From Fidelibacterota bacterium (GTDB taxonomy: Bacteria > Fidelibacterota > Marinisomatia > SCGC-AAA003-L08 > TS1B11), in the NCBI GenBank assembly GCA_004124295.1, contig SCKI01000012.1, forward strand, positions 1 through 64,000: a stretch of 64,000 nt of DNA. Direction: 5' to 3'. Shown here in pieces: positions 1 to 64,000 of the stretch; positions within the stretch are counted from its first letter, which is position 1, and each line of letters begins with the position of its first letter. The notes under the pieces are model-generated. The model worked only from the letters and a program-made list of their open reading frames with translations. It made no database searches and was not told the DNA's origin. The position numbers and the translations under genes are program-made.

Positions 1-1321
1 GCGGGGCCGGCGCCGGGGGCGGGGGGCGGGGAAATGGGCCGCCCTCCGGGCCGGGGGGTTGGCCCCCGCCGATGGCCGCCGCACAGGCCACCACCGACCC
101 GATGAAGATGGCTGCGGCCGGACCTACGTTGGCGCCGCCGTAGACCTTGAGGAAGTAGAGCAGCAGGGCAGATGAGAGGATGGTGGCGATGGTGACGCCC
201 GAAATGGGATTGTTGCTGGAACCGACCAACCCGGCCATGTAGGCGGCCACCGCCGAAAAGATGAATCCCGCCAGCAGCATGAACACGACCATCAGGGCGG
301 AGATGGCCACGCTGTCGACCACCGTGATGTAGATAGCGAATATCGGCACCACGGATACGCCCAGCGCAATGATCACCCATGGCAACGGCGTGTCCATCTC
401 GGTGCGCTCGATCGACGCGACGCCCTTGCTGCGGATGTTGCGGTAAACATCCATGCCGGAGCGGATGCCCCGGGCCAGGGACGACCGTAGGTTGATCAAG
501 GCCCACAGACCGCCGACGATCATGGAGCCGACGCCGATGTAACGGACCAGGTTGCCGTGCAGGTAGTCCACCGACGCGATGGCTCCTTCAGCCAGAATAT
601 CCGGGGGTATCTCAGCAGTGGCGGCCAGGATTGGCAGGGCAATCCAGCGGCCGATTACAGCGCCGCCGAATATCAGCGCCGATATATTGAAACCGACGAT
701 ATAGCCGACCGAGATCAGGGCCGGGGAGAGGTTGACCTGGAAGGAGAGGAAGGAGCTGCCCACCGCTTTGGCCCAGGCCACTTTGCCGGCCCAGAGGCGC
801 AACCCCTCCGCCATCAATTTAAAGACCCCGCCGATGAGGGCAGCCTGCACCAGCAGTCTCAATTTGCTGGCGCCGCTTTCGCCTGATTTCAGCACTTCCG
901 CCGTGGCGACACCTTCCGGGAATTGCAGATTCTCCTCGATAATGAGGGCCCGCCGGAGGGGGATGGTAAACAGCACACCGATGAGTCCGCCGGTGGCGGC
1001 GATGCCGGTGATGATCCAGTAATGCTCGCTGAAGCTGAACTCGGTCCACTCGCCCATCAACAAGAGGGCCGGAATGGTGAAGATCACGCCGCCGGCCAGC
1101 GATTCACCCGCCGAGGCCGCTGTCTGCACAATGTTATTCTCGAGTATGTTGGATTCGCGGAACAGGCGCAGGATGCCCATTGAAATCACGGCGGCGGGGA
1201 TGGATGCCGAGACGGTGAGACCGGCGTACAGGCCCAGGTAGGCGTTGGCCGCGGCCAACACCACGGACAGGATTATCCCCAGCAAGACCGCCTTGACGGT
1301 GATTTCCGGCAACGGCTTCAT
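1..1321 (-). CDS. OPT-family oligopeptide/metal-chelate transporter (3' part missing)
   Basis: Reading leftward from an ATG at 1321 (GAGAGG a few bases upstream) the frame stays open to the window edge, about 440 codons. The product is a multi-spanning membrane protein starting MKPLPEITVKAVLLGI with the OPT hallmark AANAYLGLYAGLTVSASIP, then a string of hydrophobic segments. OPT proteins import oligopeptides or metal-chelate complexes across the inner membrane, and bacterial members are usually 550-700 residues, so the C-terminus lies outside. The last ~28 codons (bases 1-85) lose OPT similarity. Where AIAGDNxQDLK is expected, the frame gives only Gly/Pro/Arg from G/C runs, which looks like bad consensus at a contig end. 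It is divergent from the riboswitch-controlled receptor. Substrate unknown. Confidence 0.85.
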   Translation of the reverse strand, partial: MKPLPEITVKAVLLGIILSVVLAAANAYLGLYAGLTVSASIPAAVISMGILRLFRESNILENNIVQTAASAGESLAGGVIFTIPALLLMGEWTEFSFSEHYWIITGIAATGGLIGVLFTIPLRRALIIEENLQFPEGVATAEVLKSGESGASKLRLLVQAALIGGVFKLMAEGLRLWAGKVAWAKAVGSSFLSFQVNLSPALISVGYIVGFNISALIFGGAVIGRWIALPILAATAEIPPDILAEGAIASVDYLHGNLVRYIGVGSMIVGGLWALINLRSSLARGIRSGMDVYRNIRSKGVASIERTEMDTPLPWVIIALGVSVVPIFAIYITVVDSVAISALMVVFMLLAGFIFSAVAAYMAGLVGSSNNPISGVTIATILSSALLLYFLKVYGGANVGPAAAIFIGSVVACAAAIGGGQPPGPEGGPFPRPPPPAPAP

Positions 1322-1480
1322 ACGCGATCCTCTCAATTACATTGGCCCGAAGGTAACCCCTGCCCTCGAGAATTTCAATGGCTTTGGGGGCGGCAGGGGG
1401 CCGCTTCCCGGCTCGGGCAGGGCGGAGCCTGAAAAGGGCAAAATTTGAATCCCCGCCCCCTTGCCGGCCCTCCAGCGCCT

Positions 1481-1509
1481 TTGAACGACCGGCCCGGCAG
1501 TTGTAAATT
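1481..1509 (+). promoter_or_regulatory. Candidate sigma-70 promoter of the riboswitch/TonB receptor transcript
   Basis: TTGAAC at 1481-1486 and TAAATT at 1504-1509 are separated by 17 bases. A start near 1516 would place the transcript 5' end at the edge of the TPP aptamer, leaving only a short P1 stem, so the real start may be slightly upstream. Prediction from consensus only. Confidence 0.4.
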
Positions 1510-1602
1510 TCGCGTCACAGGGGTGCTGCCGGTTGCACAGGTGTTCCGGCGGCTGAGAAAAGACCCAACGAACCTGAACTGGATAATGCCAGCGGAGGGA
1601 AA
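1510..1602 (+). promoter_or_regulatory. TPP riboswitch (THI element)
   Basis: The region carries the conserved TPP aptamer blocks in order: GGGGTGCTG (1520-1528), a P3-like stem, GGCTGAGA (1551-1558), ACCC, GAACCTGA (1570-1577) and CTGGATAATGCCAGCG ending in GGAGGGA (~1594-1600). The receptor ATG at 1605 follows at once, so the GGAGGG at the 3' edge of the aptamer is also the Shine-Dalgarno sequence. This predicts direct translational shut-off when thiamine pyrophosphate binds. No terminator hairpin lies between aptamer and gene. Transcribed towards the TonB receptor. Confidence 0.93.
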
Positions 1603-1604
1603 CC

Positions 1605-4109
1605 ATGAAAGCCAACCGAACTGCGGGACCGCAACTGCTGTCGAGCCTGCTCAGTCTAGCCATCATCTTGTCCGGCCGCCTCGAGGCCCAGACCAGCGCC
1701 ATCTACGGCCGCATCACGGATATCGAGACGGGGCTGCCCGTGGCCGGGGCCAACGTTATTATTGCGCGGCAGGGCCCCGATAAGGAGGCCCGTGGCGCGG
1801 TCTCGGCCGGGGACGGGCGCTTCAGCATCACCGCCGACACGCTCCCTGTCGAGATGGTCTTCAGCCGCATCGGCTATGCCGACACCACCCTTATGGCGGC
1901 CGCCTCCGGAGCCCTGGCCGTGCGCATGCGTCCGGTGGTACTGACCGGCGAGTCGGTGCAGATCGAGGCCCTGAGGGCAGTCCGGGGCGATAGCCCGGTG
2001 GCCTTTTCTACGCTGGACCGCGAAACCATCGAGCGGCGCTACAGCCACCAGGACGTGCCGATGATCCTGGCCAGCCAGCCGGGGGTCTATGCCTATTCGG
2101 ACGCCGGCAATGGGGTCGGCTACACCTACCTGAGCATACGCGGTTTCTCCCAGGACCAGATCGGTGTCTACCTCAACGGCATCCCCCTTAACGATCCGGA
2201 GAACCACGCCGTCTACTGGGTCGACCATGGCGACATCCTGGCCGATGCCGGCGATATCCAGATCCAGCGGGGTGTGGGCAACTCGCTGTATGGCAGCGGT
2301 GTGTTCGGCGGCTCGGTGAACCTCTCTACTGGCAGCGCCGGCAGGTTGCCCGGCCTGAGGGTCACGACCGGTTGGGGCAACTACACCGACAGCGCCCTCA
2401 ATCTGCCCAGCCGGAAGGTGTCGGCCGCCTTTTCCAGCCGCGTGGCAGCCTATCAAGGTTGGCAGGTCTTTGGGCGGATCAGTGCCCTGAACAGCTCCGG
2501 CTACCGGATAGGCAGCGGCACGGACCAGCAGTCGCTGCACCTGGGCGCTGAGCGCAGTTCCGCCACCAGCCTGACCCGCCTGGAGGTCCACTGGGGCCAT
2601 GAGGAGACCGCCTTTTCGTGGGAAGGGGTCATACCGGCCTACGGGTACGATCTTGACGACCGGGAGGATCGCCGCTATAACTTTTATGCCGACACCCTCT
2701 TCAACGCCGGACTGAATAATGCCAACAAGGATGTTTTCACCCAATCAATCATCTCCCTGCAGCACAGCCGGATGTTTGGCCCCCGGCTCGCCTCGGTGAC
2801 CATTTACCGGGTGCAGGGCGACGGCTATTACGAGCAGGTGAAAACGGACCGCAATCGCGAGGAGTACAATATTGCGGGGATCGTCCTGACCGAATCTCCT
2901 TATGCCACTCTGATCCGGCAGCGCTGGCTGCGCAACGGCTACAGCGGGGCCGTGGGGCAGTTGACCCTCCCTGCAGGGCGGCTCCGGGTGACAGTAGGTG
3001 GCGATGCCCGCTTCTACCGGGCCGAGCACTACGGCAAGGTGATCGAGCTGCTCTCGGATCCGGCCAGTGTGCCGGCCGATCACCGCTACTACAGCGACAC
3101 CAGCAGGAAAACCAGCTTCTCGCTGTTCCTGCATTCCCGCTGGGACATCACCCCTGCCCTGCGAGCCGTGGCCGGTCTGCGCTACCTGGGCCATCGCTAC
3201 GCCTACCGGCAGTCGGTGCTGGGGGCCTTTACGGAGGGCTACTCCTTCGACCTGCGGCATGATTTTATCGATCCCCACCTGGGCCTGATCTTTGAACCCA
3301 GCCCTGGGCTGTCCATCTTTGCCAACGTCTCCACGGCCCAGAGGGAACCGGCCAACAGTGATATTTACGATCATGATGATCCGGCGGCCGTGCCGGCTGT
3401 GGCGGACATGTCGGCCCAATGGGCCACGCCGCTGGTCCGTAGCGAGGCCCTCACCGACTACGAGCTGGGCCTGAGCCTGGAGCGCCCGGCCTTGAGCGCC
3501 GAGATCAACCTTTACCGCATGGACATCCGGGACGAGCTGATCCCGGCCTTCTATCGCTACACCGACGCCGACGAGGTGTTCCATGCCAATGCTCCCCGGA
3601 CCCGGCACCAGGGGCTGGAAGGGAGCCTCCGCCTGGCGCCCCGGCACTGGCTGCAGCTCAGCGCCAGCCTCACCTTTGCCGACAACCGCTTCCTCGAATT
3701 CAGCGGCGACAGCCTGGGCTGGGGCGGCTACGGCGGCATTGCCGACTATGCCGGCAAACAGGTGCCGGCCTTTCCCCGCTGGCAGGGGCATATTGAGATT
3801 GTCGTCCGCCACCGGCAGCACAGTGGCTGGCTGGATCTGCGCAGCATCGGCCCGCAGTACATCGATTTCCTCAACACCGAGGCGGTGGCCATTGCCCCTT
3901 ACGGCCTGGCCAACCTGGGTGTCAGTCTGGCACTGCCGACACGGGCCGGACTGTCGGGAAAACTGACCCTGAGGATCAACAACCTGGGCGACCGGCTCTA
4001 CGAAACCTTCGGCTATACCTATTTCGATGGGGACCCACCCCAGCAGATCGCCGCCTATTGGCCCGGCGCCACCCGGAACTATTTCCTGGAACTGGAACTG
4101 CGGCGGTAG
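1605..4109 (+). CDS. TonB-dependent outer-membrane receptor, probably for thiamine
   Basis: The 834-residue product has a signal peptide (residues 1-29, cut after LEAQ), a carboxypeptidase-regulatory-like beta domain (~30-110), a plug domain (~125-240, with LSIRGF and VYLNGIPLNDPENHAVYW) and a 22-strand-type barrel to the C-terminus, ending in the aromatic/hydrophobic pattern NYFLELELRR. Such receptors take up scarce ligands across the outer membrane using TonB energy. The TPP riboswitch directly upstream, sharing its ribosome binding site, argues that the ligand is thiamine, a phosphate ester or a precursor. TPP-controlled TonB receptors are predicted thiamine transporters in Bacteroidetes. 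No inner-membrane thiamine transporter or kinase is adjacent. The stop codon is followed immediately by a ggcagt repeat array. Confidence 0.9.
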   Translation: MKANRTAGPQLLSSLLSLAIILSGRLEAQTSAIYGRITDIETGLPVAGANVIIARQGPDKEARGAVSAGDGRFSITADTLPVEMVFSRIGYADTTLMAAASGALAVRMRPVVLTGESVQIEALRAVRGDSPVAFSTLDRETIERRYSHQDVPMILASQPGVYAYSDAGNGVGYTYLSIRGFSQDQIGVYLNGIPLNDPENHAVYWVDHGDILADAGDIQIQRGVGNSLYGSGVFGGSVNLSTGSAGRLPGLRVTTGWGNYTDSALNLPSRKVSAAFSSRVAAYQGWQVFGRISALNSSGYRIGSGTDQQSLHLGAERSSATSLTRLEVHWGHEETAFSWEGVIPAYGYDLDDREDRRYNFYADTLFNAGLNNANKDVFTQSIISLQHSRMFGPRLASVTIYRVQGDGYYEQVKTDRNREEYNIAGIVLTESPYATLIRQRWLRNGYSGAVGQLTLPAGRLRVTVGGDARFYRAEHYGKVIELLSDPASVPADHRYYSDTSRKTSFSLFLHSRWDITPALRAVAGLRYLGHRYAYRQSVLGAFTEGYSFDLRHDFIDPHLGLIFEPSPGLSIFANVSTAQREPANSDIYDHDDPAAVPAVADMSAQWATPLVRSEALTDYELGLSLERPALSAEINLYRMDIRDELIPAFYRYTDADEVFHANAPRTRHQGLEGSLRLAPRHWLQLSASLTFADNRFLEFSGDSLGWGGYGGIADYAGKQVPAFPRWQGHIEIVVRHRQHSGWLDLRSIGPQYIDFLNTEAVAIAPYGLANLGVSLALPTRAGLSGKLTLRINNLGDRLYETFGYTYFDGDPPQQIAAYWPGATRNYFLELELRR

Positions 4110-4113
4110 GAGG

Positions 4114-4160
4114 GTGGCAGTGGCAGTGGCAGTGGCAGTGGCAGTCGCAGTTGGCAGGGG
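4114..4160. repeat. GGCAGT hexamer array after the TonB receptor stop codon
   Basis: Four to five tandem GGCAGT units followed by degenerate units (CGCAGT, TGGCAG) begin four bases after the stop codon. Related arrays follow the genes ending at 13934 and 17513 and occur inside polA. Short GTCC/CCTTAG tracts follow at 4170-4205. Confidence 0.85.
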
Positions 4161-4208
4161 GGTTCAGGTTTCAAGTCCTTGGTCCTTAGGCCTTAGTCCT
4201 TAGTCGTT

Positions 4209-4251
4209 ACCCTGAGCTGCCGAAGGGCCGGGGGGTGAGTGTTTCCTACCT
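4209..4251. repeat. CCCTGAG..CGAAGGG palindromic repeat with GGTGAGTG end
   Basis: ACCCTGAGCTGCCGAAGGG is followed by GGGGGGTGAGTG. The first part recurs inside polA (6934-6953) and, inverted, at 5571-5581 and 15910-15929. The GGTGAGTG end matches the right end of the hairpin elements at 5549 and 14007, so this appears to be a partial copy of that family. Confidence 0.75.
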
Positions 4252-4397
4252 CTATCCTGCGGCGGGGCGGAACATGCTGGCGACGGTGGCGGTGGAGCTG
4301 TAGCAAGACCTAACTCGCCCCCGAGATTCCATCTCTCCCTGAAGTTGCTACCTTTTTGCGGACAGTGTAAAAAGTCATAAATACGACCAAGGCTGGT

Positions 4398-5249
4398 TCA
4401 ATTGATCGATTCCTTTTTGATCAGGACATTTGTGATATAGTAAAGCAACGAAATCGATTTTAGGCTGTTGACTTCTGTGCCGTATTGAAGATTGACTCCA
4501 TGCAGCACTTCATGGCGGTTCAATCGCTGGCTGTCTGCCTTATCAGGCTCTTTAGAGTCTAAAATGGGCAAAATGATGCTAAGGGGGTACAGGAATGCAG
4601 CTCTCAGACTATCCTCATCTGCTAGGTCATAAATTCTAGCAGTTACCGGGCGACCGTGTTCCTTTTTAAATAGTTCGAATCCTGTGTGCTCCTTACAGAT
4701 GCCGTCCGCTTGTGCAAGCAAGACGGGCACAGAGAGATAGAATTGCTTTTTCTTATGTGCAACGGCAGCCTGATTAATGATCTTGGCCCGATGGGGGTGT
4801 TTTTCTGTAAGCTTGGTAAATATTTCCGGGTATCGCCTTCTATAGTGCGTAACCAACGCCTTTTGAGCCTCGTCATGATCATCATTGTCGATGGCCCGGG
4901 CAAATTTCCAAGTTTCTGCGGGTGTGGTATCATGGTCTAGGTACCATCCTTGCTCGCCCAATTTCCTCAGGGCGGATTTAGTCTCTCGCGAGAAGTTTTT
5001 AGAATTTTCCCGCATTTGTTTAATCGCTTCAATGTTCGGTCGGAATTGCTCGAATATTTGCCTAGTCAGTCTTGCCTGCTTCTCCACGTGTTTTCGAAAT
5101 TGCTCAAATGGTCGATGAGCATTTAATATGGCAGCGGTTATTCCTGCCATTTGGCTAGTCATAGTTCGCGCAATAGACTCATGCAATTTCCTCTGAGATA
5201 TGAATTGTTTTTCGATCTGCTCTCGAAGGGTTTTCTCTATGTTCTTCAT
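4398..5249 (-). CDS. HEPN-like hypothetical protein, possible RNase/defence toxin
   Basis: This 283-residue protein is coded by clearly AT-richer DNA than its neighbours. Residues 1-~95 are charged and helical and probably coiled coil. The C-terminal region is helical and contains N-R-H-E-V-L-H-G (R245 to H250), matching the R-[NHD]-x3-H signature of HEPN ribonucleases and followed by YGTEVNSLKSISLL, a context I associate with uncharacterised HEPN-like proteins. HEPN domains often act as RNA-cutting toxins in toxin-antitoxin and abortive infection systems, but no antitoxin-like partner is adjacent. The start is ATG at 5249 with weak GGAA upstream. Orientation is opposite to the flanking genes. 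Acquisition by transfer is likely; the function is inference. Confidence 0.6.
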   Translation of the reverse strand: MKNIEKTLREQIEKQFISQRKLHESIARTMTSQMAGITAAILNAHRPFEQFRKHVEKQARLTRQIFEQFRPNIEAIKQMRENSKNFSRETKSALRKLGEQGWYLDHDTTPAETWKFARAIDNDDHDEAQKALVTHYRRRYPEIFTKLTEKHPHRAKIINQAAVAHKKKQFYLSVPVLLAQADGICKEHTGFELFKKEHGRPVTARIYDLADEDSLRAAFLYPLSIILPILDSKEPDKADSQRLNRHEVLHGVNLQYGTEVNSLKSISLLYYITNVLIKKESIN

Positions 5250-5434
5250 ACTTGAATTCCGTAGTTCGATGGTGTGGTAACCAAGATCATGCTGCCATGA
5301 CCGGCAATTTACTGGCCCACAGTGTTGCCGCAGTATGAAGAAAGCGCCGCAATCTCTATGGTCGACGCACCAGAGTAATATCCTCTTATCCCCTTGTATA
5401 TCGCATTACCCCCCTCGCCGGGCAGGGTGGTCGG

Positions 5435-5771
5435 TGCCCTTGCAAAGTCGCCACTGCGCCGCCGCCGTTCCCTACCCAACCCCATGCTCCTCTAGCCAAC
5501 GTGCTTCTGCGGCCGAGCCTGCGACGATGTGATCGGGCGCGCAAAAGACACTCACCCCCCGGCCCTTCGGCAGGCTCAGGGCAGGCCCCCTCTCTCCGGA
5601 GAGAGGGGGAGTCTGGCGCAGCCGGCCGGGGTGAGTGGTAGCAGCGGCTATCCACCATCCATTATCGGAAATCCGGCACCAGTGGCGGAGGGGACAGGCT
5701 GGATTGGGGGTGCCCTTGCAGAGTCGCCACTGCGACCCACTGCGACCCCTTGCAAAGTCGCCACTGCGACG
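5435..5771. repeat. Three direct repeats TGCCCTTGCAAAGTCGCCAC
   Basis: Copies lie at 5435-5458, 5711-5736 (one mismatch, CAGAG) and 5747-5771, each continuing into CACTGCG. The last copy ends just before the polA ribosome-binding region. The spacing (276 and 36 bases) is irregular, so it is not a CRISPR. Confidence 0.85.
5549..5637. repeat. Hairpin element with terminal inverted repeats CACTCACCCC/GGGGTGAGTG
   Basis: The 89-base element starts CACTCACCCC (5549-5558), ends GGGGTGAGTG (5628-5637) and centres on the perfect palindrome CCCCCTCTCTCC/GGAGAGAGGGGG (5586-5609). A second copy with the same ends, hairpin arms and AGTC(C)TGGCG.AGCCG right arm lies at 14007-14109. It encodes no protein and resembles a REP/MITE-like non-autonomous element. 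Confidence 0.85.
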
Positions 5772-5789
5772 CTAACATGACCCTCAATC

Positions 5790-8597
5790 ATGCCCGACCG
5801 TCAGCGTCTATTCGTCCTGGATGGCACGGCCCTGCTCTACCGGGCCCATTACGCCATGATCAACAATCCCCTCGTCACCTCGGAGGGGTTTGTCACGTCC
5901 GGCATCTCCGGCTTCATGAACTCCCTGGTCATGCTGCTGAAGGACGAATCGCCCGACTACCTGGTGGTCACCTTCGATGACAAGGCCAAGACTTTCCGCC
6001 ACGAGATGTACACCGAGTACAAGGCCACCCGGGAGAAGATGCCCGACGAACTGGCCGCCCAGATCGAGCCGCTGGATGAGGTCCTGAGGGCCCTCAAACT
6101 GATCATCCTGCGCATCCCCGGCTACGAGGCTGACGACATTATGGGCACCCTGGCCACCCAGGCCGAGGCCCGGGGCTGGGACACTTACCTGGTCACCGGC
6201 GACAAGGACATGATGCAGCTGGTCAACGACCACACCTTCGTCTATGCGCCGCAGAACCGGGGCAAACCGGTCACGATTTACGACCGCGACAAGGTCACCG
6301 AAAAATGGGGCGTGCCGCCGGAGAAGATCGTCGATCTGATGGGCCTCATGGGGGACAGTTCGGACAATATTCCGGGGGTCTCCGGCGTCGGCATCAAGTC
6401 TGCCGCCAAGTTGATCGGCGAGTACGGTTCTCTGGAGGAGGCCCTGGACCACGCCGATGAGGTGGCCAACAAGCGGGTCCGGGAAGGTCTGCAAAACGAC
6501 CGCGAGATGGCCCTGCTGTCGAAGGAGCTGGTGACCCTCGATTGCGCCGTGCCGCTGGGGCTCGAGCTCGAAACGCTGACGGTCAGCAACCTGGACGCCG
6601 CCGCCGCCGCCGGGCAGCTGCAACGCCTCGAGATCAGGGCCATCGTGCCGGCCCTCATGGCGCTGGTTGGGGAGCAGGTGGCGGAGCAGGCCACCGAGCA
6701 GCCGGAGAAAACCTACCGGGCCGTCACCACATCGGCCGAACTGGACGACCTCGCCGCCGCCCTGCAGGGGGCCGACTGGATATCTTTCGACACCGAGACC
6801 ACCGCCCTTGATCCCCTGCGGGCCGAGCTGGTGGGCATGTCCTTTTCCATCGCGCCGCACTCGGGCTGGTATGTGCCGGTCCAGTATCCCGCATCAGAAA
6901 TCAGTGGCAGTGGCAGTGGCAGTGAAGAAAGTCACCCTGAGGTTGCCGAAGGGGGCAGTGGCAGTCATCCAACATCCAACATCCAACATCCAGCATCCCC
7001 AGTCGGCTTGACCCTCGAGCAGATTCTGGCGGCGCTGGGACCCATCCTCGAGTCCCCCGACCGGCCCCTCATCGGCCAGAATATCAAGTACGACATGCAG
7101 GTGATGGCCCGCTACGGGGTGCAGCTGCGGGGTATCGCGTTCGATACCCTCATCGCCGCCCATCTCCTCGACCCCGACGGCACGGCCCACAAACTGGACG
7201 ACCTGAGCCTCAAGCACCTCAATTACCGCATGGCGCCCATCGAAGATCTCATCGGCAAGAAGGGCAAGGACCAGCGCTCCATGGCCGAGGTGCCGCTGGA
7301 GCAGATCACCGCCTACGCCAGCGAGGATGCCGACGTGGTGGGCTCTCTCTATCCCCTGTTCCGCAAGCCGCTGGAGCGGGACGGTCTGCTGCCGACCCTG
7401 GAACGGATCGAGCTTCCTCTGATACCGGTGCTGGCCGGGATGGAGCGCCAGGGCGTCTATCTCGACATCCCGTTCCTGGAGCAGATGTCCATCGACCTGG
7501 CCGGGCAGCTCGAGACGCTGCAGCAGCAGGTCCACGAGGCGGCGGGCGCGGAGTTCAACATCAATTCGCCCCAGCAGTTGGGGGTGATCCTGTTCGACCA
7601 GCTCGGCCTGCCCCAGATGCGCAAGCGCAGCACCGATGTGAACGTGCTGGAGCTGCTCCGGGATAAGCACCCGCTGCCGGGGCTGGTGCTCGACTACCGC
7701 CAGGTGAAGAAGCTCAAATCGACCTACATCGACGCCTTCCCCGAACTGGTCAACCCCGACACCGGGCGGGTGCACTCCACCTTCAGCCAGACCGTCGCCG
7801 CCACCGGCCGCCTCTCCAGCCGCGATCCCAATTTCCAGAACATCCCCATCCGCACCGAGCTGGGCCGGGAGATTCGCCGGGCCTTCCGGGCCCAGCAAGC
7901 GGGCTGGGGCATCCTTTCGGCGGACTATTCGCAGATCGAACTGCGCATCATGGCCCATCTGGCCCGGGAGGAGACCCTGCTGGCGGCCTTTGCCCAAGGG
8001 GCCGATGTGCACACGGCCACGGCGGCCATGGTGTTCGGCGTGGACCCGGCCGAGGTGTCGGCAGACATGCGGCGCAGCGCCAAAGTGGTAAACTTCGGCA
8101 TCATGTACGGCGCCGGCCCCTACCGCATGGCCCAGGAGCTCGACATCCCCATTCAGGAGGGGCGCGAGATCATCGACCGCTACTTCGCGACCTACCCCGG
8201 CATCCGCCGTTTTGTGGATGACCTGCTGGCCAAGGCCCGGGAGGACGGCTACGTGAGCACCCTGCTCGGCCGCCGCCGCAAGGTCCCCAACCTGAACGCC
8301 GGCAATCACAATCTGCGCACAGCCGATGAACGGATCGCGGTGAACATGCCCATCCAGGGCACGGCCGCCGAGCTGATCAAGATCGCCATGCTGGCTGTTG
8401 ACCGGCGGCTGAAGGATGAGAATTTCGAGGCCCGGATGATCCTGCAGATTCATGACGAACTGCTGTTTGAGACCCCCGAATCGGAGGTGGAGCGGCTGAG
8501 CGCCATGGTGGTGGCGGAGATGGAGCAGGCCATGTCCCTCGATGTGCCCCTTAAAGTTGACTGGGGCTACGGCCCCAGCTGGTACGAGGCCCACTGA
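5790..8597 (+). CDS. polA: DNA polymerase I with in-frame repeat insertion
   Basis: The 935-residue enzyme fills gaps and removes RNA primers. Domain order is 5' nuclease (1-~290), 3'-5' exonuclease (~305-540) and family A polymerase (~545-935). The exonuclease looks active: DTETT (D334, E336), GQNIKYD and YASEDAD. Polymerase motifs are DYSQIELR (A, D712), RRSAKVVNFGIMYG (B) and QIHDELLF (C, H888-D889). Between the first two exonuclease motifs, residues ~367-405 are a Gly/Ser-rich tract (SGSGSGSEES, EGGSGSHPTSNIQHP) coded by a copy of the intergenic repeat family. This copy keeps the frame and explains the protein being slightly longer than usual. The next gene starts in the stop codon (TGATG). 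Confidence 0.97.
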   Translation: MPDRQRLFVLDGTALLYRAHYAMINNPLVTSEGFVTSGISGFMNSLVMLLKDESPDYLVVTFDDKAKTFRHEMYTEYKATREKMPDELAAQIEPLDEVLRALKLIILRIPGYEADDIMGTLATQAEARGWDTYLVTGDKDMMQLVNDHTFVYAPQNRGKPVTIYDRDKVTEKWGVPPEKIVDLMGLMGDSSDNIPGVSGVGIKSAAKLIGEYGSLEEALDHADEVANKRVREGLQNDREMALLSKELVTLDCAVPLGLELETLTVSNLDAAAAAGQLQRLEIRAIVPALMALVGEQVAEQATEQPEKTYRAVTTSAELDDLAAALQGADWISFDTETTALDPLRAELVGMSFSIAPHSGWYVPVQYPASEISGSGSGSEESHPEVAEGGSGSHPTSNIQHPASPVGLTLEQILAALGPILESPDRPLIGQNIKYDMQVMARYGVQLRGIAFDTLIAAHLLDPDGTAHKLDDLSLKHLNYRMAPIEDLIGKKGKDQRSMAEVPLEQITAYASEDADVVGSLYPLFRKPLERDGLLPTLERIELPLIPVLAGMERQGVYLDIPFLEQMSIDLAGQLETLQQQVHEAAGAEFNINSPQQLGVILFDQLGLPQMRKRSTDVNVLELLRDKHPLPGLVLDYRQVKKLKSTYIDAFPELVNPDTGRVHSTFSQTVAATGRLSSRDPNFQNIPIRTELGREIRRAFRAQQAGWGILSADYSQIELRIMAHLAREETLLAAFAQGADVHTATAAMVFGVDPAEVSADMRRSAKVVNFGIMYGAGPYRMAQELDIPIQEGREIIDRYFATYPGIRRFVDDLLAKAREDGYVSTLLGRRRKVPNLNAGNHNLRTADERIAVNMPIQGTAAELIKIAMLAVDRRLKDENFEARMILQIHDELLFETPESEVERLSAMVVAEMEQAMSLDVPLKVDWGYGPSWYEAH
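6897..7005. repeat. Dispersed repeat copy inside the polA reading frame
   Basis: The segment contains GGCAGT units (6903-6923), ACCCTGAGGTTGCCGAAGGG (6934-6953), further GGCAGT units and then a CATCCAACATCCAACATCC track (6965-6996). The same three modules occur between genes at 4114-4228 and 17503-17562. The insertion keeps the frame and adds about 37 residues. Confidence 0.9.
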
Positions 8598-9016
8598 TGA
8601 GCCAGGGCCCATCACAAGGCCAGGCCCGCCGCATGAGGGCAGCCCTGTTCGCGCTGGTCCTGCTGGGGGCTACGGCCGGCTGTGATGATGGGGCCGCGGT
8701 GGAGGGGCTGGTCCAGGATAACAACACTGATGATCCCATTGCCGAGGTGGCCGTCGGATTTTTGCAGGTCCAGGGGGGCCGCCTGGAGCTGCGGGCCGAT
8801 TTCAGCGCGACGACCGACACCGACGGGACCTGGGGCATGGCGACCCAGAGCGGTCCCTTCCCCGAGGGATTCTTTACTTTCAGCCACGAGCTGTACATCA
8901 GCGACACGGTCCATTTTTTCGGGGCCGAGCTGGGCGCCACCGGACAGGTCAATCTGTTCATGATACCGCTGGACGAGAGCACCGCAACCGGCCCGCCACA
9001 GCCGCATATTCGATGA
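8597..9016 (+). CDS. Small lipoprotein of unknown function
   Basis: A 139-residue product with a hydrophobic N-terminal segment and TAGC lipobox (cleavage before the Cys of GCDDG), followed by ~105 residues predicted as beta-rich with phrases such as VEGLVQDNN, IAEVAVGFLQV and DTDGTWGM. These resemble carboxypeptidase-regulatory-like (transthyretin-type) domains. It starts in the polA stop (TGATG); an internal ATG at 8633 gives a more typical signal peptide and may be the true start. It overlaps the kinase gene by ATGA, so the two are probably translated together. No function assigned. Confidence 0.7.
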   Translation: MSQGPSQGQARRMRAALFALVLLGATAGCDDGAAVEGLVQDNNTDDPIAEVAVGFLQVQGGRLELRADFSATTDTDGTWGMATQSGPFPEGFFTFSHELYISDTVHFFGAELGATGQVNLFMIPLDESTATGPPQPHIR

Positions 9017-9996
9017 AGATCCTCAGCATAGATGGGGGGGCCTCACAAACCCGGGGCGTCATTTTCTCCCCCTCCGGCGCAGTACAGATATTCCGCAGCA
9101 CCGATCCCACTTCCCTCAGCCGCCCCGGTGGCGTCGCCATCGAAAAATTGCGGCATTTTATCCCGGCCATAGTGGAGGAGGCCGGCCTCAAGCTGCAGGA
9201 TGTCGGCCTGATATGTCTGGGCCTGGCGGGGGCCTCCAACGAGGCCGCCCGTGAGACCCTTTTCAAGGAGCTGGACAAGCTCGATCTGGGCGGCCGGCTG
9301 ATTATCACCTCCGACGTGGAGGCGGCGTTCGAGTCGGTGTGGGGCGGGGAGCCGGGGGTACTCATCAGTGTCGGCAGCGGGGCCATCGCTTGGGCCAGGG
9401 ACGAGCAGGGCAGCAGCTACCGGGCCAGCGGCCGGGGGGCTCAACTGGGTGGCGATCCGGGCAGCGGGTACTGGCTGGGGAAAACCCTGCTGGTGCGCCT
9501 GATCATGCTCGAGGCCGAGACCGGCCCGCAGCTCGATGCCATGCGGCAGCTGGTCATCAATCATTACCAGGCGGCAAATTTCGAAGATGCGGCCCGGCTG
9601 GCCGGGGAGTCCGCCGATGACATCAAAAAACTCGCCGGCCTGGGGCGTCCGATCTGCGAAGAGGCCGAAAAGGGCAACCAGATTGCGCTGGCCATTGTCC
9701 AGGAGGGCAGCATGACCCTGGCGGAGGAAGTCATGGACATGCTTGACCGGGCCGGTATGAAGCGGGACGTGATGACCTTGGGCATGAACGGCAGTATCCT
9801 GGTCCGCAACAGGATCTTCAGGCAACTGCTGGCCGAGGCTATGCTGTACGAAATACCCGAAATTGACTGGAAAGGTCCCGCTCTGGACCCGGCCTTCGGC
9901 GCAGGGCTGTTGGCCGCCAGATTGCGGGACATTTCCCTGGATACGGAGGCCTTGAAGGCGAGCTGGGAAGCGCTGGATGTACCGGCCCTGGGCTGA
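9013..9996 (+). CDS. BadF/BadG-family sugar kinase, GlcNAc/MurNAc-kinase-like
   Basis: The 327-residue protein has the ASKHA ATPase fold: phosphate-1 loop DGGASQTRGV at residues 7-16, LGLAGA, and the adenosine/phosphate-2 region ISVGSGAIAW plus GGDPGSGYWLG, typical of the BadF/BadG/BcrA/BcrD family. The family includes N-acetylglucosamine kinases and the MurNAc kinase MurK of Tannerella. It starts in the ATGA overlap with the lipoprotein and overlaps alr by 20 bases. With alr, NagZ and NamZ homologues nearby, a role in phosphorylating salvaged cell-wall amino sugars is likely. No MurQ etherase is present in the window. Exact sugar is inferred. Confidence 0.8.
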   Translation: MKILSIDGGASQTRGVIFSPSGAVQIFRSTDPTSLSRPGGVAIEKLRHFIPAIVEEAGLKLQDVGLICLGLAGASNEAARETLFKELDKLDLGGRLIITSDVEAAFESVWGGEPGVLISVGSGAIAWARDEQGSSYRASGRGAQLGGDPGSGYWLGKTLLVRLIMLEAETGPQLDAMRQLVINHYQAANFEDAARLAGESADDIKKLAGLGRPICEEAEKGNQIALAIVQEGSMTLAEEVMDMLDRAGMKRDVMTLGMNGSILVRNRIFRQLLAEAMLYEIPEIDWKGPALDPAFGAGLLAARLRDISLDTEALKASWEALDVPALG

Positions 9997-11086
9997 GATT
10001 CACCATGATCGGCTGCGGGCCAATTTTGCGGGCCTGGCGAAGCATGTGGGCGGCGCGAAAGTGCTGGCGGTGGTGAAGGCCGACGGCTACGGCCACGGCA
10101 TGCTGCCCGTTGCCCGGACCCTGGCTGATGCCGGCGCGTTCGGCTTCGGTGTGGCCATCCTGCCGGAGGCGCTGACCCTCCGCGAAGGCGGGATCGGCAA
10201 TCCCATCCTGCACATGGGCCGCTTCGATCCCCGGACGCTGGCCGACTTTACCCGCCACAACATCACCCTGTCGATCCACAGCCTGGAGGATATCGGCCAC
10301 CTGGAGACCTTTCACCAGGCCACTGGCGAGGATGTGACGGCGCACCTGAAGATCGACACCGGTATGGGCCGCCTGGGTGTGTCCTACGCCGATGCGGTGG
10401 AGGTGCTGGAGAAACTGCGCACCTGCGATTTCATACGCCTGGAGGGGATCTACTCCCATTTCGCCACCGCGGACGAGGAGGAGCCGAGCTTCATGCGCTA
10501 CCAGCAGGTACGCTTCGCCCAGTTCGTGCATATGGTCCAGAAACTGCGCCTGCCGGTGGACTACTTCCACATCGCCAATTCCGCGGCGGTGGTGCGGGAG
10601 GCCGAGAGCCATTTCAACATGGTCAGGCCGGGGCTGCTGCTGTACGGGGTCTCGCCTTCCCCTGCGGTGCAGTCGCCCTTTCCCCTGGCCCCGGTGATGG
10701 ACCTGAAAGCGCCGCTGGTGATGCTGAAGTCCATGCCGAAGGGAGCGCCGGTGGGCTACGGCCGCACCTACCGGGCCACCCGGGCCACCCGCATTGGCAC
10801 CCTGCAGATTGGATACCACGACGGCCTGCCATTCAGCCTGGGCGGCAAAGGCTATGTGGGGCTTGACGGGGCGGTCTACCCTTTGGCGGGACGGGTCTCC
10901 ATGGACCTCTGCGCCGTCGATCTCGCCGATGCCGAGCCCCCGCTGGGCAGCGAAGTTCTGATCTGGGGAGAGGCCGACGATCCCCGGCTGAATGTGGCTG
11001 CGCAGGCCCACCTGGCGGGATCAAATTCCTATGCCCTGCTGACCCAACTTGGAAATCGCGTGGAGCTTCAACATGTCAATGCCTGA
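9977..11086 (+). CDS. alr: Alanine racemase
   Basis: A 369-residue PLP enzyme interconverting L- and D-alanine for peptidoglycan. The PLP lysine lies in VVKADGYGHG (residues ~31-40). MGRLGV, IYSHFATAD and the C-terminal domain with VGYGRTY (catalytic Tyr), IGYHDGL and GRVSMDLCAVDL are all present, and the length matches the family. The start ATG at 9977 is preceded by GGGAAG and lies within the end of the kinase gene. The lipoprotein/hydrolase gene begins 14 bases before its stop, continuing the overlapping operon. Confidence 0.95.
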   Translation: MYRPWAEIHHDRLRANFAGLAKHVGGAKVLAVVKADGYGHGMLPVARTLADAGAFGFGVAILPEALTLREGGIGNPILHMGRFDPRTLADFTRHNITLSIHSLEDIGHLETFHQATGEDVTAHLKIDTGMGRLGVSYADAVEVLEKLRTCDFIRLEGIYSHFATADEEEPSFMRYQQVRFAQFVHMVQKLRLPVDYFHIANSAAVVREAESHFNMVRPGLLLYGVSPSPAVQSPFPLAPVMDLKAPLVMLKSMPKGAPVGYGRTYRATRATRIGTLQIGYHDGLPFSLGGKGYVGLDGAVYPLAGRVSMDLCAVDLADAEPPLGSEVLIWGEADDPRLNVAAQAHLAGSNSYALLTQLGNRVELQHVNA

Positions 11087-13934
11087 CCGCCGCTGGACGG
11101 CCATCCTTACCCTCATTGTATTCGGGGCCTGTGCCTCAGGACCGGGCCCGGATTCTGAACCGCCAGTCGTTAAGCAGTTCCGCCGGCCGGTGAGTGTGGC
11201 CGACCTCACCCTCCGGCAGCAGATTGCCCAGCTCATCGGCCTGCGCATCGAAGGCAAGTATTACAGCGCTGACCACAGCTATCGCCAGGAGCTCACCCAG
11301 TTGGTGCGCGATGAACAGGTCGGGGCCCTGATCACTTACCGGGGCAGCGTGGAGGGCACCTTTGCCAACCTGCGGGAGTTCCAGGCCATGTCCGCCGTGC
11401 CGCTGCTCATCTCCGCCGATTTTGAACGGGGCGTGGGCCAGCAGATCGTTGGGGCAACCCAGTTTCCCAGCAATATGGGCATCGCCGCCACTTTCAACGA
11501 GCAGAACGCCTACGAGCAGGGCCGCATCACCGCCCTGGAGGCCCGGGCCCTGGGTATCCACGTCACCTATGCGCCGGTGATGGACGTGAATAATAATCCC
11601 CTGAATCCCATCATCAATTTCCGGGCCTACAGCGATGACCCCGGCATAGTGGCCCGTTTCGGCACGGCCTTTATCCGGGGCGCCCAGGAGCACGGCCTTA
11701 TCGCCACCGCCAAGCATTTTCCCGGCCACGGCAACACCGGTACGGACAGCCACACCAGTCTGGCGATCATCCCCGGCGGGCTGGCCGAGATTGAGGCGGT
11801 GGAGTTGCCCCCATTCCAGGCGGCCAGCGATGCCGGCGTCGGCATGATGATGGTGGCCCATATCGCCGTGCCGAGCCTGGATGAAACCATCCAGTCCGCA
11901 GTCATGTCTGCGGCTATCACCCGGGACCTGCTGCGCGGCAAGATGGGCTTCACCGGGATCACGGTCACCGATGGCATGGAGATGGGCGGCGTGACGGAGG
12001 TGGCCTGGACCGGCGAGGCAGCCATCCGGGCCATCGAGGCGGGCAACGACATGATCCTGCTGCCGCTCCATCCTCCCGGCACTATTGATGCCATCGAGCG
12101 GGCAGTCCTGGGGGGCCGGATCAGCCGGGAGCGCATCGCCGAATCGGCCCAGCGCATTCTCGATCTGAAAGCGAGGCTGGGGCTCTACGAGGAACGGAAC
12201 ACACTGACGCGGAAAAACTTCCAGGCCAAGGTCGGCACCCAGGAATCGCTGGCTATCGCCCGCCGTATCGCCGCCGAGTCCATCACCCTGGTAAAGGACG
12301 AAACCGGCCAGGTGCCGTTCAGGCTGCGCCGCAACCAGACCCTGACCCATCTCATCGTCTCCATGGATCACAACGTCCGCGAGCAGATGGCGCCGCTCTG
12401 GCAAAATATCGAGTCGACGCTGGGCAAGCAGCGGGTCACCACCCGGTTCATCAATGACGATCTGGGCACGGCCCGCATCAACGAGCTGGTGGCCCTGGCC
12501 CGGAAATCGACCAAGGTGCTGGTGTCATTCCTGATCCGCATCCACATGAACAAGGGCGAAAGCAGCATTGACTCTTCGCACCAGCGCCTGTTGGATGCCT
12601 TGAAAAAGGCCGGCATCAAACCCATTGTGGCCAGCTTCGGCTCGCCCTACCTGCCCGATTTCGACACCACGCCCACCTATCTGGCCGGCTACTACTATGG
12701 CGCCGTCAGCCTGCGGGCCATGGCCGACGCCCTGTTTGGGCGGGCCGACATCAGCGGCCGGCTGCCCATTAATCTGACGCCCGAATTTCCCCGGGGCCAC
12801 GGCCTGCAGCGGACCGCCATCAGCGCCGCCTTTACGCCGGAAAAGGAATCACCGGATTTCTCGGCCGCCTACGACGCCCTGCAGCGGGGCATCGCCGACC
12901 AGGTGATGCCGGGCGCCCAGGTGTTCATCGCCAGGCAGGGCCAGGTGCTGGCCGATACCGCCTTTGGGCAGCATACCTACGAGGCTGACGCCCTGCCGGT
13001 GACCACCGCCTCGGTGTACGATCTGGCCAGCGTCACCAAGGTGATGGTGGGGACCACGGTGGCCATGAAGCTGGTGGAGCTGCGCTACCTGGTGCTGGAC
13101 GAGCCGGTCTGGCACTACTTCCCCGAATTCACCGGCGGCGGCAAGGAGCAGGTGACCATCCGCCATCTGCTGACCCACTCATCCGGCCTGGCGCCATTTT
13201 TCCAGTTTTGGACCCTGGGCATCGAGCCGCATGAGGTGCTGGAGACGATCCTGAAAGCGGACCTCGACTTTGCCCCCGGCACACAGTACCAGTACAGCGA
13301 CCTGGGCATGATCCTGTTCACGGCCCTGGCGGAGCGGGTCACCGGGCGCTCCTTCGAATCCCTGGCCCGGCGCTGGGTGCTGGGTCCCCTGCAGCTCCCC
13401 AGCAGCACCTATAACCCGCCCAAGAGCTGGCGGGAGCGCATCGTGCCCACGGAGATCGACAAGCAGCTGCGCAAGGGGCTGGTCCACGGCACGGTGCATG
13501 ACGAAAACACCTACTTCATGGGCGGCGTGTCGGCCCACGCGGGGGTCTTTTCCACGGCCCGGGAGCTGGCCCGGATCGGGGCCATGATACTGGACGGCGG
13601 TATGGTGATGGGCTGGCGGGTGATGCGGGAGGGCACCATCGGCCCCTTTCTGAAGGACCAGCGTTTGCCCCCCGGCAGCGGACGGGCCCTGGGCTGGCAG
13701 ATGGCCACCGTCAGCGACCATGCGGGCGAAAAATTCTCCCCGGCGACCTTCGGCCACACCGGCTACACCGGCACCTCCATCTGGATCGACCCCGAGTTGG
13801 GCCTGGTGACCGTGCTGCTCACCAACCGGGTCCATCCCACCCGGGAACGGGGCGGCATCAAGGCGGTGCGGCTGGCCTTCCACAATGCGGTGGCCGATGC
13901 GCTGGGGGGAGCGGGGGCGGTGGTGGAGAAGTAG
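11073..13934 (+). CDS. NagZ-type beta-N-acetylhexosaminidase fused to serine beta-lactamase-like hydrolase
   Basis: A ~953-residue exported protein, probably a lipoprotein (FGAC near residue 18). The N-terminal GH3 domain (~45-370) has the NagZ signature KHFPGHGNTGTDSH (from K214) and nucleophile D300 in TDGMEMGG. A GH3 C-terminal domain follows (~390-575). The last third is a class C beta-lactamase/AmpH-like domain with SVTK (S653, K656), Y741-S-D and HTG at 895. Bacillus encodes these as separate neighbours (nagZ/ybbD and ybbE) beside namZ; here they are one chain. It likely cuts GlcNAc from peptidoglycan fragments in the periplasm. ATG 11073 (TGGAG upstream) is chosen over TTG 11049. Confidence 0.9.
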   Translation: MSMPDRRWTAILTLIVFGACASGPGPDSEPPVVKQFRRPVSVADLTLRQQIAQLIGLRIEGKYYSADHSYRQELTQLVRDEQVGALITYRGSVEGTFANLREFQAMSAVPLLISADFERGVGQQIVGATQFPSNMGIAATFNEQNAYEQGRITALEARALGIHVTYAPVMDVNNNPLNPIINFRAYSDDPGIVARFGTAFIRGAQEHGLIATAKHFPGHGNTGTDSHTSLAIIPGGLAEIEAVELPPFQAASDAGVGMMMVAHIAVPSLDETIQSAVMSAAITRDLLRGKMGFTGITVTDGMEMGGVTEVAWTGEAAIRAIEAGNDMILLPLHPPGTIDAIERAVLGGRISRERIAESAQRILDLKARLGLYEERNTLTRKNFQAKVGTQESLAIARRIAAESITLVKDETGQVPFRLRRNQTLTHLIVSMDHNVREQMAPLWQNIESTLGKQRVTTRFINDDLGTARINELVALARKSTKVLVSFLIRIHMNKGESSIDSSHQRLLDALKKAGIKPIVASFGSPYLPDFDTTPTYLAGYYYGAVSLRAMADALFGRADISGRLPINLTPEFPRGHGLQRTAISAAFTPEKESPDFSAAYDALQRGIADQVMPGAQVFIARQGQVLADTAFGQHTYEADALPVTTASVYDLASVTKVMVGTTVAMKLVELRYLVLDEPVWHYFPEFTGGGKEQVTIRHLLTHSSGLAPFFQFWTLGIEPHEVLETILKADLDFAPGTQYQYSDLGMILFTALAERVTGRSFESLARRWVLGPLQLPSSTYNPPKSWRERIVPTEIDKQLRKGLVHGTVHDENTYFMGGVSAHAGVFSTARELARIGAMILDGGMVMGWRVMREGTIGPFLKDQRLPPGSGRALGWQMATVSDHAGEKFSPATFGHTGYTGTSIWIDPELGLVTVLLTNRVHPTRERGGIKAVRLAFHNAVADALGGAGAVVEK

Positions 13935-13975
13935 CAGTAGCAGTTGGCAGTGGCAGGGGCAAAGGGCAGTGATGG
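13932..13975. repeat. AGTAGCAGTTGGCAG repeat spanning a stop codon
   Basis: The array AGTAGCAGTTGGCAGTGGCAG starts at the TAG stop of the fusion hydrolase and continues with degenerate GGCAGT units. It matches the 17503-17562 copy, which also contains the stop codon of its upstream gene. Confidence 0.8.
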
Positions 13976-14006
13976 GTTCTACAACCACATGCTAATCCCG
14001 GTATCC

Positions 14007-14109
14007 CACTCACCCCCTTCGCTGACGCGATGCCCCCTCTCTCCCCGACACACAGGTCGGGACAAGCCGGAGAGAGGGGGAGTCCTGGCGAAGCCGACAG
14101 GGGTGAGTG
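14007..14109. repeat. Second hairpin element with CACTCACCCC/GGGGTGAGTG ends
   Basis: Same terminal inverted repeats, CCCCCTCTCTCC/GGAGAGAGGGGG hairpin arms and right arm (AGTCCTGGCGAAGCCGACAG) as the copy at 5549-5637, with a longer loop (CCGACACACAGGTCGGGACAA part) between the arms. Lies between the fusion hydrolase and the VOC gene. Confidence 0.85.
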
Positions 14110-14143
14110 CTTCCGGTGCCGTCACCTTTCGGTAGGAGGCGTT

Positions 14144-14521
14144 ATGGCCGTGACACTCCGAGCCCGGACCATTGACCACGTGAATCTGACGGTGAAGAAC
14201 CTCGCCGAGAGCGTGGCCTTTTTTAAGGACTTATTCGGCTTTGAGGTGTTGCGGGACCAGCCGGAACAGACCTCCCAGATCATCGGCAACGCCCACATCA
14301 AGCTCTGCCTATATGAAGATCCGGCGCTGGAGCTCGGCGCCGGCATCAACCACTACGGTTTCGACATCGAGAACTTTGACGAGGTGGTGGCGGCCTGCGA
14401 GGCGCTGGGCATCCGCATGCCGTACGGGGTGGTGGACTGGGGGCCGTCGCGGTCGGTCTACATTGTCGATCCCAGCGGCTACGAGATCGAACTCAGCGAG
14501 GTGGAAGGTGGGGGACTTTAG
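14144..14521 (+). CDS. VOC (glyoxalase/dioxygenase-like) family protein
   Basis: A 125-residue single VOC domain of two beta-alpha-beta3 units. Visible candidate metal ligands are H in IDHVNLTV near the N-terminus, H in NHYGFDI and E in YEIELSE at the end. VOC enzymes use a divalent metal for lyase, isomerase, dioxygenase or resistance reactions; substrate cannot be read here. ATG 14144 is chosen because TAGGAGG sits 5 bases upstream. An upstream in-frame extension to 14030 would run through the hairpin element and is rejected. Confidence 0.82.
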   Translation: MAVTLRARTIDHVNLTVKNLAESVAFFKDLFGFEVLRDQPEQTSQIIGNAHIKLCLYEDPALELGAGINHYGFDIENFDEVVAACEALGIRMPYGVVDWGPSRSVYIVDPSGYEIELSEVEGGGL

Positions 14522-14596
14522 GGGAAGTTGGCAGCTTGCCCGGCGTAATCTGCCAGGAGGCAGATGTAGACGGGTGGCAGGGAGGGAAGGCAAACG

Positions 14597-14962
14597 ATGG
14601 CCAAGGCATACCTGGATAAACTGTCTGCATACATTGAAAGGGTCACGTCTGGCGGTTTTGATGATGTGATGCTTGACTGCCGGCACTTTTTCAGTGGCGC
14701 CGCCCTGTATGCCAATGGAAACATATGTATCACCTTGACTCCCGTTGGACTGGCCCTGAAACTGTCCGAGGAAACCAGAGATAAACTGCTGAAAAACAGG
14801 TCGGTGGTAGCGCTGAGATATTTTCCGAAAGGACCCATCAAAAAGGATTATGTCCTTTTCCCCAAGGGCGTCGATGATGGTCGGAAGGGTTTACATCAAT
14901 ATGTGCAGGAGAGCATAGTCTATGCCCTCACATTGCCGAAGCCCCAAAGAAAGCGGCGCTGA
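14597..14962 (+). CDS. TfoX/Sxy N-terminal-domain protein
   Basis: The 121-residue protein matches the TfoX N-terminal domain over most of its length: FSGAALYANGNICIT and LALKLSEETRDKLL are the typical strands and helix. Family members include the competence regulator Sxy, but many small stand-alone versions have no known role. The TfoX C-terminal domain is absent, and the tail is basic (PKPQRKRR). The start ATG follows GAGGGAAGG. It stands alone, 75 bases after the VOC gene. Confidence 0.75.
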   Translation: MAKAYLDKLSAYIERVTSGGFDDVMLDCRHFFSGAALYANGNICITLTPVGLALKLSEETRDKLLKNRSVVALRYFPKGPIKKDYVLFPKGVDDGRKGLHQYVQESIVYALTLPKPQRKRR

Positions 14963-15068
14963 GCAATAGCCCAACGACAAGGGCATATTCGCACGAGCCT
15001 GAATTAGCGCTGCTCGCTGCTTGTCCAGCGGCGGGGCCAGTAGCTGGGGCGAAGATGCCGATGATGGG

Positions 15069-15733
15069 TTTTGGGCGCAAACACTACAAGGGCCATTAAC
15101 ATTAGCGAAGCATTGCTGAAATTGGATTGATACCCCACTTTCCATTCACGCTTGGTTGGTAAGGTGCAATTTCCCGTATTACACTAGCATTCATAGTTTT
15201 CTTGCCTAGTTGAGTATCTACTTCAACGGTTACCGTGTAAAATGTATCACTCCGCTTTGATGTGGATAGTATTCTCCAACCTTGAATATTAAAAAAGTCG
15301 TAATTCCAAGAAATCTCTTCCGATGCTTTTGAACCTTTTTTGCTAACCCAAGTTAGTTGTGCTATTTTTACCATCTCTTCCCATTTTTCTTCTTGAGCAA
15401 ATGATAACCATTCATTCACAATATCTTCTGGAGTCTTTTCTTTTTGATCTAGTGCAGTTTTTATGGTAGTTGGTATATCAACTACACTAGTTGTTGCACA
15501 ACCAACGACAATAAACATGCCCAAAAGAATATATCTATTAGGGAATCTATACACTATTTCATCTCCTTTTTATAATCATGGTGTGAATAAGACTACCCAT
15601 CAATCTAAAAATTTGGCAACTATCGGCAAAATTTAGATGGCCAACCAGAATTTACGGTCTTATTACACATCTCATAAGCCTTTATACCTGCTATTGCTCA
15701 TAGATGATTCCCGCAAAGCGATTTTGGGCGCAA
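15069..15733. repeat. 12-base direct repeat flanking the low-GC lipoprotein gene
   Basis: TTTTGGGCGCAA occurs at 15069-15080 and 15722-15733, on either side of the AT-rich segment with the gene at 15102-15554. It could be an insertion footprint or chance. Confidence 0.4.
15102..15554 (-). CDS. Low-GC hypothetical lipoprotein
   Basis: The 150-residue product has a signal peptide ending in the lipobox VVGC (Cys ~19), then a soluble domain with SFAQEEKWEEMVKIAQLTW, reminiscent of NTF2/DUF-like lipoprotein folds, and basic/aromatic beta strands. Coding DNA is much AT-richer than the flanks, indicating foreign origin. AAAGGAGA lies ~11 bases before the ATG at 15554. The gene points against its neighbours. 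Function unknown. Confidence 0.7.
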   Translation of the reverse strand: MYRFPNRYILLGMFIVVGCATTSVVDIPTTIKTALDQKEKTPEDIVNEWLSFAQEEKWEEMVKIAQLTWVSKKGSKASEEISWNYDFFNIQGWRILSTSKRSDTFYTVTVEVDTQLGKKTMNASVIREIAPYQPSVNGKWGINPISAMLR

Positions 15734-16007
15734 TCCGAGGCTGGGCCACGACCGCCAAGCCTGAGCACTTCATGCGCCCGGCAACATGAGCACAGACTCT
15801 AGCGAAATGCCGTGCGGCACACGGCAGGCACCTCTCCCTGCTGACCACCCGTCTTCACTCCATTAGCCCGGGCAAACTGACCACTGAGTCCCAGCCCCCA
15901 GCCCCTAGACCCTTCGGCTTCGCTCAGGGCAGGCAGGCTCAGGGTGACGGGGTGCCCTCCCTGTCCTCTGGACCCTGTGGGTCTCGCTGTGGTTCTCTCC
16001 CCAAAAC
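15555..16007. other. 450-base gene-free region with repeat remnants
   Basis: No supported gene. AT-rich near 15555-15700, then GC-rich. CCCTTCGGCTTCGCTCAGGG (15910-15929) and GGCAGGCTCAGGGTGAC (15931-15947) belong to the dispersed palindromic repeat family. The promoter of the symporter is presumably here, but I cannot identify it. Confidence 0.65.
15910..15947. repeat. CCCTTCGGC..GCTCAGGG repeat copy
   Basis: CCCTTCGG, a short spacer, then CTCAGGG, followed by a second CTCAGGGTGAC unit. Same family as 4209-4228, 5571-5581 and 6934-6953. Confidence 0.7.
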
Positions 16008-17513
16008 GTGCTTACTTTCGGCGACCTTGTTCTCCATCAGAGCCATTCGCTAGCGGCCGTGGATCGCGTCCCCACCGTCGCCCCTCTCGATCTGACGATC
16101 CTGGTCCTGTTCCTTGGCGGAACGATGGCTTACGGGCTCTGGCAGGGCCGCCGCAACCGCACCACCGCCGCCTACTTCCTCGGTGAGCGCAACCTCCCCT
16201 GGTGGACCGTCATGCTGTCGGTGGTGGCTACCGAGACTTCGGTGCTCACCTTCATCAGCGTGCCGGGGCTGGCCTACCGGGGCAACTGGCACTTTTTGCA
16301 ACTGGCCCTGGGTTATGTGCTGGGGCGGGTCGCCGTGAGCTACATCCTGCTGCCACTGTATTACAAGGAGGGGGTCACCTCCATCTACCAGTTCATCGGC
16401 GAGCGGTTCGGGGCGCTGGTGCAGAAGGTCACCTCGGCCATTTTCATGGTAACCCGCATCCTGGCCGACGGCGTGCGGTTTTTCGCCACCGCCCTGCTGG
16501 TGCAGACCCTGCTGCCGGTCAGTCTGCTGCAGGCGGTGCTGATGATGGGAGGCGTGACGCTGGTCTACACCCTGGCCGGCGGCATCAAGGCGGTGGTCTG
16601 GATGGACAGCTTCCAGTTTGTCCTCTACCTGGGCGCGGCGGTGATATCGCTGATCTATCTTCACGGCCTGCTGGACGGCGGCTTGGCTGGCGGCTGGGCG
16701 GCGCTGGGTGCGGCGGGCAAACTGGAGCTGTTCAATTTCCGGTCCGACGGCGCATTTTTCTCCGCCTCTAACGCTTACCTGTTTCCGGCGGCGGTCATCG
16801 GGGGCGGCATCCTCTCCTTCGCCTCCCACGGGGTCGACTACATGATGGTGCAACGGGTGCTGGCCACCCGGAGCCTGAAGGAGGGCCGCATGGCACTGGT
16901 GGGCAGCGGTCTGTTCGTCCTGTTCCAGTTCAGCCTGTTCCTGCTGGTGGGGGGGTTCCTGTGGGTGCTGTTTGCCGGCGCCGACCTGGGGGTGGACAAG
17001 GAGTTCCCCCGTTTCATCGCCGAATACCTGCCGGTGGGACTGAAGGGGCTGTTGCTGGCGGGCGTGCTGGCGGCGGCCATGTCCACCCTGAGCTCGTCCA
17101 TCAACTCTCTGGCCTCCTCCACGGTGAACGACTGGCTGGCCCGGAAGGACGACCTGCGCCTCTCGCGCCTGGTGAGCCTCGGCTGGGGCCTTGTACTGAT
17201 GGGGGTGGCCCTGCTCATCGACACCCGGGACAATCCGGTGGTGGTGCTGGGGCTGCAGATCGCCTCCTACACCTACGGAGGGCTGCTGGGCCTGTTCCTG
17301 CTGGGGCGGCTGGAGGAGGAGATTCATCCGGCGGCGCTGATCAGCGGACTGCTGGGAGCGGCGGCGATGGTGCTGTGGCTGCGCAGCTTGGGTATCGCCT
17401 GGACCTGGTGGATTCTGGCGGCGACACTGTTTAACATGGCTCTGGCCTTGGGCCTGAACCGGGTGATAGGGGCGGTGAGGGGGAGGCGTGGGGAAAATGG
17501 AGGTGGACAGTAG
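16008..17513 (+). CDS. Sodium:solute symporter (SSS family)
   Basis: About 501 residues with 13 or so membrane segments. Family signs include the N-terminal LTILVLFLGGTMAYGLWQG helix, FLGERNLPWWTVMLS with ATETS, the VYTLAGGIKAVVWMD segment and SFASHGVDYMMVQRVLATR (SSS signature region), then AAAMSTLSSSINSLASST (sodium-site region). It imports a solute with sodium; substrate is not determined by sequence. Its place between the NagZ fusion and NamZ suggests an amino sugar or muropeptide fragment. Start uncertain: GTG 16008 or GTG 16059. The stop TAG lies inside a repeat element. Confidence 0.88.
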   Translation: MLTFGDLVLHQSHSLAAVDRVPTVAPLDLTILVLFLGGTMAYGLWQGRRNRTTAAYFLGERNLPWWTVMLSVVATETSVLTFISVPGLAYRGNWHFLQLALGYVLGRVAVSYILLPLYYKEGVTSIYQFIGERFGALVQKVTSAIFMVTRILADGVRFFATALLVQTLLPVSLLQAVLMMGGVTLVYTLAGGIKAVVWMDSFQFVLYLGAAVISLIYLHGLLDGGLAGGWAALGAAGKLELFNFRSDGAFFSASNAYLFPAAVIGGGILSFASHGVDYMMVQRVLATRSLKEGRMALVGSGLFVLFQFSLFLLVGGFLWVLFAGADLGVDKEFPRFIAEYLPVGLKGLLLAGVLAAAMSTLSSSINSLASSTVNDWLARKDDLRLSRLVSLGWGLVLMGVALLIDTRDNPVVVLGLQIASYTYGGLLGLFLLGRLEEEIHPAALISGLLGAAAMVLWLRSLGIAWTWWILAATLFNMALALGLNRVIGAVRGRRGENGGGQ

Positions 17514-17562
17514 CAGTGGCAGTTGGCAGGGACATCCAATATCCAACATCCTATATCCTGGA
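17503..17562. repeat. AGTAGCAGTGGCAGTTGGCAG plus CATCCAATATCCAACATCC repeat
   Basis: The element spans the symporter stop codon and runs towards the next gene. It joins the GGCAGT-type array to a CATCCAATATCCAACATCC track, the same combination found inside polA at 6954-6996. Confidence 0.85.
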
Positions 17563-17602
17563 TCCAGTTGCCGGTTACCGGCTGGCGAAGGGATTAGGGT
17601 CT

Positions 17603-18904
17603 GTGCGCCGGAAGGTGAATGGTATCCTCCCGGCCCTAATGGTCCTCCTGCTGGCCGCCTCTGCCGCCGGCCAGCAGAAATGGCGCTACTCCCAGGTCTA
17701 CCAGCCGAGGAATCCCACCAGCCAGTTCTACACGGCCCTGCCGGGCCTCGATCTGTTGGTCAACGATGAATTCAGGTTGCTGCGGGGAAAAACGGTGGCC
17801 GTGGTGACCAACCACACCGGCCGGGACCGGAAAGGGCGCCACATCCTCGATCTGCTGACGGCGGAGGGCATTGATGTGAAGGTCGCCTTTGGTCCCGAGC
17901 ACGGCCTCACCGGGCGCATCGAGCGGGGCGAGCGGATCGATGAAGAGGTGGAGACCGCCGCCGGCATTCGCATCTACAGCCTTTACGGCAGCTCCCAAAA
18001 ACCGACGCCGGACCAGTTCGCCGGCATCGATGTGCTGCTGTTTGACATCCAGGATGTCGGCGCCCGCTACTACACCTTTGTCAGCACCCTGACCCTGGTG
18101 ATGGATGCCTGCGCCCGGGACCGGATTCCGATTTTGGTCCTGGACCGGCCCACCCCGGTGCGGGGCGATTTCATCGAAGGGCCGCTGGTCCAGCCTGACT
18201 ACAGCAGCTTCATGGGGCTCCATCCGGTGCCCATCCGCCACGGCATGACCATAGGAGAACTGGCCATCATGATTAACGAGGAAGGCTGGCTCAGCGAGCG
18301 CCGCCATGCCAACCTGACGGTGGTGCCGGTGCTGAACTGGTCCCGCTACGACTGGTGGGAGGACACCCAGCTGGAATGGGTGCCGCCGTCACCGAACATT
18401 CCCACGCCCGAAACCGCCCTGGCTTACCTGGGTACCTGTCTATTTGAGGGCACCAACGTCTCCGAGGGCCGCGGGACCATGACACCGTTCCTGCTCATCG
18501 GGGCGCCGTGGATCGAGCAGAAATCGCTGGCCGCCAAGCTCAACCGCTGGCAGCTGCCCGGCGTCAGCTTCGCCGATACCACCTTCATCCCGGTCTCCAT
18601 CGTCGGCATGGCCGAGAAACCCAAATATATGGGCGAGACCGTCGGCGCGGTGCGGCTGGTCATCACCGACAAGGCGCGCTTCCAGCCGGTGCATACGGTG
18701 GCGGTGATGATCCACACCATCCGCGAGAGCTATCCCCACCATTTCGAGTGGATATCGCCGCACATCGACCTGCTGTGGGGCTCGGACAGTTTCCGCCGGT
18801 ACATTGATAATGGCCGCAATATCGAGGCCCATCCGCAGACCTACGGCGCCGAGCGGGATGCCTTTTACCAGCGCCGCAAGCCGTACCTTATATATCATGA
18901 CTAG
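17603..18904 (+). CDS. NamZ-family (DUF1343) exo-beta-N-acetylmuramidase
   Basis: The ~433-residue exported protein has a signal peptide (LPALMVLLLAASAAGQ) and then the DUF1343 domain: GLDLLVN, VAVVTNHTGRD, FGPEHGLTG, LFDIQDVGARYYT, VLDRPTP, GLHPVPIRHGMTIGE and ENTNVSEGRG-like FEGTNVSEGRGT. In Bacillus NamZ/YbbC removes MurNAc from the non-reducing ends of peptidoglycan fragments, working with NagZ and AmiE. Here the NagZ/hydrolase fusion and a sugar kinase are a few genes upstream. GTG 17603 with AAGGGA upstream is chosen; an in-frame extension to 17516 would translate the repeat. Nine bases to the MFS gene. Confidence 0.9.
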   Translation: MRRKVNGILPALMVLLLAASAAGQQKWRYSQVYQPRNPTSQFYTALPGLDLLVNDEFRLLRGKTVAVVTNHTGRDRKGRHILDLLTAEGIDVKVAFGPEHGLTGRIERGERIDEEVETAAGIRIYSLYGSSQKPTPDQFAGIDVLLFDIQDVGARYYTFVSTLTLVMDACARDRIPILVLDRPTPVRGDFIEGPLVQPDYSSFMGLHPVPIRHGMTIGELAIMINEEGWLSERRHANLTVVPVLNWSRYDWWEDTQLEWVPPSPNIPTPETALAYLGTCLFEGTNVSEGRGTMTPFLLIGAPWIEQKSLAAKLNRWQLPGVSFADTTFIPVSIVGMAEKPKYMGETVGAVRLVITDKARFQPVHTVAVMIHTIRESYPHHFEWISPHIDLLWGSDSFRRYIDNGRNIEAHPQTYGAERDAFYQRRKPYLIYHD

Positions 18905-18913
18905 GAGCGTGCC

Positions 18914-20185
18914 ATGCTGAAACGGCCGGCCGTCTGGGCCTGGGCCATGTATGACTTTGCCAATTCGGCCTTCACCACCCTCATTGTGACCTTCGTTTAC
19001 GCCACCTACTTTACCCAGGCCATCGCTCCGGATGTGATCGCCGGGACGGTCCTGTGGTCCCGGGCCGTGACTATCTCGGCCCTGCTCATCGCCATTCTCG
19101 CGCCGCTGCTGGGCGCCCTGGCCGACCAGGGGGGCTACCGCAAGCGGTTCATGTTTCTGATGACGGTCATTGCCGTCGGCGGAAGCGTGATGCTCTACTT
19201 CCCGGAGCCTGGCGATGTGCTGCAGGCGCTGTTCTGGTTCGTTATCGCCAATGTGGCCTTCGAAATGGGCATCGTCTTTTACAACGCCTACCTGCCCGAT
19301 ATTGCAACCGAGGGTGAAATCGGCAAAGTGTCGGGCTTTGGCTGGGGCCTGGGCTACGTGGGGGGCCTGCTGGCGCTGTTGCTGGCCCTGGTCGGCTTCG
19401 TGAATCCTGATGTGGCCTGGTTCGGCTTCACCCACGAGGCCGGCGCCAACATCCGGGCCACCAATCTGCTGGTGGCTGTCTGGTTCGGCCTGTTCAGCAT
19501 ACCGCCCCTGCTTATGCTGAAGGACCCGCCTCACCCTGACCGCCAGCCCCTCACCGAAACGATAAAGGCGACCCTGCGGCAGTTGCAGACCACCCTGCGC
19601 AGCCTGCGGAATTACCGGCAGGTCGCCCGGCTGCTGCTGGCCCGGATGATCTATAATGACGGCCTCATCACCATATTCGCCTTTGGCGGCATCTACGCTG
19701 CCGGCACCTTCGGCTTCACCTTTCAGGAGATCATGATATTCGGCATCGTCATCAACATAGGGGCCGGAGTGGGGGCCTTCATCGCCGGTCCTATTGATGA
19801 CAGACGCGGGGGCAAGTGGATCATCATGGTCAGCATCGTCGGGCTCATTGGCGCCACCTTGCTGGCTATGACGGCCACCAGCAAAGCGATGTTCTGGGTG
19901 GCGGCGATTCTGGTGGGACTCCTGGCGGGACCCAATCAGGCGGCCAGCCGGTCCCTCATGGGCCGCTTTACGCCCAGCCACCTGAAGAATGAATTCTTCG
20001 GCTTTTACGCCTTTTCGGGCAAGGCGACGGCCTTTCTGGGGCCCCTGATGCTGGGCATCCTCACCGCTATGTTCCAGTCCCAGCGGGCGGGCATTGCAAT
20101 TGTGGCCGTTCTATTTGCCATAGGCGGCTGGCTACTGCTGGGCGTAGATGAGGCCGAAGGTATACAGGCTTCCGGAAACGCATGA
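18914..20185 (+). CDS. MFS transporter, UMF1/Atg22-like
   Basis: A 423-residue, 12-helix permease. The start KRPAVWAWAMYDFANSAFTT is the typical beginning of the UMF1 (Atg22-like) branch of the major facilitator superfamily, followed by APLLGALADQGGYRKRFM (loop 2-3 motif) and a repeat half with DDRRGGKW. Known members move amino acids or are unassigned. The position 9 bases after namZ, with TAGGAG before the ATG, suggests co-transcription and a product of cell-wall turnover as substrate, which is inference. Confidence 0.88.
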   Translation: MLKRPAVWAWAMYDFANSAFTTLIVTFVYATYFTQAIAPDVIAGTVLWSRAVTISALLIAILAPLLGALADQGGYRKRFMFLMTVIAVGGSVMLYFPEPGDVLQALFWFVIANVAFEMGIVFYNAYLPDIATEGEIGKVSGFGWGLGYVGGLLALLLALVGFVNPDVAWFGFTHEAGANIRATNLLVAVWFGLFSIPPLLMLKDPPHPDRQPLTETIKATLRQLQTTLRSLRNYRQVARLLLARMIYNDGLITIFAFGGIYAAGTFGFTFQEIMIFGIVINIGAGVGAFIAGPIDDRRGGKWIIMVSIVGLIGATLLAMTATSKAMFWVAAILVGLLAGPNQAASRSLMGRFTPSHLKNEFFGFYAFSGKATAFLGPLMLGILTAMFQSQRAGIAIVAVLFAIGGWLLLGVDEAEGIQASGNA

Positions 20186-20350
20186 TCTGTCTTGGTTTAA
20201 CGAATTTATGGCGTCGGCCCGAATGTCTTTCACCACAATATCTTGTGGCGGGAATCGCCGCAAGTGCTACAAGTTGTAGTTGGCCGCCTATTTATAGTAC
20301 TACTTGATCCGGTTTACTTAAGGTGCGGTTATTACTGCGCTAACCGTTGA

Positions 20351-20725
20351 TTGTCCAAAGATAATGTTATATATTTAGGCGCTACTGGGGGCGCATTAAA
20401 TAAAATAATGAAATTCTTCGGACTTGCCATCATAGCCGTCGCCTTTTTCTCCATCATGGTGGATGGCACCTACAGTCGTAGTGAAGTGGTGGAGGTCACC
20501 CTGCAGCTGGTTCCCTCGCCCATGGCCCAACCCGATCTGGTGGAGCGCAGTCTGGGTGAGTACAACGGCGTGCAATCTGTGGTCCTCGACCGTGCCTCCA
20601 GCCGGCTGTCTGTCCGCTATGACAAGGCCCGCATCACCCTAACCGACCTGGAGCACCTGCTGACGACGCTCGGTTATCGTGCCCTGGAGCTGCAAACGGT
20701 GCAGGCGGCGCAGGCTTCCCTCTAG
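20351..20725 (+). CDS. Membrane-anchored HMA-like domain protein without CxxC
   Basis: The frame encodes a single N-terminal membrane helix (FFGLAIIAVAFFSIMV) and ~75 residues with the beta-alpha-beta-beta-alpha-beta pattern of heavy-metal-associated domains (VEVTLQLV, LVERSLGEYNGVQSVVLD, LSVRYDKARITLTDLEHLLTTLGYRA). The metal-binding CxxC expected in the first loop is replaced by PSPMAQ. It probably keeps the fold for protein contact rather than metal transfer. TTG 20351 or ATG 20408 are possible starts; neither has a strong ribosome binding site. A terminator follows at 20753. Confidence 0.6.
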   Translation: MSKDNVIYLGATGGALNKIMKFFGLAIIAVAFFSIMVDGTYSRSEVVEVTLQLVPSPMAQPDLVERSLGEYNGVQSVVLDRASSRLSVRYDKARITLTDLEHLLTTLGYRALELQTVQAAQASL

Positions 20726-20752
20726 CACTCGCGGCTGAACAAATCTTGCCCC

Positions 20753-20778
20753 AAGCCCGGCCAGTTCCGGGCTTTTTT
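20753..20778 (+). terminator. Rho-independent terminator
   Basis: Stem AAGCCCGG (20753-20760) pairs perfectly with CCGGGCTT (20767-20774) around the loop CCAGTT, followed by a T run (20773-20778). Ends the HMA-like gene transcript. Confidence 0.9.
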
Positions 20779-20803
20779 ATTATTGCTGAGAATGAGCTGT
20801 CGG

Positions 20804-20887
20804 TGCCCGGGACTGGAGTCGAACCAGCACATCCATAAGGACACTAGACCCTGAACCTAGCGCGTCTACCAATTCCGCCACCCGGGC
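20804..20887 (-). tRNA. tRNA-Leu (anticodon CAG)
   Basis: Read on the minus strand: acceptor GCCCGGG/CCCGGGC with discriminator A, D arm TGGCGGAATTGGTAGACGC, anticodon stem CTAGG/TCTAG around TTCAGGG (anticodon CAG), a long variable arm (TGTCCTTATGGATG) typical of leucine tRNA, and T arm GGTTCGACTCC. 84 nt; CCA is not encoded (CCG follows). Lies convergent to the preceding gene's terminator. Confidence 0.96.
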
Positions 20888-20921
20888 GTGGGGTGGACCA
20901 CCGGTGGCCCGGTGCGGCCCG

Positions 20922-20950
20922 AGCTTAAGCCGCGCCTAATTCCGAGTCAA
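20922..20950 (-). promoter_or_regulatory. Candidate promoter of tRNA-Leu
   Basis: On the minus strand, TTGACT (20945-20950) and TAAGCT (20922-20927) are 17 bases apart, about 35 bases before the tRNA 5' end. The -10 match is weak. Confidence 0.3.
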
Positions 20951-21032
20951 GGGGATAGTCCCGGGGGCCTGTCCCCAGGGATAAACCTTTGAGGCCAGTC
21001 CGGGCGGCGTCTAAATTTGCCCGGGAGGTACC

Positions 21033-21491
21033 GTGCATAAACAGGTTGTCGCCACCCACCGGAAAGCACGTCACGAATATCACATTCTGGATACCTATGA
21101 AGCCGGCCTGGTCTTGACCGGGACCGAAGTCAAGGCGCTCCGGGAGCACAAGGTTTCGTTGACCGAAGGGTATGCCCGTTTTGAAGGAGCGGATCTCTAT
21201 ATGCTCAGCATGAACATCGGCGAATATTCCCATGCCGGCAACGCGGGCCACCTGGGCACCCGGCCCCGGAAGCTGCTGCTGCACCGCCGGGAGCTGAGCA
21301 AACTGCGCAAGGCAGTTGAGATCAAGGGACAGACCCTGATCCCCCTGTCGCTCTACTTCCGGTCAGGCTGGGCCAAAGTGGAACTGGCGGTGGTCAAGGG
21401 CAAGCAGCACCGCGATAAGCGCCGCGATATTGCCGACAGGGAGGCCAAGCGCCAGCTGGACCGTCTGCGCAAGGTGCGCCGGACCCCCTGA
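21033..21491 (+). CDS. smpB: SsrA-binding protein SmpB
   Basis: The 152-residue trans-translation factor binds tmRNA and brings it to stalled ribosomes. Family marks: HEYHILDTYEAGLVLTGTEVKALR at the start, the KGQTLIPLSLYF strand, KVELAVVKGKQHRDKR and the basic C-terminal tail DIADREAKRQLDRLRKV. GTG start at 21033 with GGGAGG upstream. The stop TGA overlaps the tyrS ATG (TGATG). The tmRNA gene is not in this window. Confidence 0.97.
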   Translation: MHKQVVATHRKARHEYHILDTYEAGLVLTGTEVKALREHKVSLTEGYARFEGADLYMLSMNIGEYSHAGNAGHLGTRPRKLLLHRRELSKLRKAVEIKGQTLIPLSLYFRSGWAKVELAVVKGKQHRDKRRDIADREAKRQLDRLRKVRRTP

Positions 21492-22726
21492 TGCCAACCG
21501 CCGCCGGCAAGTCTGCCACCTTCCCCCCGGTCGCCGAGCAGTTGGAGCTGCTCATGCAGGGCACCGCAGCCGTGATCCCGGAGGACGAGCTGGCCCGGAA
21601 GCTGGAAGCCGCCGCAAAGTCGGGCCAGCCGCTCAAGGTGAAGCTCGGCTGTGATCCCAGCCGCCCCGATCTCCACCTGGGCCATGCGGTGGTGCTCCGC
21701 AAACTGCGCCAGTTCCAGGACCTGGGCCACCAGGCCATTCTGGTGGTCGGGGATTTCACCGGCATGATCGGCGACCCCAGCGGCCGCAACAAGACCCGCC
21801 CTGCCCTCACCATGGAGCAGGCCCGGGCCAACGGCCAGACCTATTACGACCAGGCCACCCTGGTGCTGCGGGAAGAGGGCCTGCGGATCGTCTATAATTC
21901 CGACTGGCTGATCAAACTCGATTTCGGCGAGGTGATCCGCGAGGCGGCCCACATCACCGTGGCCCGGATGCTGGAGCGGGACGACTTCAGCAAGCGGCTG
22001 GCGGCCGGTACGCCGATCTCACTGCATGAGCTGCTCTATCCCCTGGCCCAGGCCTACGATTCAGTGGTCCTGGAGGCCGACGTGGAACTGGGCGGCACCG
22101 ACCAGACCTTCAACCTGCTCATGGGCCGCGATCTCCAACGGGCCCACGGCCAGGCCCCGCAGGTGATTATCACAACCCCGCTCATTGAGGGCACCGATGG
22201 GGTGGAGAAGATGTCCAAGTCCCACGGCAACACCATTGCCCTGACCGATCCCCCCGGCGAAATGTACGGCAAGGTGCTGTCCATCCCCGATGCGCTGATG
22301 GGGGCCTACTACACCCACTGCGCCTGGCTGGAGCCTCCCGAGCTGGCTCCGATTCTAACGGACCTGGAGGCGGGGGCGGCGAACCCCCGGGACCTGAAAC
22401 GGCGCCTGGCCCGGCAGATCGTGGCCCAGTTTCACGATGTTCAGGCCGCCGAGGCAGCCGAGGCCGCTTTTGACAGGCAGTTCATCCAGAAAGAGGTGCC
22501 CGACGATATTCCCGAGTACCGGGTCACGGCGCCGGAGATACTGCTGGTTCAGGTGCTCCATGATGCGGGGCTGGTGGCTTCCAACGGCGAGGGTCGGCGG
22601 CTCATCGCCCAGAGAGCAGTGAAGTGGGATGGCGAGCCGGTTACGGACAGGGACCTGCTGGTGCGCCAAGGCGATGTGGGGGTCCTCAAGGTGGGCAAGC
22701 GCAGATTTCTCAAACTAACCGAATGA
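21491..22726 (+). CDS. tyrS: Tyrosyl-tRNA synthetase
   Basis: A 411-residue class I aminoacyl-tRNA synthetase charging tRNA-Tyr. It has PDLHLGHAV (HIGH), GDFTGMIGDPSGRN, the specificity loop GGTDQTFNLLMGRDLQR, EKMSKSHGN (KMSKS) and a C-terminal S4 RNA-binding domain (~345-411). The KMSKS form and length match the TyrZ-like subtype. Translation is coupled to smpB by a one-base overlap. Confidence 0.96.
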   Translation: MPTAAGKSATFPPVAEQLELLMQGTAAVIPEDELARKLEAAAKSGQPLKVKLGCDPSRPDLHLGHAVVLRKLRQFQDLGHQAILVVGDFTGMIGDPSGRNKTRPALTMEQARANGQTYYDQATLVLREEGLRIVYNSDWLIKLDFGEVIREAAHITVARMLERDDFSKRLAAGTPISLHELLYPLAQAYDSVVLEADVELGGTDQTFNLLMGRDLQRAHGQAPQVIITTPLIEGTDGVEKMSKSHGNTIALTDPPGEMYGKVLSIPDALMGAYYTHCAWLEPPELAPILTDLEAGAANPRDLKRRLARQIVAQFHDVQAAEAAEAAFDRQFIQKEVPDDIPEYRVTAPEILLVQVLHDAGLVASNGEGRRLIAQRAVKWDGEPVTDRDLLVRQGDVGVLKVGKRRFLKLTE

Positions 22727-22745
22727 ACCGAACCTGGGGAGAGTG

Positions 22746-23585
22746 ATGCTAACGATATTCCTGCGGAGAAATGTACCCCTGTCGATCCTGGCCCTGGCGC
22801 TGCTGACGGCCTGCGGCGGAACGGGCGCTTCCGACGACCCGGTGGCGGCCAACCTGAACGCGACCCTCTGGATGCAGCAGTCGCCGGAGTACTGGGCCCT
22901 CACAACCCAGACCTACGCCATGGCGGCCGACCGCCTCAATGAGGCCCTGGCCGATCCATCCTGGACGGCGGCCCTGGAGCAGGGGCCCGGTTACGAGGGC
23001 CTGCCCCCGGCTGTCATTCTGGATATTGACGACACGGTGCTGGAGAGCACCACTTATACCGCCGGGCGAATGCAGGCCGGTGTGGGCTACACATTGGAAA
23101 CCTGGACAAGCTATCTTGAGGCCCATGCCAACCGGCCGGTGCCCGGCGCGCGGGCCTTCTGCGACTATGCCCTGAGCCGGGGGGTGGCGATCTTTTTTGT
23201 CACCGGCAACCGGGATAACCTGAAGGAAATTCTCATCGCGGACCTGCGCTCCCACGGCTTTCCCGCCAAGGAGGATGGCAGCAATCTCTACACCCGTAGC
23301 GATGTGCGCGACAAGGGACCCCGCCGGGCGCTCATTGCCCGGGACCACCGCATTCTGCTCATCATCGGCGATGACGGCAACGACTTCGCCCCCGGTCTGG
23401 CCAACGGTCCTCTAGCTGACAGGCAACAGGCTGCCGAGGCGCAGCGGGACTTCTGGGGCAGGCAGTGGATCGTGCTGCCCAATCCCATGTACGGCACCTG
23501 GGAGAACAGCCTGCTTGGCGATCCTGCCCCCGATTCGCCTCAAGGGCGCTACCAGGCCAAATTCGACCGGCTGGAATCGGAATAA
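22746..23585 (+). CDS. HAD-superfamily acid phosphatase lipoprotein, e(P4)-like
   Basis: The ~279-residue protein has a lipobox LLTAC near residue 22. The mature part begins NATLWMQQSPEYWAL, as in the e(P4)/class C acid phosphatases, followed by the HAD nucleophile motif DIDDTVLE, the VTGNRDN motif II/III region and IGDDGNDF. Such outer-membrane lipoproteins dephosphorylate nucleotides or cofactors before uptake. ATG 22746 follows GGGGAGAG; GTG 22743 is also possible. 40 bases before another secreted phosphatase, suggesting phosphate or nucleotide scavenging. Confidence 0.88.
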   Translation: MLTIFLRRNVPLSILALALLTACGGTGASDDPVAANLNATLWMQQSPEYWALTTQTYAMAADRLNEALADPSWTAALEQGPGYEGLPPAVILDIDDTVLESTTYTAGRMQAGVGYTLETWTSYLEAHANRPVPGARAFCDYALSRGVAIFFVTGNRDNLKEILIADLRSHGFPAKEDGSNLYTRSDVRDKGPRRALIARDHRILLIIGDDGNDFAPGLANGPLADRQQAAEAQRDFWGRQWIVLPNPMYGTWENSLLGDPAPDSPQGRYQAKFDRLESE

Positions 23586-23625
23586 CGCCGGCCCCAACCG
23601 TATCGCCAACTATAAGGACAACACG

Positions 23626-24705
23626 ATGCTAACAGTCGATAAGCCCAGCCTGCGCCCCAGCCGGTCCGGACCGGCTCTGCCCGTCAGATTTCTCCTGGCC
23701 GGCCTGCTGCTGACAGGCTGGGGCAATGCCCAGGCGCCGCCTCCATCAGTGATCCTGGTCGTCGCCGACGGGATGGGCAGCGGCCAGCACGCCCTGGCTT
23801 ATTACTTTACGGACAATTACCCGCTGGTCCGCTTCAAGCATGTCGGTCTGATGACCACTCATCCGTTCCGTAAAGATCTCATAACAGACTCCGCTGCATC
23901 AGCCACCGCTTTGGCCACTGGGCACAAGACCCGGAACGCAGTCATCAGCCAGGACGCCAATGGCCAGCGTTTGGAAACGGCGCTGGAGGTGGCCGAAGCG
24001 CAGGGAATGGTAACCGGTATCGTCACCACCGCCTCCATCACTGATGCCACACCGGCTGCCTTTGCGACCCACCAGCCCAGCCGGAGCAATCATCGGGAGA
24101 TCGCCCGGGAGATAACGGCGGCTGGTATCGAGGTGCTGCTGGGGGGCGGCAGAAAATATTTTGGGCGGGGACTGCTGCGGGAGCTTGAGGAGCAGGGCGT
24201 TCAGGTCATCACCGATTTTTCCGGCTCGCTGGAACCCAACCGGCCCGTGCTGGGTCTCTTTGCCGCCGATGAGATGGAGACCTTGCCTGACCGGAAACCG
24301 ACCCTGTTGGACATGGTTTCTCTGGCCCTGGGGAGATTGGAGAATCATCCCAGTGGCTTCTTTCTGCTGGTCGAGGATGAAGGGGTCGATACGGAGAGCC
24401 ACCGGAACAACACCGCAGGGGTTCTGGCCGCCCTGCGTGATCTCATGGCCACCATGGACTACCTGCTGGATTACCAGGCCCAGCACCCGGACATTCTACT
24501 CATATTCCTGGGCGACCATGAGACCGGCGGCCTGATTTTCGAGCAGCGGCGCGGCCATGTAGGCAAGCTTAAGTGGACCACCGGCGGCCATACCGGCAAT
24601 TTTGTGCCCGTATTCGCCAGCGGACCCGGCAGCGAATTCTTCGATGGCATCCTCGATAATACCGACGTTGGAAAATTCCTGATCGATCATCTGCGGGACC
24701 GCTGA
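23626..24705 (+). CDS. Secreted alkaline phosphatase
   Basis: A ~359-residue exported metal-dependent phosphatase of the PhoA family. Active-site pieces visible: VVADGMG (metal Asp), TDSAASATALATGHKT (catalytic Ser), LVEDEGVDTESH, LGDHETGG and GGHTGNFVPV. Slightly shorter than typical PhoA, lacking large insertions. ATG 23626 follows AAGGACAAC; the frame upstream overlaps the previous gene. The TGA stop overlaps the ATG of a decayed downstream gene. Confidence 0.93.
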   Translation: MLTVDKPSLRPSRSGPALPVRFLLAGLLLTGWGNAQAPPPSVILVVADGMGSGQHALAYYFTDNYPLVRFKHVGLMTTHPFRKDLITDSAASATALATGHKTRNAVISQDANGQRLETALEVAEAQGMVTGIVTTASITDATPAAFATHQPSRSNHREIAREITAAGIEVLLGGGRKYFGRGLLRELEEQGVQVITDFSGSLEPNRPVLGLFAADEMETLPDRKPTLLDMVSLALGRLENHPSGFFLLVEDEGVDTESHRNNTAGVLAALRDLMATMDYLLDYQAQHPDILLIFLGDHETGGLIFEQRRGHVGKLKWTTGGHTGNFVPVFASGPGSEFFDGILDNTDVGKFLIDHLRDR

Positions 24706-24854
24706 TGCTTGAGGTCCAGTTGCCGGGCCTGGAGATATTGGGCCTGCGCAAGGCTTCCAACGGGGCGGCTGCAAATCGACGACACTGCGCACGATCATGG
24801 GCATTCCCGGCGCGGACTGCGGCATATCCTTGTGACGGGGCAGAAGTTTAGCCT
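24705..24854 (+). pseudogene. Decayed start of a HAD-like hydrolase gene
   Basis: An ATG overlaps the phosphatase stop (TGATG) and reads MLEVQLPGLEILGLRKASNG, resembling the start of small HAD hydrolases annotated as ATPase-P-like, which begin (I/L)E(I/V)xIPG.. L.LEHLVLDFNGT. The catalytic DxNGT region is missing or shifted; a frame change would restore NG and GRLQIDD-like text. The frame ends at a TAG after 49 codons. I read it as a remnant truncated before the adjacent AT-rich insertion; family assignment is tentative. Confidence 0.4.
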
Positions 24855-24974
24855 GCCCGAAATCCAGCGCTGGACCGGGGCTGGCCAGGAATTTGGTCCT
24901 GAATATCCGTTTGCTTCCCGCCCAAATGCCTCACTAAACACACAGCCATACAGCAGTTATAATCGCATAATCAA

Positions 24975-25040
24975 CTAAGATCAATTGATTGATCTTAGTA
25001 TTTAAACGCTGTAAATTAGAGTCAGTCGACTGATCTTAGG
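24975..25040. promoter_or_regulatory. Palindromic operator with second half-site
   Basis: CTAAGATCAATT/GATTGATCTTAG (24975-24998) is a nearly perfect 24-base inverted repeat. The half-site TGATCTTAG recurs at 25031-25039, joined to the palindrome CAGTCGACTG (25023-25032). The palindrome covers the -35 box and the second site abuts the ribosome binding site, a layout expected of a repressor operator. The regulator is unknown. Confidence 0.6.
24989..25017 (+). promoter_or_regulatory. Candidate promoter of the AAA/DUF4143 gene
   Basis: TTGATC (24989-24994) and TAAATT (25012-25017) with a 17-base spacer; the -35 lies within the palindrome. Confidence 0.55.
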
Positions 25041-25048
25041 AGGATTCT

Positions 25049-26479
25049 ATGCGGGAAGTGACGGATGTAGAAATTTATGATCGGCTGGCCTTTGATAACC
25101 CCTGGTGGGAAGAAAATGGCGGCGTCGATGGCGTCTATATCGATTATCCCCGGCGAACCTATTTCGATCCCTTCCAGAATTTAGTCACTCAATCCGAGGT
25201 CAATCGGGCTATTATCCTTTTCGGGCCTCGCAGGGTCGGCAAAACAGTGATGGTTTATCACACGATCCATGAACTTTTGGAGCAGGGCGTACCGGGAGAG
25301 AACATACTCTACCTTTCATTGGATACGCCTATTTATACGGGCATCAGCCTGAACACCTTCATCCAACTTTTTCAATCACGATTCAGCCACAGCCGAAAAG
25401 CGCAGCTGTACATCTTTTTTGATGAGATACAATACTTGAGAGAATGGGAGGTTCACCTGAAGTCATTGGTGGATTCATTCAAAGCCTATCGCTTTATTGC
25501 CACGGGATCTGCGGCGGCGGCCTTAAGGCTCAAAAGCACGGAGTCGGGCGCAGGGAGATTTACGGAGTTCATGCTGCCCTCACTTACATTCGCAGAGTAT
25601 CTCCGGTTTATTGAGCGAGAAGTTGAATTACTGCATCCGGCAGCTGATCGCACTTCTAGGTATTGGACAGATGATATCCAGGCGCTCAATAAGGAATTTA
25701 TCAACTACTTGAACTTTGGCGGCTTTCCGGAGGCGGTCTTTTCGCCGGCAATCCAAGCGGACAGCGCCCGTTATATCAAGAGTGATATCATCGATAAAGT
25801 GCTGCTGCGTGATCTGCCCAGCCTCTATGGCATCAGTGATATTCAGGAGTTGAACCGGCTGTTTACGACACTGGCTTACAACACCGGGGAAGAGGTCGGT
25901 TTAGAGGGACTGTCCCAATCATCCGGGGTCGCGAAGAACACCTTAAAGCGGTACATCGAGTATCTCGAAGCTGCTTTTTTGATCCGCCGAGTTCGGCGAA
26001 TTGATGGGCATGCCAAACATTTTAAACGCCTTGTTACTTTTAAGGTCTACCTGACTAACCCCAGCATGTGGGCAGCCCTGTTTGGCCCGGTGCATGACAA
26101 ACACGGGGCAATGGGGGCATTGACCGAAACGGCCATCTGGGCGCAGTGGTTTCATCAGCAGAATTTTATCACCAACCTTCACTATGCCCGGTGGCCACGA
26201 GGTGAGGTTGATATAGTAGGACTCTTTTCCTCAGGCGGCGAAAAAAATATCTTGGCGGTAGAGATCAAATGGTCGGACCGCCCGGCAACCCACTCGGGCG
26301 AGATTAAAGGGTTGGTTTCCTTCGCTCAAGCGAATCAGTTGATGCATGGTCCCCTGGTAACGACCAAAACCGTATCTGGAGACAGAACCGTTGAAGGCGT
26401 AACTGTGAGATTCCAGCCCAGCAGTATTTATTGCTACACCGTGGGAAAAAATCTTCTTGGCCGGATGGATTGGCTTTGA
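25049..26479 (+). CDS. AAA ATPase with DUF4143 C-terminal domain
   Basis: The 476-residue protein has an AAA_14-type P-loop domain (Walker A GPRRVGKT at 59-66, Walker B IFFDEIQ with D125-E126, sensor ATGSAAA), a middle winged-helix-like region and a DUF4143 C-terminus. The latter carries TETAIWAQWF, RGEVDIVG and LAVEIKWSD, the E..D..ExK order of a PD-(D/E)xK nuclease fold. Such proteins are common, patchily distributed and often mobile; roles are unknown. Strong AGGAGG before the ATG. DNA is AT-richer than neighbours and sits behind its own palindromic operator, so it looks like a self-contained acquired unit. Confidence 0.85.
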   Translation: MREVTDVEIYDRLAFDNPWWEENGGVDGVYIDYPRRTYFDPFQNLVTQSEVNRAIILFGPRRVGKTVMVYHTIHELLEQGVPGENILYLSLDTPIYTGISLNTFIQLFQSRFSHSRKAQLYIFFDEIQYLREWEVHLKSLVDSFKAYRFIATGSAAAALRLKSTESGAGRFTEFMLPSLTFAEYLRFIEREVELLHPAADRTSRYWTDDIQALNKEFINYLNFGGFPEAVFSPAIQADSARYIKSDIIDKVLLRDLPSLYGISDIQELNRLFTTLAYNTGEEVGLEGLSQSSGVAKNTLKRYIEYLEAAFLIRRVRRIDGHAKHFKRLVTFKVYLTNPSMWAALFGPVHDKHGAMGALTETAIWAQWFHQQNFITNLHYARWPRGEVDIVGLFSSGGEKNILAVEIKWSDRPATHSGEIKGLVSFAQANQLMHGPLVTTKTVSGDRTVEGVTVRFQPSSIYCYTVGKNLLGRMDWL

Positions 26480-26674
26480 TAGCCCTGTGGAGGGGGTTCG
26501 TGAATTATGCGCATAGGCCCGGCGCATGTTGGCCCATCTGTAACCTCCGCCGACCTTTTTACATCCAATCGGTGGCAGGAGGATGCTACCCTTTGCCTGT
26601 CCCGCTGAGCATGGGGTAACTTGGGGGCTGATTGGAAATGGATTTTTTTAAACCGCCCAAACAGGAGAAACTTG

Positions 26675-27001
26675 ATGGGTGATAACATGCAGAAGTTTTC
26701 CGATGACAATTTTGATGAACAGGTCATCGCTTCCCAGCAACCGGTCATGGTCGATTTCTGGGCCGAATGGTGCGGTCCCTGCCACATGATAGCCCCGGTC
26801 GTCGCAGAGATTGCCCTGGAATACAAGGACCGGGTGACGGTAGGGAAACTGAACGTGGATGAGAATCCCGGCATCGCGGCCAGGTATGGCGTCCGCTCTA
26901 TTCCCAGTATTCTTCTTTTCAAGGATGGGCAGGTAAGCCAGCAGATTGTTGGCGCTGTCCCCAAACTGCACTTGACCGAAATGCTCGATCAGGCGCTTTA
27001 A
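26675..27001 (+). CDS. trxA: Thioredoxin
   Basis: A 108-residue cytosolic thiol-disulfide oxidoreductase with active site WAEWCGPC at ~28-35, the cis-proline loop RSIPSILLF and usual length. ATG 26675 follows ACAGGAGAAA; longer frames to 26621 lack a ribosome site. 18 bases before trxB, its reductase. Confidence 0.97.
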   Translation: MGDNMQKFSDDNFDEQVIASQQPVMVDFWAEWCGPCHMIAPVVAEIALEYKDRVTVGKLNVDENPGIAARYGVRSIPSILLFKDGQVSQQIVGAVPKLHLTEMLDQAL

Positions 27002-27019
27002 CCATTATCAGATGAAAAT

Positions 27020-27955
27020 ATGTCTGTGCCTCGAAAGGTAGTGATTATCGGCTCCGGCCCGGCCGGCCTGACAGCGGCCATCTATGCGGCCCGGGCTAAC
27101 CTTGAACCGTTGGTTTACGAGGGCTCCCAGCCTGGCGGGCAACTGACCATCACGACGGACGTGGAAAACTATCCCGGCTTCCCGGATGGGGTTCTGGGGC
27201 CGGAAATGATGCAGTTGTTCCGGGCCCAGGCCCAGCGCTTCGGCGCCGAGACCATGTTCCGCCACGTAACCAAGGTCGATTTTTCGGAAAGGCCGTTCAA
27301 AATCTGGGACGGCGATGAACTCACGCTCGCGGAGACCGTGATTATCAGCACCGGCGCCAGTGCCCGGCTTCTGGGCCTGGAAAACGAGATGGCCCTGATG
27401 GGCCACGGCGTGTCGGCCTGTGCCACCTGTGACGGCTTCTTCTTCAAGGACCAGCACGTCTTGGTGGTTGGCGGCGGCGATTCGGCCATGGAGGAGGCCA
27501 ATTTCCTGACCCGTTTCGCCTCCCAGGTCACCCTCGTCCATCGCCGGGACTCCCTGCGGGCTTCCAAGATCATGCAGCAGCGCATCGCCGACAATCCCAA
27601 AATCGATGTGCGCTGGAACTCGGCTATCACCCGCATGCTGGGTGATCCCGCCAACGGCGGACTGACCGGCGTTATCCTGAAAGATACCCAGACCGGCGCC
27701 AGTGAGGAATTTCCGGTGGGGGGTGTTTTCATCGCCATTGGCCACAAGCCCAACACCGACCTGTTCGTCGATCAGCTGCCCCTGGACAAGCGGGGCTACC
27801 TGATAACCGAGGGCAAATCATCGCGCACAGCCGTGCCCGGGGTGTTTGCCTGCGGCGATGTCCAGGACGCGGTCTACCGGCAGGCGGTGACTGCCGCCGG
27901 GTCGGGCTGTACAGCCGCCCTTGACGCCGAGCGATTTCTGGAGAATCTGGCCTAA
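27020..27955 (+). CDS. trxB: Thioredoxin reductase
   Basis: A 311-residue FAD/NADPH flavoenzyme reducing thioredoxin. N-terminal FAD motif [14 protein letters not shown], redox pair in [14 protein letters not shown]-binding [12 protein letters not shown] and C-terminal FAD motif [10 protein letters not shown] are all in place. Directly downstream of trxA; a matching pair in one transcript. Confidence 0.97.
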
Positions 27956-28062
27956 AGCCGCTACCTTTTCTGCGAGGCGCGACGTCCAAACGCCGTGCTG
28001 ACACGACACCACAACCGCGCTGCCCGTGCCGCAAACCGCCATGCTGAAGGAGCAGAACGCCC

Positions 28063-28785
28063 ATGAGCGATCTGCCCCGCATCGACGTCCTGCTGACGGG
28101 CCGTCCGCCGGCCAGTATTGCGGACCGGTCCAGTTTCGAGCATTGGTTCCAGGACCAGGCCGGGGCTGCCGCCCGCTACCGCCCCATCGATTTGACCGCT
28201 GGAGAGGCCCTCCCGGACAGAGCCGAATCGGACGGCTGGATTATCTCCGGTTCGCCGCAGTCGGTGTACGCTGACTTGCCCTGGCTGAAGCCTGCCCGGA
28301 TCGGCCTGGCTGCTGCGGTGGCGGCGGGTCATCCCCTGCTGGGGGTCTGTTTCGGCCATCAGCTCCTCGCGGTGGCGCTGGGGGGCCGGGTGGCCCCCAA
28401 TCCGGCCGGCTGGGAAATCGGCCAGATAAGCATCACCCTGACGGAGGCCGGCCGCCAGGCCGCCATTTTCCAGGGGTTCGACTCCCCCTTCAGCGCCTAC
28501 TCCACCCACGGAGATGCGGTCCTGGAACTGCCTGCAGGGTGCGAACTGCTGGCCCGGAACGACCGGGGTGTGCAGTCCTTCCGGGCGGGCGCCCACGCTT
28601 ACGGGGTCCAGTTCCACCCCGAATTCACGACCCGGATCGCCCGGGAATACGTCAACATACGCAAACAACATGCCGTTGGTGAGATTGTCTGGCCCGATGA
28701 GGCCGGAGCCCTCACCAGCCGCGTATTAACCCAATTTATTATTAATGAAATCGGAGGTGCCCAGAATGGCCCAACCGCTTTTTGA
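28063..28785 (+). CDS. Class I glutamine amidotransferase, GMP-synthase-like
   Basis: 240 residues, one GATase1 domain: nucleophile in GVCFGHQLLA (~97-106) and the His-Glu pair in VQFHPEFT. Oxyanion-loop text IISGSPQSVY is present. These stand-alone amidotransferases hydrolyse glutamine or gamma-glutamyl compounds; the partner synthase is unknown. The last 20 bases overlap the ABC ATPase gene. Confidence 0.85.
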   Translation: MSDLPRIDVLLTGRPPASIADRSSFEHWFQDQAGAAARYRPIDLTAGEALPDRAESDGWIISGSPQSVYADLPWLKPARIGLAAAVAAGHPLLGVCFGHQLLAVALGGRVAPNPAGWEIGQISITLTEAGRQAAIFQGFDSPFSAYSTHGDAVLELPAGCELLARNDRGVQSFRAGAHAYGVQFHPEFTTRIAREYVNIRKQHAVGEIVWPDEAGALTSRVLTQFIINEIGGAQNGPTAF

Positions 28786-29545
28786 GATCCGCAACCTGAC
28801 CTACTCGAGAAATAAACGGAAAGTGCTTTCAGTATCCAATTTTGAAATTCACCGGGGGATTATTTATGCCCTTGCCGGGCAGCCCGGATCCGGCAAAACC
28901 GCCTTTCTTGACATCATCGCCGGCGTCCGCAAGATGGACAGCGGCACCCTGACCTATGAGGGGGAGGAGTTGACCTCCTCGGAGATCAAGCGGAAGTACC
29001 GGGAGGAAGTCTTCTACCTGCCCCAGGAGGTGAAAAGGGGCCGGGGCGAGGTAAAGAAGTACATGCTGCGCAATATCCGCACCACCTCCTGGTCCAATGA
29101 GACAGGGGAGCAGCGCCTCGACCGTATCGTCAAACAGATGAACCTCGCCGAAAGACTGACCCGCAATATCAAAACCCTCTCTCCCGGCGAACGGCGTTGG
29201 GTGGACCTGGCCATCGCCCTGGCCAGTGATACCCGGGTCCTGATCGTGGACGAACTGGAGCAGCATTTGGGCTATGACGACCTGGAGCTGGTCAAGCGCA
29301 TGATACAGCGCAAAGGTAGCAACGAGGGGACCACCATCATTATCAGTACCCTCACGCCCATGACCATCCGGCGCATGACGGGTGTTTCGGTTACACTGGA
29401 CAAGGGCCGCATCGCCATGATCCGCTCTATCCGCGAAGGGACCAAGCCACGGCGCAGTGATGGCCGGGGCCGGGGCAATGGGAGACGCCGGGGCGGACGG
29501 GGCCGGGGATCGCGTGCGCCCGAATCGGCCAACGGGAAAGATTAA
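28766..29545 (+). CDS. ABC-type ATPase with RG-rich C-terminal tail
   Basis: 259 residues. The ATPase domain has Walker A GQPGSGKT, Q-loop YLPQE, signature LSPGERRWVDLA, Walker B VLIVDELE and an H-loop-position Ser/Thr rather than His (ISTLTP). No permease gene is adjacent. After ~residue 228 the tail consists of RGRG, RRRGG and RGRGS repeats, like RNA-binding RGG segments rather than transport components. ATG 28766 follows TCGGAGGTG inside the previous gene. It could be a soluble ATPase acting on RNA or ribosomes, or half of a transporter; uncertain. Confidence 0.8.
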   Translation: MAQPLFEIRNLTYSRNKRKVLSVSNFEIHRGIIYALAGQPGSGKTAFLDIIAGVRKMDSGTLTYEGEELTSSEIKRKYREEVFYLPQEVKRGRGEVKKYMLRNIRTTSWSNETGEQRLDRIVKQMNLAERLTRNIKTLSPGERRWVDLAIALASDTRVLIVDELEQHLGYDDLELVKRMIQRKGSNEGTTIIISTLTPMTIRRMTGVSVTLDKGRIAMIRSIREGTKPRRSDGRGRGNGRRRGGRGRGSRAPESANGKD

Positions 29546-30511
29546 TTGCCCCCGGAGACGCCGCTGCAGGTCTACTGGAGTCCCGACTTTCTTGAGCACC
29601 GGGTCAGCCCGGGCCATCCCGAATCGGCGGCCCGGCTGGAAGCCATTATCGCCGGGTTACGGGCGGCAGGACTCTGGGACCAGGTGCCGAGAATCGACGC
29701 CCCTGCGGTAGCGCTGGAGCGCCTGCAGCTGATCCATCCGGCAGGCTATGTGGCCCGCCTGCAGGCAGCCATCGACCGGGGCGCCAGAGTTGTCGATTCC
29801 GCCGACACGGAGGTTTCGGCCGGTTCCTTCCAGGCCGCCCTGAAGATGGCTGGCGCCGGCATGCAGGCGGTGGACGATGTCTTGGGAGGGAAGACAACGG
29901 CCGGATTCGTTTTGGGCCGGCCCCCGGGGCATCACGCCCTGCCCGACCTGGCCATGGGCTTCTGCCTGCTGGCCAACCTGGCCCTTGCCGCCCGCCATGC
30001 CCAGACGGCCCACGGGCTGGAACGCATCGCCGTCATCGACTGGGACGTGCACCACGGAAACGGCACCCAGGCGGCATTCTACAACAGCGCGGCGGTGCAG
30101 TTCATCAGCCTGCATGAATATCCCCTCTATCCGGGCACCGGGGCAGCCGATGAATCCGGCAGCGGCGCCGGGCTCGGTTTCACCTGCAACATACCTCTTG
30201 CCGCCGGCGCCGGTGACGAGCGCTACCTGCAGCTGCTGGAGGGACCGGTCACCGATATCCTGACCGGCTACCGGCCTGACATGATTTTTATCTCCGCCGG
30301 TTTCGACGCCCATGCTGCCGATCCCCTGGGACACATGCAGATTTCCAGCGCCGGCTTCGCAGCCATGACCCGGCAGATCAAGCAGCTGGCGGGGGAACTT
30401 TGCCATGGGCGCATCGTCTCTTTTCTTGAAGGTGGCTACAACCTCGATGCCTTGGCCGAATCGGTCGTTGCGCATGTGGCAGAGCTGGCGCATCGTGCGA
30501 ATACCGCCTAA
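29546..30511 (+). CDS. Histone-deacetylase-family amidohydrolase
   Basis: The 321-residue protein is a zinc deacetylase of the AcuC/acetylpolyamine amidohydrolase group. Charge-relay histidines in RPPGHHA, zinc ligands in DWDVHHGNG and SAGFDAHAADPLG, and the transition-state Tyr in EGGYN are present. It removes acetyl groups from polyamines or protein lysines; substrate not known. TTG start directly after the ABC stop codon (TAATTG) indicates tight coupling. Confidence 0.9.
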   Translation: MPPETPLQVYWSPDFLEHRVSPGHPESAARLEAIIAGLRAAGLWDQVPRIDAPAVALERLQLIHPAGYVARLQAAIDRGARVVDSADTEVSAGSFQAALKMAGAGMQAVDDVLGGKTTAGFVLGRPPGHHALPDLAMGFCLLANLALAARHAQTAHGLERIAVIDWDVHHGNGTQAAFYNSAAVQFISLHEYPLYPGTGAADESGSGAGLGFTCNIPLAAGAGDERYLQLLEGPVTDILTGYRPDMIFISAGFDAHAADPLGHMQISSAGFAAMTRQIKQLAGELCHGRIVSFLEGGYNLDALAESVVAHVAELAHRANTA

Positions 30512-30546
30512 ATTGGAACATGCCGTATAACAAAGGATGACTAACT

Positions 30547-31188
30547 ATGAAACGGTTGTATAGGTCACGGGATAATCGCATCATCGGCGGCGTGTGCGGC
30601 GGCCTCGGCGATTATTTTGATGTCGATCCTGTGATGGTGCGGCTGATCTGGATCATTTTGATCCTGTTCGGCGGTATCGGCCTCATGCTCTACCTGGTGG
30701 GCTGGTTTATCATTCCCGGGGCTGACCCGGATGCCAAGCCCAAGCGCAAAACCAAGGCAGCCGGCGAGCCCAGTGGAAAGGGGCGCTTCTGGTGGGGCCT
30801 GGCGCTGGTGATGCTGGGGGTCTACCTGTGGGGCAGCAGTCAATACACCATTTACTGGCCCACGATCCCGGGCAGCGACATTTACTCCCGGGACATCGTG
30901 CCCTTTGTGCTGATGCTGGTGGGCATCTATGTGCTTTACACCTTTGGGCGCCCCACGGCCGGCCACGGCCACCCCAGCCACGCTATCTACCGCAGCCGGA
31001 GCGACCGCAAAATCGGCGGCGTCTGCGGCGGGCTGGCCGAGTATTTTAAGGTCGATCCCACCGTCATTCGCGTGCTGTGGGTCGCCGGCGTATTCTTCTA
31101 CGGCGCGACCGTGCTTATCTACCTGATATTGCTGGTAGCGCTGCCCGAAAAGCCCCTTGAAGCCGATCCGGAGCCGTCCGAAGTTTGA
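30547..31188 (+). CDS. Membrane protein with two PspC domains
   Basis: 213 residues. PspC domain one (1-~60) begins KRLYRSRDNRIIGGVCGGLG and domain two (~148-205) begins AIYRSRSDRKIGGVCGGLA; each ends with a membrane helix pair. Between them is a ~75-residue linker with two more helices. Single PspC proteins sense or mediate membrane stress. Tandem copies at both ends suggest internal duplication. AAAGGA lies before the ATG. gpmI starts 5 bases after the stop. Confidence 0.88.
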   Translation: MKRLYRSRDNRIIGGVCGGLGDYFDVDPVMVRLIWIILILFGGIGLMLYLVGWFIIPGADPDAKPKRKTKAAGEPSGKGRFWWGLALVMLGVYLWGSSQYTIYWPTIPGSDIYSRDIVPFVLMLVGIYVLYTFGRPTAGHGHPSHAIYRSRSDRKIGGVCGGLAEYFKVDPTVIRVLWVAGVFFYGATVLIYLILLVALPEKPLEADPEPSEV

Positions 31189-31192
31189 CCTG

Positions 31193-32722
31193 ATGCGAAA
31201 ATTTGTGCTGGTCATCCTGGACGGATTCGGCCTCCGGGATGCCCCGGAAGGCAACGCCTATCTCCTCGCCGAAACACCCACCCTGGACCGGCTCCTGCAA
31301 CCGCCGGCCATGATTCCCCTGCAGACCTCCGGAGCCGCCGTCGGCCTGCCCCCGGGGGTGATGGGTAATTCCGAAGTGGGCCACATGAATATGGGCGCCG
31401 GGCGGGTCGTGCCCCAGGGTCTGGTGCGCATCAACGCCGCCATCGGGGACGGCTCCCTCGCCCGGCACCCCGATCTACAGGGTCTCCTGCAGCGGACTGT
31501 GAGCAGCGGCGGGACCCTTCATCTTCTGGGCCTGTGCAGCGACGGCGGGGTCCACAGCCATCTCGAGCATCTTGAAGCGACCCTCAGTCTGGCCCGGCAG
31601 GCCGGTGTCAAACGGCTGGCCTACCACGCCATCATGGATGGCCGGGATACCAGCCCCAGAGCCGGACAGGGCTATCTGCGGCAGGTTGCCGGCTGGATGG
31701 AACAGATCGGCCTGGGCCGGATTGCCACCGTCAGCGGGCGCTATTATGCCATGGATCGTGACCGGCGCTGGGACCGGGTTGAGCGGGCCTACCGCATGCT
31801 GGTGCACGGCGAAGGGGCCCGCTATGACGATCCCCAGGCGGTGCTGGAAGAGGCCTACGGTCAGGGCACGGGGGACGAGTTCATTCTTCCGGCGGTCGTG
31901 GATCCCGGCTTGACCCTGCGCCCGGGCGACGCCTTGCTGGCCCTCAATTTCCGGGCCGACCGCATGCGGCAGCTGCTGCGGGCCCTGACCGATCCGCGCT
32001 TTGCCCCCTTCAAAACCGATCTGCTGGGGCTGGACGTCGTCACCATGACGTCCTACGAGCGGGCCTTTGACTTCCCGGTGCTGTTTCCGGCCCCGCAGCT
32101 GGACAACATCCTGCCCGAGCTCCTGGCCCGGGCCGGCTACCGGCAGATACGTATCGCCGAAACCGAAAAGTATGCCCACGTCACCTATTTCTTTAACGGC
32201 GGCCGGGAGGAGCCGGTGGCAGGGGAGGACCGCCATCTGGTGCCCTCTCCCAAGGTGGCCACTTACGACCTGCAGCCTGAGATGAGCGCTGCGGAGGTGA
32301 CCGGCCACGCCTGCGCGGTGATGGAGCAGGGGACCCATGAGGCGCTGATCATGAACCTGGCAAATCTTGACATGGTGGGGCATACCGGCGACCTGCAGGC
32401 CGGCCTGCGCGCGATGGCCACGGTGGATGCCTGCGTCGGCCGCTTGCTGGCCGCGGCGGAGGCCGGTGGCTATGCCTTTTTCCTCACCGCCGATCACGGC
32501 AACATCGAGATGATGATTGATCCCGACACGGGCCGGCCCCATACCGCCCACACCACCCTGGATGTGCCCTTTGTGATGCTGACGCCGGAGGGCGACCGCG
32601 GTCTGCAAGGGTCCGGCCGCCTGGCGGATATCGCGCCCACTATCCTCGATTACCTTGGCCTGGATATACCGCCGGAGATGAATGGCCGGAGCCGTCTGGT
32701 GGCGCTTCATGCTGCCGATTAG
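31193..32722 (+). CDS. gpmI: Phosphoglycerate mutase, 2,3-BPG-independent
   Basis: About 509 residues, manganese-dependent iPGM converting 3- to 2-phosphoglycerate in glycolysis/gluconeogenesis. Catalytic Ser in MGNSEVGHMN, metal sites VILDGFG, DGRDTSPRAG, NLANLDMVGHTG and FLTADHGNIE. ATG 31193 lies 5 bases after the PspC stop. Confidence 0.96.
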   Translation: MRKFVLVILDGFGLRDAPEGNAYLLAETPTLDRLLQPPAMIPLQTSGAAVGLPPGVMGNSEVGHMNMGAGRVVPQGLVRINAAIGDGSLARHPDLQGLLQRTVSSGGTLHLLGLCSDGGVHSHLEHLEATLSLARQAGVKRLAYHAIMDGRDTSPRAGQGYLRQVAGWMEQIGLGRIATVSGRYYAMDRDRRWDRVERAYRMLVHGEGARYDDPQAVLEEAYGQGTGDEFILPAVVDPGLTLRPGDALLALNFRADRMRQLLRALTDPRFAPFKTDLLGLDVVTMTSYERAFDFPVLFPAPQLDNILPELLARAGYRQIRIAETEKYAHVTYFFNGGREEPVAGEDRHLVPSPKVATYDLQPEMSAAEVTGHACAVMEQGTHEALIMNLANLDMVGHTGDLQAGLRAMATVDACVGRLLAAAEAGGYAFFLTADHGNIEMMIDPDTGRPHTAHTTLDVPFVMLTPEGDRGLQGSGRLADIAPTILDYLGLDIPPEMNGRSRLVALHAAD

Positions 32723-32740
32723 CCCTTTCATGCCCCTGGC

Positions 32741-34426
32741 ATGGCAAGGCCGCCGGTCATGAATCCCGGCTATCGGGCCTGGCGGAGGACGGGTCGGAAG
32801 CTTGCGCTGATCCTGCTGCTGGGGATGATCTCCCTGCCGGGCCAGCAAGTGCAGTACCGTGAGGGGGATTGGGACTACCTCCCGTTCATGGCCGCCATCA
32901 CTTCCGCCTCGGACGGGGATGAGCAGCTGCTGTTCAGCACGCTGGACGGCCTGTTGGGATACGACTATTTCGCCGGCAGACTGGCCCCGCTGATCAGGTT
33001 GAACGCCGGCCTGCCCGATAAGGCTATCCACCATGTTTACCAGGATTCCCGGACCCGCGGCATCTGGGTGGTCCACGAGGCTGGCGTCTCGTTCCGGTTG
33101 GGGGTGGGTGGTGGCTGGCGGCATATATCCCGGGCGGCCCTGCCGGACTTTTTTGTGGCCCGCAGGGTGCGGCGGCTGGGCGGCAGTCCGGCAGGCATAT
33201 GGCTCGATAGCGATGGTGTGTATACTCTGCTGAACAGCTTCACCGGCGCATTTATCAGCCGGGATACGGCTCCGCCCCCCGGTGCGGTTGACTGGAATGT
33301 CAGCCCATTCGATTTCCCCTTTCCTATCGTGCTGACCACCTGGTTTGGAGCCGGTGACTGGCTGGTAACCCTCGATGGATTCGAGGGGCCCGGCCTGGTA
33401 TCCGCAAGGCCTGTGTTCCAGATTGAGGACCGGCAGCGCTATACCTGGCTGGCCACCGATCTGGGGCTGCTGTTCCGCGGCGATCCCTACTCCCGGCAGT
33501 TCAGTGCCCTGCCCGGCGGCATTGCTCCTGCCCAGGTCACCACGATCTACAGGGACGGCGATCTTATCTGGTTTGCCGACAACCCCTTCCGCCGCACAGG
33601 CCGGCCCGCGCAGCGCAGCGATGACTATTTTCTCTCTGCCTGGGACGAACGGGCCAATCGCTGGCGCTACTACCGGGGCAGCGAATCGGAGTCCATCGCC
33701 GGGACGGGAGTGAACAGCATGCTCAGGGTCGGCCGCGAACTCTGGCTGGCGACCATGCAGGGGATCGTCATATTACACACCCGCTCAGGTGAATGGCGTT
33801 CTCTACGGGCAAGTGCGGGCCTTAACGATGCGGCAGTCTGGGACCTGGTGCTCCACGACGGCCTGGTGTTTGCCGCCACGGCCCGGGGCATCAACCGGAT
33901 TGATCCCCGGAGGCGGATTATTCTGCCGGCGGACAGTTCACACCGTGCGCCGCCGGTGGCGGTCCATACCCTGACCAGCACCGGCACACGCCTGCTGGCC
34001 GGAACAGAAGCCGGCATCTACGAGTATAACGGCGCACTAGGCCCAGGTTGGCGCCGGGCGTCAAACCGGGCCGTGACCGCTATGGCGGCTGGAACCGCTG
34101 GCCTGTACGCCGCCGGGGGCAGGCAGATTTTCGTGGAGCGGCGCCCCGGTGCAGGGTTTGAGTTACTGTTGCTTGGCCTACCCATCGAAGGCAGGATATT
34201 GGGAATGGGTGGTTTTAAATCGTACATTTGGCTGGCGACCACGGAAGGCGCGCTGGCCTACGATGAACGCACAGGCAAGACAATTTTGCTGAAGTCAGGT
34301 TTGGGAAGTAGGGCCGGCGGACTGCCCGATAACTTTGTGTATGAAGTTCTGCCCGCTGCGGATAGGGTCTGGTTCGTGACCCGCGGGGGCGTCGCACGTT
34401 TTGATTGGAGATTCTATTTTGAATAG
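32741..34426 (+). CDS. Secreted beta-propeller protein
   Basis: 561 residues with a signal peptide (LALILLLGMISLPGQ) and no catalytic motif. Repeating phrases such as IWVVHEAGVSFRL, TWLATDLGLLFRG, LWLATMQGIVIL, VFAATARGINRI, LLAGTEAGIYEY, IWLATTEGALAY and VWFVTRGGVARF mark seven or more propeller blades of the two-component-regulator-propeller/YncE type. Start ATG 32741 or 32759. The stop lies downstream of the GWxTD gene start (8-base overlap), so the two are probably functionally linked. Confidence 0.75.
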   Translation: MARPPVMNPGYRAWRRTGRKLALILLLGMISLPGQQVQYREGDWDYLPFMAAITSASDGDEQLLFSTLDGLLGYDYFAGRLAPLIRLNAGLPDKAIHHVYQDSRTRGIWVVHEAGVSFRLGVGGGWRHISRAALPDFFVARRVRRLGGSPAGIWLDSDGVYTLLNSFTGAFISRDTAPPPGAVDWNVSPFDFPFPIVLTTWFGAGDWLVTLDGFEGPGLVSARPVFQIEDRQRYTWLATDLGLLFRGDPYSRQFSALPGGIAPAQVTTIYRDGDLIWFADNPFRRTGRPAQRSDDYFLSAWDERANRWRYYRGSESESIAGTGVNSMLRVGRELWLATMQGIVILHTRSGEWRSLRASAGLNDAAVWDLVLHDGLVFAATARGINRIDPRRRIILPADSSHRAPPVAVHTLTSTGTRLLAGTEAGIYEYNGALGPGWRRASNRAVTAMAAGTAGLYAAGGRQIFVERRPGAGFELLLLGLPIEGRILGMGGFKSYIWLATTEGALAYDERTGKTILLKSGLGSRAGGLPDNFVYEVLPAADRVWFVTRGGVARFDWRFYFE

Positions 34427-35720
34427 CCGTGTTGGCGCCATGCTGTTAATCGCAACCCTTGCGCTGGCCGCCCCGGATACCGTTTCGGGTCAGCCCGGAA
34501 CCCGCCGGGACCCTGATCGATTCGGACGGGAAGGCCGCGGCTCGCGCAATCCTTTCAAAGTAAGCATCAGCCAGCAGCCTGGCTTGTCAGGTGATTCATC
34601 CCTGGTGCATTTCTACACCGGAATCCCGCTGAGCCGTCTGGTCTTCATCCGTGCGGGCGGCGTATTTCAGGCCACCTATGAACTGTCCGTATTCGTTTTG
34701 AATGAGGACGAAATGGTGGTGGCCACCCGCATCTGGAATGAGTCGGTGGAAATGGAGCACTTCGCTGAAACGCGGGCGGCGGGGGAAAGGCACACCTCCT
34801 ATCTTGCCCTGCAGCTGCCTCCGGGCGAGTATAAGGTCGTGGCCCACCTGGTCGACCTGGATAACCGGGACCGTCTGACGGTGCGCAAAGATCTGCAGAT
34901 CGAGGAGCTGGAAAATGACAAGCTGGCCCTCGGCAGACCGCTGCTGATCCCCGCATTGACCGTGGGTGAGATTGACATGGCCACCCTGCAGCCGGTTTCC
35001 GAAGGACGCATTGTCAACACCAGTGACACTTTCTTTGTGCTGGTGACGATTCGTCTTGCCGACTCCGAGCCTGTGGAAGCCGTGCTGAAGTATTCCGTCA
35101 GCAGCGGCAAGGATGTCGTTTTGGAGCATGAAGTCCCCATCGCCCTGGAGCCGGGACTGTCCCAGCATCAGCAGGCGCTCCCCAGCGGCGCCCTGACGGG
35201 CCGTAAATACACCCTCAAGGTGCGACTGGAGGGCGCAGGCGAATCGGTCACCCAGTCTATGCCGATCCTGGTCGAGTGGCTGGGCTTCTCCGGGGCCATT
35301 GGCGATATCGACGATGCCGTTGACCAGACCCGGTATGTGGCCAGAGGCAAGCACATGAAGGCGATGCGCATTGCGAAAGGCGAAGAGAAAAAGAAAGCTT
35401 TTCTGGCCTTCTGGGATTCCCTCGATCCGACCCCGGGGACCGAGCGCAACGAGTTGATGGACGAATATTATTCCCGCGTGGCCTATGCCAATCTCCATTT
35501 CGAAACCTACCAGCCGGGCTGGCAATCCGACCGCGGCATGGTCTATATCATCTACGGGCCTCCTGATGACATACAGCACAATCCGGGGCGGTCGAACCGG
35601 CAGCCGTTCCAGGTCTGGAGGTATTTCAACAAGCAGTGGCAATTCGTCTTTGTAGATGTGAACATGTTCGGCGATTACCGCCTCATGTCACCCCTTTATC
35701 CGACCGGTGTCTCCCGCTAA
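34419..35720 (+). CDS. GWxTD-domain secreted protein
   Basis: About 433 residues with a signal peptide ending near TVSGQ, two beta-sandwich-like regions and the C-terminal GWxTD domain (PGWQSDRGMVYIIYGPP, then VWRYFN). The domain is largely restricted to FCB-group bacteria and has no established function. TTG 34419 with TTGGAGA 9 bases upstream is chosen over TTG 34401. It overlaps the nuclease gene by 14 bases. Confidence 0.85.
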   Translation: MNSRVGAMLLIATLALAAPDTVSGQPGTRRDPDRFGREGRGSRNPFKVSISQQPGLSGDSSLVHFYTGIPLSRLVFIRAGGVFQATYELSVFVLNEDEMVVATRIWNESVEMEHFAETRAAGERHTSYLALQLPPGEYKVVAHLVDLDNRDRLTVRKDLQIEELENDKLALGRPLLIPALTVGEIDMATLQPVSEGRIVNTSDTFFVLVTIRLADSEPVEAVLKYSVSSGKDVVLEHEVPIALEPGLSQHQQALPSGALTGRKYTLKVRLEGAGESVTQSMPILVEWLGFSGAIGDIDDAVDQTRYVARGKHMKAMRIAKGEEKKKAFLAFWDSLDPTPGTERNELMDEYYSRVAYANLHFETYQPGWQSDRGMVYIIYGPPDDIQHNPGRSNRQPFQVWRYFNKQWQFVFVDVNMFGDYRLMSPLYPTGVSR

Positions 35721-36540
35721 ACCGGCTGGCGGTTCGACCGAACCGGTCCGCTTCTCCTATTCCCGGCTGCAGTCCTACGGCAACTGTCCGGCCCAGTACC
35801 GCTACCGTTATATTGACCGCCTGCCGGAGCAGGGCCTGTCCATCGAGGCCTACCTGGGACGGCGCCTGCATGAGGTCCTGGAATGGCTCTACGACCCGGA
35901 CCGGTCCGCTGCCCAGCCATCTTTTGACGCGCTCCTGGCCCGGTTCCGCGAATCCTGGGCAGCCGCCTGGCAGCCGGACATCATGATTGCCCGGCCCGCC
36001 TGGCACACGGACGATTACTATCAGCTCGGTCAGCGGGCCCTGGCCGGATTCTATCGCCGCCATGAGCCATTTAATGCGCCGGTGACGCATGTGGAGCGAT
36101 CCTTTGCCCTCCCCCTGGAGGGGCTGCCGAACGTGGAGATCAGCGGCATCATGGACCGCACTGACCGCCTCGCCGAGGGCCATTGGGCCATCCACGATTA
36201 CAAATCGGGGCGCCGCATGATATCCGAGGCCAAGGCCGGCAGCGACCTGCAGATGCGCATCTACTTCTGGGCCCTGCAGCAGCTGGAAACCGGCATCGAG
36301 CAGGTTGACATTGTCTGGCACTTCCTGCAGCACGGCCGGTCGGTGACCTTGCCCTCGGTCGATTGGCAGATTGCCCGCATTGCCGCGCAGCTCCGCCGGA
36401 AGGTCGAGCCGCTGCTGGCGGTAGAGGAGCGGGCCGGGGCCCTGGAGCCGAAGGAATCGCCGCTCTGCGGCTGGTGCCATTATTGGGCTGCCTGCCCAGC
36501 CAAACGGGGCCAGACTCACCCGGCAAGGGTGGCGCAGTAA
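35707..36540 (+). CDS. Stand-alone RecB-like PD-(D/E)xK nuclease with Fe-S cysteines
   Basis: 277 residues, PDDEXK_1/Cas4-AddB type. Nuclease motifs: LGRRLHEVLEWLY (His), GIMDRTD (Asp), HDYKSGR (D-x-K). Cysteines at YGNCPAQY near the N-terminus and CGWCHYWAAC at the C-terminus match the four-Cys iron-sulfur staple of AddB and Cas4. No helicase or cas gene is in the window. GTG start inside the GWxTD gene. Likely a DNA-repair exonuclease. Confidence 0.88.
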   Translation: MSPAKPAGGSTEPVRFSYSRLQSYGNCPAQYRYRYIDRLPEQGLSIEAYLGRRLHEVLEWLYDPDRSAAQPSFDALLARFRESWAAAWQPDIMIARPAWHTDDYYQLGQRALAGFYRRHEPFNAPVTHVERSFALPLEGLPNVEISGIMDRTDRLAEGHWAIHDYKSGRRMISEAKAGSDLQMRIYFWALQQLETGIEQVDIVWHFLQHGRSVTLPSVDWQIARIAAQLRRKVEPLLAVEERAGALEPKESPLCGWCHYWAACPAKRGQTHPARVAQ

Positions 36541-36660
36541 GCGGCCCCAGCGCCACCAGATATGGGGGTACCTGGCAATCACACCGCTGTATCATGCCAC
36601 TTTATCGTGAAAGTCATTTCCATCCTCGACAGAGGCTGGTAACTTTGCCGAATCAACCGG

Positions 36661-38151
36661 GTGCCGCGGGCACCGTTTCCGCAGAATCATTTTTTGAGGC
36701 GTCTGGGTGCCGAATTGGGTTATGTGAATACTGATCTGAACGAGGGCGCCGTCCCTGCCGAGACCGGAGCAACCGGTATCCGGCGGGTCAGCTTCCATAC
36801 TCTCGGATGCAAGCTGAACCGGTCCGAAACCGACGCCCTGGCGGCCCAATTTGCTGCCCGGGGCTACCAGATCGTTCCCTTTCGGCAGCCTGCCGACCTG
36901 GCCGTCATCAACACCTGCACCGTCACCGGGGAGGCTGACGCCAAAAGCCGCCAGGCGATCCGCCAGGCTGTGGATCAGTCCCGGGCCACCCGCGTCGCCG
37001 CCATGGGCTGCTACACCCAGATGCACCCGCAGGAGGCCGCCGGGCTGGAAGGGATCGACCTGCTGCTGGGCACCCGCAACAAGTTTGAACTCATCGATCT
37101 GCTGCCCGAACTGGAGCGCCGCCCGGCCGGGGCCCCCCTGGTGCGTATCACCCCAACCGGTGAGGACCGGGTGTTTGATGAGGCGCCCTCCATTTCCGCC
37201 ACCGACCGGACCCGGGCTGCCCTGAAGGTCCAGGACGGTTGCGACTACGCCTGCACCTACTGCATTATCCCGGCGGCCAGAGGCGTCAGCCGGAGCCGGC
37301 CGTTGGCGGACTGCCTGGCCGAGGCCCGGGAACTGGTGCAGCGGGGTTATCGGGAGATCGTGCTCACCGGCGTTAATCTGGGCGCCTGGACTGCCGGAAA
37401 CCTGGTTTTCGACGATCTCCTGGAGGCGGTGAGCAATGTGGCCGGACTCCGGCGCATCAGGATCAGCTCCATTGAACCGAACCTGATCACCGAGCGGACC
37501 CTGCAGCTGCTGGCGGACAGGGAGAATATCTGCCACCATCTGCACCTGCCGCTGCAGCACGCCTCGGACCGGATACTGGGGGCCATGCGCAGGCGCTACA
37601 GTTTCGCCGACTATCGCCGCAAGGTGGACCGGGCCGTGGAACTGTTGCCCGATGTGGCCATCGGCGCCGATGTCATGGTAGGGTTCCCCGGCGAGAATGC
37701 GGAGGATTTCGAAGCACTTGCCCAGGCGTTGGCTGACCTGCCCAACAGCTACTACCATATTTTCCGCTACTCGGAGCGGGCGGGGACCCTGGCAACGGCC
37801 CTGGCCGGCAGCGTTGATCCCCGGGTCCGGCGGGAGCGGGCGCAGGTCCTGCGGGAGATCGCCCTGGAAAAGCAGCGGGCCTTCGCCCGGCGGTTTGTCG
37901 GGCAGACCCGCACGGTGTACTTCGAAAGCCGCACTGGGGAAGGCCGGTGGAGCGGTCTCACCGGCAATTACCTGCGCGTGCTCGTCTCTTCCAGTGATGA
38001 TATGGCCGCCCAACTGCGGCCGGTTGCCTTGCTGCGCGAATCCGGCGGCAGCCTTCATGGCGCCTTGTTGCAGGGCACTTTGTCGCGCGGCGCATCGTTG
38101 CCCGGCGCATCGTTGCCCGGCGCATCGTTGCCCGGCACAGTGGCGGCGTGA
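36661..38151 (+). CDS. mtaB: tRNA t6A37 methylthiotransferase
   Basis: About 496 residues, MiaB-type radical-SAM enzyme adding methylthio to t6A at tRNA position 37. Domains: UPF0004 with TLGCKLNRSETD, NTCTVTGEAD and GCYTQ (three auxiliary-cluster cysteines), radical SAM with CDYACTYC, then TRAM-like end. The last ~28 residues carry 15-base tandem repeats. The start is uncertain: GTG 36661, or GTG 36724, which fits the family length better. GTGA overlap with the kinase gene. Confidence 0.92.
   Translation: MPRAPFPQNHFLRRLGAELGYVNTDLNEGAVPAETGATGIRRVSFHTLGCKLNRSETDALAAQFAARGYQIVPFRQPADLAVINTCTVTGEADAKSRQAIRQAVDQSRATRVAAMGCYTQMHPQEAAGLEGIDLLLGTRNKFELIDLLPELERRPAGAPLVRITPTGEDRVFDEAPSISATDRTRAALKVQDGCDYACTYCIIPAARGVSRSRPLADCLAEARELVQRGYREIVLTGVNLGAWTAGNLVFDDLLEAVSNVAGLRRIRISSIEPNLITERTLQLLADRENICHHLHLPLQHASDRILGAMRRRYSFADYRRKVDRAVELLPDVAIGADVMVGFPGENAEDFEALAQALADLPNSYYHIFRYSERAGTLATALAGSVDPRVRRERAQVLREIALEKQRAFARRFVGQTRTVYFESRTGEGRWSGLTGNYLRVLVSSSDDMAAQLRPVALLRESGGSLHGALLQGTLSRGASLPGASLPGASLPGTVAA
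38059..38133 (+). repeat. 15-base tandem repeat in the mtaB 3' end
   Basis: Three perfect GGCGCATCGTTGCCC units (38089-38133) follow two degenerate units (38059, 38074). Each codes a pentapeptide G-A-S-L-P, resembling the A-x-L-x-x pentapeptide repeat pattern. In-frame copy changes would not disrupt the gene. Confidence 0.9.
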
Positions 38152-38789
38152 ACAGCTTCATAGGCATCGCCGGGAATATCGGTGTGGGGAAGACCACCTT
38201 CACCGAACTGGTGGCCGAGCATTTCGGGATCACCTCCTACTTCGAGTCGGTCATCGACAATCCTTATTTAGAAGATTTTTATGGCAATATGGATCGTTGG
38301 AGTTTCCAGTTGCAAATATACTTCCTGCACCACCGCTTCCGGACCCATATGGCCATGTCCGAAAACAGCGGCGGCACCGTCCAGGACCGGACCATCTACG
38401 AGGATGTGGAAATCTTTGCCCGGAACCTGCATGAAATGGGCTACATGTCCGATCGGGACTGGGACAACTACCGGGAACTGTTCGCCATGATGACCTCCTT
38501 CCTGCGCAAACCCGATCTGATCATCTACCTGCAGGCCTCCACCGATACGCTGCTCTCCCGGATCAGGGGCCGGGACCGGGATTTTGAGCGCTCCATCGAC
38601 CCCGAGTACCTGCACAGCCTCAACGTGGCCTACGACCGCTGGATCGGCAGCATCCGGGAGACGGAGCCGGTGATGCTGGTTGACACCAACCGGCTGAATG
38701 TCTTCACCGACAAGGCGGCGGTAACCGAACTGCTGGAGGAGATCGGCCAGCGCCTGGCTGCCGGACAGATGTCTGGCCGGGAGGGCTGA
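38148..38789 (+). CDS. Deoxynucleoside kinase
   Basis: A 213-residue dNK-family kinase phosphorylating deoxynucleosides for salvage. P-loop GNIGVGKTT at 9-17, the DRS-type motif as QDRTIYED, and LID-like RIRGRDRDFE. GTG start within the mtaB stop. Specificity (dA/dG or pyrimidines) not resolvable. Confidence 0.92.
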   Translation: MNSFIGIAGNIGVGKTTFTELVAEHFGITSYFESVIDNPYLEDFYGNMDRWSFQLQIYFLHHRFRTHMAMSENSGGTVQDRTIYEDVEIFARNLHEMGYMSDRDWDNYRELFAMMTSFLRKPDLIIYLQASTDTLLSRIRGRDRDFERSIDPEYLHSLNVAYDRWIGSIRETEPVMLVDTNRLNVFTDKAAVTELLEEIGQRLAAGQMSGREG

Positions 38790-38793
38790 GCCG

Positions 38794-39444
38794 TTGGCCC
38801 GGCAAAAGGACCGGCGGCTGGCCGTATTCGTATCGGGCCGGGGCAGCAATTTCAGGGCCATTCAGGAGGCCATCGAGGCCGGGGCCATCCCGGCGCAGGT
38901 GGTGCTGGTGGTGACCCACGATCCTTCCTGCGGCGCGGCCGGTTACGCCCGGGAGCTCGGTATTGAACTGCTCCGCTACCCCGCCCCTGGTGCCGGGCCG
39001 GCCGATCTGGCCGAGGCCCTGGGCGCCGCCCGCATCGACTACGCCCTGCTGGCCGGCTACCTTAAACGGGTGCCGGAGGAGGTGGTCCGGGCCTACCGGC
39101 GCCGGATGCTGAATATCCATCCGGCCCTGTTGCCCCGATACGGCGGACCGGGTTTCTATGGCCGCAGAGTGCACGAGGCAGTGTTGGCCTCCGGCGATGC
39201 CAGCAGCGGTCCCAGCGTCCATTTCGTCGATGAGGAGTATGACCACGGCCCCATTCTGGCCCAGGCGACCGTACCGGTCCTCGCCGGCGATACCCCGGAG
39301 AGCCTCGCCGCCCGGGTCCTGCAGCAGGAGCACCAACTCTATCCCGCGGCCGTGGCGGCCCTCTGCCGGGGGGAGGTGGTCTGGTCCGCAGCGGGACAGC
39401 CCGCGCTGAAAACAGCAGGCCGTCTGCAGATCGCGCCCGATTGA
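38794..39444 (+). CDS. purN: Phosphoribosylglycinamide formyltransferase
   Basis: 216 residues; transfers formyl from 10-formyl-THF to GAR in purine synthesis. VSGRGSNFRAI, NIHPALLPRYGG (catalytic Asn, His) and VHFVDEEYDHGPIL (catalytic Asp) are present. TTG start at 38794. purH follows directly. Confidence 0.94.
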   Translation: MARQKDRRLAVFVSGRGSNFRAIQEAIEAGAIPAQVVLVVTHDPSCGAAGYARELGIELLRYPAPGAGPADLAEALGAARIDYALLAGYLKRVPEEVVRAYRRRMLNIHPALLPRYGGPGFYGRRVHEAVLASGDASSGPSVHFVDEEYDHGPILAQATVPVLAGDTPESLAARVLQQEHQLYPAAVAALCRGEVVWSAAGQPALKTAGRLQIAPD

Positions 39445-39446
39445 GC

Positions 39447-40979
39447 ATGGCCGCAGCCTCCAAGCGGGCCTTCATCTCCGTCTGGGACAAAACCGGGTTG
39501 CCGGAGCTGGCCGTCTATCTCCGCGAGCAGGGCTATCGTATCGTCTCCACCGGCGGCAGCGCCCGGGCGATTGAGGCGGCCGGTGTGGCGGTGGAATCGG
39601 TCGAAAGCATCGTCGGGCAGCCGGCCCTGATGGGAGGCCGCCTGAAGACCCTTGACGGGCGCATTTTCGGCCCCATCCTGTTCGACCGCGACCAGGCCTC
39701 CCACCGGCAGGATCTGGAACTGCTGGGGCAGCCGCCCATCGACCTGGTGGTGGTGAATCTCTATCCCTTCGCGCGATTGCTGAACGACGGCCTCAGCCGG
39801 GCAGAGATGATCGAATACATCGACATCGGAGGACCGGGCCTTTTGCGGGCGGCGGCCAAGAATCACCGCCATGTGCTGGTGGTGGGCCAGACCGGCCACT
39901 ACGACCGGCTCCGCCAGCTCATCGACACCTACGGCGAGGAGATTCCGCTGGCCCACCGGGAGGCGCTGGCGGCCGAAGTTTTTCAGCTCACCGCCGCCTA
40001 CGATCAAGCCATTGCCGGCTATTTTTCCGCCGCTGATGATCCCCTGCCGGCAGCCCTCAATATCCATGCGCTGCTGGAGCAACCGCTACGCTACGGCGAG
40101 AATCCCCACCAGCAAGCCAGCTTCTACCTGCCCCCGGGCAGTCCGCTCCCCTGGAGACAACTCCACGGCAGTGAGCTGTCGTTTAACAATTACAGCGATA
40201 TCGATGCGGCCCGGGCCATAGTGGCCGAGTTCGCCGAACCGGCGGCGGTCATCGTGAAGCATGCCAATCCCTGCGGCTTTGGTCTGGGCGGGACTCCGCT
40301 GGAAGCGTGGCGATGCGCCCTGAGCACCGATCCGCTAAGCAGTTTCGGGGGCATTGTGGCCTTCAACCGTCCGTTGGATGCCGCCACGGCCGCCGCGTTG
40401 GCGGAGCTGTTCCTGGAGTGCATCATCGCGCCGGGATTCGACGCCGAGGCCCTGGAGCGGTTGCGGAAAAAGAAGCCCCTGCGCCTCTTGGAGGCCCGGC
40501 CGGTAGAGGCAGACCGGGCCGTGGATATCCGCAGCGCCGCAGGCGGTTTTCTGGTCCAGACCCGGGATGCCGGCGAGGCAAATCAAGACTGGAGCCTGGC
40601 CACTCAACGGGAACCGGAGCCCCAGGAAATGCAGGCCCTGCGTTTAGCTTGGAAAATGGTTAGATTTGTGAAGTCAAATGCCATCGTTTTTGCCAATGAC
40701 GTGCAACTGCTGGGCGTTGGCGCGGGGCAGATGTCGCGGGTGGATGCGGTTCGGCTGGCGGGCCTGAAAGCAGGCCAGGCCGATCTGGACCTGGCGGGCG
40801 CAGTGATGGCCTCGGATGCCTTTTTCCCCTTTGCCGACGGGGTCAGTCTCGCGGCGGAGATGGGCATCAGGGCGGTGGTGCAGCCCGGGGGCAGCATCCG
40901 GGATGCTGAAGTCATCGCCCAAGCCGATGAATTGGGGCTGTCGATGCTGTTTACCGGCAGGCGGCATTTCAGACATTAG
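39447..40979 (+). CDS. purH: Bifunctional AICAR transformylase/IMP cyclohydrolase
   Basis: About 510 residues; last two steps of IMP synthesis. N-terminal MGS-like domain with STGGSARAI and GGRLKTLDGRIFGPIL, C-terminal transformylase with LRYGENPHQQASFY, VKHANPCG, VKSNAIVFAND and QPGGSIRDAEVI. The MGS motif differs from the usual GGRVKTLHPKxHGG. ATG 39447 is favoured over TTG 39441 in the purN stop. Confidence 0.95.
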   Translation: MAAASKRAFISVWDKTGLPELAVYLREQGYRIVSTGGSARAIEAAGVAVESVESIVGQPALMGGRLKTLDGRIFGPILFDRDQASHRQDLELLGQPPIDLVVVNLYPFARLLNDGLSRAEMIEYIDIGGPGLLRAAAKNHRHVLVVGQTGHYDRLRQLIDTYGEEIPLAHREALAAEVFQLTAAYDQAIAGYFSAADDPLPAALNIHALLEQPLRYGENPHQQASFYLPPGSPLPWRQLHGSELSFNNYSDIDAARAIVAEFAEPAAVIVKHANPCGFGLGGTPLEAWRCALSTDPLSSFGGIVAFNRPLDAATAAALAELFLECIIAPGFDAEALERLRKKKPLRLLEARPVEADRAVDIRSAAGGFLVQTRDAGEANQDWSLATQREPEPQEMQALRLAWKMVRFVKSNAIVFANDVQLLGVGAGQMSRVDAVRLAGLKAGQADLDLAGAVMASDAFFPFADGVSLAAEMGIRAVVQPGGSIRDAEVIAQADELGLSMLFTGRRHFRH

Positions 40980-41011
40980 GATGAAGTATAAATATGGGAA
41001 TATGAGAAATC

Positions 41012-42043
41012 ATGAACAGTAACGGCCAGCCGCGCGGGCGCTTTGCGCAGATATTCGCCAAGGACATTGCCATTGATCTGGGTACGGCCAACACCCTTAT
41101 CTGGGTCAAGGGGCAGGGCATCCTGGTCAATGAGCCGTCCATCGTAGCCAAGAATCTGGACACGAACAAGGTTATTGCCGTGGGCAACGAGGCCAAGGAG
41201 ATGCTGGGCAAGACCCACCACAACCTGACCACGGTGCGGCCGCTCAAAGATGGGGTCATCGCCGATTTCCAGATGGCGGACGGCATGCTGCAGGGCTTTA
41301 TCCGCAAGATGCGGCTCTCGCGCATCGCCCGGCCCCGGATGGTGATCTGTATTCCCTCGGGAGTGACGCCGGTGGAGCAGCGCGCGGTGCGGGAATCGGC
41401 GGAACGGGCCAACGCCCGGGAAGTCTACCTGATTGAGGAACCGGTGGCCGCGGCCATCGGGATCGGCCTGGATATCTCCAAGCCGGTGGGCAATATGATC
41501 GTCGATATCGGGGGCGGAACCACGGAGATCGCGGTCATTGCCCTGAACGGTATCGTCGCCAAGGAGGCCATCAGGGTGGCCGGGGATGCGGAGGACCAGG
41601 CCATCATCAACTGGTTCCACGACAAACACAAACTGGAGGTCGGCTATGCTACCGCGGAAAGGATCAAGTTGGAAGTCGGCACCGGCTACAACAGCGACCT
41701 GACCGTGGTGACGGTGAAGGGCCGGGACATGGTGTCAGGGATTCCCAAAATCATTGAAGTGGGGCCGGAAGAGATTCGCAAAGCCCTGTGGGACACCTTG
41801 CAACAGATCATCGGCGCCATCCGGCGGGCGCTGGAAAGGACACCTCCGGAGCTCAGCGCCGATATCCTCGACCGCGGCATCATCCTCACCGGGGGTGGGG
41901 CGCTGCTGAAGGGACTGGATGAGATTCTCCGGGAAGAGACCAACCTGCCGGTCCATGTCTCCGAAGAACCGCTGCTCAGTGTGGTCCGGGGGACAGGGAT
42001 GGTCCTCGAGGATTTGAAGAAGTACGCTTCCGTTCTGCTCTGA
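41012..42043 (+). CDS. mreB: Rod-shape determining actin MreB
   Basis: 343 residues, cytoplasmic actin homologue that guides the cell-wall elongation complex. Contains IAIDLGTANTLIW, DGVIADFQ, EEPVAAAIGIGLD, VDIGGGTTEIAVI and ILTGGGALLKG. First gene of the complete mreB-mreC-mreD-mrdA-rodA operon. Confidence 0.98.
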   Translation: MNSNGQPRGRFAQIFAKDIAIDLGTANTLIWVKGQGILVNEPSIVAKNLDTNKVIAVGNEAKEMLGKTHHNLTTVRPLKDGVIADFQMADGMLQGFIRKMRLSRIARPRMVICIPSGVTPVEQRAVRESAERANAREVYLIEEPVAAAIGIGLDISKPVGNMIVDIGGGTTEIAVIALNGIVAKEAIRVAGDAEDQAIINWFHDKHKLEVGYATAERIKLEVGTGYNSDLTVVTVKGRDMVSGIPKIIEVGPEEIRKALWDTLQQIIGAIRRALERTPPELSADILDRGIILTGGGALLKGLDEILREETNLPVHVSEEPLLSVVRGTGMVLEDLKKYASVLL

Positions 42044-42057
42044 TAAGCCGTTCGGCT

Positions 42058-42855
42058 GTGCGCAATCTTTTCGAATGGATCTACTACTTGCGGGAGCTGC
42101 TGCTGCTGCTCCTGGCAGTGCTTATTTCGGTCACCCTGCTGCTGACCAACGAGTCCCGCCAGGCCGTCTTTCTGCAGTCAACTTACGCCGGGATTATCGG
42201 CGCCTTGCCCCGGCTCAACCTGGGCCTGTCGGACATGAGCAGCTACCGGGAGGAAAACAGCATTCTGCGGGAGCGGCTGATTCAGTATGGCCTGCTCAAC
42301 GCCGAACTTGCCGAGACGGCCCGGGAGAACGCGCAGCTGCGCCAGATGCTGGCCTTCGCCCGGCGGTCGCCACACCGGCTGCAGGCGGCCGAAGTCATCA
42401 GCCGGGGGGCTGCCAGCCTGCTTTCCACGGTCACCATCAGCGCCGGCACGAATCAGGGCGTCAGGATCAATGATCCGATCCTCTCCCTGGAGGGATTGCT
42501 GGGTAAAGTCCTGTCGGTAGCCGCAGATGCGGCGGTGATCCATCTGGTCACGGACCGGAACTTCAGGGTCTCGGTGAAACTGGGCGACACGGCCGTGCGG
42601 GGCATCCTGAGGCCGACCCAGGCGGGCCGTGGTATCGTTGACGGGGTGCCCCCCAACAGCCGGATCGGCGTGGGAGACCCGGTACTCACTTCGGGGTTTT
42701 CCGACATTTTTCCCCGTAACCTGCCGGTGGCGGTGGTGGAAACCGTAGAGGACCTGCCGGGAGAGAATTTCAGCCGGATTACCGTTCGGCTGCATAGCCA
42801 ACCGTCCGCAACCGAACACGTTTTCGTTCTCATGGAGGGCTATGCCGGCTCTTAA
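42058..42855 (+). CDS. mreC: Rod-shape determining protein MreC
   Basis: 265 residues; one N-terminal membrane helix (ELLLLLLAVLISVTLLL), a coiled coil (~60-95) and two periplasmic beta barrels (AEVISRGAASLLSTVTI, GLLGKVLSV, GDPVLTSGFSDIFPRNLPVA). Activates PBP2/RodA. GTG start; overlaps mreD by 14 bases. Confidence 0.95.
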   Translation: MRNLFEWIYYLRELLLLLLAVLISVTLLLTNESRQAVFLQSTYAGIIGALPRLNLGLSDMSSYREENSILRERLIQYGLLNAELAETARENAQLRQMLAFARRSPHRLQAAEVISRGAASLLSTVTISAGTNQGVRINDPILSLEGLLGKVLSVAADAAVIHLVTDRNFRVSVKLGDTAVRGILRPTQAGRGIVDGVPPNSRIGVGDPVLTSGFSDIFPRNLPVAVVETVEDLPGENFSRITVRLHSQPSATEHVFVLMEGYAGS

Positions 42856-43318
42856 GGCCGCCAGCTGGGCGCTGCTGGCCTTCGCTGGCCAACTTCTGCT
42901 GGCTCCCCTGCTCAGCGTGGGGGAGATCAGGCCCGACTTTATCCTCATCCTGCTGGTTTACCTGTCGGCCAGATACGGCCGGGTAACCGGTATCCTGGCC
43001 GGGTTCACCCTGGGCTTACTGCAGGACGCCACAGGCGCTGTGAGTGTGCTGGGGATCAATGCCCTGAGCAAGTCGGTGGTCGGTTATGTGGCCGGGACCC
43101 TCAACGGCAACCTGTCGATCTGGACCCCCCGGGTCGTCAACCTGTATATCTACGGCAGCTTTGTGGGCCATGCCCTGATCTACCAGTCGGTGATGGCGCT
43201 GGGCCTGGACTCCACTGCCGGCTTGCTGGCCAACCATATGGTCACTGAGGCGTTCATGTCGAGCCTCATGATGACCGGCCTGCGTTATCTGGTGCCGCTG
43301 GTACGGAGTCCCTTGTGA
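42842..43318 (+). CDS. mreD: Rod-shape determining protein MreD
   Basis: 158 residues, five to six membrane helices, with RPDFILILLVYLSARYG and FTLGLLQDA typical of MreD. GTGA overlap with mrdA. Confidence 0.92.
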   Translation: MPALKAASWALLAFAGQLLLAPLLSVGEIRPDFILILLVYLSARYGRVTGILAGFTLGLLQDATGAVSVLGINALSKSVVGYVAGTLNGNLSIWTPRVVNLYIYGSFVGHALIYQSVMALGLDSTAGLLANHMVTEAFMSSLMMTGLRYLVPLVRSPL

Positions 43319-45105
43319 TCCCCTCCGGCGCAGTCGCGCCCCTTTTCCGGCGCAATATGCTGGCTGCCGCTACAGTCGTGGCGCTGGCGATTCTCGGGAT
43401 CCGTTTTTTCCAGTATCAGATCCTCAAGCATGACGAGTTCCAGCTCTATGCCGAGAAGAACAGTATCCGCTCCATCAGGATGCCTGCACCCCGGGGCCTG
43501 CTGCTGGACCGGAACGGCCAGTTTCTGGTCACGAACCGGCCCTACTACGGCCTGGCGGTGGTGCCGGCGGAAGTGCGGGGATCGCTGGAGCAGCTCCGCG
43601 GACTGAGCCGGTATATCGACCTGACCCCGGAGGAGATAACGGCGCGCATCGGCGCGGTGCGGGGAGTTTATGAACAGTACCAGTCCCTGCTGCTCTATGA
43701 TGACCTCAGCTTCACGCAGATTTCCCAGATCGAGGAGCACCGCCTCGAATTTCCCGGCATCTTTTTCCTGGACCGGACCATCCGGCACTATCCCAGCCGG
43801 GCCCGGGCCACCCATGTCATCGGCTACTTGCGCTCCCTCTCTGCTGAAGATATGATCAAATATAAGGACCGGGGCTACCGGCCCGGCGAGCAGATCGGCG
43901 CCGTCGGGCTGGAAAGATATCTGGAGGACCGGCTCCGGGGGCAGGATGGCTACCGCTATCACCTGGTGGACAACCTGCTGCGGGACCTGGGGAGCCTGCC
44001 CAACAAGCCGCCCCAGCCTGCCCGGCCGGGCGAGGCCGTGGCTCTGGCCATTGACATCAACCTGCAGGCCTTGGCCGAGCAACTGTTCGAAGACCGCCGT
44101 GGGGCCATGCTGATGATGGATCCGGGGACCGGAGAAATATTGGCTTACGTCAGCGCACCCGACTATGTGCTGGAACCGTTCACCGGGTCGATACCGGTAT
44201 CTCTATGGGAGCAGTGGCGAAACAACCCCGATAAGCTGTTGCTCAACAGGCCCATCAACGGGCTCTATCCGCCCGGCTCGACCTTCAAACTGCTGGCGGC
44301 GGCGGTGGCCCAGGCGTACAATTTGATCGGGCAGGAAGATACCCTCAGCTGCGCGGGCAGGTACTTTTTCGGGGATCGCTATTTCCGCTGTAACGTCCTG
44401 GCCGGGCACGGCGCGGTAAACATGGAGCAGGCCATCGCCCAGTCCTGCAATATCTATTTCTACCAGCTCATCCAGCGTATCGGCTTTGACCGCTGGCGGG
44501 AAATCGTGCTGCTGTTCGGCTTTGGTGAACCGACCGGTATCGAGGTGCCCCAGGAGTCTGCCGGCCTCGTGCCGAGCCGCCCCTACATGGACCGCAAGTA
44601 TGCCGATGTCGGCTGGACGGCGGGGCATATGCTCAACCTGGTGCTGGGCCAGGGGGATATCCTGGTGACGCCGTTGCAGCTGGCCCGCATGACGGCCGCC
44701 ATTGCCAACCGGGGCTACCTGGTGAGGCCGACCCTGCTGCACCGGCCGCCCGGAGCTGCGCCTGAGGGCCGGCTCATCGAGCTGCCCGATGCCGTCTGGG
44801 ACAATCTCCAGGCAGCCATGTACCAGGTGGTGTATGGCTTCAGGGGAACCGGATTCCGGGCCAAGGTGCCCGGCGGCCGGATTTATGGCAAGACCGGCAC
44901 GGCCCAGAACCCGCACGGCGATGGGCACTCATGGTTCACCGGCTATATTGTCGCGCCGGGCGGAGAGCGGGCGGTGCTTACCCTGCTGGTGGAACAGGGG
45001 GGCCTGGGCTCCCGGCTGGCGGCGTCGCTGGCTGCCACGGTTTTTGACCACTATCTGAACCAATATCTGCCCCGCCAGGATCAGGATCTTGCCCAGGTTC
45101 CTTAA
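43315..45105 (+). CDS. mrdA: Penicillin-binding protein 2 (elongation transpeptidase)
   Basis: 596 residues: N-terminal membrane helix, pedestal domain with PAPRGLLLDRNG, transpeptidase with PPGSTFKLL (catalytic Ser), SCN (QSCNIYF) and KTGTAQ. Crosslinks peptidoglycan during rod elongation with RodA. GTG start; overlaps rodA by 17 bases. Confidence 0.96.
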   Translation: MIPSGAVAPLFRRNMLAAATVVALAILGIRFFQYQILKHDEFQLYAEKNSIRSIRMPAPRGLLLDRNGQFLVTNRPYYGLAVVPAEVRGSLEQLRGLSRYIDLTPEEITARIGAVRGVYEQYQSLLLYDDLSFTQISQIEEHRLEFPGIFFLDRTIRHYPSRARATHVIGYLRSLSAEDMIKYKDRGYRPGEQIGAVGLERYLEDRLRGQDGYRYHLVDNLLRDLGSLPNKPPQPARPGEAVALAIDINLQALAEQLFEDRRGAMLMMDPGTGEILAYVSAPDYVLEPFTGSIPVSLWEQWRNNPDKLLLNRPINGLYPPGSTFKLLAAAVAQAYNLIGQEDTLSCAGRYFFGDRYFRCNVLAGHGAVNMEQAIAQSCNIYFYQLIQRIGFDRWREIVLLFGFGEPTGIEVPQESAGLVPSRPYMDRKYADVGWTAGHMLNLVLGQGDILVTPLQLARMTAAIANRGYLVRPTLLHRPPGAAPEGRLIELPDAVWDNLQAAMYQVVYGFRGTGFRAKVPGGRIYGKTGTAQNPHGDGHSWFTGYIVAPGGERAVLTLLVEQGGLGSRLAASLAATVFDHYLNQYLPRQDQDLAQVP

Positions 45106-46315
45106 TTTTAAAGCCTACCCGGTCTCTTTCGATGGGCTGACGGTGGTCCCGGTGGCCGGACTGATCCTGTTCGGGGCGCTGGGGCTCTTCAGCACGGCCC
45201 AGGGCGGATCGCTTCAGTCGGCATCCCTATTCCGGCAGGGCATCTGGCTGCTGGTCTCCCTCGTGGCCGTCGGCGCCCTGCGCTGGGTCCATCCGCGGTT
45301 TTATTACCAGCATGCCTACCGGCTGTATGCCGTTTTTCTGCTGCTGCTGGTGGTGACCTTTTTCATGCCGGCTGTCTCTGGCGGACAACGCTGGATCATG
45401 CTCGGCGCGCTACGCCTGCAGCCCGCTGAGCTGGGCAAGATCGTTCTCGTTCTGGCCCTGGCAAAGTACCTCACCGACTACCGCAAACAGCTGGCTGAAT
45501 TCCCCTACGCGATGGCGCCCCTGGGCATCGCCATTCTGCCCACGCTGCTGATTATCGGCCAACCCGACCTGGGCACCGCGCTGATTTATCTTGTGGTCAC
45601 TTTTGCCATGATGTACTGGGCCAACATCTCCTCTTTCTACCTGTTTGTACTCATCGCCCCGGTGGTCAGCATTGTCAGCGGATTCGAGTTTTACGCCTTC
45701 TCCGCCTGGATGCTCTGCTTGATTGTGGTCCTGACCCTGGCCCGGGTCAAGCTGCGCTGGAAAACGGTTCTGTTTGCCGTCAACGCCCTGTTTGGGACCT
45801 TGGCCCCAACCCTCTGGAACAGTCTCCAGCCGTACCAGCAGCGCCGCATTCTGACCTTGCTCGACGCCACTTCCGATCCCCATGGCGCCGGCTACCAGGT
45901 GCTGCAGTCCCGGACGGCCATCGGTTCGGGAGGCCTGTTCGGCAAAGGGCTCGGTGAGGGGACCCAGACGCAGCTCCGTTTCCTGCCTGTCACCGACACA
46001 GATTTCATTATCGCCGTCATTGGAGAGGAGCTCGGCTTTATCGCCATCCTCGTGATTCTGATTCTGTTCGCCTGGCTCCTGCTGCGCCTGCTGGACCGGG
46101 CCTCCACGACCCAGTATCGATTCGCCAGCTTGTGTGTGGTGGGCTTTGCGAGCGTTTTCCTGGTCCATGTTTTCATCAACATGGGCATGGCCACCGGGCT
46201 GATGCCGGTCACCGGCCTCCCGTTGCCGTTTCTGAGTTACGGAGGCTCCTTTCTGCTGACATGTATCCTGATGATAGGTCTGACAAACTATCTTTTGGCC
46301 GGCGAACCGCTCTGA
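45089..46315 (+). CDS. rodA: Peptidoglycan glycosyltransferase RodA
   Basis: 408 residues, SEDS family, ten membrane helices. Diagnostic text: GGQRWIMLG, LQPAELGKI, QPDLGTALI, AIGSGGLFGKGLGEGTQTQLRFLPVTDTDFI and the end MPVTGLPLPFLSYGGS. TTG start inside mrdA. Confidence 0.96.
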   Translation: MPRFLNFKAYPVSFDGLTVVPVAGLILFGALGLFSTAQGGSLQSASLFRQGIWLLVSLVAVGALRWVHPRFYYQHAYRLYAVFLLLLVVTFFMPAVSGGQRWIMLGALRLQPAELGKIVLVLALAKYLTDYRKQLAEFPYAMAPLGIAILPTLLIIGQPDLGTALIYLVVTFAMMYWANISSFYLFVLIAPVVSIVSGFEFYAFSAWMLCLIVVLTLARVKLRWKTVLFAVNALFGTLAPTLWNSLQPYQQRRILTLLDATSDPHGAGYQVLQSRTAIGSGGLFGKGLGEGTQTQLRFLPVTDTDFIIAVIGEELGFIAILVILILFAWLLLRLLDRASTTQYRFASLCVVGFASVFLVHVFINMGMATGLMPVTGLPLPFLSYGGSFLLTCILMIGLTNYLLAGEPL

Positions 46316-46429
46316 AACCTGCAAAAAAAGGAATTTGGCCCCTTGCGGCTGGTGCGTTGCCGCCAGAGCAGCTACGGCTTAAATTCGGGCACGTTCTGAA
46401 TACTCAGGCGCAATCTTAGTGGAGGTTGA

Positions 46430-47356
46430 ATGAATCGCCAAAAGGCCGGAATATGGATAACGGCCGCTGTGGTATGTTTCGCCACCCTGGACTTTTCCAG
46501 TGGGGCGATCCTGCCCGGTTTCCTTGAGCCGGGCGCAGCCGAACCTCAGCAGAGGGCTCAGACCCGGACGCGCAACAGTCAGCAAGCCCGGCAGCGGCCC
46601 TCGACGGCCCAGGAGCTGCGCCGCTTGAACGGCCGGGTGGCGACCCTGACGGCCCAGAACGATAGCCTCAAGACCCGGGTCGGCGACCTGGAGAGGGCCT
46701 TCCAGTCCTTCGCCAGCGTGGTGCCCGATCTGCGCAATGCCCTGGGGGAGACCCTGAGGACAAAGACAGTCATGGACAGTGCCGAGATGGCCCTGGTGAA
46801 CCAACTCAGCCTGGTGCTGAACAAGATCAGCCTCCTAGAAGACAAGGCCGCCTACATCGACAGCACCAATTTTGAGATACTTTCGCAGCTGGTGCTGGTG
46901 GAAAACAAGATCGTCTCCCTCACGAACAGCTTCAACGACATCATGGGTGCCCGGCAGCCGGGGCGGGTGGTGGCCGAAAACAAGCTGAGCGATGAGGAAT
47001 TCCGCAGCCGGTATATCAAGGCGCTGACCGCCTACCAGAACGGCCAATACCGGCAGGCCCGCGAGATGTTCACCGTGCTGATCCAGCAGGGCGGCAACCA
47101 CGAGCTGGCCGATAATTCACAGTACTGGCTGGCGGAGAGCTATTATGCCAGCCGCAATTTCAAGCGGGCCATTAGCGAGTTTGAGCGTGTTTTCTCCTAT
47201 CGCGGCACCGACAAGGCTGACCATGCCCAATTCAAAATCGGCCGGAGCTACTGGAATGCGGGCGACTACGCCACGGCCCGTAGCGCCATGCAGAAACTGC
47301 TCGCCGATTATCCCGAGTCCAGCCTGCGCGAAGAAGCCCGGCGGTACCTGCAGTAG
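46430..47356 (+). CDS. CpoB/YbgF-like TPR protein
   Basis: 308 residues: signal segment, coiled coil (~60-100, with LNGRVATLTAQNDSLKTRV), then TPR/YfiO-like repeats from ~195 (YIKALTAYQNGQYRQAREMF, YYASRNFKRAISEFERV, GDYATARSAMQKLLADYPES). Members coordinate wall synthesis with outer-membrane constriction through Tol. No tol-pal genes adjacent; it follows rodA. AGTGGAGG before ATG. Confidence 0.85.
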   Translation: MNRQKAGIWITAAVVCFATLDFSSGAILPGFLEPGAAEPQQRAQTRTRNSQQARQRPSTAQELRRLNGRVATLTAQNDSLKTRVGDLERAFQSFASVVPDLRNALGETLRTKTVMDSAEMALVNQLSLVLNKISLLEDKAAYIDSTNFEILSQLVLVENKIVSLTNSFNDIMGARQPGRVVAENKLSDEEFRSRYIKALTAYQNGQYRQAREMFTVLIQQGGNHELADNSQYWLAESYYASRNFKRAISEFERVFSYRGTDKADHAQFKIGRSYWNAGDYATARSAMQKLLADYPESSLREEARRYLQ

Positions 47357-47397
47357 CGTCCGGCCATTCCATTGACCCCAACAAATAAAGTAGTTAC

Positions 47398-48243
47398 ATG
47401 GCACTGAAAATATACTATCTGGCATCTGAAATCTCGCCCTTCTCCGACACCTATGGCCTGGCCCGGTTTTCCCGGGAAATCTGCTCGATATTCCAGGAAA
47501 TCGACGATTTTGATATCCGCCTCATACAGCCCAAATACGGTTACATCAGCGAGCGGAAGTTCATCCTGCGTGAGGTCATTCGGCTGCGCAATATGCCCAT
47601 CGAATTCGCCGGTGAGGGGCGCCGGGGCAGCGTCAAGTCAGCCTTCATTCCCAACAGCAAGGTCCAGGTTTACTTCATGGAGGACGATGAGTTTTTTAAA
47701 CCGGTGACCAATCTGCTCTATAAAGCCCGCAACGGGCGTATGCTGAAAGATAATCCCCAGCGCTACGCCTACTTTGCCCGGGTGGCGCTCGAGAATCTGA
47801 AGCATCTGTTCTGGAAGCCGGACATCATCATCGCCAATGACTGGCAGATGAGTTTCGTGCCGGCCCTGTACCAGCTGCAGTACGCCGGGGACGAATTTTA
47901 CAAGGATATAAAAACCGTGTTCCTGGTGCACTCCTCCAACGGCAGCGCCATGTTTTCCAAGGAGTCCTATGACGCCGTCAATTTGTTGGATGTCAAAGAC
48001 AAGCGCTTGCCGAAAATCGCCGCTGAAATGAACAACATGGAGCTGGCCGTCAAATTTGCCGACAAGGTCATTTCCATAGAGCATCCCGACGGCCGGTTAA
48101 AGGCCGCCCTGGCCGAAGATAAATCCACGGCGAAGCTGCTCAAGAGCAAGCGCGGCAGCAGGCGTCTGGTCATCAAGGAGGATACGCCAGCCCAATGGGC
48201 CGAGGTTGCCGGCACCCTCGAGGGCATATTGAGGAACCTTTAG
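47398..48243 (+). CDS. Glycogen/starch-synthase-like N-terminal domain protein
   Basis: 281 residues, equal only to the GT5 N-terminal half: KIYYLASEISPFSDTYGLARF (normally KxGGL at the ADP-glucose site), PDIIIANDWQMSFVPALY, TVFLVHSS. The C-terminal GT-B half is absent; the tail is ~50 lysine-rich residues. Such half enzymes are common in Bacteroidetes-related genomes. Catalysis alone is doubtful. Confidence 0.8.
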   Translation: MALKIYYLASEISPFSDTYGLARFSREICSIFQEIDDFDIRLIQPKYGYISERKFILREVIRLRNMPIEFAGEGRRGSVKSAFIPNSKVQVYFMEDDEFFKPVTNLLYKARNGRMLKDNPQRYAYFARVALENLKHLFWKPDIIIANDWQMSFVPALYQLQYAGDEFYKDIKTVFLVHSSNGSAMFSKESYDAVNLLDVKDKRLPKIAAEMNNMELAVKFADKVISIEHPDGRLKAALAEDKSTAKLLKSKRGSRRLVIKEDTPAQWAEVAGTLEGILRNL

Positions 48244-48290
48244 AGCCCCTCTCCGTTCTCCCATTGCATTATGCCTGTCAGCAATTCCCC

Positions 48291-49490
48291 ATGAGGTCTA
48301 TCAGACTCATCCGCCCGGTGGCGTTTGCCGTTGCCCTTGTGCTGGTTTTTTCCGCCTGCCGCAACGACCCTGTATTCGGTCCGTTTAACGGGGCGGACTG
48401 GTCCATTGAGGAGGTGACCATCGACAGCATGGCCGTCGAGCAGTCCAGTGAGGTGGTACAGGCAGGCGGGAGCAAAACCCTGTATGCGGGCCAGATACCC
48501 ACTGCCGGCGCCCGGGAATCGGCCATCCTGCTGAAGTTCGATGCCGTTGAGAGCGCCCTGCTGGACACCATGCTGCGGGCCGAACTGCTGCTGTTCCGGC
48601 GCGGGTTTCAGGACAGTATACCCGATCCGTACAGCCAGTTTGAGATGGCCGCCATTGTGGCCGATTCGAGCATCTGGGCCGAAAGCGATTCCGGCCTCGC
48701 CATCAGCGACTTCCCCGACACTCTGCTGCCGGTGCTGGGCTTCATGAATACCGATCCCATCGCCTTGGCCCGCGCCGATTCCGCTTCCGGAGCCAACGGC
48801 GCGGAGCATTTGGCCCTGGGCGTGCCGGACACCCTCCTGCGCGACTGGATTTCAGGTGATCTGTTCAATAACGGCATTATCCTGCGGCAGGTCGGCGGCA
48901 GCGGGCTGACCGTGTTCAATGCCCGGGGGGCCGACCTCGCCCCGCGCCTGATGATCACCTATATCGATTCGAACGGGGCGGAAGCCTACCTCTACCCGCC
49001 GGTGGTGGCAGACCTGAGTATCTATCCCGCCTCGAACCTGCCGGTCCCTGATGATGCGGAGCTGTTCTCCCTCAATTATAGCGAAGGATGGCTGATCAAC
49101 ATCGATTTCAGCAACACCTTCAGCCCCGATTCCAGCAAAATTATTCTCGCCGCCCGGCTGATCCTGACCAGCCCGCAGGTGCCGGCAGACCTGGTCAGCA
49201 GCGTGATTGACCTGGAGGTTGGCCGGACGGCCAACAGCGAAGGAGATTCGACCTTGAGCGCGGAGGCAAGCCTCGCCTATAATGTGGAAGCAGGCGCGGC
49301 GGTCTTCAACATCGGCTTGATCCTGGACGGCTATAACAAGGGCACCTATGAAAATTACGGTATCATCGTCGGCGTCGTGCCGAATCAGCATGATTTCGAT
49401 ACGATCCAGTTTTACAGTCCCGCCGCCGATTCGGCCCTGAGACCCCGGCTGGAACTGGTCATCGGGCACTCTTTCGAGGGGCCGCAATGA
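48291..49490 (+). CDS. Lipoprotein, DNRLRE-like beta domain
   Basis: About 399 residues with lipobox VFSAC. The mature protein is beta-rich, with ESAILLKFDAVESALLDTMLRAELLLF and repeat FNARGADLAPRLMITY resembling disaggregatase/DNRLRE jelly-roll domains of surface proteins. No catalytic residues seen. ATG 48291. Overlaps the barrel gene (ATGA), so they may form a surface pair. Confidence 0.7.
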   Translation: MRSIRLIRPVAFAVALVLVFSACRNDPVFGPFNGADWSIEEVTIDSMAVEQSSEVVQAGGSKTLYAGQIPTAGARESAILLKFDAVESALLDTMLRAELLLFRRGFQDSIPDPYSQFEMAAIVADSSIWAESDSGLAISDFPDTLLPVLGFMNTDPIALARADSASGANGAEHLALGVPDTLLRDWISGDLFNNGIILRQVGGSGLTVFNARGADLAPRLMITYIDSNGAEAYLYPPVVADLSIYPASNLPVPDDAELFSLNYSEGWLINIDFSNTFSPDSSKIILAARLILTSPQVPADLVSSVIDLEVGRTANSEGDSTLSAEASLAYNVEAGAAVFNIGLILDGYNKGTYENYGIIVGVVPNQHDFDTIQFYSPAADSALRPRLELVIGHSFEGPQ

Positions 49491-50746
49491 GGTGGCAGCG
49501 TGCCCTGGTATTGCTGCTGCTGGCGGTTGCATCACCAGCGGCCGGCCAGTCTATGCTGGAGCTTTACGGACTGGGCCTCTGGTCGCCGCCCAATGACGTG
49601 ATGGGCCAAGGCGCCGGGGACATCCGCAGCCTGCCACTGGGGCCGGGGCAGGTGCTGGCCACAAACGTGGCCTCCTGGTATGCGTTGACGTCCACCCAGT
49701 TGCGCGCTACCCTGGGAACCCGACGGACCAGCAGCGGAGACGGGCAGGTACGATCCCGCGCCGGCCTGCAGCAGGTTCACTTTCTGGCGCACCTGGATAA
49801 TCGTACAGCGGTCGGCGTGATCCTGCGTCCGCTGACTCGTACGCAGATGACTCTGACCGATACCACCGGCTATCTGAGACTGGCTGCCGATACGCTTCGC
49901 TACACCCAGACCCGGCGCTTGGAAGGCGGCGTGTCGAGTCTGCAGCTGGGTCTGTCCCGCCGATTGGGCGGATCCACGGCCATCGGATTGACGCTAGGCA
50001 TTATATTCGGCGCGATACTGGAAACGGACACCCTCGCCTTCACCGACCATGGGGAACGGATCGATGTGCTGAGCTGGGCGCGGTTCACGGGGCCTTTTCT
50101 TTTGGCCGAACGGAGCACCTCTTTTCTGGGCCGGACCGTAGGCTTCGGATTCCAGACCGGCGCCTGGCCCCGGTCCCGGAGCATGCTGGGCCTGCAAATC
50201 GACTGGCCCCTGGCCGTCAGGGCGAAGGTGGACACCCGCTATCAACCGCTGCCGGTCTACTCAACCGTCCGGGAGCAGGACCTGCAGCTGCCCTCAACCA
50301 TCAGCGCCAGCTACGGGCTGGATTTGACTTCCCGGCAACGCCTGCTGGCCGAATGGACCGTGCAGCAGGAAGATACCACCGGCAACAACCGGCTGATCTT
50401 CGGGCGGCAGCTGGAACGGATCAGCGCGGCGAAGTTCGTTTGGGCCTTATCGCCGGCCGGTCCCACTGCTCCGGAGCCGGGGAGATTTGCTTATCGTGTG
50501 GGATTTATATTCAGACAGTATTACCTTTCCGACTTGAAAAATGAGCCCCTGAGTGAAATGGGGATCACTTTGGGACTGGGAGTACGATCACTGAGCTTCG
50601 GTTACGGGCTCGATCTGGCCCTGCAGATAGGCCAGCGGGACACCGGCACACTTCCGGGAACAAAAAAAGAGACGTTTTTTCGATTTTCAATTGGCGCCAG
50701 AACAGGAGAATTGTGGTTTGCTAGACCCAAGAAAAATTGGCAATGA
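49487..50746 (+). CDS. Outer-membrane beta-barrel protein, FadL/PorV-like
   Basis: 419 residues, signal peptide cut after AAGQ, then amphipathic strands, with GGVSSLQLGLSRRLGGSTAIGLTLGIIFGA and a C-terminal strand LWFARP. No family can be named with certainty. Shares an ATGA overlap with the preceding lipoprotein. Confidence 0.7.
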   Translation: MRWQRALVLLLLAVASPAAGQSMLELYGLGLWSPPNDVMGQGAGDIRSLPLGPGQVLATNVASWYALTSTQLRATLGTRRTSSGDGQVRSRAGLQQVHFLAHLDNRTAVGVILRPLTRTQMTLTDTTGYLRLAADTLRYTQTRRLEGGVSSLQLGLSRRLGGSTAIGLTLGIIFGAILETDTLAFTDHGERIDVLSWARFTGPFLLAERSTSFLGRTVGFGFQTGAWPRSRSMLGLQIDWPLAVRAKVDTRYQPLPVYSTVREQDLQLPSTISASYGLDLTSRQRLLAEWTVQQEDTTGNNRLIFGRQLERISAAKFVWALSPAGPTAPEPGRFAYRVGFIFRQYYLSDLKNEPLSEMGITLGLGVRSLSFGYGLDLALQIGQRDTGTLPGTKKETFFRFSIGARTGELWFARPKKNWQ

Positions 50747-52031
50747 TTTGGGCAAGAAATTGCCCGGAAAATTGCACCGGAATAAGTATTCGCGGATTGG
50801 CTTGATCCTGGCCTTTGGCCTGGTTGCCGGGACCGCTCAAATGTGCGCCCCGCCGCCGCCGGAGGCAATTTCCCGCGGTATGACCGTGGAGGAGCGTCGC
50901 CAACGCGACCGCCAGTGCGCTATCGCCCTGTCCAACGCCTGGGAATATTACAAAAACAGGGATTGGGATTCCTCCATCCGCAATTACCGCAACCTGGTCG
51001 ATTTAGGCTGCGGTAATGAGTATGCCAGCGACGTGTACCTCTACTTCGGGCGGGCCTACCAGGAAGTGGGCAAGGTGGACAGCGCCATCTGGGCCTTCCA
51101 GCAGGGCCTGCGTTATATCCCCCGGAACAAGGACCTGCTGCAAAATGTCGCCTACACCATGGGCCGGCAAAACCGGATCGACGAGCAGATCAGGTATATG
51201 GAGCGCTGGATTGAGGTCGATTCGGTCAACACCAAGGCCTACGGCGAACTGGCTGCCCTGCTCAGGGGAGAGGAACGGTTTGACGATCTGCTGCATGTGC
51301 TTAATGACTGGGATAAGATTGATCCCAACAACAGCCGGATCCAGACCGAGATTATCCAGGTTACCGAACTCAGCGGCAGGGACCCTCTCGATGTTCTGCG
51401 CAACCGCTGGCTGGACAATCCGGACAATTACCAGTACGGCTATGACTATGCGGCCGAGCTGGTCAAGCGGAGCGAGTATACCAAGGCCTTCCGGGAACTG
51501 GAGGCGGTGATTCAACGCTTCCCCTCATCGGTAAGCGCCTACGAGTTGCTGGCCATATCAGCTCTGGACAACGATGATACGGACCGGGCTATCGCGGCCT
51601 ACGAGCGGCTGTTTGCCCTGAACCGGACCAATTACAGGGTGGCCGTCGACCTCTCCAAAACCTACCTGCAGACCGGGGAATATGAGCAAGCGCTGGAGTG
51701 GGCCGAGACGGCCATGCGGGCCAGCAACAGCAACGGCGAGGCCTACTACGCCCGAGCGGAAGTCTATTATGCGGTGGGCGATGATTGCCTGGGACAGCGG
51801 GAAAGCGGTGTCGCCCGGTTCGATGACAAAATTGTCTTCATGATGGCCTGGGAAGACTACTCCACTTCAGTGGAGCGGGGCAACCGGCGAGGTAAGGCCC
51901 GGGCCGATTTCCTGGAGAAAAACCTGATTCCCAGCAAAGGCGACTGGTTCCTGCAGCCTGCGGACATCCGCGTTTTCAAGCCCCAGGGCAGCTGTTACAC
52001 CTGGATCAATAGGACGGTGAGGAGGCAGTAG
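50718..52031 (+). CDS. TPR-repeat envelope protein
   Basis: About 437 residues. A hydrophobic segment (RIGLILAFGLVAGTAQMC) precedes CAPPPP, perhaps an atypical lipobox, then ~8 TPR units (YFGRAYQEVGKVDSAIWAF, AYGELAALLRGEERFDDLL, AYELLAISALDNDDTDRAI). TTG 50718 with AGGAGA upstream is chosen. Likely a scaffold. A GAGGAGG near its stop serves rpiB. Confidence 0.75.
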   Translation: MLDPRKIGNDLGKKLPGKLHRNKYSRIGLILAFGLVAGTAQMCAPPPPEAISRGMTVEERRQRDRQCAIALSNAWEYYKNRDWDSSIRNYRNLVDLGCGNEYASDVYLYFGRAYQEVGKVDSAIWAFQQGLRYIPRNKDLLQNVAYTMGRQNRIDEQIRYMERWIEVDSVNTKAYGELAALLRGEERFDDLLHVLNDWDKIDPNNSRIQTEIIQVTELSGRDPLDVLRNRWLDNPDNYQYGYDYAAELVKRSEYTKAFRELEAVIQRFPSSVSAYELLAISALDNDDTDRAIAAYERLFALNRTNYRVAVDLSKTYLQTGEYEQALEWAETAMRASNSNGEAYYARAEVYYAVGDDCLGQRESGVARFDDKIVFMMAWEDYSTSVERGNRRGKARADFLEKNLIPSKGDWFLQPADIRVFKPQGSCYTWINRTVRRQ

Positions 52032-52462
52032 TCAAGACCATCTCCGTCGGCGCAGATCACGCTGGTTTTCATCTGAAGGTCCAGCTTGTCCGTCTGCTGA
52101 AGGAGCGCGGCTTCCAGGTGCTCGATCGCGGCACCGATTCGGAAGCGCCTGCCGATTACCCCGAATATGCCCACGCCGTGGCCGGCGATGTGACCGGCCA
52201 TGCTGCGGAGCTGGGACTGCTGGTCTGCGGCAACGGCTTGGGTGTGTCGATGGTGGCCAACCGGCACGCGGGGGTGCGCGCTGCCCGCTGCCTGACGACC
52301 GAGGATGCCCGCTCTAGCCGGACCCACAACAATGCCAATATTCTCTGCCTGGGTGGGCGCATTACCGCTCCGGAAGAGGCCGCCGCAATCCTGAGCGCAT
52401 TTATTGACAGTCAATTCGAGGGCGGCCGCCACGCCAGGCGCGTGAGCCAGTTCGATCTGTGA
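52031..52462 (+). CDS. rpiB: Ribose 5-phosphate isomerase B, non-canonical start
   Basis: 143 residues; interconverts ribose 5-P and ribulose 5-P. Active-site text [23 protein letters not shown], and [12 protein letters not shown]. The conserved N-terminus ([12 protein letters not shown]) begins at GTC 52031. No ATG, GTG or TTG exists between the in-frame stop at 52010 and 52118, which would remove the active site. GAGGAGG ends 6 bases before. Either GTG was miscalled or GTC/ATC (52040) starts translation. Confidence 0.85.
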
Positions 52463-53760
52463 CCCAACTGCTGGAGCAGCAGGACCCGCAGCTGTTCAGC
52501 GCCATGCAGGGAGAACTGGGGCGCCAGAACGGCACTCTGGAAATGATCGCCTCCGAAAATTTTGCCAGCCCGGCGGTCCTGGCAGCGGCCGGATCGGTAT
52601 TGACCAACAAGTATGCTGAAGGTTACCCCGGCCACCGCTACTACGGCGGCTGCGAGTATGTTGATCAGGCCGAAAACCTTGCCCGGGAGCGGGCCAAGGC
52701 GCTGTTTAAATGCGACTATGCCAATGTCCAGCCCCACTCGGGCAGCCAGGCCAACATGGGGGTCTATTTTGCCGCCCTGCAACCCGGCGACACCCTCATG
52801 GGGCTCGATCTGGCCCACGGGGGACACCTGACCCACGGCAGTCCGGTAAGTTTTTCAGGGAAACTTTATCAGGTTGCCGCCTATACCGTTTCCGCACAGA
52901 CCGGCCGGGTCGATTTTGACCGGCTGCTGGAGCAGGCCCGGGAGAGCCGGCCCAAGCTGATCGTCTGCGGCGGCAGCGCCTATCCCCGGCACATCGAATT
53001 CGAGCGCTTCCGGGAAGTGGCCGATGAGGTCGGCGCCCTGCTGATGGCCGACATTGCCCACCCCGCCGGGTTGGTAGCCAGCGGCCATCATCCCTCGCCC
53101 TGGCCCTGGTGCGACTTTGTCACTTCCACCACCCACAAGACGTTGCGCGGCCCCCGGGGCGGCCTGATCCTGATGGAAAAGGACCGGGAGAACCCCTGGG
53201 GCGTGGTGGCGCCCAAGAGCGGCCGGGTAAAACGGCTGGGGGAGATCATCGACAACACCATCATGCCCGGCATCCAGGGTGGGCCGCTGATGCACATCAT
53301 TGCCGCCAAGGCGGTGGCCTTCGGTGAAGCGTTAAAGCCCGAGTTCGCCGCCTATTGCGGCCGGATCGTCGAGAATGCCGCCAGCCTCGCCGACCGTTTC
53401 CTCTCCCTGGGCTACCGGTTGGTCTCCGGCGGCACCGACACCCACCTGATCCTGGTCGACCTGAGCGACCGGCAGATCACTGGCAAGGCCGCCGAGGCGG
53501 CCCTGGAATCCGCCGGCATAACCGTCAACAAAAATATGGTCCCCTTCGACCAGCGCAGCCCCTTTGTCACCAGCGGCATCCGGGTCGGCACACCGGCCCT
53601 CACCACCCGGGGTATGGGACCCGATGATATGCGCCACATCGCCGATCTGATGCACCAGGTGCTCACGGCCCCTGGGGACGAGACCGTCAGCGGGCAGGTC
53701 CGCGAGTCGGTGGCCCGGCTATGCCGCCAATATCCCCTATACCCGGAGATGACATTATGA
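52459..53760 (+). CDS. glyA: Serine hydroxymethyltransferase
   Basis: 433 residues, PLP enzyme making glycine and methylene-THF from serine. PLP lysine in [15 protein letters not shown]-terminal [30 protein letters not shown] overlap with rpiB; ATGA overlap with nrdR. Confidence 0.97.
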
Positions 53761-54212
53761 ATTGCCCCTACTGCCATTCGTCCGAAAGCAAGGTGGTGGA
53801 CAGCCGCACCGTCAACCGGGACGGCACCATCCGCCGCCGCCGGGAGTGCCTCAGCTGCAGCCAGCGCTATACGACCTATGAGTATGTGGTGAGCCAGCCG
53901 CTCCTGGTCGTGAAAAAGAACGGCACCCGGGCCGAGTACGACCGCCAGCGGATCGAGCAGAGCATACGCATCGCCTGCAACAAGCGGCCCGTATCGGCAG
54001 AGCGGATCATGGAGGCCGTGGCGGCGGTACAGCGACAGATCGAGGAGCTGGGCAAGGCCGAAGTGCCCAGCGCCGTCATCGGCGATCTGGTCATGGCGCA
54101 GCTGAAGAGCATGGACAATGTGGCCTACATCCGCTTTGCATCGGTCTACCGCGAATTTGAGGATATCGGCGCTTTCCGGGCAGAACTGGACGAGCTCGAG
54201 GGGACCCAATAA
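53757..54212 (+). CDS. nrdR: Transcriptional repressor NrdR
   Basis: 151 residues; represses ribonucleotide reductase genes on dATP binding. Zinc ribbon CPYC..CLSC (3-34) and ATP cone [24 protein letters not shown] in the glyA stop. No nrd gene in the window. Confidence 0.96.
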
Positions 54213-54328
54213 ATCTGCTCAAGATTTTCCCGAATCTGCCGATACTGCTGAAAATAGTGTGCCCCTAACCGGCCGGAACCTGTAATATGATGGCGGTCAC
54301 AGACCGGTCCCAATGGGCAGCGGCTGAC

Positions 54329-54358
54329 TTGACAAGTTAAATTGGCCGCCCGTATATT
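54329..54358 (+). promoter_or_regulatory. Sigma-70-type promoter of the envelope block
   Basis: TTGACA (54329-54334) and TATATT (54353-54358) with an 18-base spacer, about 150 bases before the PorV-like gene. A GTTAA/TTAAC inverted repeat (54387-54400) follows. No terminator between nrdR and here was recognised. Confidence 0.6.
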
Positions 54359-54510
54359 CAAGCGGTTGCAAAAGGAGCAGGCCAGAGTTAAAACGTTAAC
54401 AGGTTGAAAACAAGGCGGTAAGCAGTATCGCCAAGTACATAGAAAATCGACTCCGCCCTACCAGGCAGCGAAAACCTGTCGGCGGGACGATGCGGAAAGG
54501 ACCTGATCTC

Positions 54511-55725
54511 ATGAGACGTTTGACTCGAATTCTGGCTGGGCTCACCCTCCTTGCTTCCGGTTTACACGCCCAAAATCAAGCCAGCGCCATATTTTTGCTG
54601 ATCGCGCCCGGCGCCAGCGCCAGCGGTACCGGCGAGGCCGGCGTTGCGGCTGCGGATGACGCCTATGCCAGCTACTGGAATCCCGCCGCCCTGGCCTATA
54701 TCCCCGGCCGGGAGGTGGTCTACCAGAGGGCCAGATGGCTGCCTGGCCTGGTGAACGATATCAACTACAATTTCCTCGGTTTACGCTACCAGATTCCTGG
54801 CGTGGGGACCTTCGGCGCCCACCTGATCTACCTCGATCTGGGGGAGCAGATTCAGACCACTGAGGAGGCCATCGAACTGGGTACCTTCCGCAGCTATATG
54901 GCTGCCGGTGCCATCGGCTTCGGCACCCAGCTTTCGCCCCTCTCGTCGGTGGGTTTCAATGCCAAGATCATCCAGCAGAAACTGGCTGATGTCGGCACCG
55001 GCGCTGAGAAGGGCAAGGGGGTTTCCACCGACTTTGCCTTCGATGTGGCCTACTATCAGAAGCAGTTTCTGTTCAATTCCGTCGACCTGGGCCTGGTCAT
55101 CGCCAACATCGGTCCCAAGATCGCCTTCATCGACGAGCGCCAGGCCGATCCGGCGCCGACCAACATGAAGATCGGCTTCAAGTGGCACATCATCGAATCC
55201 GAGCACAACCGTCTGTCGCTGTTGTATGACATCAACAAACTGCTGGTGGCCTCCTGGCTCGGCGTGGACCTGGACTCCGATGGCATCATCGGCGGCTACG
55301 ACGATGCGGGTATCCAGGATGGGGCCGGGGACTTCAACAGCAATGGCGATATTGAAGCGCCCCATACCGATCCCTGGTACTTGGCCCTGATCACCTCCTG
55401 GCTCGACGACTCGCGCTATCTCGGCGATGTGGATGTCAGCGGCAACGGCTTTATCGAGGCCGACGAGGAAGGGAACAGCAAAAACTACACCTTCGCCAAC
55501 GAAATCAGATCGCTGGTGCACAATATCGGTCTGGAGTACTGGTATTCGGAGTATTTCGCCATCCGCTTCGGCTACATAGACGACAAGGTAGGGAAGCTTT
55601 TTCACACGACCTTCGGGGCCGGCATCCACTACGGCGACTACGGCTTTGATTTCGGCTACATCTATGGTGAGCAGGGGCAGCCGCTGACCAATACCATGCG
55701 CTTCTCCCTGAACATCGCCTTCTAA
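54511..55725 (+). CDS. PorV/PorQ-family outer-membrane protein
   Basis: About 404 residues with signal peptide ending LHAQ, then FLLIAPGASASGTGEAGVAAADDAYASYWNPA, the PorV/PorQ N-terminal pattern, and a FadL-like barrel ending MRFSLNIAF. PorV takes part in type IX secretion as the acceptor of cargo. Residues ~253-315 hold DLDSDGIIGGYDD and DVSGNGFIEADEE loops that look like EF-hand calcium sites. ATG 54511 (GGAAAGGA upstream) over ATG 54490. Confidence 0.85.
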   Translation: MRRLTRILAGLTLLASGLHAQNQASAIFLLIAPGASASGTGEAGVAAADDAYASYWNPAALAYIPGREVVYQRARWLPGLVNDINYNFLGLRYQIPGVGTFGAHLIYLDLGEQIQTTEEAIELGTFRSYMAAGAIGFGTQLSPLSSVGFNAKIIQQKLADVGTGAEKGKGVSTDFAFDVAYYQKQFLFNSVDLGLVIANIGPKIAFIDERQADPAPTNMKIGFKWHIIESEHNRLSLLYDINKLLVASWLGVDLDSDGIIGGYDDAGIQDGAGDFNSNGDIEAPHTDPWYLALITSWLDDSRYLGDVDVSGNGFIEADEEGNSKNYTFANEIRSLVHNIGLEYWYSEYFAIRFGYIDDKVGKLFHTTFGAGIHYGDYGFDFGYIYGEQGQPLTNTMRFSLNIAF

Positions 55726-55734
55726 CTCCCCCTG

Positions 55735-58542
55735 ATGGCCTCCGCTACCATCCCGCGCTGGCTCCGCTGCGGGATGCTCGCCATAATATTGCTGGCGCCT
55801 CCGGCTCTGCGGGCCCAGCTGGGCGCCCATGCGCCCCGCGCCGGTCTCCCGGCTGCGCCGGAACGGGTGGCCGCCGCCCCTGCACTGCAAGATTTGCGGG
55901 TGCTGGCCCTGCGGATCGCCTTTTTGCCCGATGAAAACCGCTCCACCACCGGCGACGGCGGTTTTCTGATGTCCCTGGACGCCCTGGCAGTGTCGCCTGT
56001 GCCGTGCGACGGATTCCTGGTCGATCCGCCGCCCCACGATGCGCTCTATTTCGCTGACCAGCTGCTGGCAGTGGCCAACTATTTCGACCAGACCACGGCT
56101 GGCCAGGTCACCCTGGACCTGACCGGCAGCCTTATCTACCCCGCCGGCGATCCCATCAGCATTGGCCCGATGGCGGTCTACCGGCCGCTCGATGACGATC
56201 CCGACAGCTCCGACATCCTGCTGGTGGGACTGCTGGAAGAGGCCCTGGCGGCCGCAGAGAACGGCGGCCTGTCGCCGGAGGATTATGATCTGGTGATCCT
56301 GTTCCACGCCGGGATCGGCCAGGATTTCAACTACGACTTTATCGATCCTACGCCGCTGGACATTCCCAGCACCTATTTTGATCCCGATATGTTGCGCCGT
56401 GTCACCGGCAGCGTCGGCCTGCAACTGCCCAGCGGCGCCATCTTCAGCAGGCCGGCCATTCTGCTGCCTGAGTCCCAGAACCACATCTATTACGGCATCG
56501 CGGCCGATCTTTTTCCCGGCCTGGTGAGTTTCTGCAATGTACAGACCGGCCTCACCGGCACCCTGGCCCTGCTGATAGGCTACGCCCTCGGCTTCCCGCC
56601 CCTGTTCAACACGGCTGAAGGCACCACCGGCGTGGGGGTCTTCGGCCTGATGGACCTGGGCTCCGGTAACGGACTGGGGGTCATTCCGGCGCCGCCGTCG
56701 GCCTGGCTGCGCAGCTATCTGCTGGGGGAGATGGCGCTGGAGTTGTCCGGGCCGGCAAGCCTGGCTGCCCGGCACCTGCCGCAGGGCAGCATCGGGCGGG
56801 TCACCCTCAGCAGCAGCGAATACCTGCTCATCGAAAACCGCCTCAACTGGCTGCTGCCCGGCGTCGATATGGACAGCCTCCGTTTCCGGAATATCTTTAC
56901 CAATGCCGGCGGCGACCTGGAGTTGCCCGGCTACTTTGACATGCTGGTCGATTCGGCCTGGGTGACGGTAAGCAGCCGGGGGGTCATCACAGCCGTGCCC
57001 AACTATGACCTGGGCCTGCCCGGCAGCGGCCTGCTGATCTGGCATATCGACGAGGAGCGCTACAATGCCGGCATGAGTGGCATCAATAACGATCCCCTGC
57101 GCCGGGCCGTGCGGGTCGTGGAAGCCGACGGCGCGGTGGATATCGGCTGGCCCACCAGCACCATCTTTACCGATCCGGGCAGCGGCTGGCGCTGGGACCT
57201 GTGGTATGCCGGCAACCCCGTCTGGCTGGAGGCCAACCCGCGCGTCTCCACCGGGCCTGGCGAGTTCCTCAGTCTGGCCGCCGGCACCCATCCGGCCCTC
57301 AAACTTTCATCGGGCGGCGCGACGGGCCTGGCCCTCTCCGGCATCGGACCGGCCGGCAATTCCCACAGCTTTAGCGTGGAGGTTGACGCCGACATTACCC
57401 GGTTGCCCGCCGGGAGCCGTTTGCTCGGCTTTAACGGCAGCGACTGGATTGTCAGCCGGAACGACTCCCTCTGGCTGGGAGAGCAGTTCCTGGCCCTGCA
57501 GATATCGGAGACCCTGCTGGTGTTGAGCGAACATGACGCGGACAGCGGGCCGATCTCAGATGCTTTTTGGGTAGTGGAGATGCAGTCTTCAGGCTACGTT
57601 GCCCGGCGCTTTCTGGCCGACGGCTCACTGGATGTGGCCCTCAGCGATACGGTGCGATTGTATACGCTGCGAGGATTTCCGGCAGCACGGTTTTCAGCCC
57701 GAATCCTGACACTTGGCGTTGTGGGCAACGGCAATACCCCCGATACGGCGTTCATCGAATATATCGATTGGCGGTCGTGGTCGATTTCGTGGAACGGTCT
57801 GGCCCGGGGTGATCTGGATGGCGACGGCACTGAGGATGCGATTACCGTAAGGCCTCCGCCGCTTGAGGTCATAGGTAGCGACTACCTCCTGGTCGGTACC
57901 GGCGATGGGGGAATCCTCCTTGATGGTTTCCCTGTCTATGGGCATTTCACCGGAGCGGCCCTGATGGCCAACCTGACCGGCGATGTCCGCCCGGAGCTCG
58001 TGGTGGTAGAGAGCGGCGACCTGGTGATCCTGTCGCCGGAGGGGGTGGAGGAGTTGCGCCTGGGGCTCCATGCTAAGCCGACAGAAATACTTCTGATGCA
58101 CGTGGCCGACGGCCGGGTGGGGCTGGGCAACGGTGACCGCATCCACTGGTTCACCCTCAAACCCGAGGAGCAGAATGCCCAGTGGGTCACCCTCCAGGGG
58201 CGGCACAGCCGTTACCCCGCCTCTCTTGGTGACGGCCAGGTGAAAGTGGCCCAGCCGGACATTCTGGACCTCTCCCGGGTCTACAACTATCCCAATCCGG
58301 TCACCGGAGAGAGGACCACCATTCGTTTTTACACCGGCGCTGCCAGCCGGGCCAGCATTCGCATCTACACGGTGGACGGCCTGCGGGTGGCCGGGGAGGA
58401 GATATCGGGCCTGATCGCCGACGGCTACAACGAGTGGATCTGGGATGTGGGGGATAATCCCGGCGGCCTCTATTACGGCGTCGTGGAGGTGCACGGGAGC
58501 ACAACCGTGTCCGCCCTGATCCGCATCGCCGTCATCCGCTAA
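55735..58542 (+). CDS. Inactive M6-like metalloprotease homologue with type IX-like sorting domain
   Basis: 935 residues; signal peptide to ~27, M6-like domain (~55-420), beta/FG-GAP-like region (GDLDGDGTED) and C-terminal sorting domain starting YNYPNPVTGERTTIRF. In M6 proteases HExxH precedes xLGLPDLYDT; here residues 279-283 are LLIGY before ALGFPPLFNT, while downstream landmarks (FGLMDLGS, AWLRSYLLGE) remain. The zinc site is lost, so it likely binds rather than cuts. Secretion through type IX machinery is inferred from the C-terminus and the PorV-like neighbour. Confidence 0.8.
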   Translation: MASATIPRWLRCGMLAIILLAPPALRAQLGAHAPRAGLPAAPERVAAAPALQDLRVLALRIAFLPDENRSTTGDGGFLMSLDALAVSPVPCDGFLVDPPPHDALYFADQLLAVANYFDQTTAGQVTLDLTGSLIYPAGDPISIGPMAVYRPLDDDPDSSDILLVGLLEEALAAAENGGLSPEDYDLVILFHAGIGQDFNYDFIDPTPLDIPSTYFDPDMLRRVTGSVGLQLPSGAIFSRPAILLPESQNHIYYGIAADLFPGLVSFCNVQTGLTGTLALLIGYALGFPPLFNTAEGTTGVGVFGLMDLGSGNGLGVIPAPPSAWLRSYLLGEMALELSGPASLAARHLPQGSIGRVTLSSSEYLLIENRLNWLLPGVDMDSLRFRNIFTNAGGDLELPGYFDMLVDSAWVTVSSRGVITAVPNYDLGLPGSGLLIWHIDEERYNAGMSGINNDPLRRAVRVVEADGAVDIGWPTSTIFTDPGSGWRWDLWYAGNPVWLEANPRVSTGPGEFLSLAAGTHPALKLSSGGATGLALSGIGPAGNSHSFSVEVDADITRLPAGSRLLGFNGSDWIVSRNDSLWLGEQFLALQISETLLVLSEHDADSGPISDAFWVVEMQSSGYVARRFLADGSLDVALSDTVRLYTLRGFPAARFSARILTLGVVGNGNTPDTAFIEYIDWRSWSISWNGLARGDLDGDGTEDAITVRPPPLEVIGSDYLLVGTGDGGILLDGFPVYGHFTGAALMANLTGDVRPELVVVESGDLVILSPEGVEELRLGLHAKPTEILLMHVADGRVGLGNGDRIHWFTLKPEEQNAQWVTLQGRHSRYPASLGDGQVKVAQPDILDLSRVYNYPNPVTGERTTIRFYTGAASRASIRIYTVDGLRVAGEEISGLIADGYNEWIWDVGDNPGGLYYGVVEVHGSTTVSALIRIAVIR

Positions 58543-58548
58543 CGAGCC

Positions 58549-61473
58549 ATGCTGCGCAAACTGGCCTCCGCCACACTTCTGCTGACGCTGCCCCTGGCGG
58601 CGCAGACCTGGCACAATAACCCGGCCCTGCAGTGGCGGACTTTCGAGACGGCCCACTTCAGGATCCATTTCCATGCCGAGACTGAGCGCTCGGCCCGGGA
58701 AGTGGTGACGGTGGCCGAGAAAATCTACGGCCCTATAACCCGGCTCTACGGCTACGAGCCGCCCTTCAAGACCGATATCATCATTAAAGATGTGGATGAT
58801 GTCTCCAACGGTTTGGCCTACTATTACGACAACAAGATCGAAATCTGGGCCCGGCCCCTCGACTTCGATCTGCGTGGCAGCCATCGCTGGATGCAGGATG
58901 TGGTGACCCATGAGTTCGTCCACATTGTGCAGATGGGTACGGCCATGAAGTTCGGCCGGCAGGTGCCCGGCATCTACCTGCAAATGCTCAGCTACGAGGA
59001 TGAAAAGCGGGACGATGTGCTGTACGGCTATCCCACCGGCCTGGCCTCCTATCCGCTGGCGGGGGCCAACATACCGCCCTGGTTCGCCGAAGGGGTGGCC
59101 CAGTATATGTATCCCGGCGCCGGCTACGACACCTGGGACAGCCACCGGGACATGCTGCTCAGGGACCGGGTCTGGCATGACAACCTGCTCAGCTTCGAGG
59201 CCATGAATACCTTCGGCAAGAGCGGCATCGGCAATGAGAGCGCCTACAATCAGGGCTATGCCTTCGTCAGCTGGCTGGCGGCCCGGTTCGGCCCCGATAT
59301 CCTGGGGCAGATATCCCGGGCCATGTCGGCTCCCGGTGCGGTCTCCATCAGCCGGGCCATCGGCAAGGTCACCGGCAGCACAGGCCGGGGCCTTTACAAC
59401 GAGTGGAAGCAGGGCCTGGCTCGCGACACCCGGCGGAAGATGGGCCGCGTGGTCCGGCAACCGGCCGCCGGCGAGTTGTTGGCCACCGAGGGTGTGGCGA
59501 ACCTGCATCCGGTCTGGCACCCCCGCCAGCGGCGCTTTGCCTACCTCTCCAACAAGGGGGCCGATTTCTTTGGCCAGACGGCCCTCTACATCCACGATCT
59601 GGAAACCGGCAAGGAGACCCGGGTCGCCCGGCAGGCTATCGGCGCAGCGGCCTGGTCCGCAGATGGGGCGCAGCTTTTCTATGCCGGCCGCAGCAAACCG
59701 GACCGCGACGGCGCCCGTTGGTACGATCTGTCTGTCTATACGATTGCCAACCGCAAAAGCCGCCGGTTGACGGTGGGAGAGCGGGCCACTTCGCCGGTGC
59801 TCCTGGACAGCCTCACCCTGGCCTACCTGACCGTCCGCGACGGCACCTCCAATGTCCGCCTGCTGAGCTTGGACGACGGCGCCATCCGCAACCTGACCGG
59901 GCTGGAAGACGGCGCCTATATCCACTCGCTGGCCTTCAGCGCCGGTGATTCCCTGTTGATTGCCGATGTGACCCGGAACCACGGCCGGGAGCTGCTGGCG
60001 GTGAATCTCGCGGACGGGACGGTCCAGGAGCTGCCGCCGCCGCCGGAACTGGGAGGAGACCGCCGCGATCCCGAGCGGGCCGGGCCGGGGCTGATTATCA
60101 GTACCGATGCCAGCGGTGTGTTCAACCTGTACCGTATGGGTGGCGAATCCGACGGCCAGGCAGAGGGCTACCTGACCAACGTCATCGGCGGCGCGTTCAT
60201 GCCCTCGATCAACGGGCAGGGGGAGCTGCTCTATGCCGAGTACCGCGACGGCGGCTACCGTATTGCCCTGCTGGCGGCGCCACTCGTGATCCCCTCCGAC
60301 TCGGTCGGAATTGCCAGCGGCCACTGGCGGGAGCGGCCCGCCTCGCCCCAGGAGGCGCCAGACCTGCAGGCCGAAGCGATACCTTATGAGGAGGTCATGT
60401 CCAAACTGTTCTTCCTGCCTCGGCTGGTCCTGGACTACGGTACGCTGAAGCCGGGCTTTTTCGTTTACGCCAATGAAGTGCTGGACCGCATGAGCCTCTT
60501 TGCCGGGGTCAGCCTTAACCGGCGCGGCGACGCCGACTATTTCCTCTCCAGCGAGTTCAAAAAGTTCCGGCCCACCCTGTACGCGCAGATCTATGCCGCC
60601 CGGCGGCATGTCAGTCAGGACTTCGACTACTACGACTACCAGGGCAAAAACGACCTGCGCTTCGATTTGCTGGAAGGCATTATCGGGGCCCGCCAGTCGG
60701 TGCGGGGCCAGCGTCTGTGGATGGAGCTGGTCCATAGCCGTTACCGGGTGCAGATAGACCAGACCCTGGAAGGGCAGGAGACCGGCGGCTTCAGCTACGA
60801 TTACTACATCGGCACCGCGCTGGCGGCCCGCTGGCAATACAGCACCCGGCGGCCCGAATATGGCGGCAACATGTTTCCCCTCCACGGCAGCGACCTGGAG
60901 GCCGAGCTGCGGGTTGAATGGAATCGGTTGGCCGACGGCATCGGCATCAGCCGCTTTGCCACCCTGATACCCCTATTCAAGCCCCACAATACGCTGCGGC
61001 TGACCCTCTCGGCCCGGAAGTTCCTGCCCCTTTGGCCGGCCCGGCGGATCGGCCTGGCCTACGCAGGACGCCTGGGCTGGTTATCCAACACCGGGGTGGA
61101 CGATTTCTTTTACTTCTTCGGCGGCGGTCCACCAGGCATGCGGGGCTACACATTCTACGACAGCACTGCCCAGGGAACCAACCTGATGATTCACACGTTG
61201 ACCTTGCGATTACCCATTTTTATTGAACAAAACTTCCCCCTGGGGCAGTTAACTTTTCAGAACGCTTCCGTTGGCGTAGTGCTCCAGATAGGCGATGGTT
61301 TCAACGGTTCCTGGGTCCGTCACCGGTATCGGCAATCGGCCGGAATGGAATTCAGGCTGAGCGGATTTAATTTTTACGTCTTCCCCTTTGCCATCTCCTA
61401 TGAGCTGCATCGGCCCGTGGGGCAGGACCGTGGAGGTTGGAGGCACATGTTCACTTGGTTGTTTGATTTCTAG
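58549..61473 (+). CDS. Fusion: HExxH metalloprotease, WD40-like propeller, Omp85-like barrel
   Basis: 974 residues with signal peptide to ~19. Residues ~30-290 are a peptidase-MA-like gluzincin: HEFVH (121-125) and third ligand E181 in WFAEGVAQY. Residues ~300-580 hold TolB/WD40-like blades (LHPVWHPRQRRFAYLS, GAAAWSADGAQLFYAG, IHSLAFSAGDSLLIA). From ~620 strands form a barrel with GGGPPGMRGYTFYDS, the BamA/Omp85 RGY loop, and end MFTWLFDF. An outer-membrane-tethered protease is implied. Seven bases after the pseudo-M6 gene. Confidence 0.85.
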   Translation: MLRKLASATLLLTLPLAAQTWHNNPALQWRTFETAHFRIHFHAETERSAREVVTVAEKIYGPITRLYGYEPPFKTDIIIKDVDDVSNGLAYYYDNKIEIWARPLDFDLRGSHRWMQDVVTHEFVHIVQMGTAMKFGRQVPGIYLQMLSYEDEKRDDVLYGYPTGLASYPLAGANIPPWFAEGVAQYMYPGAGYDTWDSHRDMLLRDRVWHDNLLSFEAMNTFGKSGIGNESAYNQGYAFVSWLAARFGPDILGQISRAMSAPGAVSISRAIGKVTGSTGRGLYNEWKQGLARDTRRKMGRVVRQPAAGELLATEGVANLHPVWHPRQRRFAYLSNKGADFFGQTALYIHDLETGKETRVARQAIGAAAWSADGAQLFYAGRSKPDRDGARWYDLSVYTIANRKSRRLTVGERATSPVLLDSLTLAYLTVRDGTSNVRLLSLDDGAIRNLTGLEDGAYIHSLAFSAGDSLLIADVTRNHGRELLAVNLADGTVQELPPPPELGGDRRDPERAGPGLIISTDASGVFNLYRMGGESDGQAEGYLTNVIGGAFMPSINGQGELLYAEYRDGGYRIALLAAPLVIPSDSVGIASGHWRERPASPQEAPDLQAEAIPYEEVMSKLFFLPRLVLDYGTLKPGFFVYANEVLDRMSLFAGVSLNRRGDADYFLSSEFKKFRPTLYAQIYAARRHVSQDFDYYDYQGKNDLRFDLLEGIIGARQSVRGQRLWMELVHSRYRVQIDQTLEGQETGGFSYDYYIGTALAARWQYSTRRPEYGGNMFPLHGSDLEAELRVEWNRLADGIGISRFATLIPLFKPHNTLRLTLSARKFLPLWPARRIGLAYAGRLGWLSNTGVDDFFYFFGGGPPGMRGYTFYDSTAQGTNLMIHTLTLRLPIFIEQNFPLGQLTFQNASVGVVLQIGDGFNGSWVRHRYRQSAGMEFRLSGFNFYVFPFAISYELHRPVGQDRGGWRHMFTWLFDF

Positions 61474-61487
61474 CGGACCATAGAGTA

Positions 61488-62447
61488 ATGCACAGCAATA
61501 ATGTGATAATGAAATATTTCCTGGGACTGGCCCTGATCCTGCTGGCGGGTGTCGGCCCGGCCGTCGCCGGTGAGGGCCGCAAAGCAGACCTCTCACATCC
61601 CCTGGTCACCGGGTGGCTGGCCATCCAGGGCCAGTGGCCGGCGGCCGGCGGCACGGCCGACAGCATCATTATTGATACCTCCCATCCCGACTATCTCTAC
61701 CCGGGCCGGGCCATGATTTTCTCACTGTTTATTCCCGGCGCCGGCCAGGTCTACGTGAAGCGCCCGGTGCGTGGTCTGTTCTATCTGGCCACCGATGTGG
61801 CGGCCTATTATGTCTGGCGGGATTATATCGGCCGGGGCAACACCATTGAAGACCTGTGGGAGGCCTTTGCCGATTCCAGTTGGTCCTTTATACGCTGGTT
61901 CACCGAGGCGGGCCTCTACCGGGGCGGCGAGTGGGACAGGGTCGGCGTCGGCATCACCGGTTCCCATAATCTGGAGTACTTTGTGGCCGATATGGATGGC
62001 GATGGCCTGCCGGAATTATTCGGTTCCACCAACGATCCCGGCCGGCTGGCAGAGCTGATTGCTGACCAGGACACGTCCGCATTCCTGCGGGTCCGCCGGA
62101 ACGGCAATTTCTACGAGAACATAGGCAAGTACAACCAGTTTTTCTCCGGCTGGTCAGATGCTGATCCCAACAACCCCGATATCGAGGAGACCCTTTCGGG
62201 TCCCATTGCCTGGTCAGACTACCGCCGGTGGTATGTCGAAACACGGGGCGAGTCGAACCGCTTGCGGGGGTTGGCCGGCTATGCCGTGTCGGCGGCGCTG
62301 TTCAACCATGTGCTGAGTGCTGCCGATGCCCTGTTTTCCGCCAGCGCCTGGAACCGCGGCCATGCGCTGAAACTTAGTGGGCGTCTGCGGCACGATCCCC
62401 TGATGCCCTACGGGGTTGGGGGCGTTGAAATAAGCCTGGGATGGTAG
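61488..62447 (+). CDS. DUF5683-like membrane protein
   Basis: 319 residues, signal peptide, then SLFIPGAGQVYVKRPVRGLFYL, the (P)GxGQxY..xxxxG signature of DUF5683-type envelope proteins of FCB bacteria, with two to three membrane helices, and SDYRRWYVETRGESNRLR. Role unknown. ATG 61488 or 61509. Overlaps bamD by 7 bases. Confidence 0.75.
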   Translation: MHSNNVIMKYFLGLALILLAGVGPAVAGEGRKADLSHPLVTGWLAIQGQWPAAGGTADSIIIDTSHPDYLYPGRAMIFSLFIPGAGQVYVKRPVRGLFYLATDVAAYYVWRDYIGRGNTIEDLWEAFADSSWSFIRWFTEAGLYRGGEWDRVGVGITGSHNLEYFVADMDGDGLPELFGSTNDPGRLAELIADQDTSAFLRVRRNGNFYENIGKYNQFFSGWSDADPNNPDIEETLSGPIAWSDYRRWYVETRGESNRLRGLAGYAVSAALFNHVLSAADALFSASAWNRGHALKLSGRLRHDPLMPYGVGGVEISLGW

Positions 62448-63253
62448 GCCTGCTGCGGAAACGGCGCTCTGCCAGGCTCTGGCTCGGGCTGCTGCCGGTC
62501 ATGTTGATGTTGGCCCCGGGCTGCTCGGGGTCCCGGGCGCGGCTCAGCGGAACGGCGGAAAGCCACTTTGCCGATGGTGAGATGCTTTTTGCCCGGGGGA
62601 AGTGGGACAACGCCGCCGAGGAGTTCAATTGGGTCGTGCTCAATAATCCCGCGCACGATCTGGCTGCCGAGGCCCAATACTTTTACGCCGAGTGCCTCTA
62701 CCAGCAACGGCTCTACGTGGAAGCGCAGCTGGAGTTCGAACGTCTGCTGCGCCGCTGGGCGGCAGGCGGCCGCATGGTGCAGGCCCGCTACCGCATCGTG
62801 CAGTCCCTGGTGGCCCAGTCGCCAAAGTATTACTACCAGCAGACGGCCACGGAGGATGCCCTGGAGGAGCTGCAGGCCTTCATTGACGAATTCCCTGAGA
62901 GTGCCCAGAAACCTGAAGCCGAGCAGCTTATTCTGGATTTGCGCTCAAAGCTCGCCCGGAAGCTTTACGAGTCGGGGCGCCAGTACCTCAAATGGCGGGT
63001 GGGCCAGTCGGCCCGGCTCTATTTTGAGCAAGTGCTCGACCGCTACTATGATACGCCCTACGCCAGTCAGGCCCTGACCGGCATCGTCATTTCATACATT
63101 GTGGAGGAGGACCTGGACGGGGCGGAAGCCTATCTGGCCGAGATTTCCGACCAGTATGCCGACGCTGCCTTGAGGGAACAAGACGCGCAATTCATTGCGG
63201 CTGCCCGTGAAGGTAAGTTTGACCTGGCCCTATTTTTTAAAATTTACCAATGA
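62441..63253 (+). CDS. bamD: Outer-membrane assembly lipoprotein BamD
   Basis: 270 residues, lipobox LAPGC at ~24-28, then five TPR units (DGEMLFARGKWDNAAEEFNWVV, YFYAECLYQQRLYVEAQLEFERL). Part of the BAM complex inserting beta barrels, appropriate beside the Omp85-like gene. ATGA overlap with nadD. Confidence 0.92.
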   Translation: MVGLLRKRRSARLWLGLLPVMLMLAPGCSGSRARLSGTAESHFADGEMLFARGKWDNAAEEFNWVVLNNPAHDLAAEAQYFYAECLYQQRLYVEAQLEFERLLRRWAAGGRMVQARYRIVQSLVAQSPKYYYQQTATEDALEELQAFIDEFPESAQKPEAEQLILDLRSKLARKLYESGRQYLKWRVGQSARLYFEQVLDRYYDTPYASQALTGIVISYIVEEDLDGAEAYLAEISDQYADAALREQDAQFIAAAREGKFDLALFFKIYQ

Positions 63254-63822
63254 GGCAGATGGGCATTCTGGGCGGCAGCTTTGATCCGCCCCACCGGGCC
63301 CACCTCGCCATGGCGGCCTTGGCCACGGATCAGATACCCCTTGACGGAGTCTATTTCGTCCCCGCTTACCAGGCGCCGCTCAAGGACAATCCGCCGGTGA
63401 CTGCGCCGGAACATCGCCTGGCGATGCTGCGGCTGGCCCTGGAAGCCGAGCCGGCCTGGCAGGTGCTGTCCTGGGAACTGGAGCAACAGCACCCGGTGGC
63501 CACTGTCGAGACCCTGCAGCATATCCAGAGCAGCGCCGGCGGCACCCGCTTTTACCTCCTCATCGGCGGCGACCAGGCCGCCAGTTTCCACCACTGGCAG
63601 GATTGGGAACGGCTGCTGGACAGAGTGGAGGTGGTCTGGTTCACCCGTGCCGGATACGAGGCGGCGCCCGAGCTGGCCCGGGCAGGACGGGAAATTGCCC
63701 TGGACACGGATATCTCTTCCACGGCCATCCGCAACCGCTTGGCCCGGGGCGATGAGGTTTCCGAATGGCTGCCCGCGGCGGTGCTCGATTACATCAACGC
63801 AGAAGGTCTTTACGGATGCTGA
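63250..63822 (+). CDS. nadD: Nicotinate-nucleotide adenylyltransferase
   Basis: 190 residues; makes deamido-NAD. GGSFDPPHRAH and ISSTAIRNRL at the nucleotide site, GGDQAASFHHW. Overlaps bamD by 4 bases. Confidence 0.96.
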   Translation: MRQMGILGGSFDPPHRAHLAMAALATDQIPLDGVYFVPAYQAPLKDNPPVTAPEHRLAMLRLALEAEPAWQVLSWELEQQHPVATVETLQHIQSSAGGTRFYLLIGGDQAASFHHWQDWERLLDRVEVVWFTRAGYEAAPELARAGREIALDTDISSTAIRNRLARGDEVSEWLPAAVLDYINAEGLYGC

Positions 63823-64000
63823 TGGACATCATCTGGCTTTTTATCGGCGGCGGCCTCATTTATGTGGGGGCCGAGTGGCTGGTTTGGGGCGGCAGCCGGC
63901 TGGCCCAGAAGTTTCACGTTGCCCCCATCGTCATCGGGCTCAGCGTGGTGGCCTTCGGCACCAGCCTGCCGGAGTTCACCGTCAGCCTTTATGCGGCGGT
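63816..64000 (+). CDS. CaCA-family Na+/Ca2+ exchanger (N-terminal part)
   Basis: Runs off the window after ~61 codons. The first two helices and the alpha-1 repeat GLSVVAFGTSLPEFTVS identify the calcium:cation antiporter family (YrbG-like). Start ATG 63816 (AAGG upstream) or 63822 in the nadD stop. Confidence 0.9.
   Translation, partial: MLMDIIWLFIGGGLIYVGAEWLVWGGSRLAQKFHVAPIVIGLSVVAFGTSLPEFTVSLYAA

Follow-up and report, generated by a model that had tools for sequence, protein, structure and literature searches.

A TPP riboswitch overlapping the ribosome-binding site of a predicted thiamine receptor gene in Neomarinimicrobiota

Near one end of a contig from an uncultured Neomarinimicrobiota genome, a gene for a TonB-dependent receptor follows so closely on a putative thiamine pyrophosphate (TPP) riboswitch that the two appear to share a ribosome-binding site. 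This raises the question of whether the element controls translation through that site, and of what the receptor imports. The window analysed here, a stretch of 64,000 nucleotides, starts at base 1 of a contig of 93,683 bases (C17) in a draft genome of 2.55 Mb that is 92.6% complete (G000). We judge it likely that a TPP riboswitch represses, at the level of translation, a TonB-dependent receptor importing thiamine or a close derivative in a thiamine-auxotrophic member of the Neomarinimicrobiota. Sequence comparison establishes four parts of this reading: that there is an aptamer, that it overlaps the ribosome site, that it constantly accompanies the receptor, and that ThiC and ThiE are lacking. 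The features of the locus are compiled in Table 1.

Table 1. Coordinates of the riboswitch, its predicted promoter and the adjoining genes in the window
Feature	Position	Strand	Basis
OPT-family transporter, divergent, near contig edge, not under the riboswitch	80..1321	-	PF03169, 1.6e-64
TTG, -33 element of predicted promoter	1481..1483	+	Spacing conserved in relatives
TAAATTTC, -7 box (TAnnTTTG type) of predicted promoter	1504..1511	+	Conserved position in relatives
TPP aptamer core, P2 to thi-box	1520..1600	+	RF00059, own model R1, covariation in P2-P5
CCU, 5' strand of helix P4, pairs with 1596-1598	1573..1575	+	Consensus structure, pair counts
GGAGGG, Shine-Dalgarno-like, inside thi-box	1594..1599	+	Sequence, pair counts
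TonB-dependent receptor, 834 aa, predicted thiamine importer	1605..4109	+	Pfam, regulation, genome context

A default Rfam scan of the whole window returned one tRNA and no TPP riboswitch, because the element, at 49.0 bits, stays under the gathering score of the TPP family (RF00059; 54.3 bits). By its E-value it belongs to this family, though below the curated cut-off: the match spans positions 1509-1618 (E = 1.2e-8 in a 501-base scan) and was the only TPP match at E ≤ 10 in a genome-wide RF00059 search (E = 1.4e-8), bearing out the riboswitch proposed in the initial annotation. R1, a model of our own, assigned the element 81.8 bits, with the window's riboswitch being among the 30 of the order on which this model was trained. 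Inspection of the aptamer located GGGGTGC (1520-1526), GGCTGAGA (1551-1558), ACCC (1563-1566) and the 3' block ACCTGAACTGGATAATGCCAGCGGAGGGAA (1572-1601). The 30 bases of the latter differ from the 3' core of Escherichia coli thiM at two positions (28/30 identical), as compared to 20/30 for the runner-up 30-mer on either strand of the whole window, and the aptamer core as such is that of both E. coli thiM and tbpA. Likewise, the core blocks of the window align with the Rfam consensus and with 29 relatives. Across the family, 98.6% of the cells in P2-P5 are paired (96.9-100% per helix for P2, P3, P4 and P5), and 42 cells have changed on both sides, vs. 5.9 in shuffles. As the folding energy of the leader was no better than that of shuffled sequences (z = 0.37), the case for a TPP riboswitch rests on conserved sequence and comparison.

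All aptamer blocks had initially been described as readable. While this holds for the named blocks, the consensus closing helix P1 does not form in the window: it comprises 0 bp in a narrow register, unlike in E. coli thiM (4 bp) and tbpA (6 bp) by the same measure, and the RF00059 alignment marks the consensus P1 pairs as broken. P1 is short and variable among relatives (at least 4 bp in 26/101, at most 2 bp in 43/101), with 53.0% of its cells paired across the family vs. 41.9% after shuffling; in 9 of the 101 relatives, P1 is at least 4 bp long and extends into the start codon. We considered a family devoid of P1 and rejected this notion, since mate-swapping and column shuffles showed that some family members do possess a real, though short, P1. 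P1 is thus missing from the window element and some other family members, not from all. P1 lies outside the ligand-contacting core of the TPP aptamer, which is why we retain the assignment despite the missing helix.

Homologues of the receptor were found at 47 loci when a collection of 84,980 species was scanned. Using the model derived from 30 riboswitches of the order, a TPP element was found upstream of 44 of them (two, L044 and L064, being partial), and the remaining three (L043, L068, L072) start at a contig end, without upstream DNA. The scenario initially named as fatal to the assignment, that is homologues governed by other riboswitches with the present element as an exception, is therefore not borne out among these loci. 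As some of the 47 loci stem from the same genomes as training rows of the model, Rfam's own model served as the independent check. RF00059 found the element in 32 of the order's 41 genomes and in 172 of 245 genomes of the phylum, nearly always in one copy. The 9 and 73 genomes, respectively, that had no TPP match speak against the proposed reading. None of the six genomes of one genus of the same order (g7; G001-G006) had such a match and three of them retained thiamine pyrophosphokinase; uptake there may hence be unregulated or differently regulated.

Of 31 elements fetched from the order, one is cut; in each of the other 30, an open reading frame (ORF) begins within the 3' end of the matched stretch. 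By BLAST, 14 of these ORFs, counting that of the window itself, are clearly homologous to the window receptor, and all ten tested among the other 16 encode a Plug domain. A further 80 stretches were picked among the phylum matches listed, for spread over genera. Loci found by a fuzzy pattern, minus near-duplicates and those with fewer than 45 bases upstream, amounted to 113 elements; 26 loci had no pattern match (among them stretches lacking the riboswitch, several decayed copies in one genome, G102, as well as L132, L139 and L150). In 101 of the 113 dereplicated elements, a TonB receptor-family protein starts at most 12 nt past the AGG of the thi-box, overlapping the ribosome site. The 12 exceptions comprise two truncated elements (L023, L114), four decayed G102 copies, four elements in G062/G063 that are followed by terminator-like sequence, L112 preceding Thi4, and L138, which has no near ORF. 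G102, a genome of the same class, harbors 12 TPP matches, of which L089 is a good copy before a receptor, whereas about ten others (L091, L094-L103) are degraded. Several degraded copies share one 3' flank and a terminator-like hairpin, and they look as if the riboswitch and leader had been copied and scattered.

Within the window, the ribosome site lies inside the aptamer, as GGAGGG contains the AGG (1596-1598) that forms the 3' strand of P4. The first reading of the locus had placed this GGAGGG 5 bases before the ATG at 1605, without a terminator; the spacing is exact and nothing terminator-like was found in 1322-1800, so no separate expression platform precedes the start codon. Where the thi-box of a relative reads GTAGG or GAAGG instead of GGAGG, a Shine-Dalgarno (SD)-like sequence (GGAG, GGAGG or AGGA) either overlaps the thi-box or comes right after it, and the distance between SD and start is similar across thi-box types (5.9 ± 1.9 nt, n = 63 vs. 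6.3 ± 1.7 nt, n = 38). An intragenic terminator was dropped from consideration: a hairpin with a T-run shortly past the start codon occurred in 15/55 relatives vs. 9.0 ± 2.5 in shuffles (maximum 16), and the window has none. Four loci (L048, L051, L044, L089) carry a near-identical terminator-like hairpin (CCTCTTC...GAAGGGG-ATTTTT) in the first receptor codons.

The sequence upstream of P2 matches a predicted Bacteroidetes-type promoter. TAnnTT starts 14-21 nt ahead of the GGGG of P2 in 76/101 relatives (shuffles: 14.0 ± 3.2, maximum 24), and in 34 of these 76 a TTG resides 22-24 nt ahead of the TA box (shuffles: 4.7 ± 2.1, maximum 11), the distance in the window being 23 nt. This spacing between TTG and TA box is that of the Bacteroidetes promoter. 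In Flavobacterium, the TAnnTTTG box occupies positions -12 to -5, according to an excerpt of PMC9723704. The predicted transcription start falls 3-9 nt ahead of P2 in the family and at ~1516, i.e. ~4 nt before P2, in the window, and the resulting 5' leader of ~89 nt would therefore consist almost only of aptamer.

On a transcript of this kind, TPP binding would lock P4/P5. Because the 3' strand of P4 is the heart of GGAGG, locking would hide the ribosome site directly, such that the 30S subunit could not load; at low TPP, P4 would open and the receptor would be made. Imported thiamine would then be moved inward by a symporter encoded beside thiamine pyrophosphokinase, and this kinase would convert thiamine to TPP, closing the loop. 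From the anatomy of the leader, direct occlusion appears to be the best reading. We put forward more tentatively, and at somewhat below even chances, that direct occlusion by a TPP riboswitch is lineage-wide, with a promoter abutting the aptamer, a leader that is all aptamer, an optional P1, and a P4 3' strand that doubles as the SD sequence. If true, TPP riboswitches, at present classed with strand exchange, would also operate without an expression platform.

An open ligand-free state is not obvious from the predicted ensemble, which counts against direct occlusion. With transcription starting at 1516, most SD bases are predicted to stay partly paired in the ligand-free RNA, in part with early codons (unpaired probabilities of 0.28, 0.25, 0.84, 0.63, 0.01 and 0.30). 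This pairing of the thi-box with early codons is what one would expect of a usual strand-exchange TPP riboswitch, in which the ligand-free thi-box pairs with early codons or another anti-aptamer strand and TPP shifts the balance; for instance, E. coli tbpA uses an anti-P1 stem as a separate expression platform (PMC11487190, in the part available). However, the leader in this family ends at the start codon, 5-12 nt past the thi-box AGG in 101/113 elements, so that a conserved alternative strand would have to sit in the coding sequence, and we regard strand exchange as unlikely here. As for direct occlusion, the lineage may lean little on SD pairing, since SD-like sequence precedes only 12 of the 40 long ORFs of the window, not all of which are real genes (8.6% at random positions). 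Bacteroidetes are described as largely without SD sequences in an excerpt of PMC6847099. Occlusion could then cover the whole initiation region instead of SD pairing.

Among known riboswitches, the accessible part of a 2024 review assigns direct occlusion to SAM-II, SAM-III, preQ1-I and preQ1-II and files TPP under strand exchange (PMC10907184). As in these four classes, the ribosome site of the window is part of the aptamer, but their ligands and folds are other than those of the TPP element. A further point against our reading comes from Bacteroides thetaiotaomicron, where, in the portion of PMC5613172 available, thiamine did not significantly alter the mRNA of transport operons preceded by TPP riboswitches; an RNA-level response of that type was hence not seen in this species.

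As for the cargo, the product of the controlled gene is a TonB-dependent receptor by domain content, with a CarboxypepD_reg domain and with Plug (PF07715, 2.5e-14) and TonB β-barrel (PF00593, 2.9e-33) domains over their cut-offs; no NCBIfam model matched it over cut-off. Its closest named relatives belong to Candidatus Neomarinimicrobiota, with 77% identity to the protein of strain TS1B10-1. ThiC was detected in 0/41 genomes of the order (13/14 control genomes being positive), and ThiE (TIGR00693) exceeded its cut-off in 0/41, with 11/41 matching below it at no more than 26 bits. Matches to the ThiG model PF05690 in 39/41 genomes were not counted as ThiG, because the listed ones are partial, extending over no more than 123/247 model positions at a maximum of 30 bits. 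Thiamine pyrophosphokinase, in turn, was present in 36/41 genomes. Together, these counts support the thiamine-type ligand that the initial annotation had assigned to the receptor, and place TPP control in a thiamine-needing genome, as expected of a thiamine receptor of the OMthi type (see below). The gene profile points to a thiamine-salvaging auxotroph that would import thiamine and phosphorylate it.

In the genome studied, thiamine pyrophosphokinase (C20:59127-59702) adjoins a gene for a sodium:solute symporter on the same strand, abutting or overlapping it (L083 5695-7724). The same pair recurs in two other genomes (G040, G033), and in G000 it has no riboswitch of its own. Its location on another contig agrees with the earlier remark that no other thiamine gene is near the receptor. 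The symporter is a candidate inner-membrane importer of thiamine. PnuT was discarded for this role, as it matched 3/41 genomes (two over cut-off), always partially and never in G000.

Given a B1-sensing switch on its ribosome site and a host seemingly unable to make B1, the receptor is very probably an outer-membrane vitamin B1 importer, as predicted from gene content and regulation. The one clear cobalamin riboswitch of the genome (over cut-off) precedes a different Plug-domain protein (L188 1-1437, minus strand; BLAST E = 0.013 to the window receptor), arguing for two receptors with separate signals. In other members of the phylum, Thi4 with TMP synthase and an NMT1/THI5-like gene are preceded by TPP elements, which would therefore read thiamine status there too. 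Alternatively, the receptor might import a thiamine precursor or other ligand (the pyrimidine or thiazole part, or TPP), TPP merely reporting status. Receptor specificity is unreadable from sequence, and the matches in the PDB are weak and restricted to siderophore and colicin receptors; yet free thiamine is the best fit to genomes that have lost ThiC and ThiE while keeping the pyrophosphokinase, as precursor salvage would require ThiE-type joining and a cell importing TPP could do without the kinase. We hence consider another ligand improbable. With free thiamine as the predicted cargo, a substrate is assigned to a receptor family common across an uncultured phylum. The locus also points to a dependence on vitamin B1, with synthesis genes missing and the only TPP riboswitch found controlling the outer-membrane entry step.

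Comparable systems are known. The available text of PMC5613172 describes OMthi (BT2390) of B. thetaiotaomicron as a TonB-dependent thiamine receptor under a TPP riboswitch, the arrangement also seen in the window, and reports that a strain lacking biosynthesis needs more thiamine once OMthi is deleted. Bacteroides is able to synthesize thiamine, and its OMthi is accompanied by PnuT and tnr3 (PMC5613172); unlike in Bacteroides, ThiC, ThiE and a PnuT-type protein were not found in G000, and a sodium:solute symporter accompanies the kinase. Caldithrix abyssi (Cabys_3975-3977) combines a TPP riboswitch with the same three functions as here, TonB receptor, sodium:solute symporter and thiamine pyrophosphokinase, and has an incomplete thiamine pathway, according to an excerpt of PMC5317091. 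The Caldithrix genes lie side by side and the riboswitch precedes the receptor by 163 nt, whereas in the present case riboswitch and ribosome site overlap, and kinase and symporter are encoded on a different contig. TPP-controlled TonB receptors were also noted in metagenomes, as 'omr' (PMC2211319, in part).

With such receptors known from Bacteroides, metagenomes and Caldithrix, the present locus is another case of an established TPP-TonB pairing, in which sensor and ribosome site are almost completely fused. For thiamine-regulated outer-membrane receptors, later authors cite Rodionov (2002; J Biol Chem 277:48949), a study that reportedly noted an overlap of some THI elements with ribosome sites. 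In the part of the literature covered, we found no report on the fusion of a TPP element with the ribosome site, for which we claim no priority, and among the texts retrieved on Marinimicrobia with thiamin and riboswitch none described such an element in that phylum. The compact architecture may deserve the status of a variant once ligand-dependent occlusion is measured. If it works as drawn, it would represent a natural minimal TPP switch whose sensor is the ribosome site, easily tested in vitro.

Decay of the TPP element to a sequence that has lost its switching ability and is retained as a ribosome site only would fit the score under the Rfam cut-off, the missing P1 and the existence of decayed copies in another genome of the class (G102), but is highly improbable, as the core positions invariant in the 30 aligned elements are intact in the window (by definition, the window being one of the 30) and the same-genus relative with 77% protein identity also keeps the element.

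We noticed further features flanking the locus. A homologue of the divergent OPT transporter occurs in 24/87 sequences (window and duplicate stretches included). An OPT gene is found near the TPP-controlled receptor, usually in divergent orientation, even in distant families of the phylum (L008, L012, L013, L022, L025, L028, L031, L042, L048, L051, L057, L059, L060, L061, L067, L069 and L075). This adjacency possibly reflects a functional link or very old synteny, and as a conserved neighbor, though one not under the riboswitch, the OPT transporter is a candidate thiamine importer only. Downstream, positions 4398-5249 (minus strand) hold an ORF of 283 aa without a Pfam match. Between this ORF and the receptor, right after the receptor stop codon (4110-4210), lie short tandem repeats consisting of ggcagt units followed by ccttagtccttagtc.

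Follow-up and report, generated by a model that had tools for sequence, protein, structure and literature searches.

The polA gene of the Candidatus Neomarinimicrobiota genome studied here carries repeat DNA in frame, within the segment encoding the 3′-5′ exonuclease domain. We consider it very probable that this insert is an RPE-like (Rickettsia palindromic element-like) in-frame capture of an intergenic repeat composite by an ancestor of the genus, tolerated in a loop and later reshaped. Most accounts of intergenic repeats that invade housekeeping proteins in frame concern Rickettsia and Wolbachia, which are host-restricted bacteria. The polA case is a rare parallel to the protein-invading repeats of Rickettsia in another phylum, among a small group of uncultured Neomarinimicrobiota. 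The domain hit is the one responsible for proofreading in the main repair polymerase, and a pair of sister species shows how the insert evolves.

Repeat modules in frame within polA

In the window (the whole stretch of 64,000 nucleotides that was analysed) polA spans 5790-8597 on the + strand as an intact ORF of 935 codons. Its product is a full-length DNA polymerase I (match to NF004397, 1076 bits) with all three domains, 5_3_exonuc, DNA_pol_A_exo1 and DNA_pol_A, and with intact DEDDy exonuclease residues. The gene, its motifs and the parts of the insert are as follows.

5790-8597, + strand: polA, 5′-3′ exonuclease, 3′-5′ exonuclease and polymerase, 935 aa (NF004397, 1076 bits)
6786-6800, + strand: ExoI motif FDTET, residues 333-337 (D334, E336), invariant in 30 aligned sequences
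6891-7004, + strand: extra loop segment between ExoI and ExoII, residues 368-405, predicted disordered; absent in relatives outside the genus
About 6902-6998, + strand: repeat-derived core of the insert, matching many intergenic copies (genome and local matches)
6906-6923, + strand: (GGCAGT)3 hexamer array, translated Gly-Ser (pattern)
6932-6953, + strand: palindrome module TCACCCTGAGGTTGCCGAAGGG, translated (S)HPEVAEG, with its CCCTGAGGTTGCCGAAGGG part at 6935-6953 (pattern)
6954-6965, + strand: (GGCAGT)2, translated GSGS (pattern)
6966-6998, + strand: CATCCAA heptamer track, 4.7 copies, translated HPTSNIQHPAS (pattern, tandem repeat)
7074-7094, + strand: ExoII motif GQNIKYD, residues 429-435 (D435) (alignment)
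7314-7334, + strand: ExoIII motif YASEDAD (Y509, D513) (alignment)

The insert is built of (GGCAGT)n, an imperfect palindrome GTCACCCTGAG-N5-CGAAGGG and CATCCAA heptamers, in the order (GGCAGT)3 - GAAGAAAG - TCACCCTGAGGTTGCCGAAGGG - (GGCAGT)2 - CATCCAACATCCAACATCCAACATCCAGCATCC, and it keeps the polA reading frame. Across the 30 aligned sequences D334, E336, Y509 and D513 never vary and D435 hardly does; as all five DEDDy residues are kept, the proofreading chemistry of PolA should be intact despite the insert. The first-pass annotation had described an in-frame repeat insert in this domain, at 6889-7005, with intact motifs on both sides. That description holds, the modules being intergenic elsewhere and the DEDDy residues being kept, and the coordinates were correct to within a few bases. 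We also considered a repeat pre-adapted to coding by freedom from stop codons and rejected this idea, as three of the six frames of the insert are open, a number equalled or exceeded by 19% of mononucleotide shuffles.

The insert is repeat DNA

The insert DNA is repeat DNA. When the 109-bp insert was searched against its own genome (23 contigs totalling 2.55 Mb, 92.6% complete), 51 matches were obtained, of which 29 lay off-site with E<0.01, the best at 1.4e-10; for a control of the same length (109 bp), taken from the polA sequence that follows, no match in this genome was better than E 0.24. In a local search the match depth climbed at about 6902 and dropped at about 6998, and 118-bp windows elsewhere in polA had 0-7 weak matches, versus 88-163 at the insert, in a set of loci chosen by these same modules; the unbiased test is the genome-wide comparison of insert and control. 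The three module types were found 10, 4 and 4 times in the window, where 0.49, 0.09 and 0.01 were expected by chance. Searching the two genus genomes for the palindrome CCCTGAG-N3-9-CGAAGGG gave 19 hits in one and 25 in the other, against 0-1 when the pattern was reversed; (GGCAGT)3 and the heptamer track also exceed their reversed-pattern controls, which were near zero. Among eleven family genomes, the palindrome is present in ten, genomes without a polA insert among them, and (GGCAGT)3 in six.

Fourteen palindromes have 6-8 paired arm bases, versus about two in arm shuffles, among loci that were partly selected by pattern. As a single-strand hairpin, only the mutS copy described below folds better than its shuffles (z -2.2); the palindromes of polA do not. 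No Rfam match to a known structured RNA was found in the window between 3900 and 18000, and neither the exact palindrome CCCTTCGACAAGCTCAGGG nor its variants turned up in the open-access literature searched.

Copies outside polA and the order of their modules

Four loci of the window carry the modules outside polA.

4114-4228, + strand: intergenic (GGCAGT)n array, then CCCTGAGCTGCCGAAGGG (pattern)
5563-5581, - strand: intergenic palindrome module upstream of polA (pattern)
15910-15929, - strand: intergenic palindrome module (pattern)
17512-17558, + strand: composite with AGCAGTGGCAGT and a CATCCAATATCCA track (pattern, own-genome match)

The two genomes of the genus contain 67 strict module copies, which were sorted into coding and intergenic by a simple coding model of 3-base periodicity with the window as its training sequence. 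Five have in-frame coding sequence on both sides, and all five are in polA. Looser clustering gave 78 clusters, three of them in frame, namely the two polA inserts and a GGCAGT pair in locus L021. Strict modules thus revealed no other internal coding insertion in these two genomes, and the pair added by the looser scan is only 12 bp long.

Several repeats extend into gene ends, where they are part of the reading frame. In the own genome, a lipoate-protein ligase-like ORF (L007, about 1480-1600; C10:18000) has a C-terminal tail made of GGCAGT, CATCCAA-like and GGAAGAA modules that overlaps the start of the next ORF, and a phage portal protein-like ORF (L011, about 1400-1520; C18:78600) has the repeat-encoded end SGSGSGESRGDSHPEPARPELSRKVEG. 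Reverse-strand GGCAGT repeats encode an apparent signal-peptide-like start, MLLPLPLLLLLLVAPLAP, beside a palindrome (L213, 1530-1580; G001:C17:241432), and the N-terminal linker ATATATATAT of a secreted-looking protein (L169, about 1500; G001:C7:495951). Elsewhere in the window, at 38088-38136, there is a perfect 15-bp tandem repeat, CGGCGCATCGTTGCC, in 3.3 copies, the unit length being a multiple of three.

In the two genus genomes, GGCAGT follows the palindrome within 12 bp in 8 of 44 cases (nine by a second count) and TCA precedes it in 20 of 44. An intergenic locus of the sister genome (L137), with a best local-match E of 5e-10 within the loci searched, reads CAGCAGTCACCCTGAGCCCGTCGAAGGGGGCAGTGGCATTAGCAGTGGCAGTCATCCAACATCCAATCATCCAATATCC, a palindrome followed by GGCAGT and then CATCCAA, just as these modules succeed one another on the right-hand side of the insert. 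A second locus of that genome (L214), upstream of another gene, has the same module order with longer spacers. This shared order at L137 and L214 favours entry of the composite into polA en bloc, although the composite may instead have grown stepwise within the gene.

Distribution of the insert among relatives

The first-pass annotation had proposed aligning polA of relatives, and this alignment found the insert absent outside the genus and a counterpart in the sister species. The sister (G001, SCKJ01000005, TS1B10-1), whose PolA is 75% identical to that of the window species, has its insert, NAGHPEPVEGGSSSSSGQEEVAVASSGGSGSSHPEPVEGSHIEHPASKGTG, at the same polA loop, within a 326-kb contig of a separate assembly; in both species the polA ORF is open and in frame. 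The two palindromes of the sister insert are identical, and it has a GGAAGAAGTGGCGG block that the insert of the window lacks. The right half is colinear in the two species, running from a GGCAGT-rich stretch through the GTCACCCTGAG palindrome to CATCC(A)n ending in CATCCAGCATCC. The net gain in length is about 32 aa in the window species and about 44 aa in the sister, and the insert diverges far faster than the flanking polA sequence of the two species.

The usual short loop without an insert is found in the family members with a readable loop (G004, G005, G006, G007, G008 and G010), as well as in the aligned sequences of more distant Neomarinimicrobiota and of other bacteria; G002 has the same break in the match at the loop position. 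Because relatives lack the insert though the palindrome is family-wide, the insert is limited to the genus among the genomes compared, and the repeats are older. This comparison covers two genomes of the genus and genomes that are mostly metagenome-derived, and the empty polA site of the relatives is too diverged for exact insert borders or a target-site duplication to be read from it. Some distant relatives have a moderately long loop of unrelated sequence (e.g., L105), which shows that the loop tolerates changes in length.

Predicted structure of the loop

An AlphaFold2 model built on the 30-sequence alignment had a mean pLDDT of 87.5 and superimposed on Klenow fragment structures with TM scores of 0.94-0.95 (normalised by Klenow) and an rmsd of 2.2-2.4. 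Residues 368-405 fall below pLDDT 50, with blocks near 29, while the flanking exonuclease blocks exceed 90. The model places them between the strand 358-363 and the helix 409-420, and in the sequence alignment the insert takes the place of about five residues that follow VAH in Klenow. The insert is therefore predicted to be a disordered surface loop inside the exonuclease domain. It had been called a protein linker; its place between the exonuclease motifs is borne out, but the term goes too far for a predicted disordered loop within one domain, which does not join two domains.

Palindrome insertions in mutS and in a PD40 protein

Among 41 palindromes read in family members, two lie in genes whose orthologues lack exactly that segment. 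One is in mutS of G007 (L240, G007:C99, about 600-624), where a 24-bp in-frame insertion, CGGCCCTTCGACTGACCTCAGGGC, adds eight codons (residues AGPSTDLR). In G008 (L270), 94% identical in the aligned DNA, the site is empty and reads GGTGGCACGGC^AGGCCTGG; seven other family members also lack the MutS segment, which makes eight without it. At the borders of the insertion a direct repeat of at most 3 bp (GGC) is possible. The other is in a gene for a PD40 beta-propeller protein of G006 (L236 / L255, G006:C270), where 24 bp of palindrome encode ASPEPAEG, absent in five orthologues. These two were among five in-frame palindrome matches in the family genomes; the remaining three (L216, L229 and L234) were set aside without orthologue comparison. 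As filled and empty sites can be compared in both genes, the palindrome alone can be inserted, in a unit of 24 bp, and in mutS this unit of movement is directly visible and testable against the 94%-identical empty site.

The first-pass annotation had spoken of a mobile repeat. For the palindromic module this is confirmed in relatives by the mutS insertion and its empty site; for the composite as a whole, we infer mobility. The own genome (92.6% complete) has no gene for a Y1/RAYT transposase (PF01797), and RAYT-driven REP mobility was rejected on that ground. Upstream of mutS in G007 and G008 (L240, 1-140) lies an array of palindromes whose outer arms co-vary (ATGC..GCAT, ACCC..GGGT), suggesting that paired arms are maintained there.

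Origin of the insert

According to the explanation that we favour, a composite (GGCAGT)n - GTCACCCTGAG-N5-CGAAGGG - GGCAGT - (CATCCAA)n would have entered polA in an ancestor of the genus, at the short loop that links strand three of the 3′-5′ exonuclease sheet to the next helix. It would have been retained because the frame was preserved and the loop tolerated the change in length, after which duplication, loss and slippage would have reshaped its modules separately in each of the two species. We infer that the composite entered once, in the ancestor and en bloc, that it is effectively neutral, and that it is translated into a disordered loop, with proofreading left roughly intact. The strong differences in module content and order between the two inserts, with duplicate palindromes and GGAAGAAGTGGCGG in G001, could also reflect two independent insertions, one per species, at a tolerant loop that acts as a hotspot, and the R. 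japonica genome paper (PMC3767692) likewise leaves room for hotspots where RPEs of different classes share a site. The colinear right halves of the inserts speak against this, and we regard it as unlikely. Slippage in polA could have produced a Gly/Ser-rich low-complexity linker de novo, convergent with the intergenic repeats, since arrays of hexamers and heptamers are known to slip and a GGCAGT array remains in frame whatever its copy number. Yet the palindrome and CATCCAA are not Gly/Ser repeats and stand in the same order with GGCAGT between genes of the sister genome, so that we give slippage hardly any weight. The same is true of an assembly or binning chimera joining repeat DNA to polA: repeats favour misassembly and the genomes are mostly metagenome-derived, but a same-site insert in the separate assembly of the other species, in frame on its 326-kb contig, makes a chimera extremely improbable, and we discarded it.

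The insert could also be adaptive and tune the proofreading or strand switching of Pol I. It sits in the exonuclease domain, it has been kept in two species 25% apart in PolA, and a second fidelity gene, mutS, gained a module in a relative. However, its far faster divergence than that of the flanks and its predicted disorder are expected under tolerance, and only two fidelity genes are involved; we hold adaptation to be very unlikely. A bolder reading, to which we assign a low but somewhat higher probability, takes the palindrome as a codon-scale mobile element (24 bp, eight codons) that is still moving, would enter turns of conserved proteins repeatedly in frame, polA and mutS included, and would then seed longer disordered inserts that alter replication fidelity.

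Comparison with known repeat systems

Like REP and BIME elements (GTAG/CGTC-tagged REPs with RAYT; PMC3733652), the modules include short imperfect palindromes (20-40 bp) that lie scattered between genes, often paired or clustered, and they are numerous, one genus genome having 19 copies and the other 25. Unlike them, they occur in a genome without Y1 (PF01797), have copies inside coding genes and form weak hairpins in polA. Bacterial MITEs (ERIC/RU-1, the 107-bp Correia element and Coxiella QMITE1; PMC2229807, PMC10969869) are likewise small non-autonomous repeats with in-frame fusions, but the unit found here is far shorter. The 7-bp intergenic arrays of Beggiatoaceae (TAACTGA; PMC4679880) resemble the CATCCAA track, which differs in that it belongs to a composite and, inside polA, lies within a reading frame.

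The closest likeness is to the RPEs and the Wolbachia palindromic elements (Ogata et al., 2000, 2002, 2005, as described in PMC2229807, PMC10969869 and PMC3767692). As with RPEs, a short repeat family is both intergenic and in frame within conserved protein genes, and the orthologue of a related species, the sister polA, keeps an insert at the same locus; RPE orthologues do so too, sometimes with another RPE class (PMC3767692). An RPE-bearing protein can remain active, as is the case for Gmk (as cited in PMC2229807). The RPE-type unit itself, about 100-150 bp long with an encoded ORF, long and stable stem-loops and terminal inverted repeats, was not found; the smallest unit here is ~24 bp, in mutS and the PD40 gene, and the polA hairpins are shuffle-like. 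The polA insert is, moreover, a mosaic that includes two tandem-repeat modules, it belongs to a different phylum, and the palindrome is read in differing frames (HPEPVEG in polA versus PSTDLR in mutS). The polA insert thus works like an RPE but is not a member of the RPE family, from which it differs in unit length and stem-loop.
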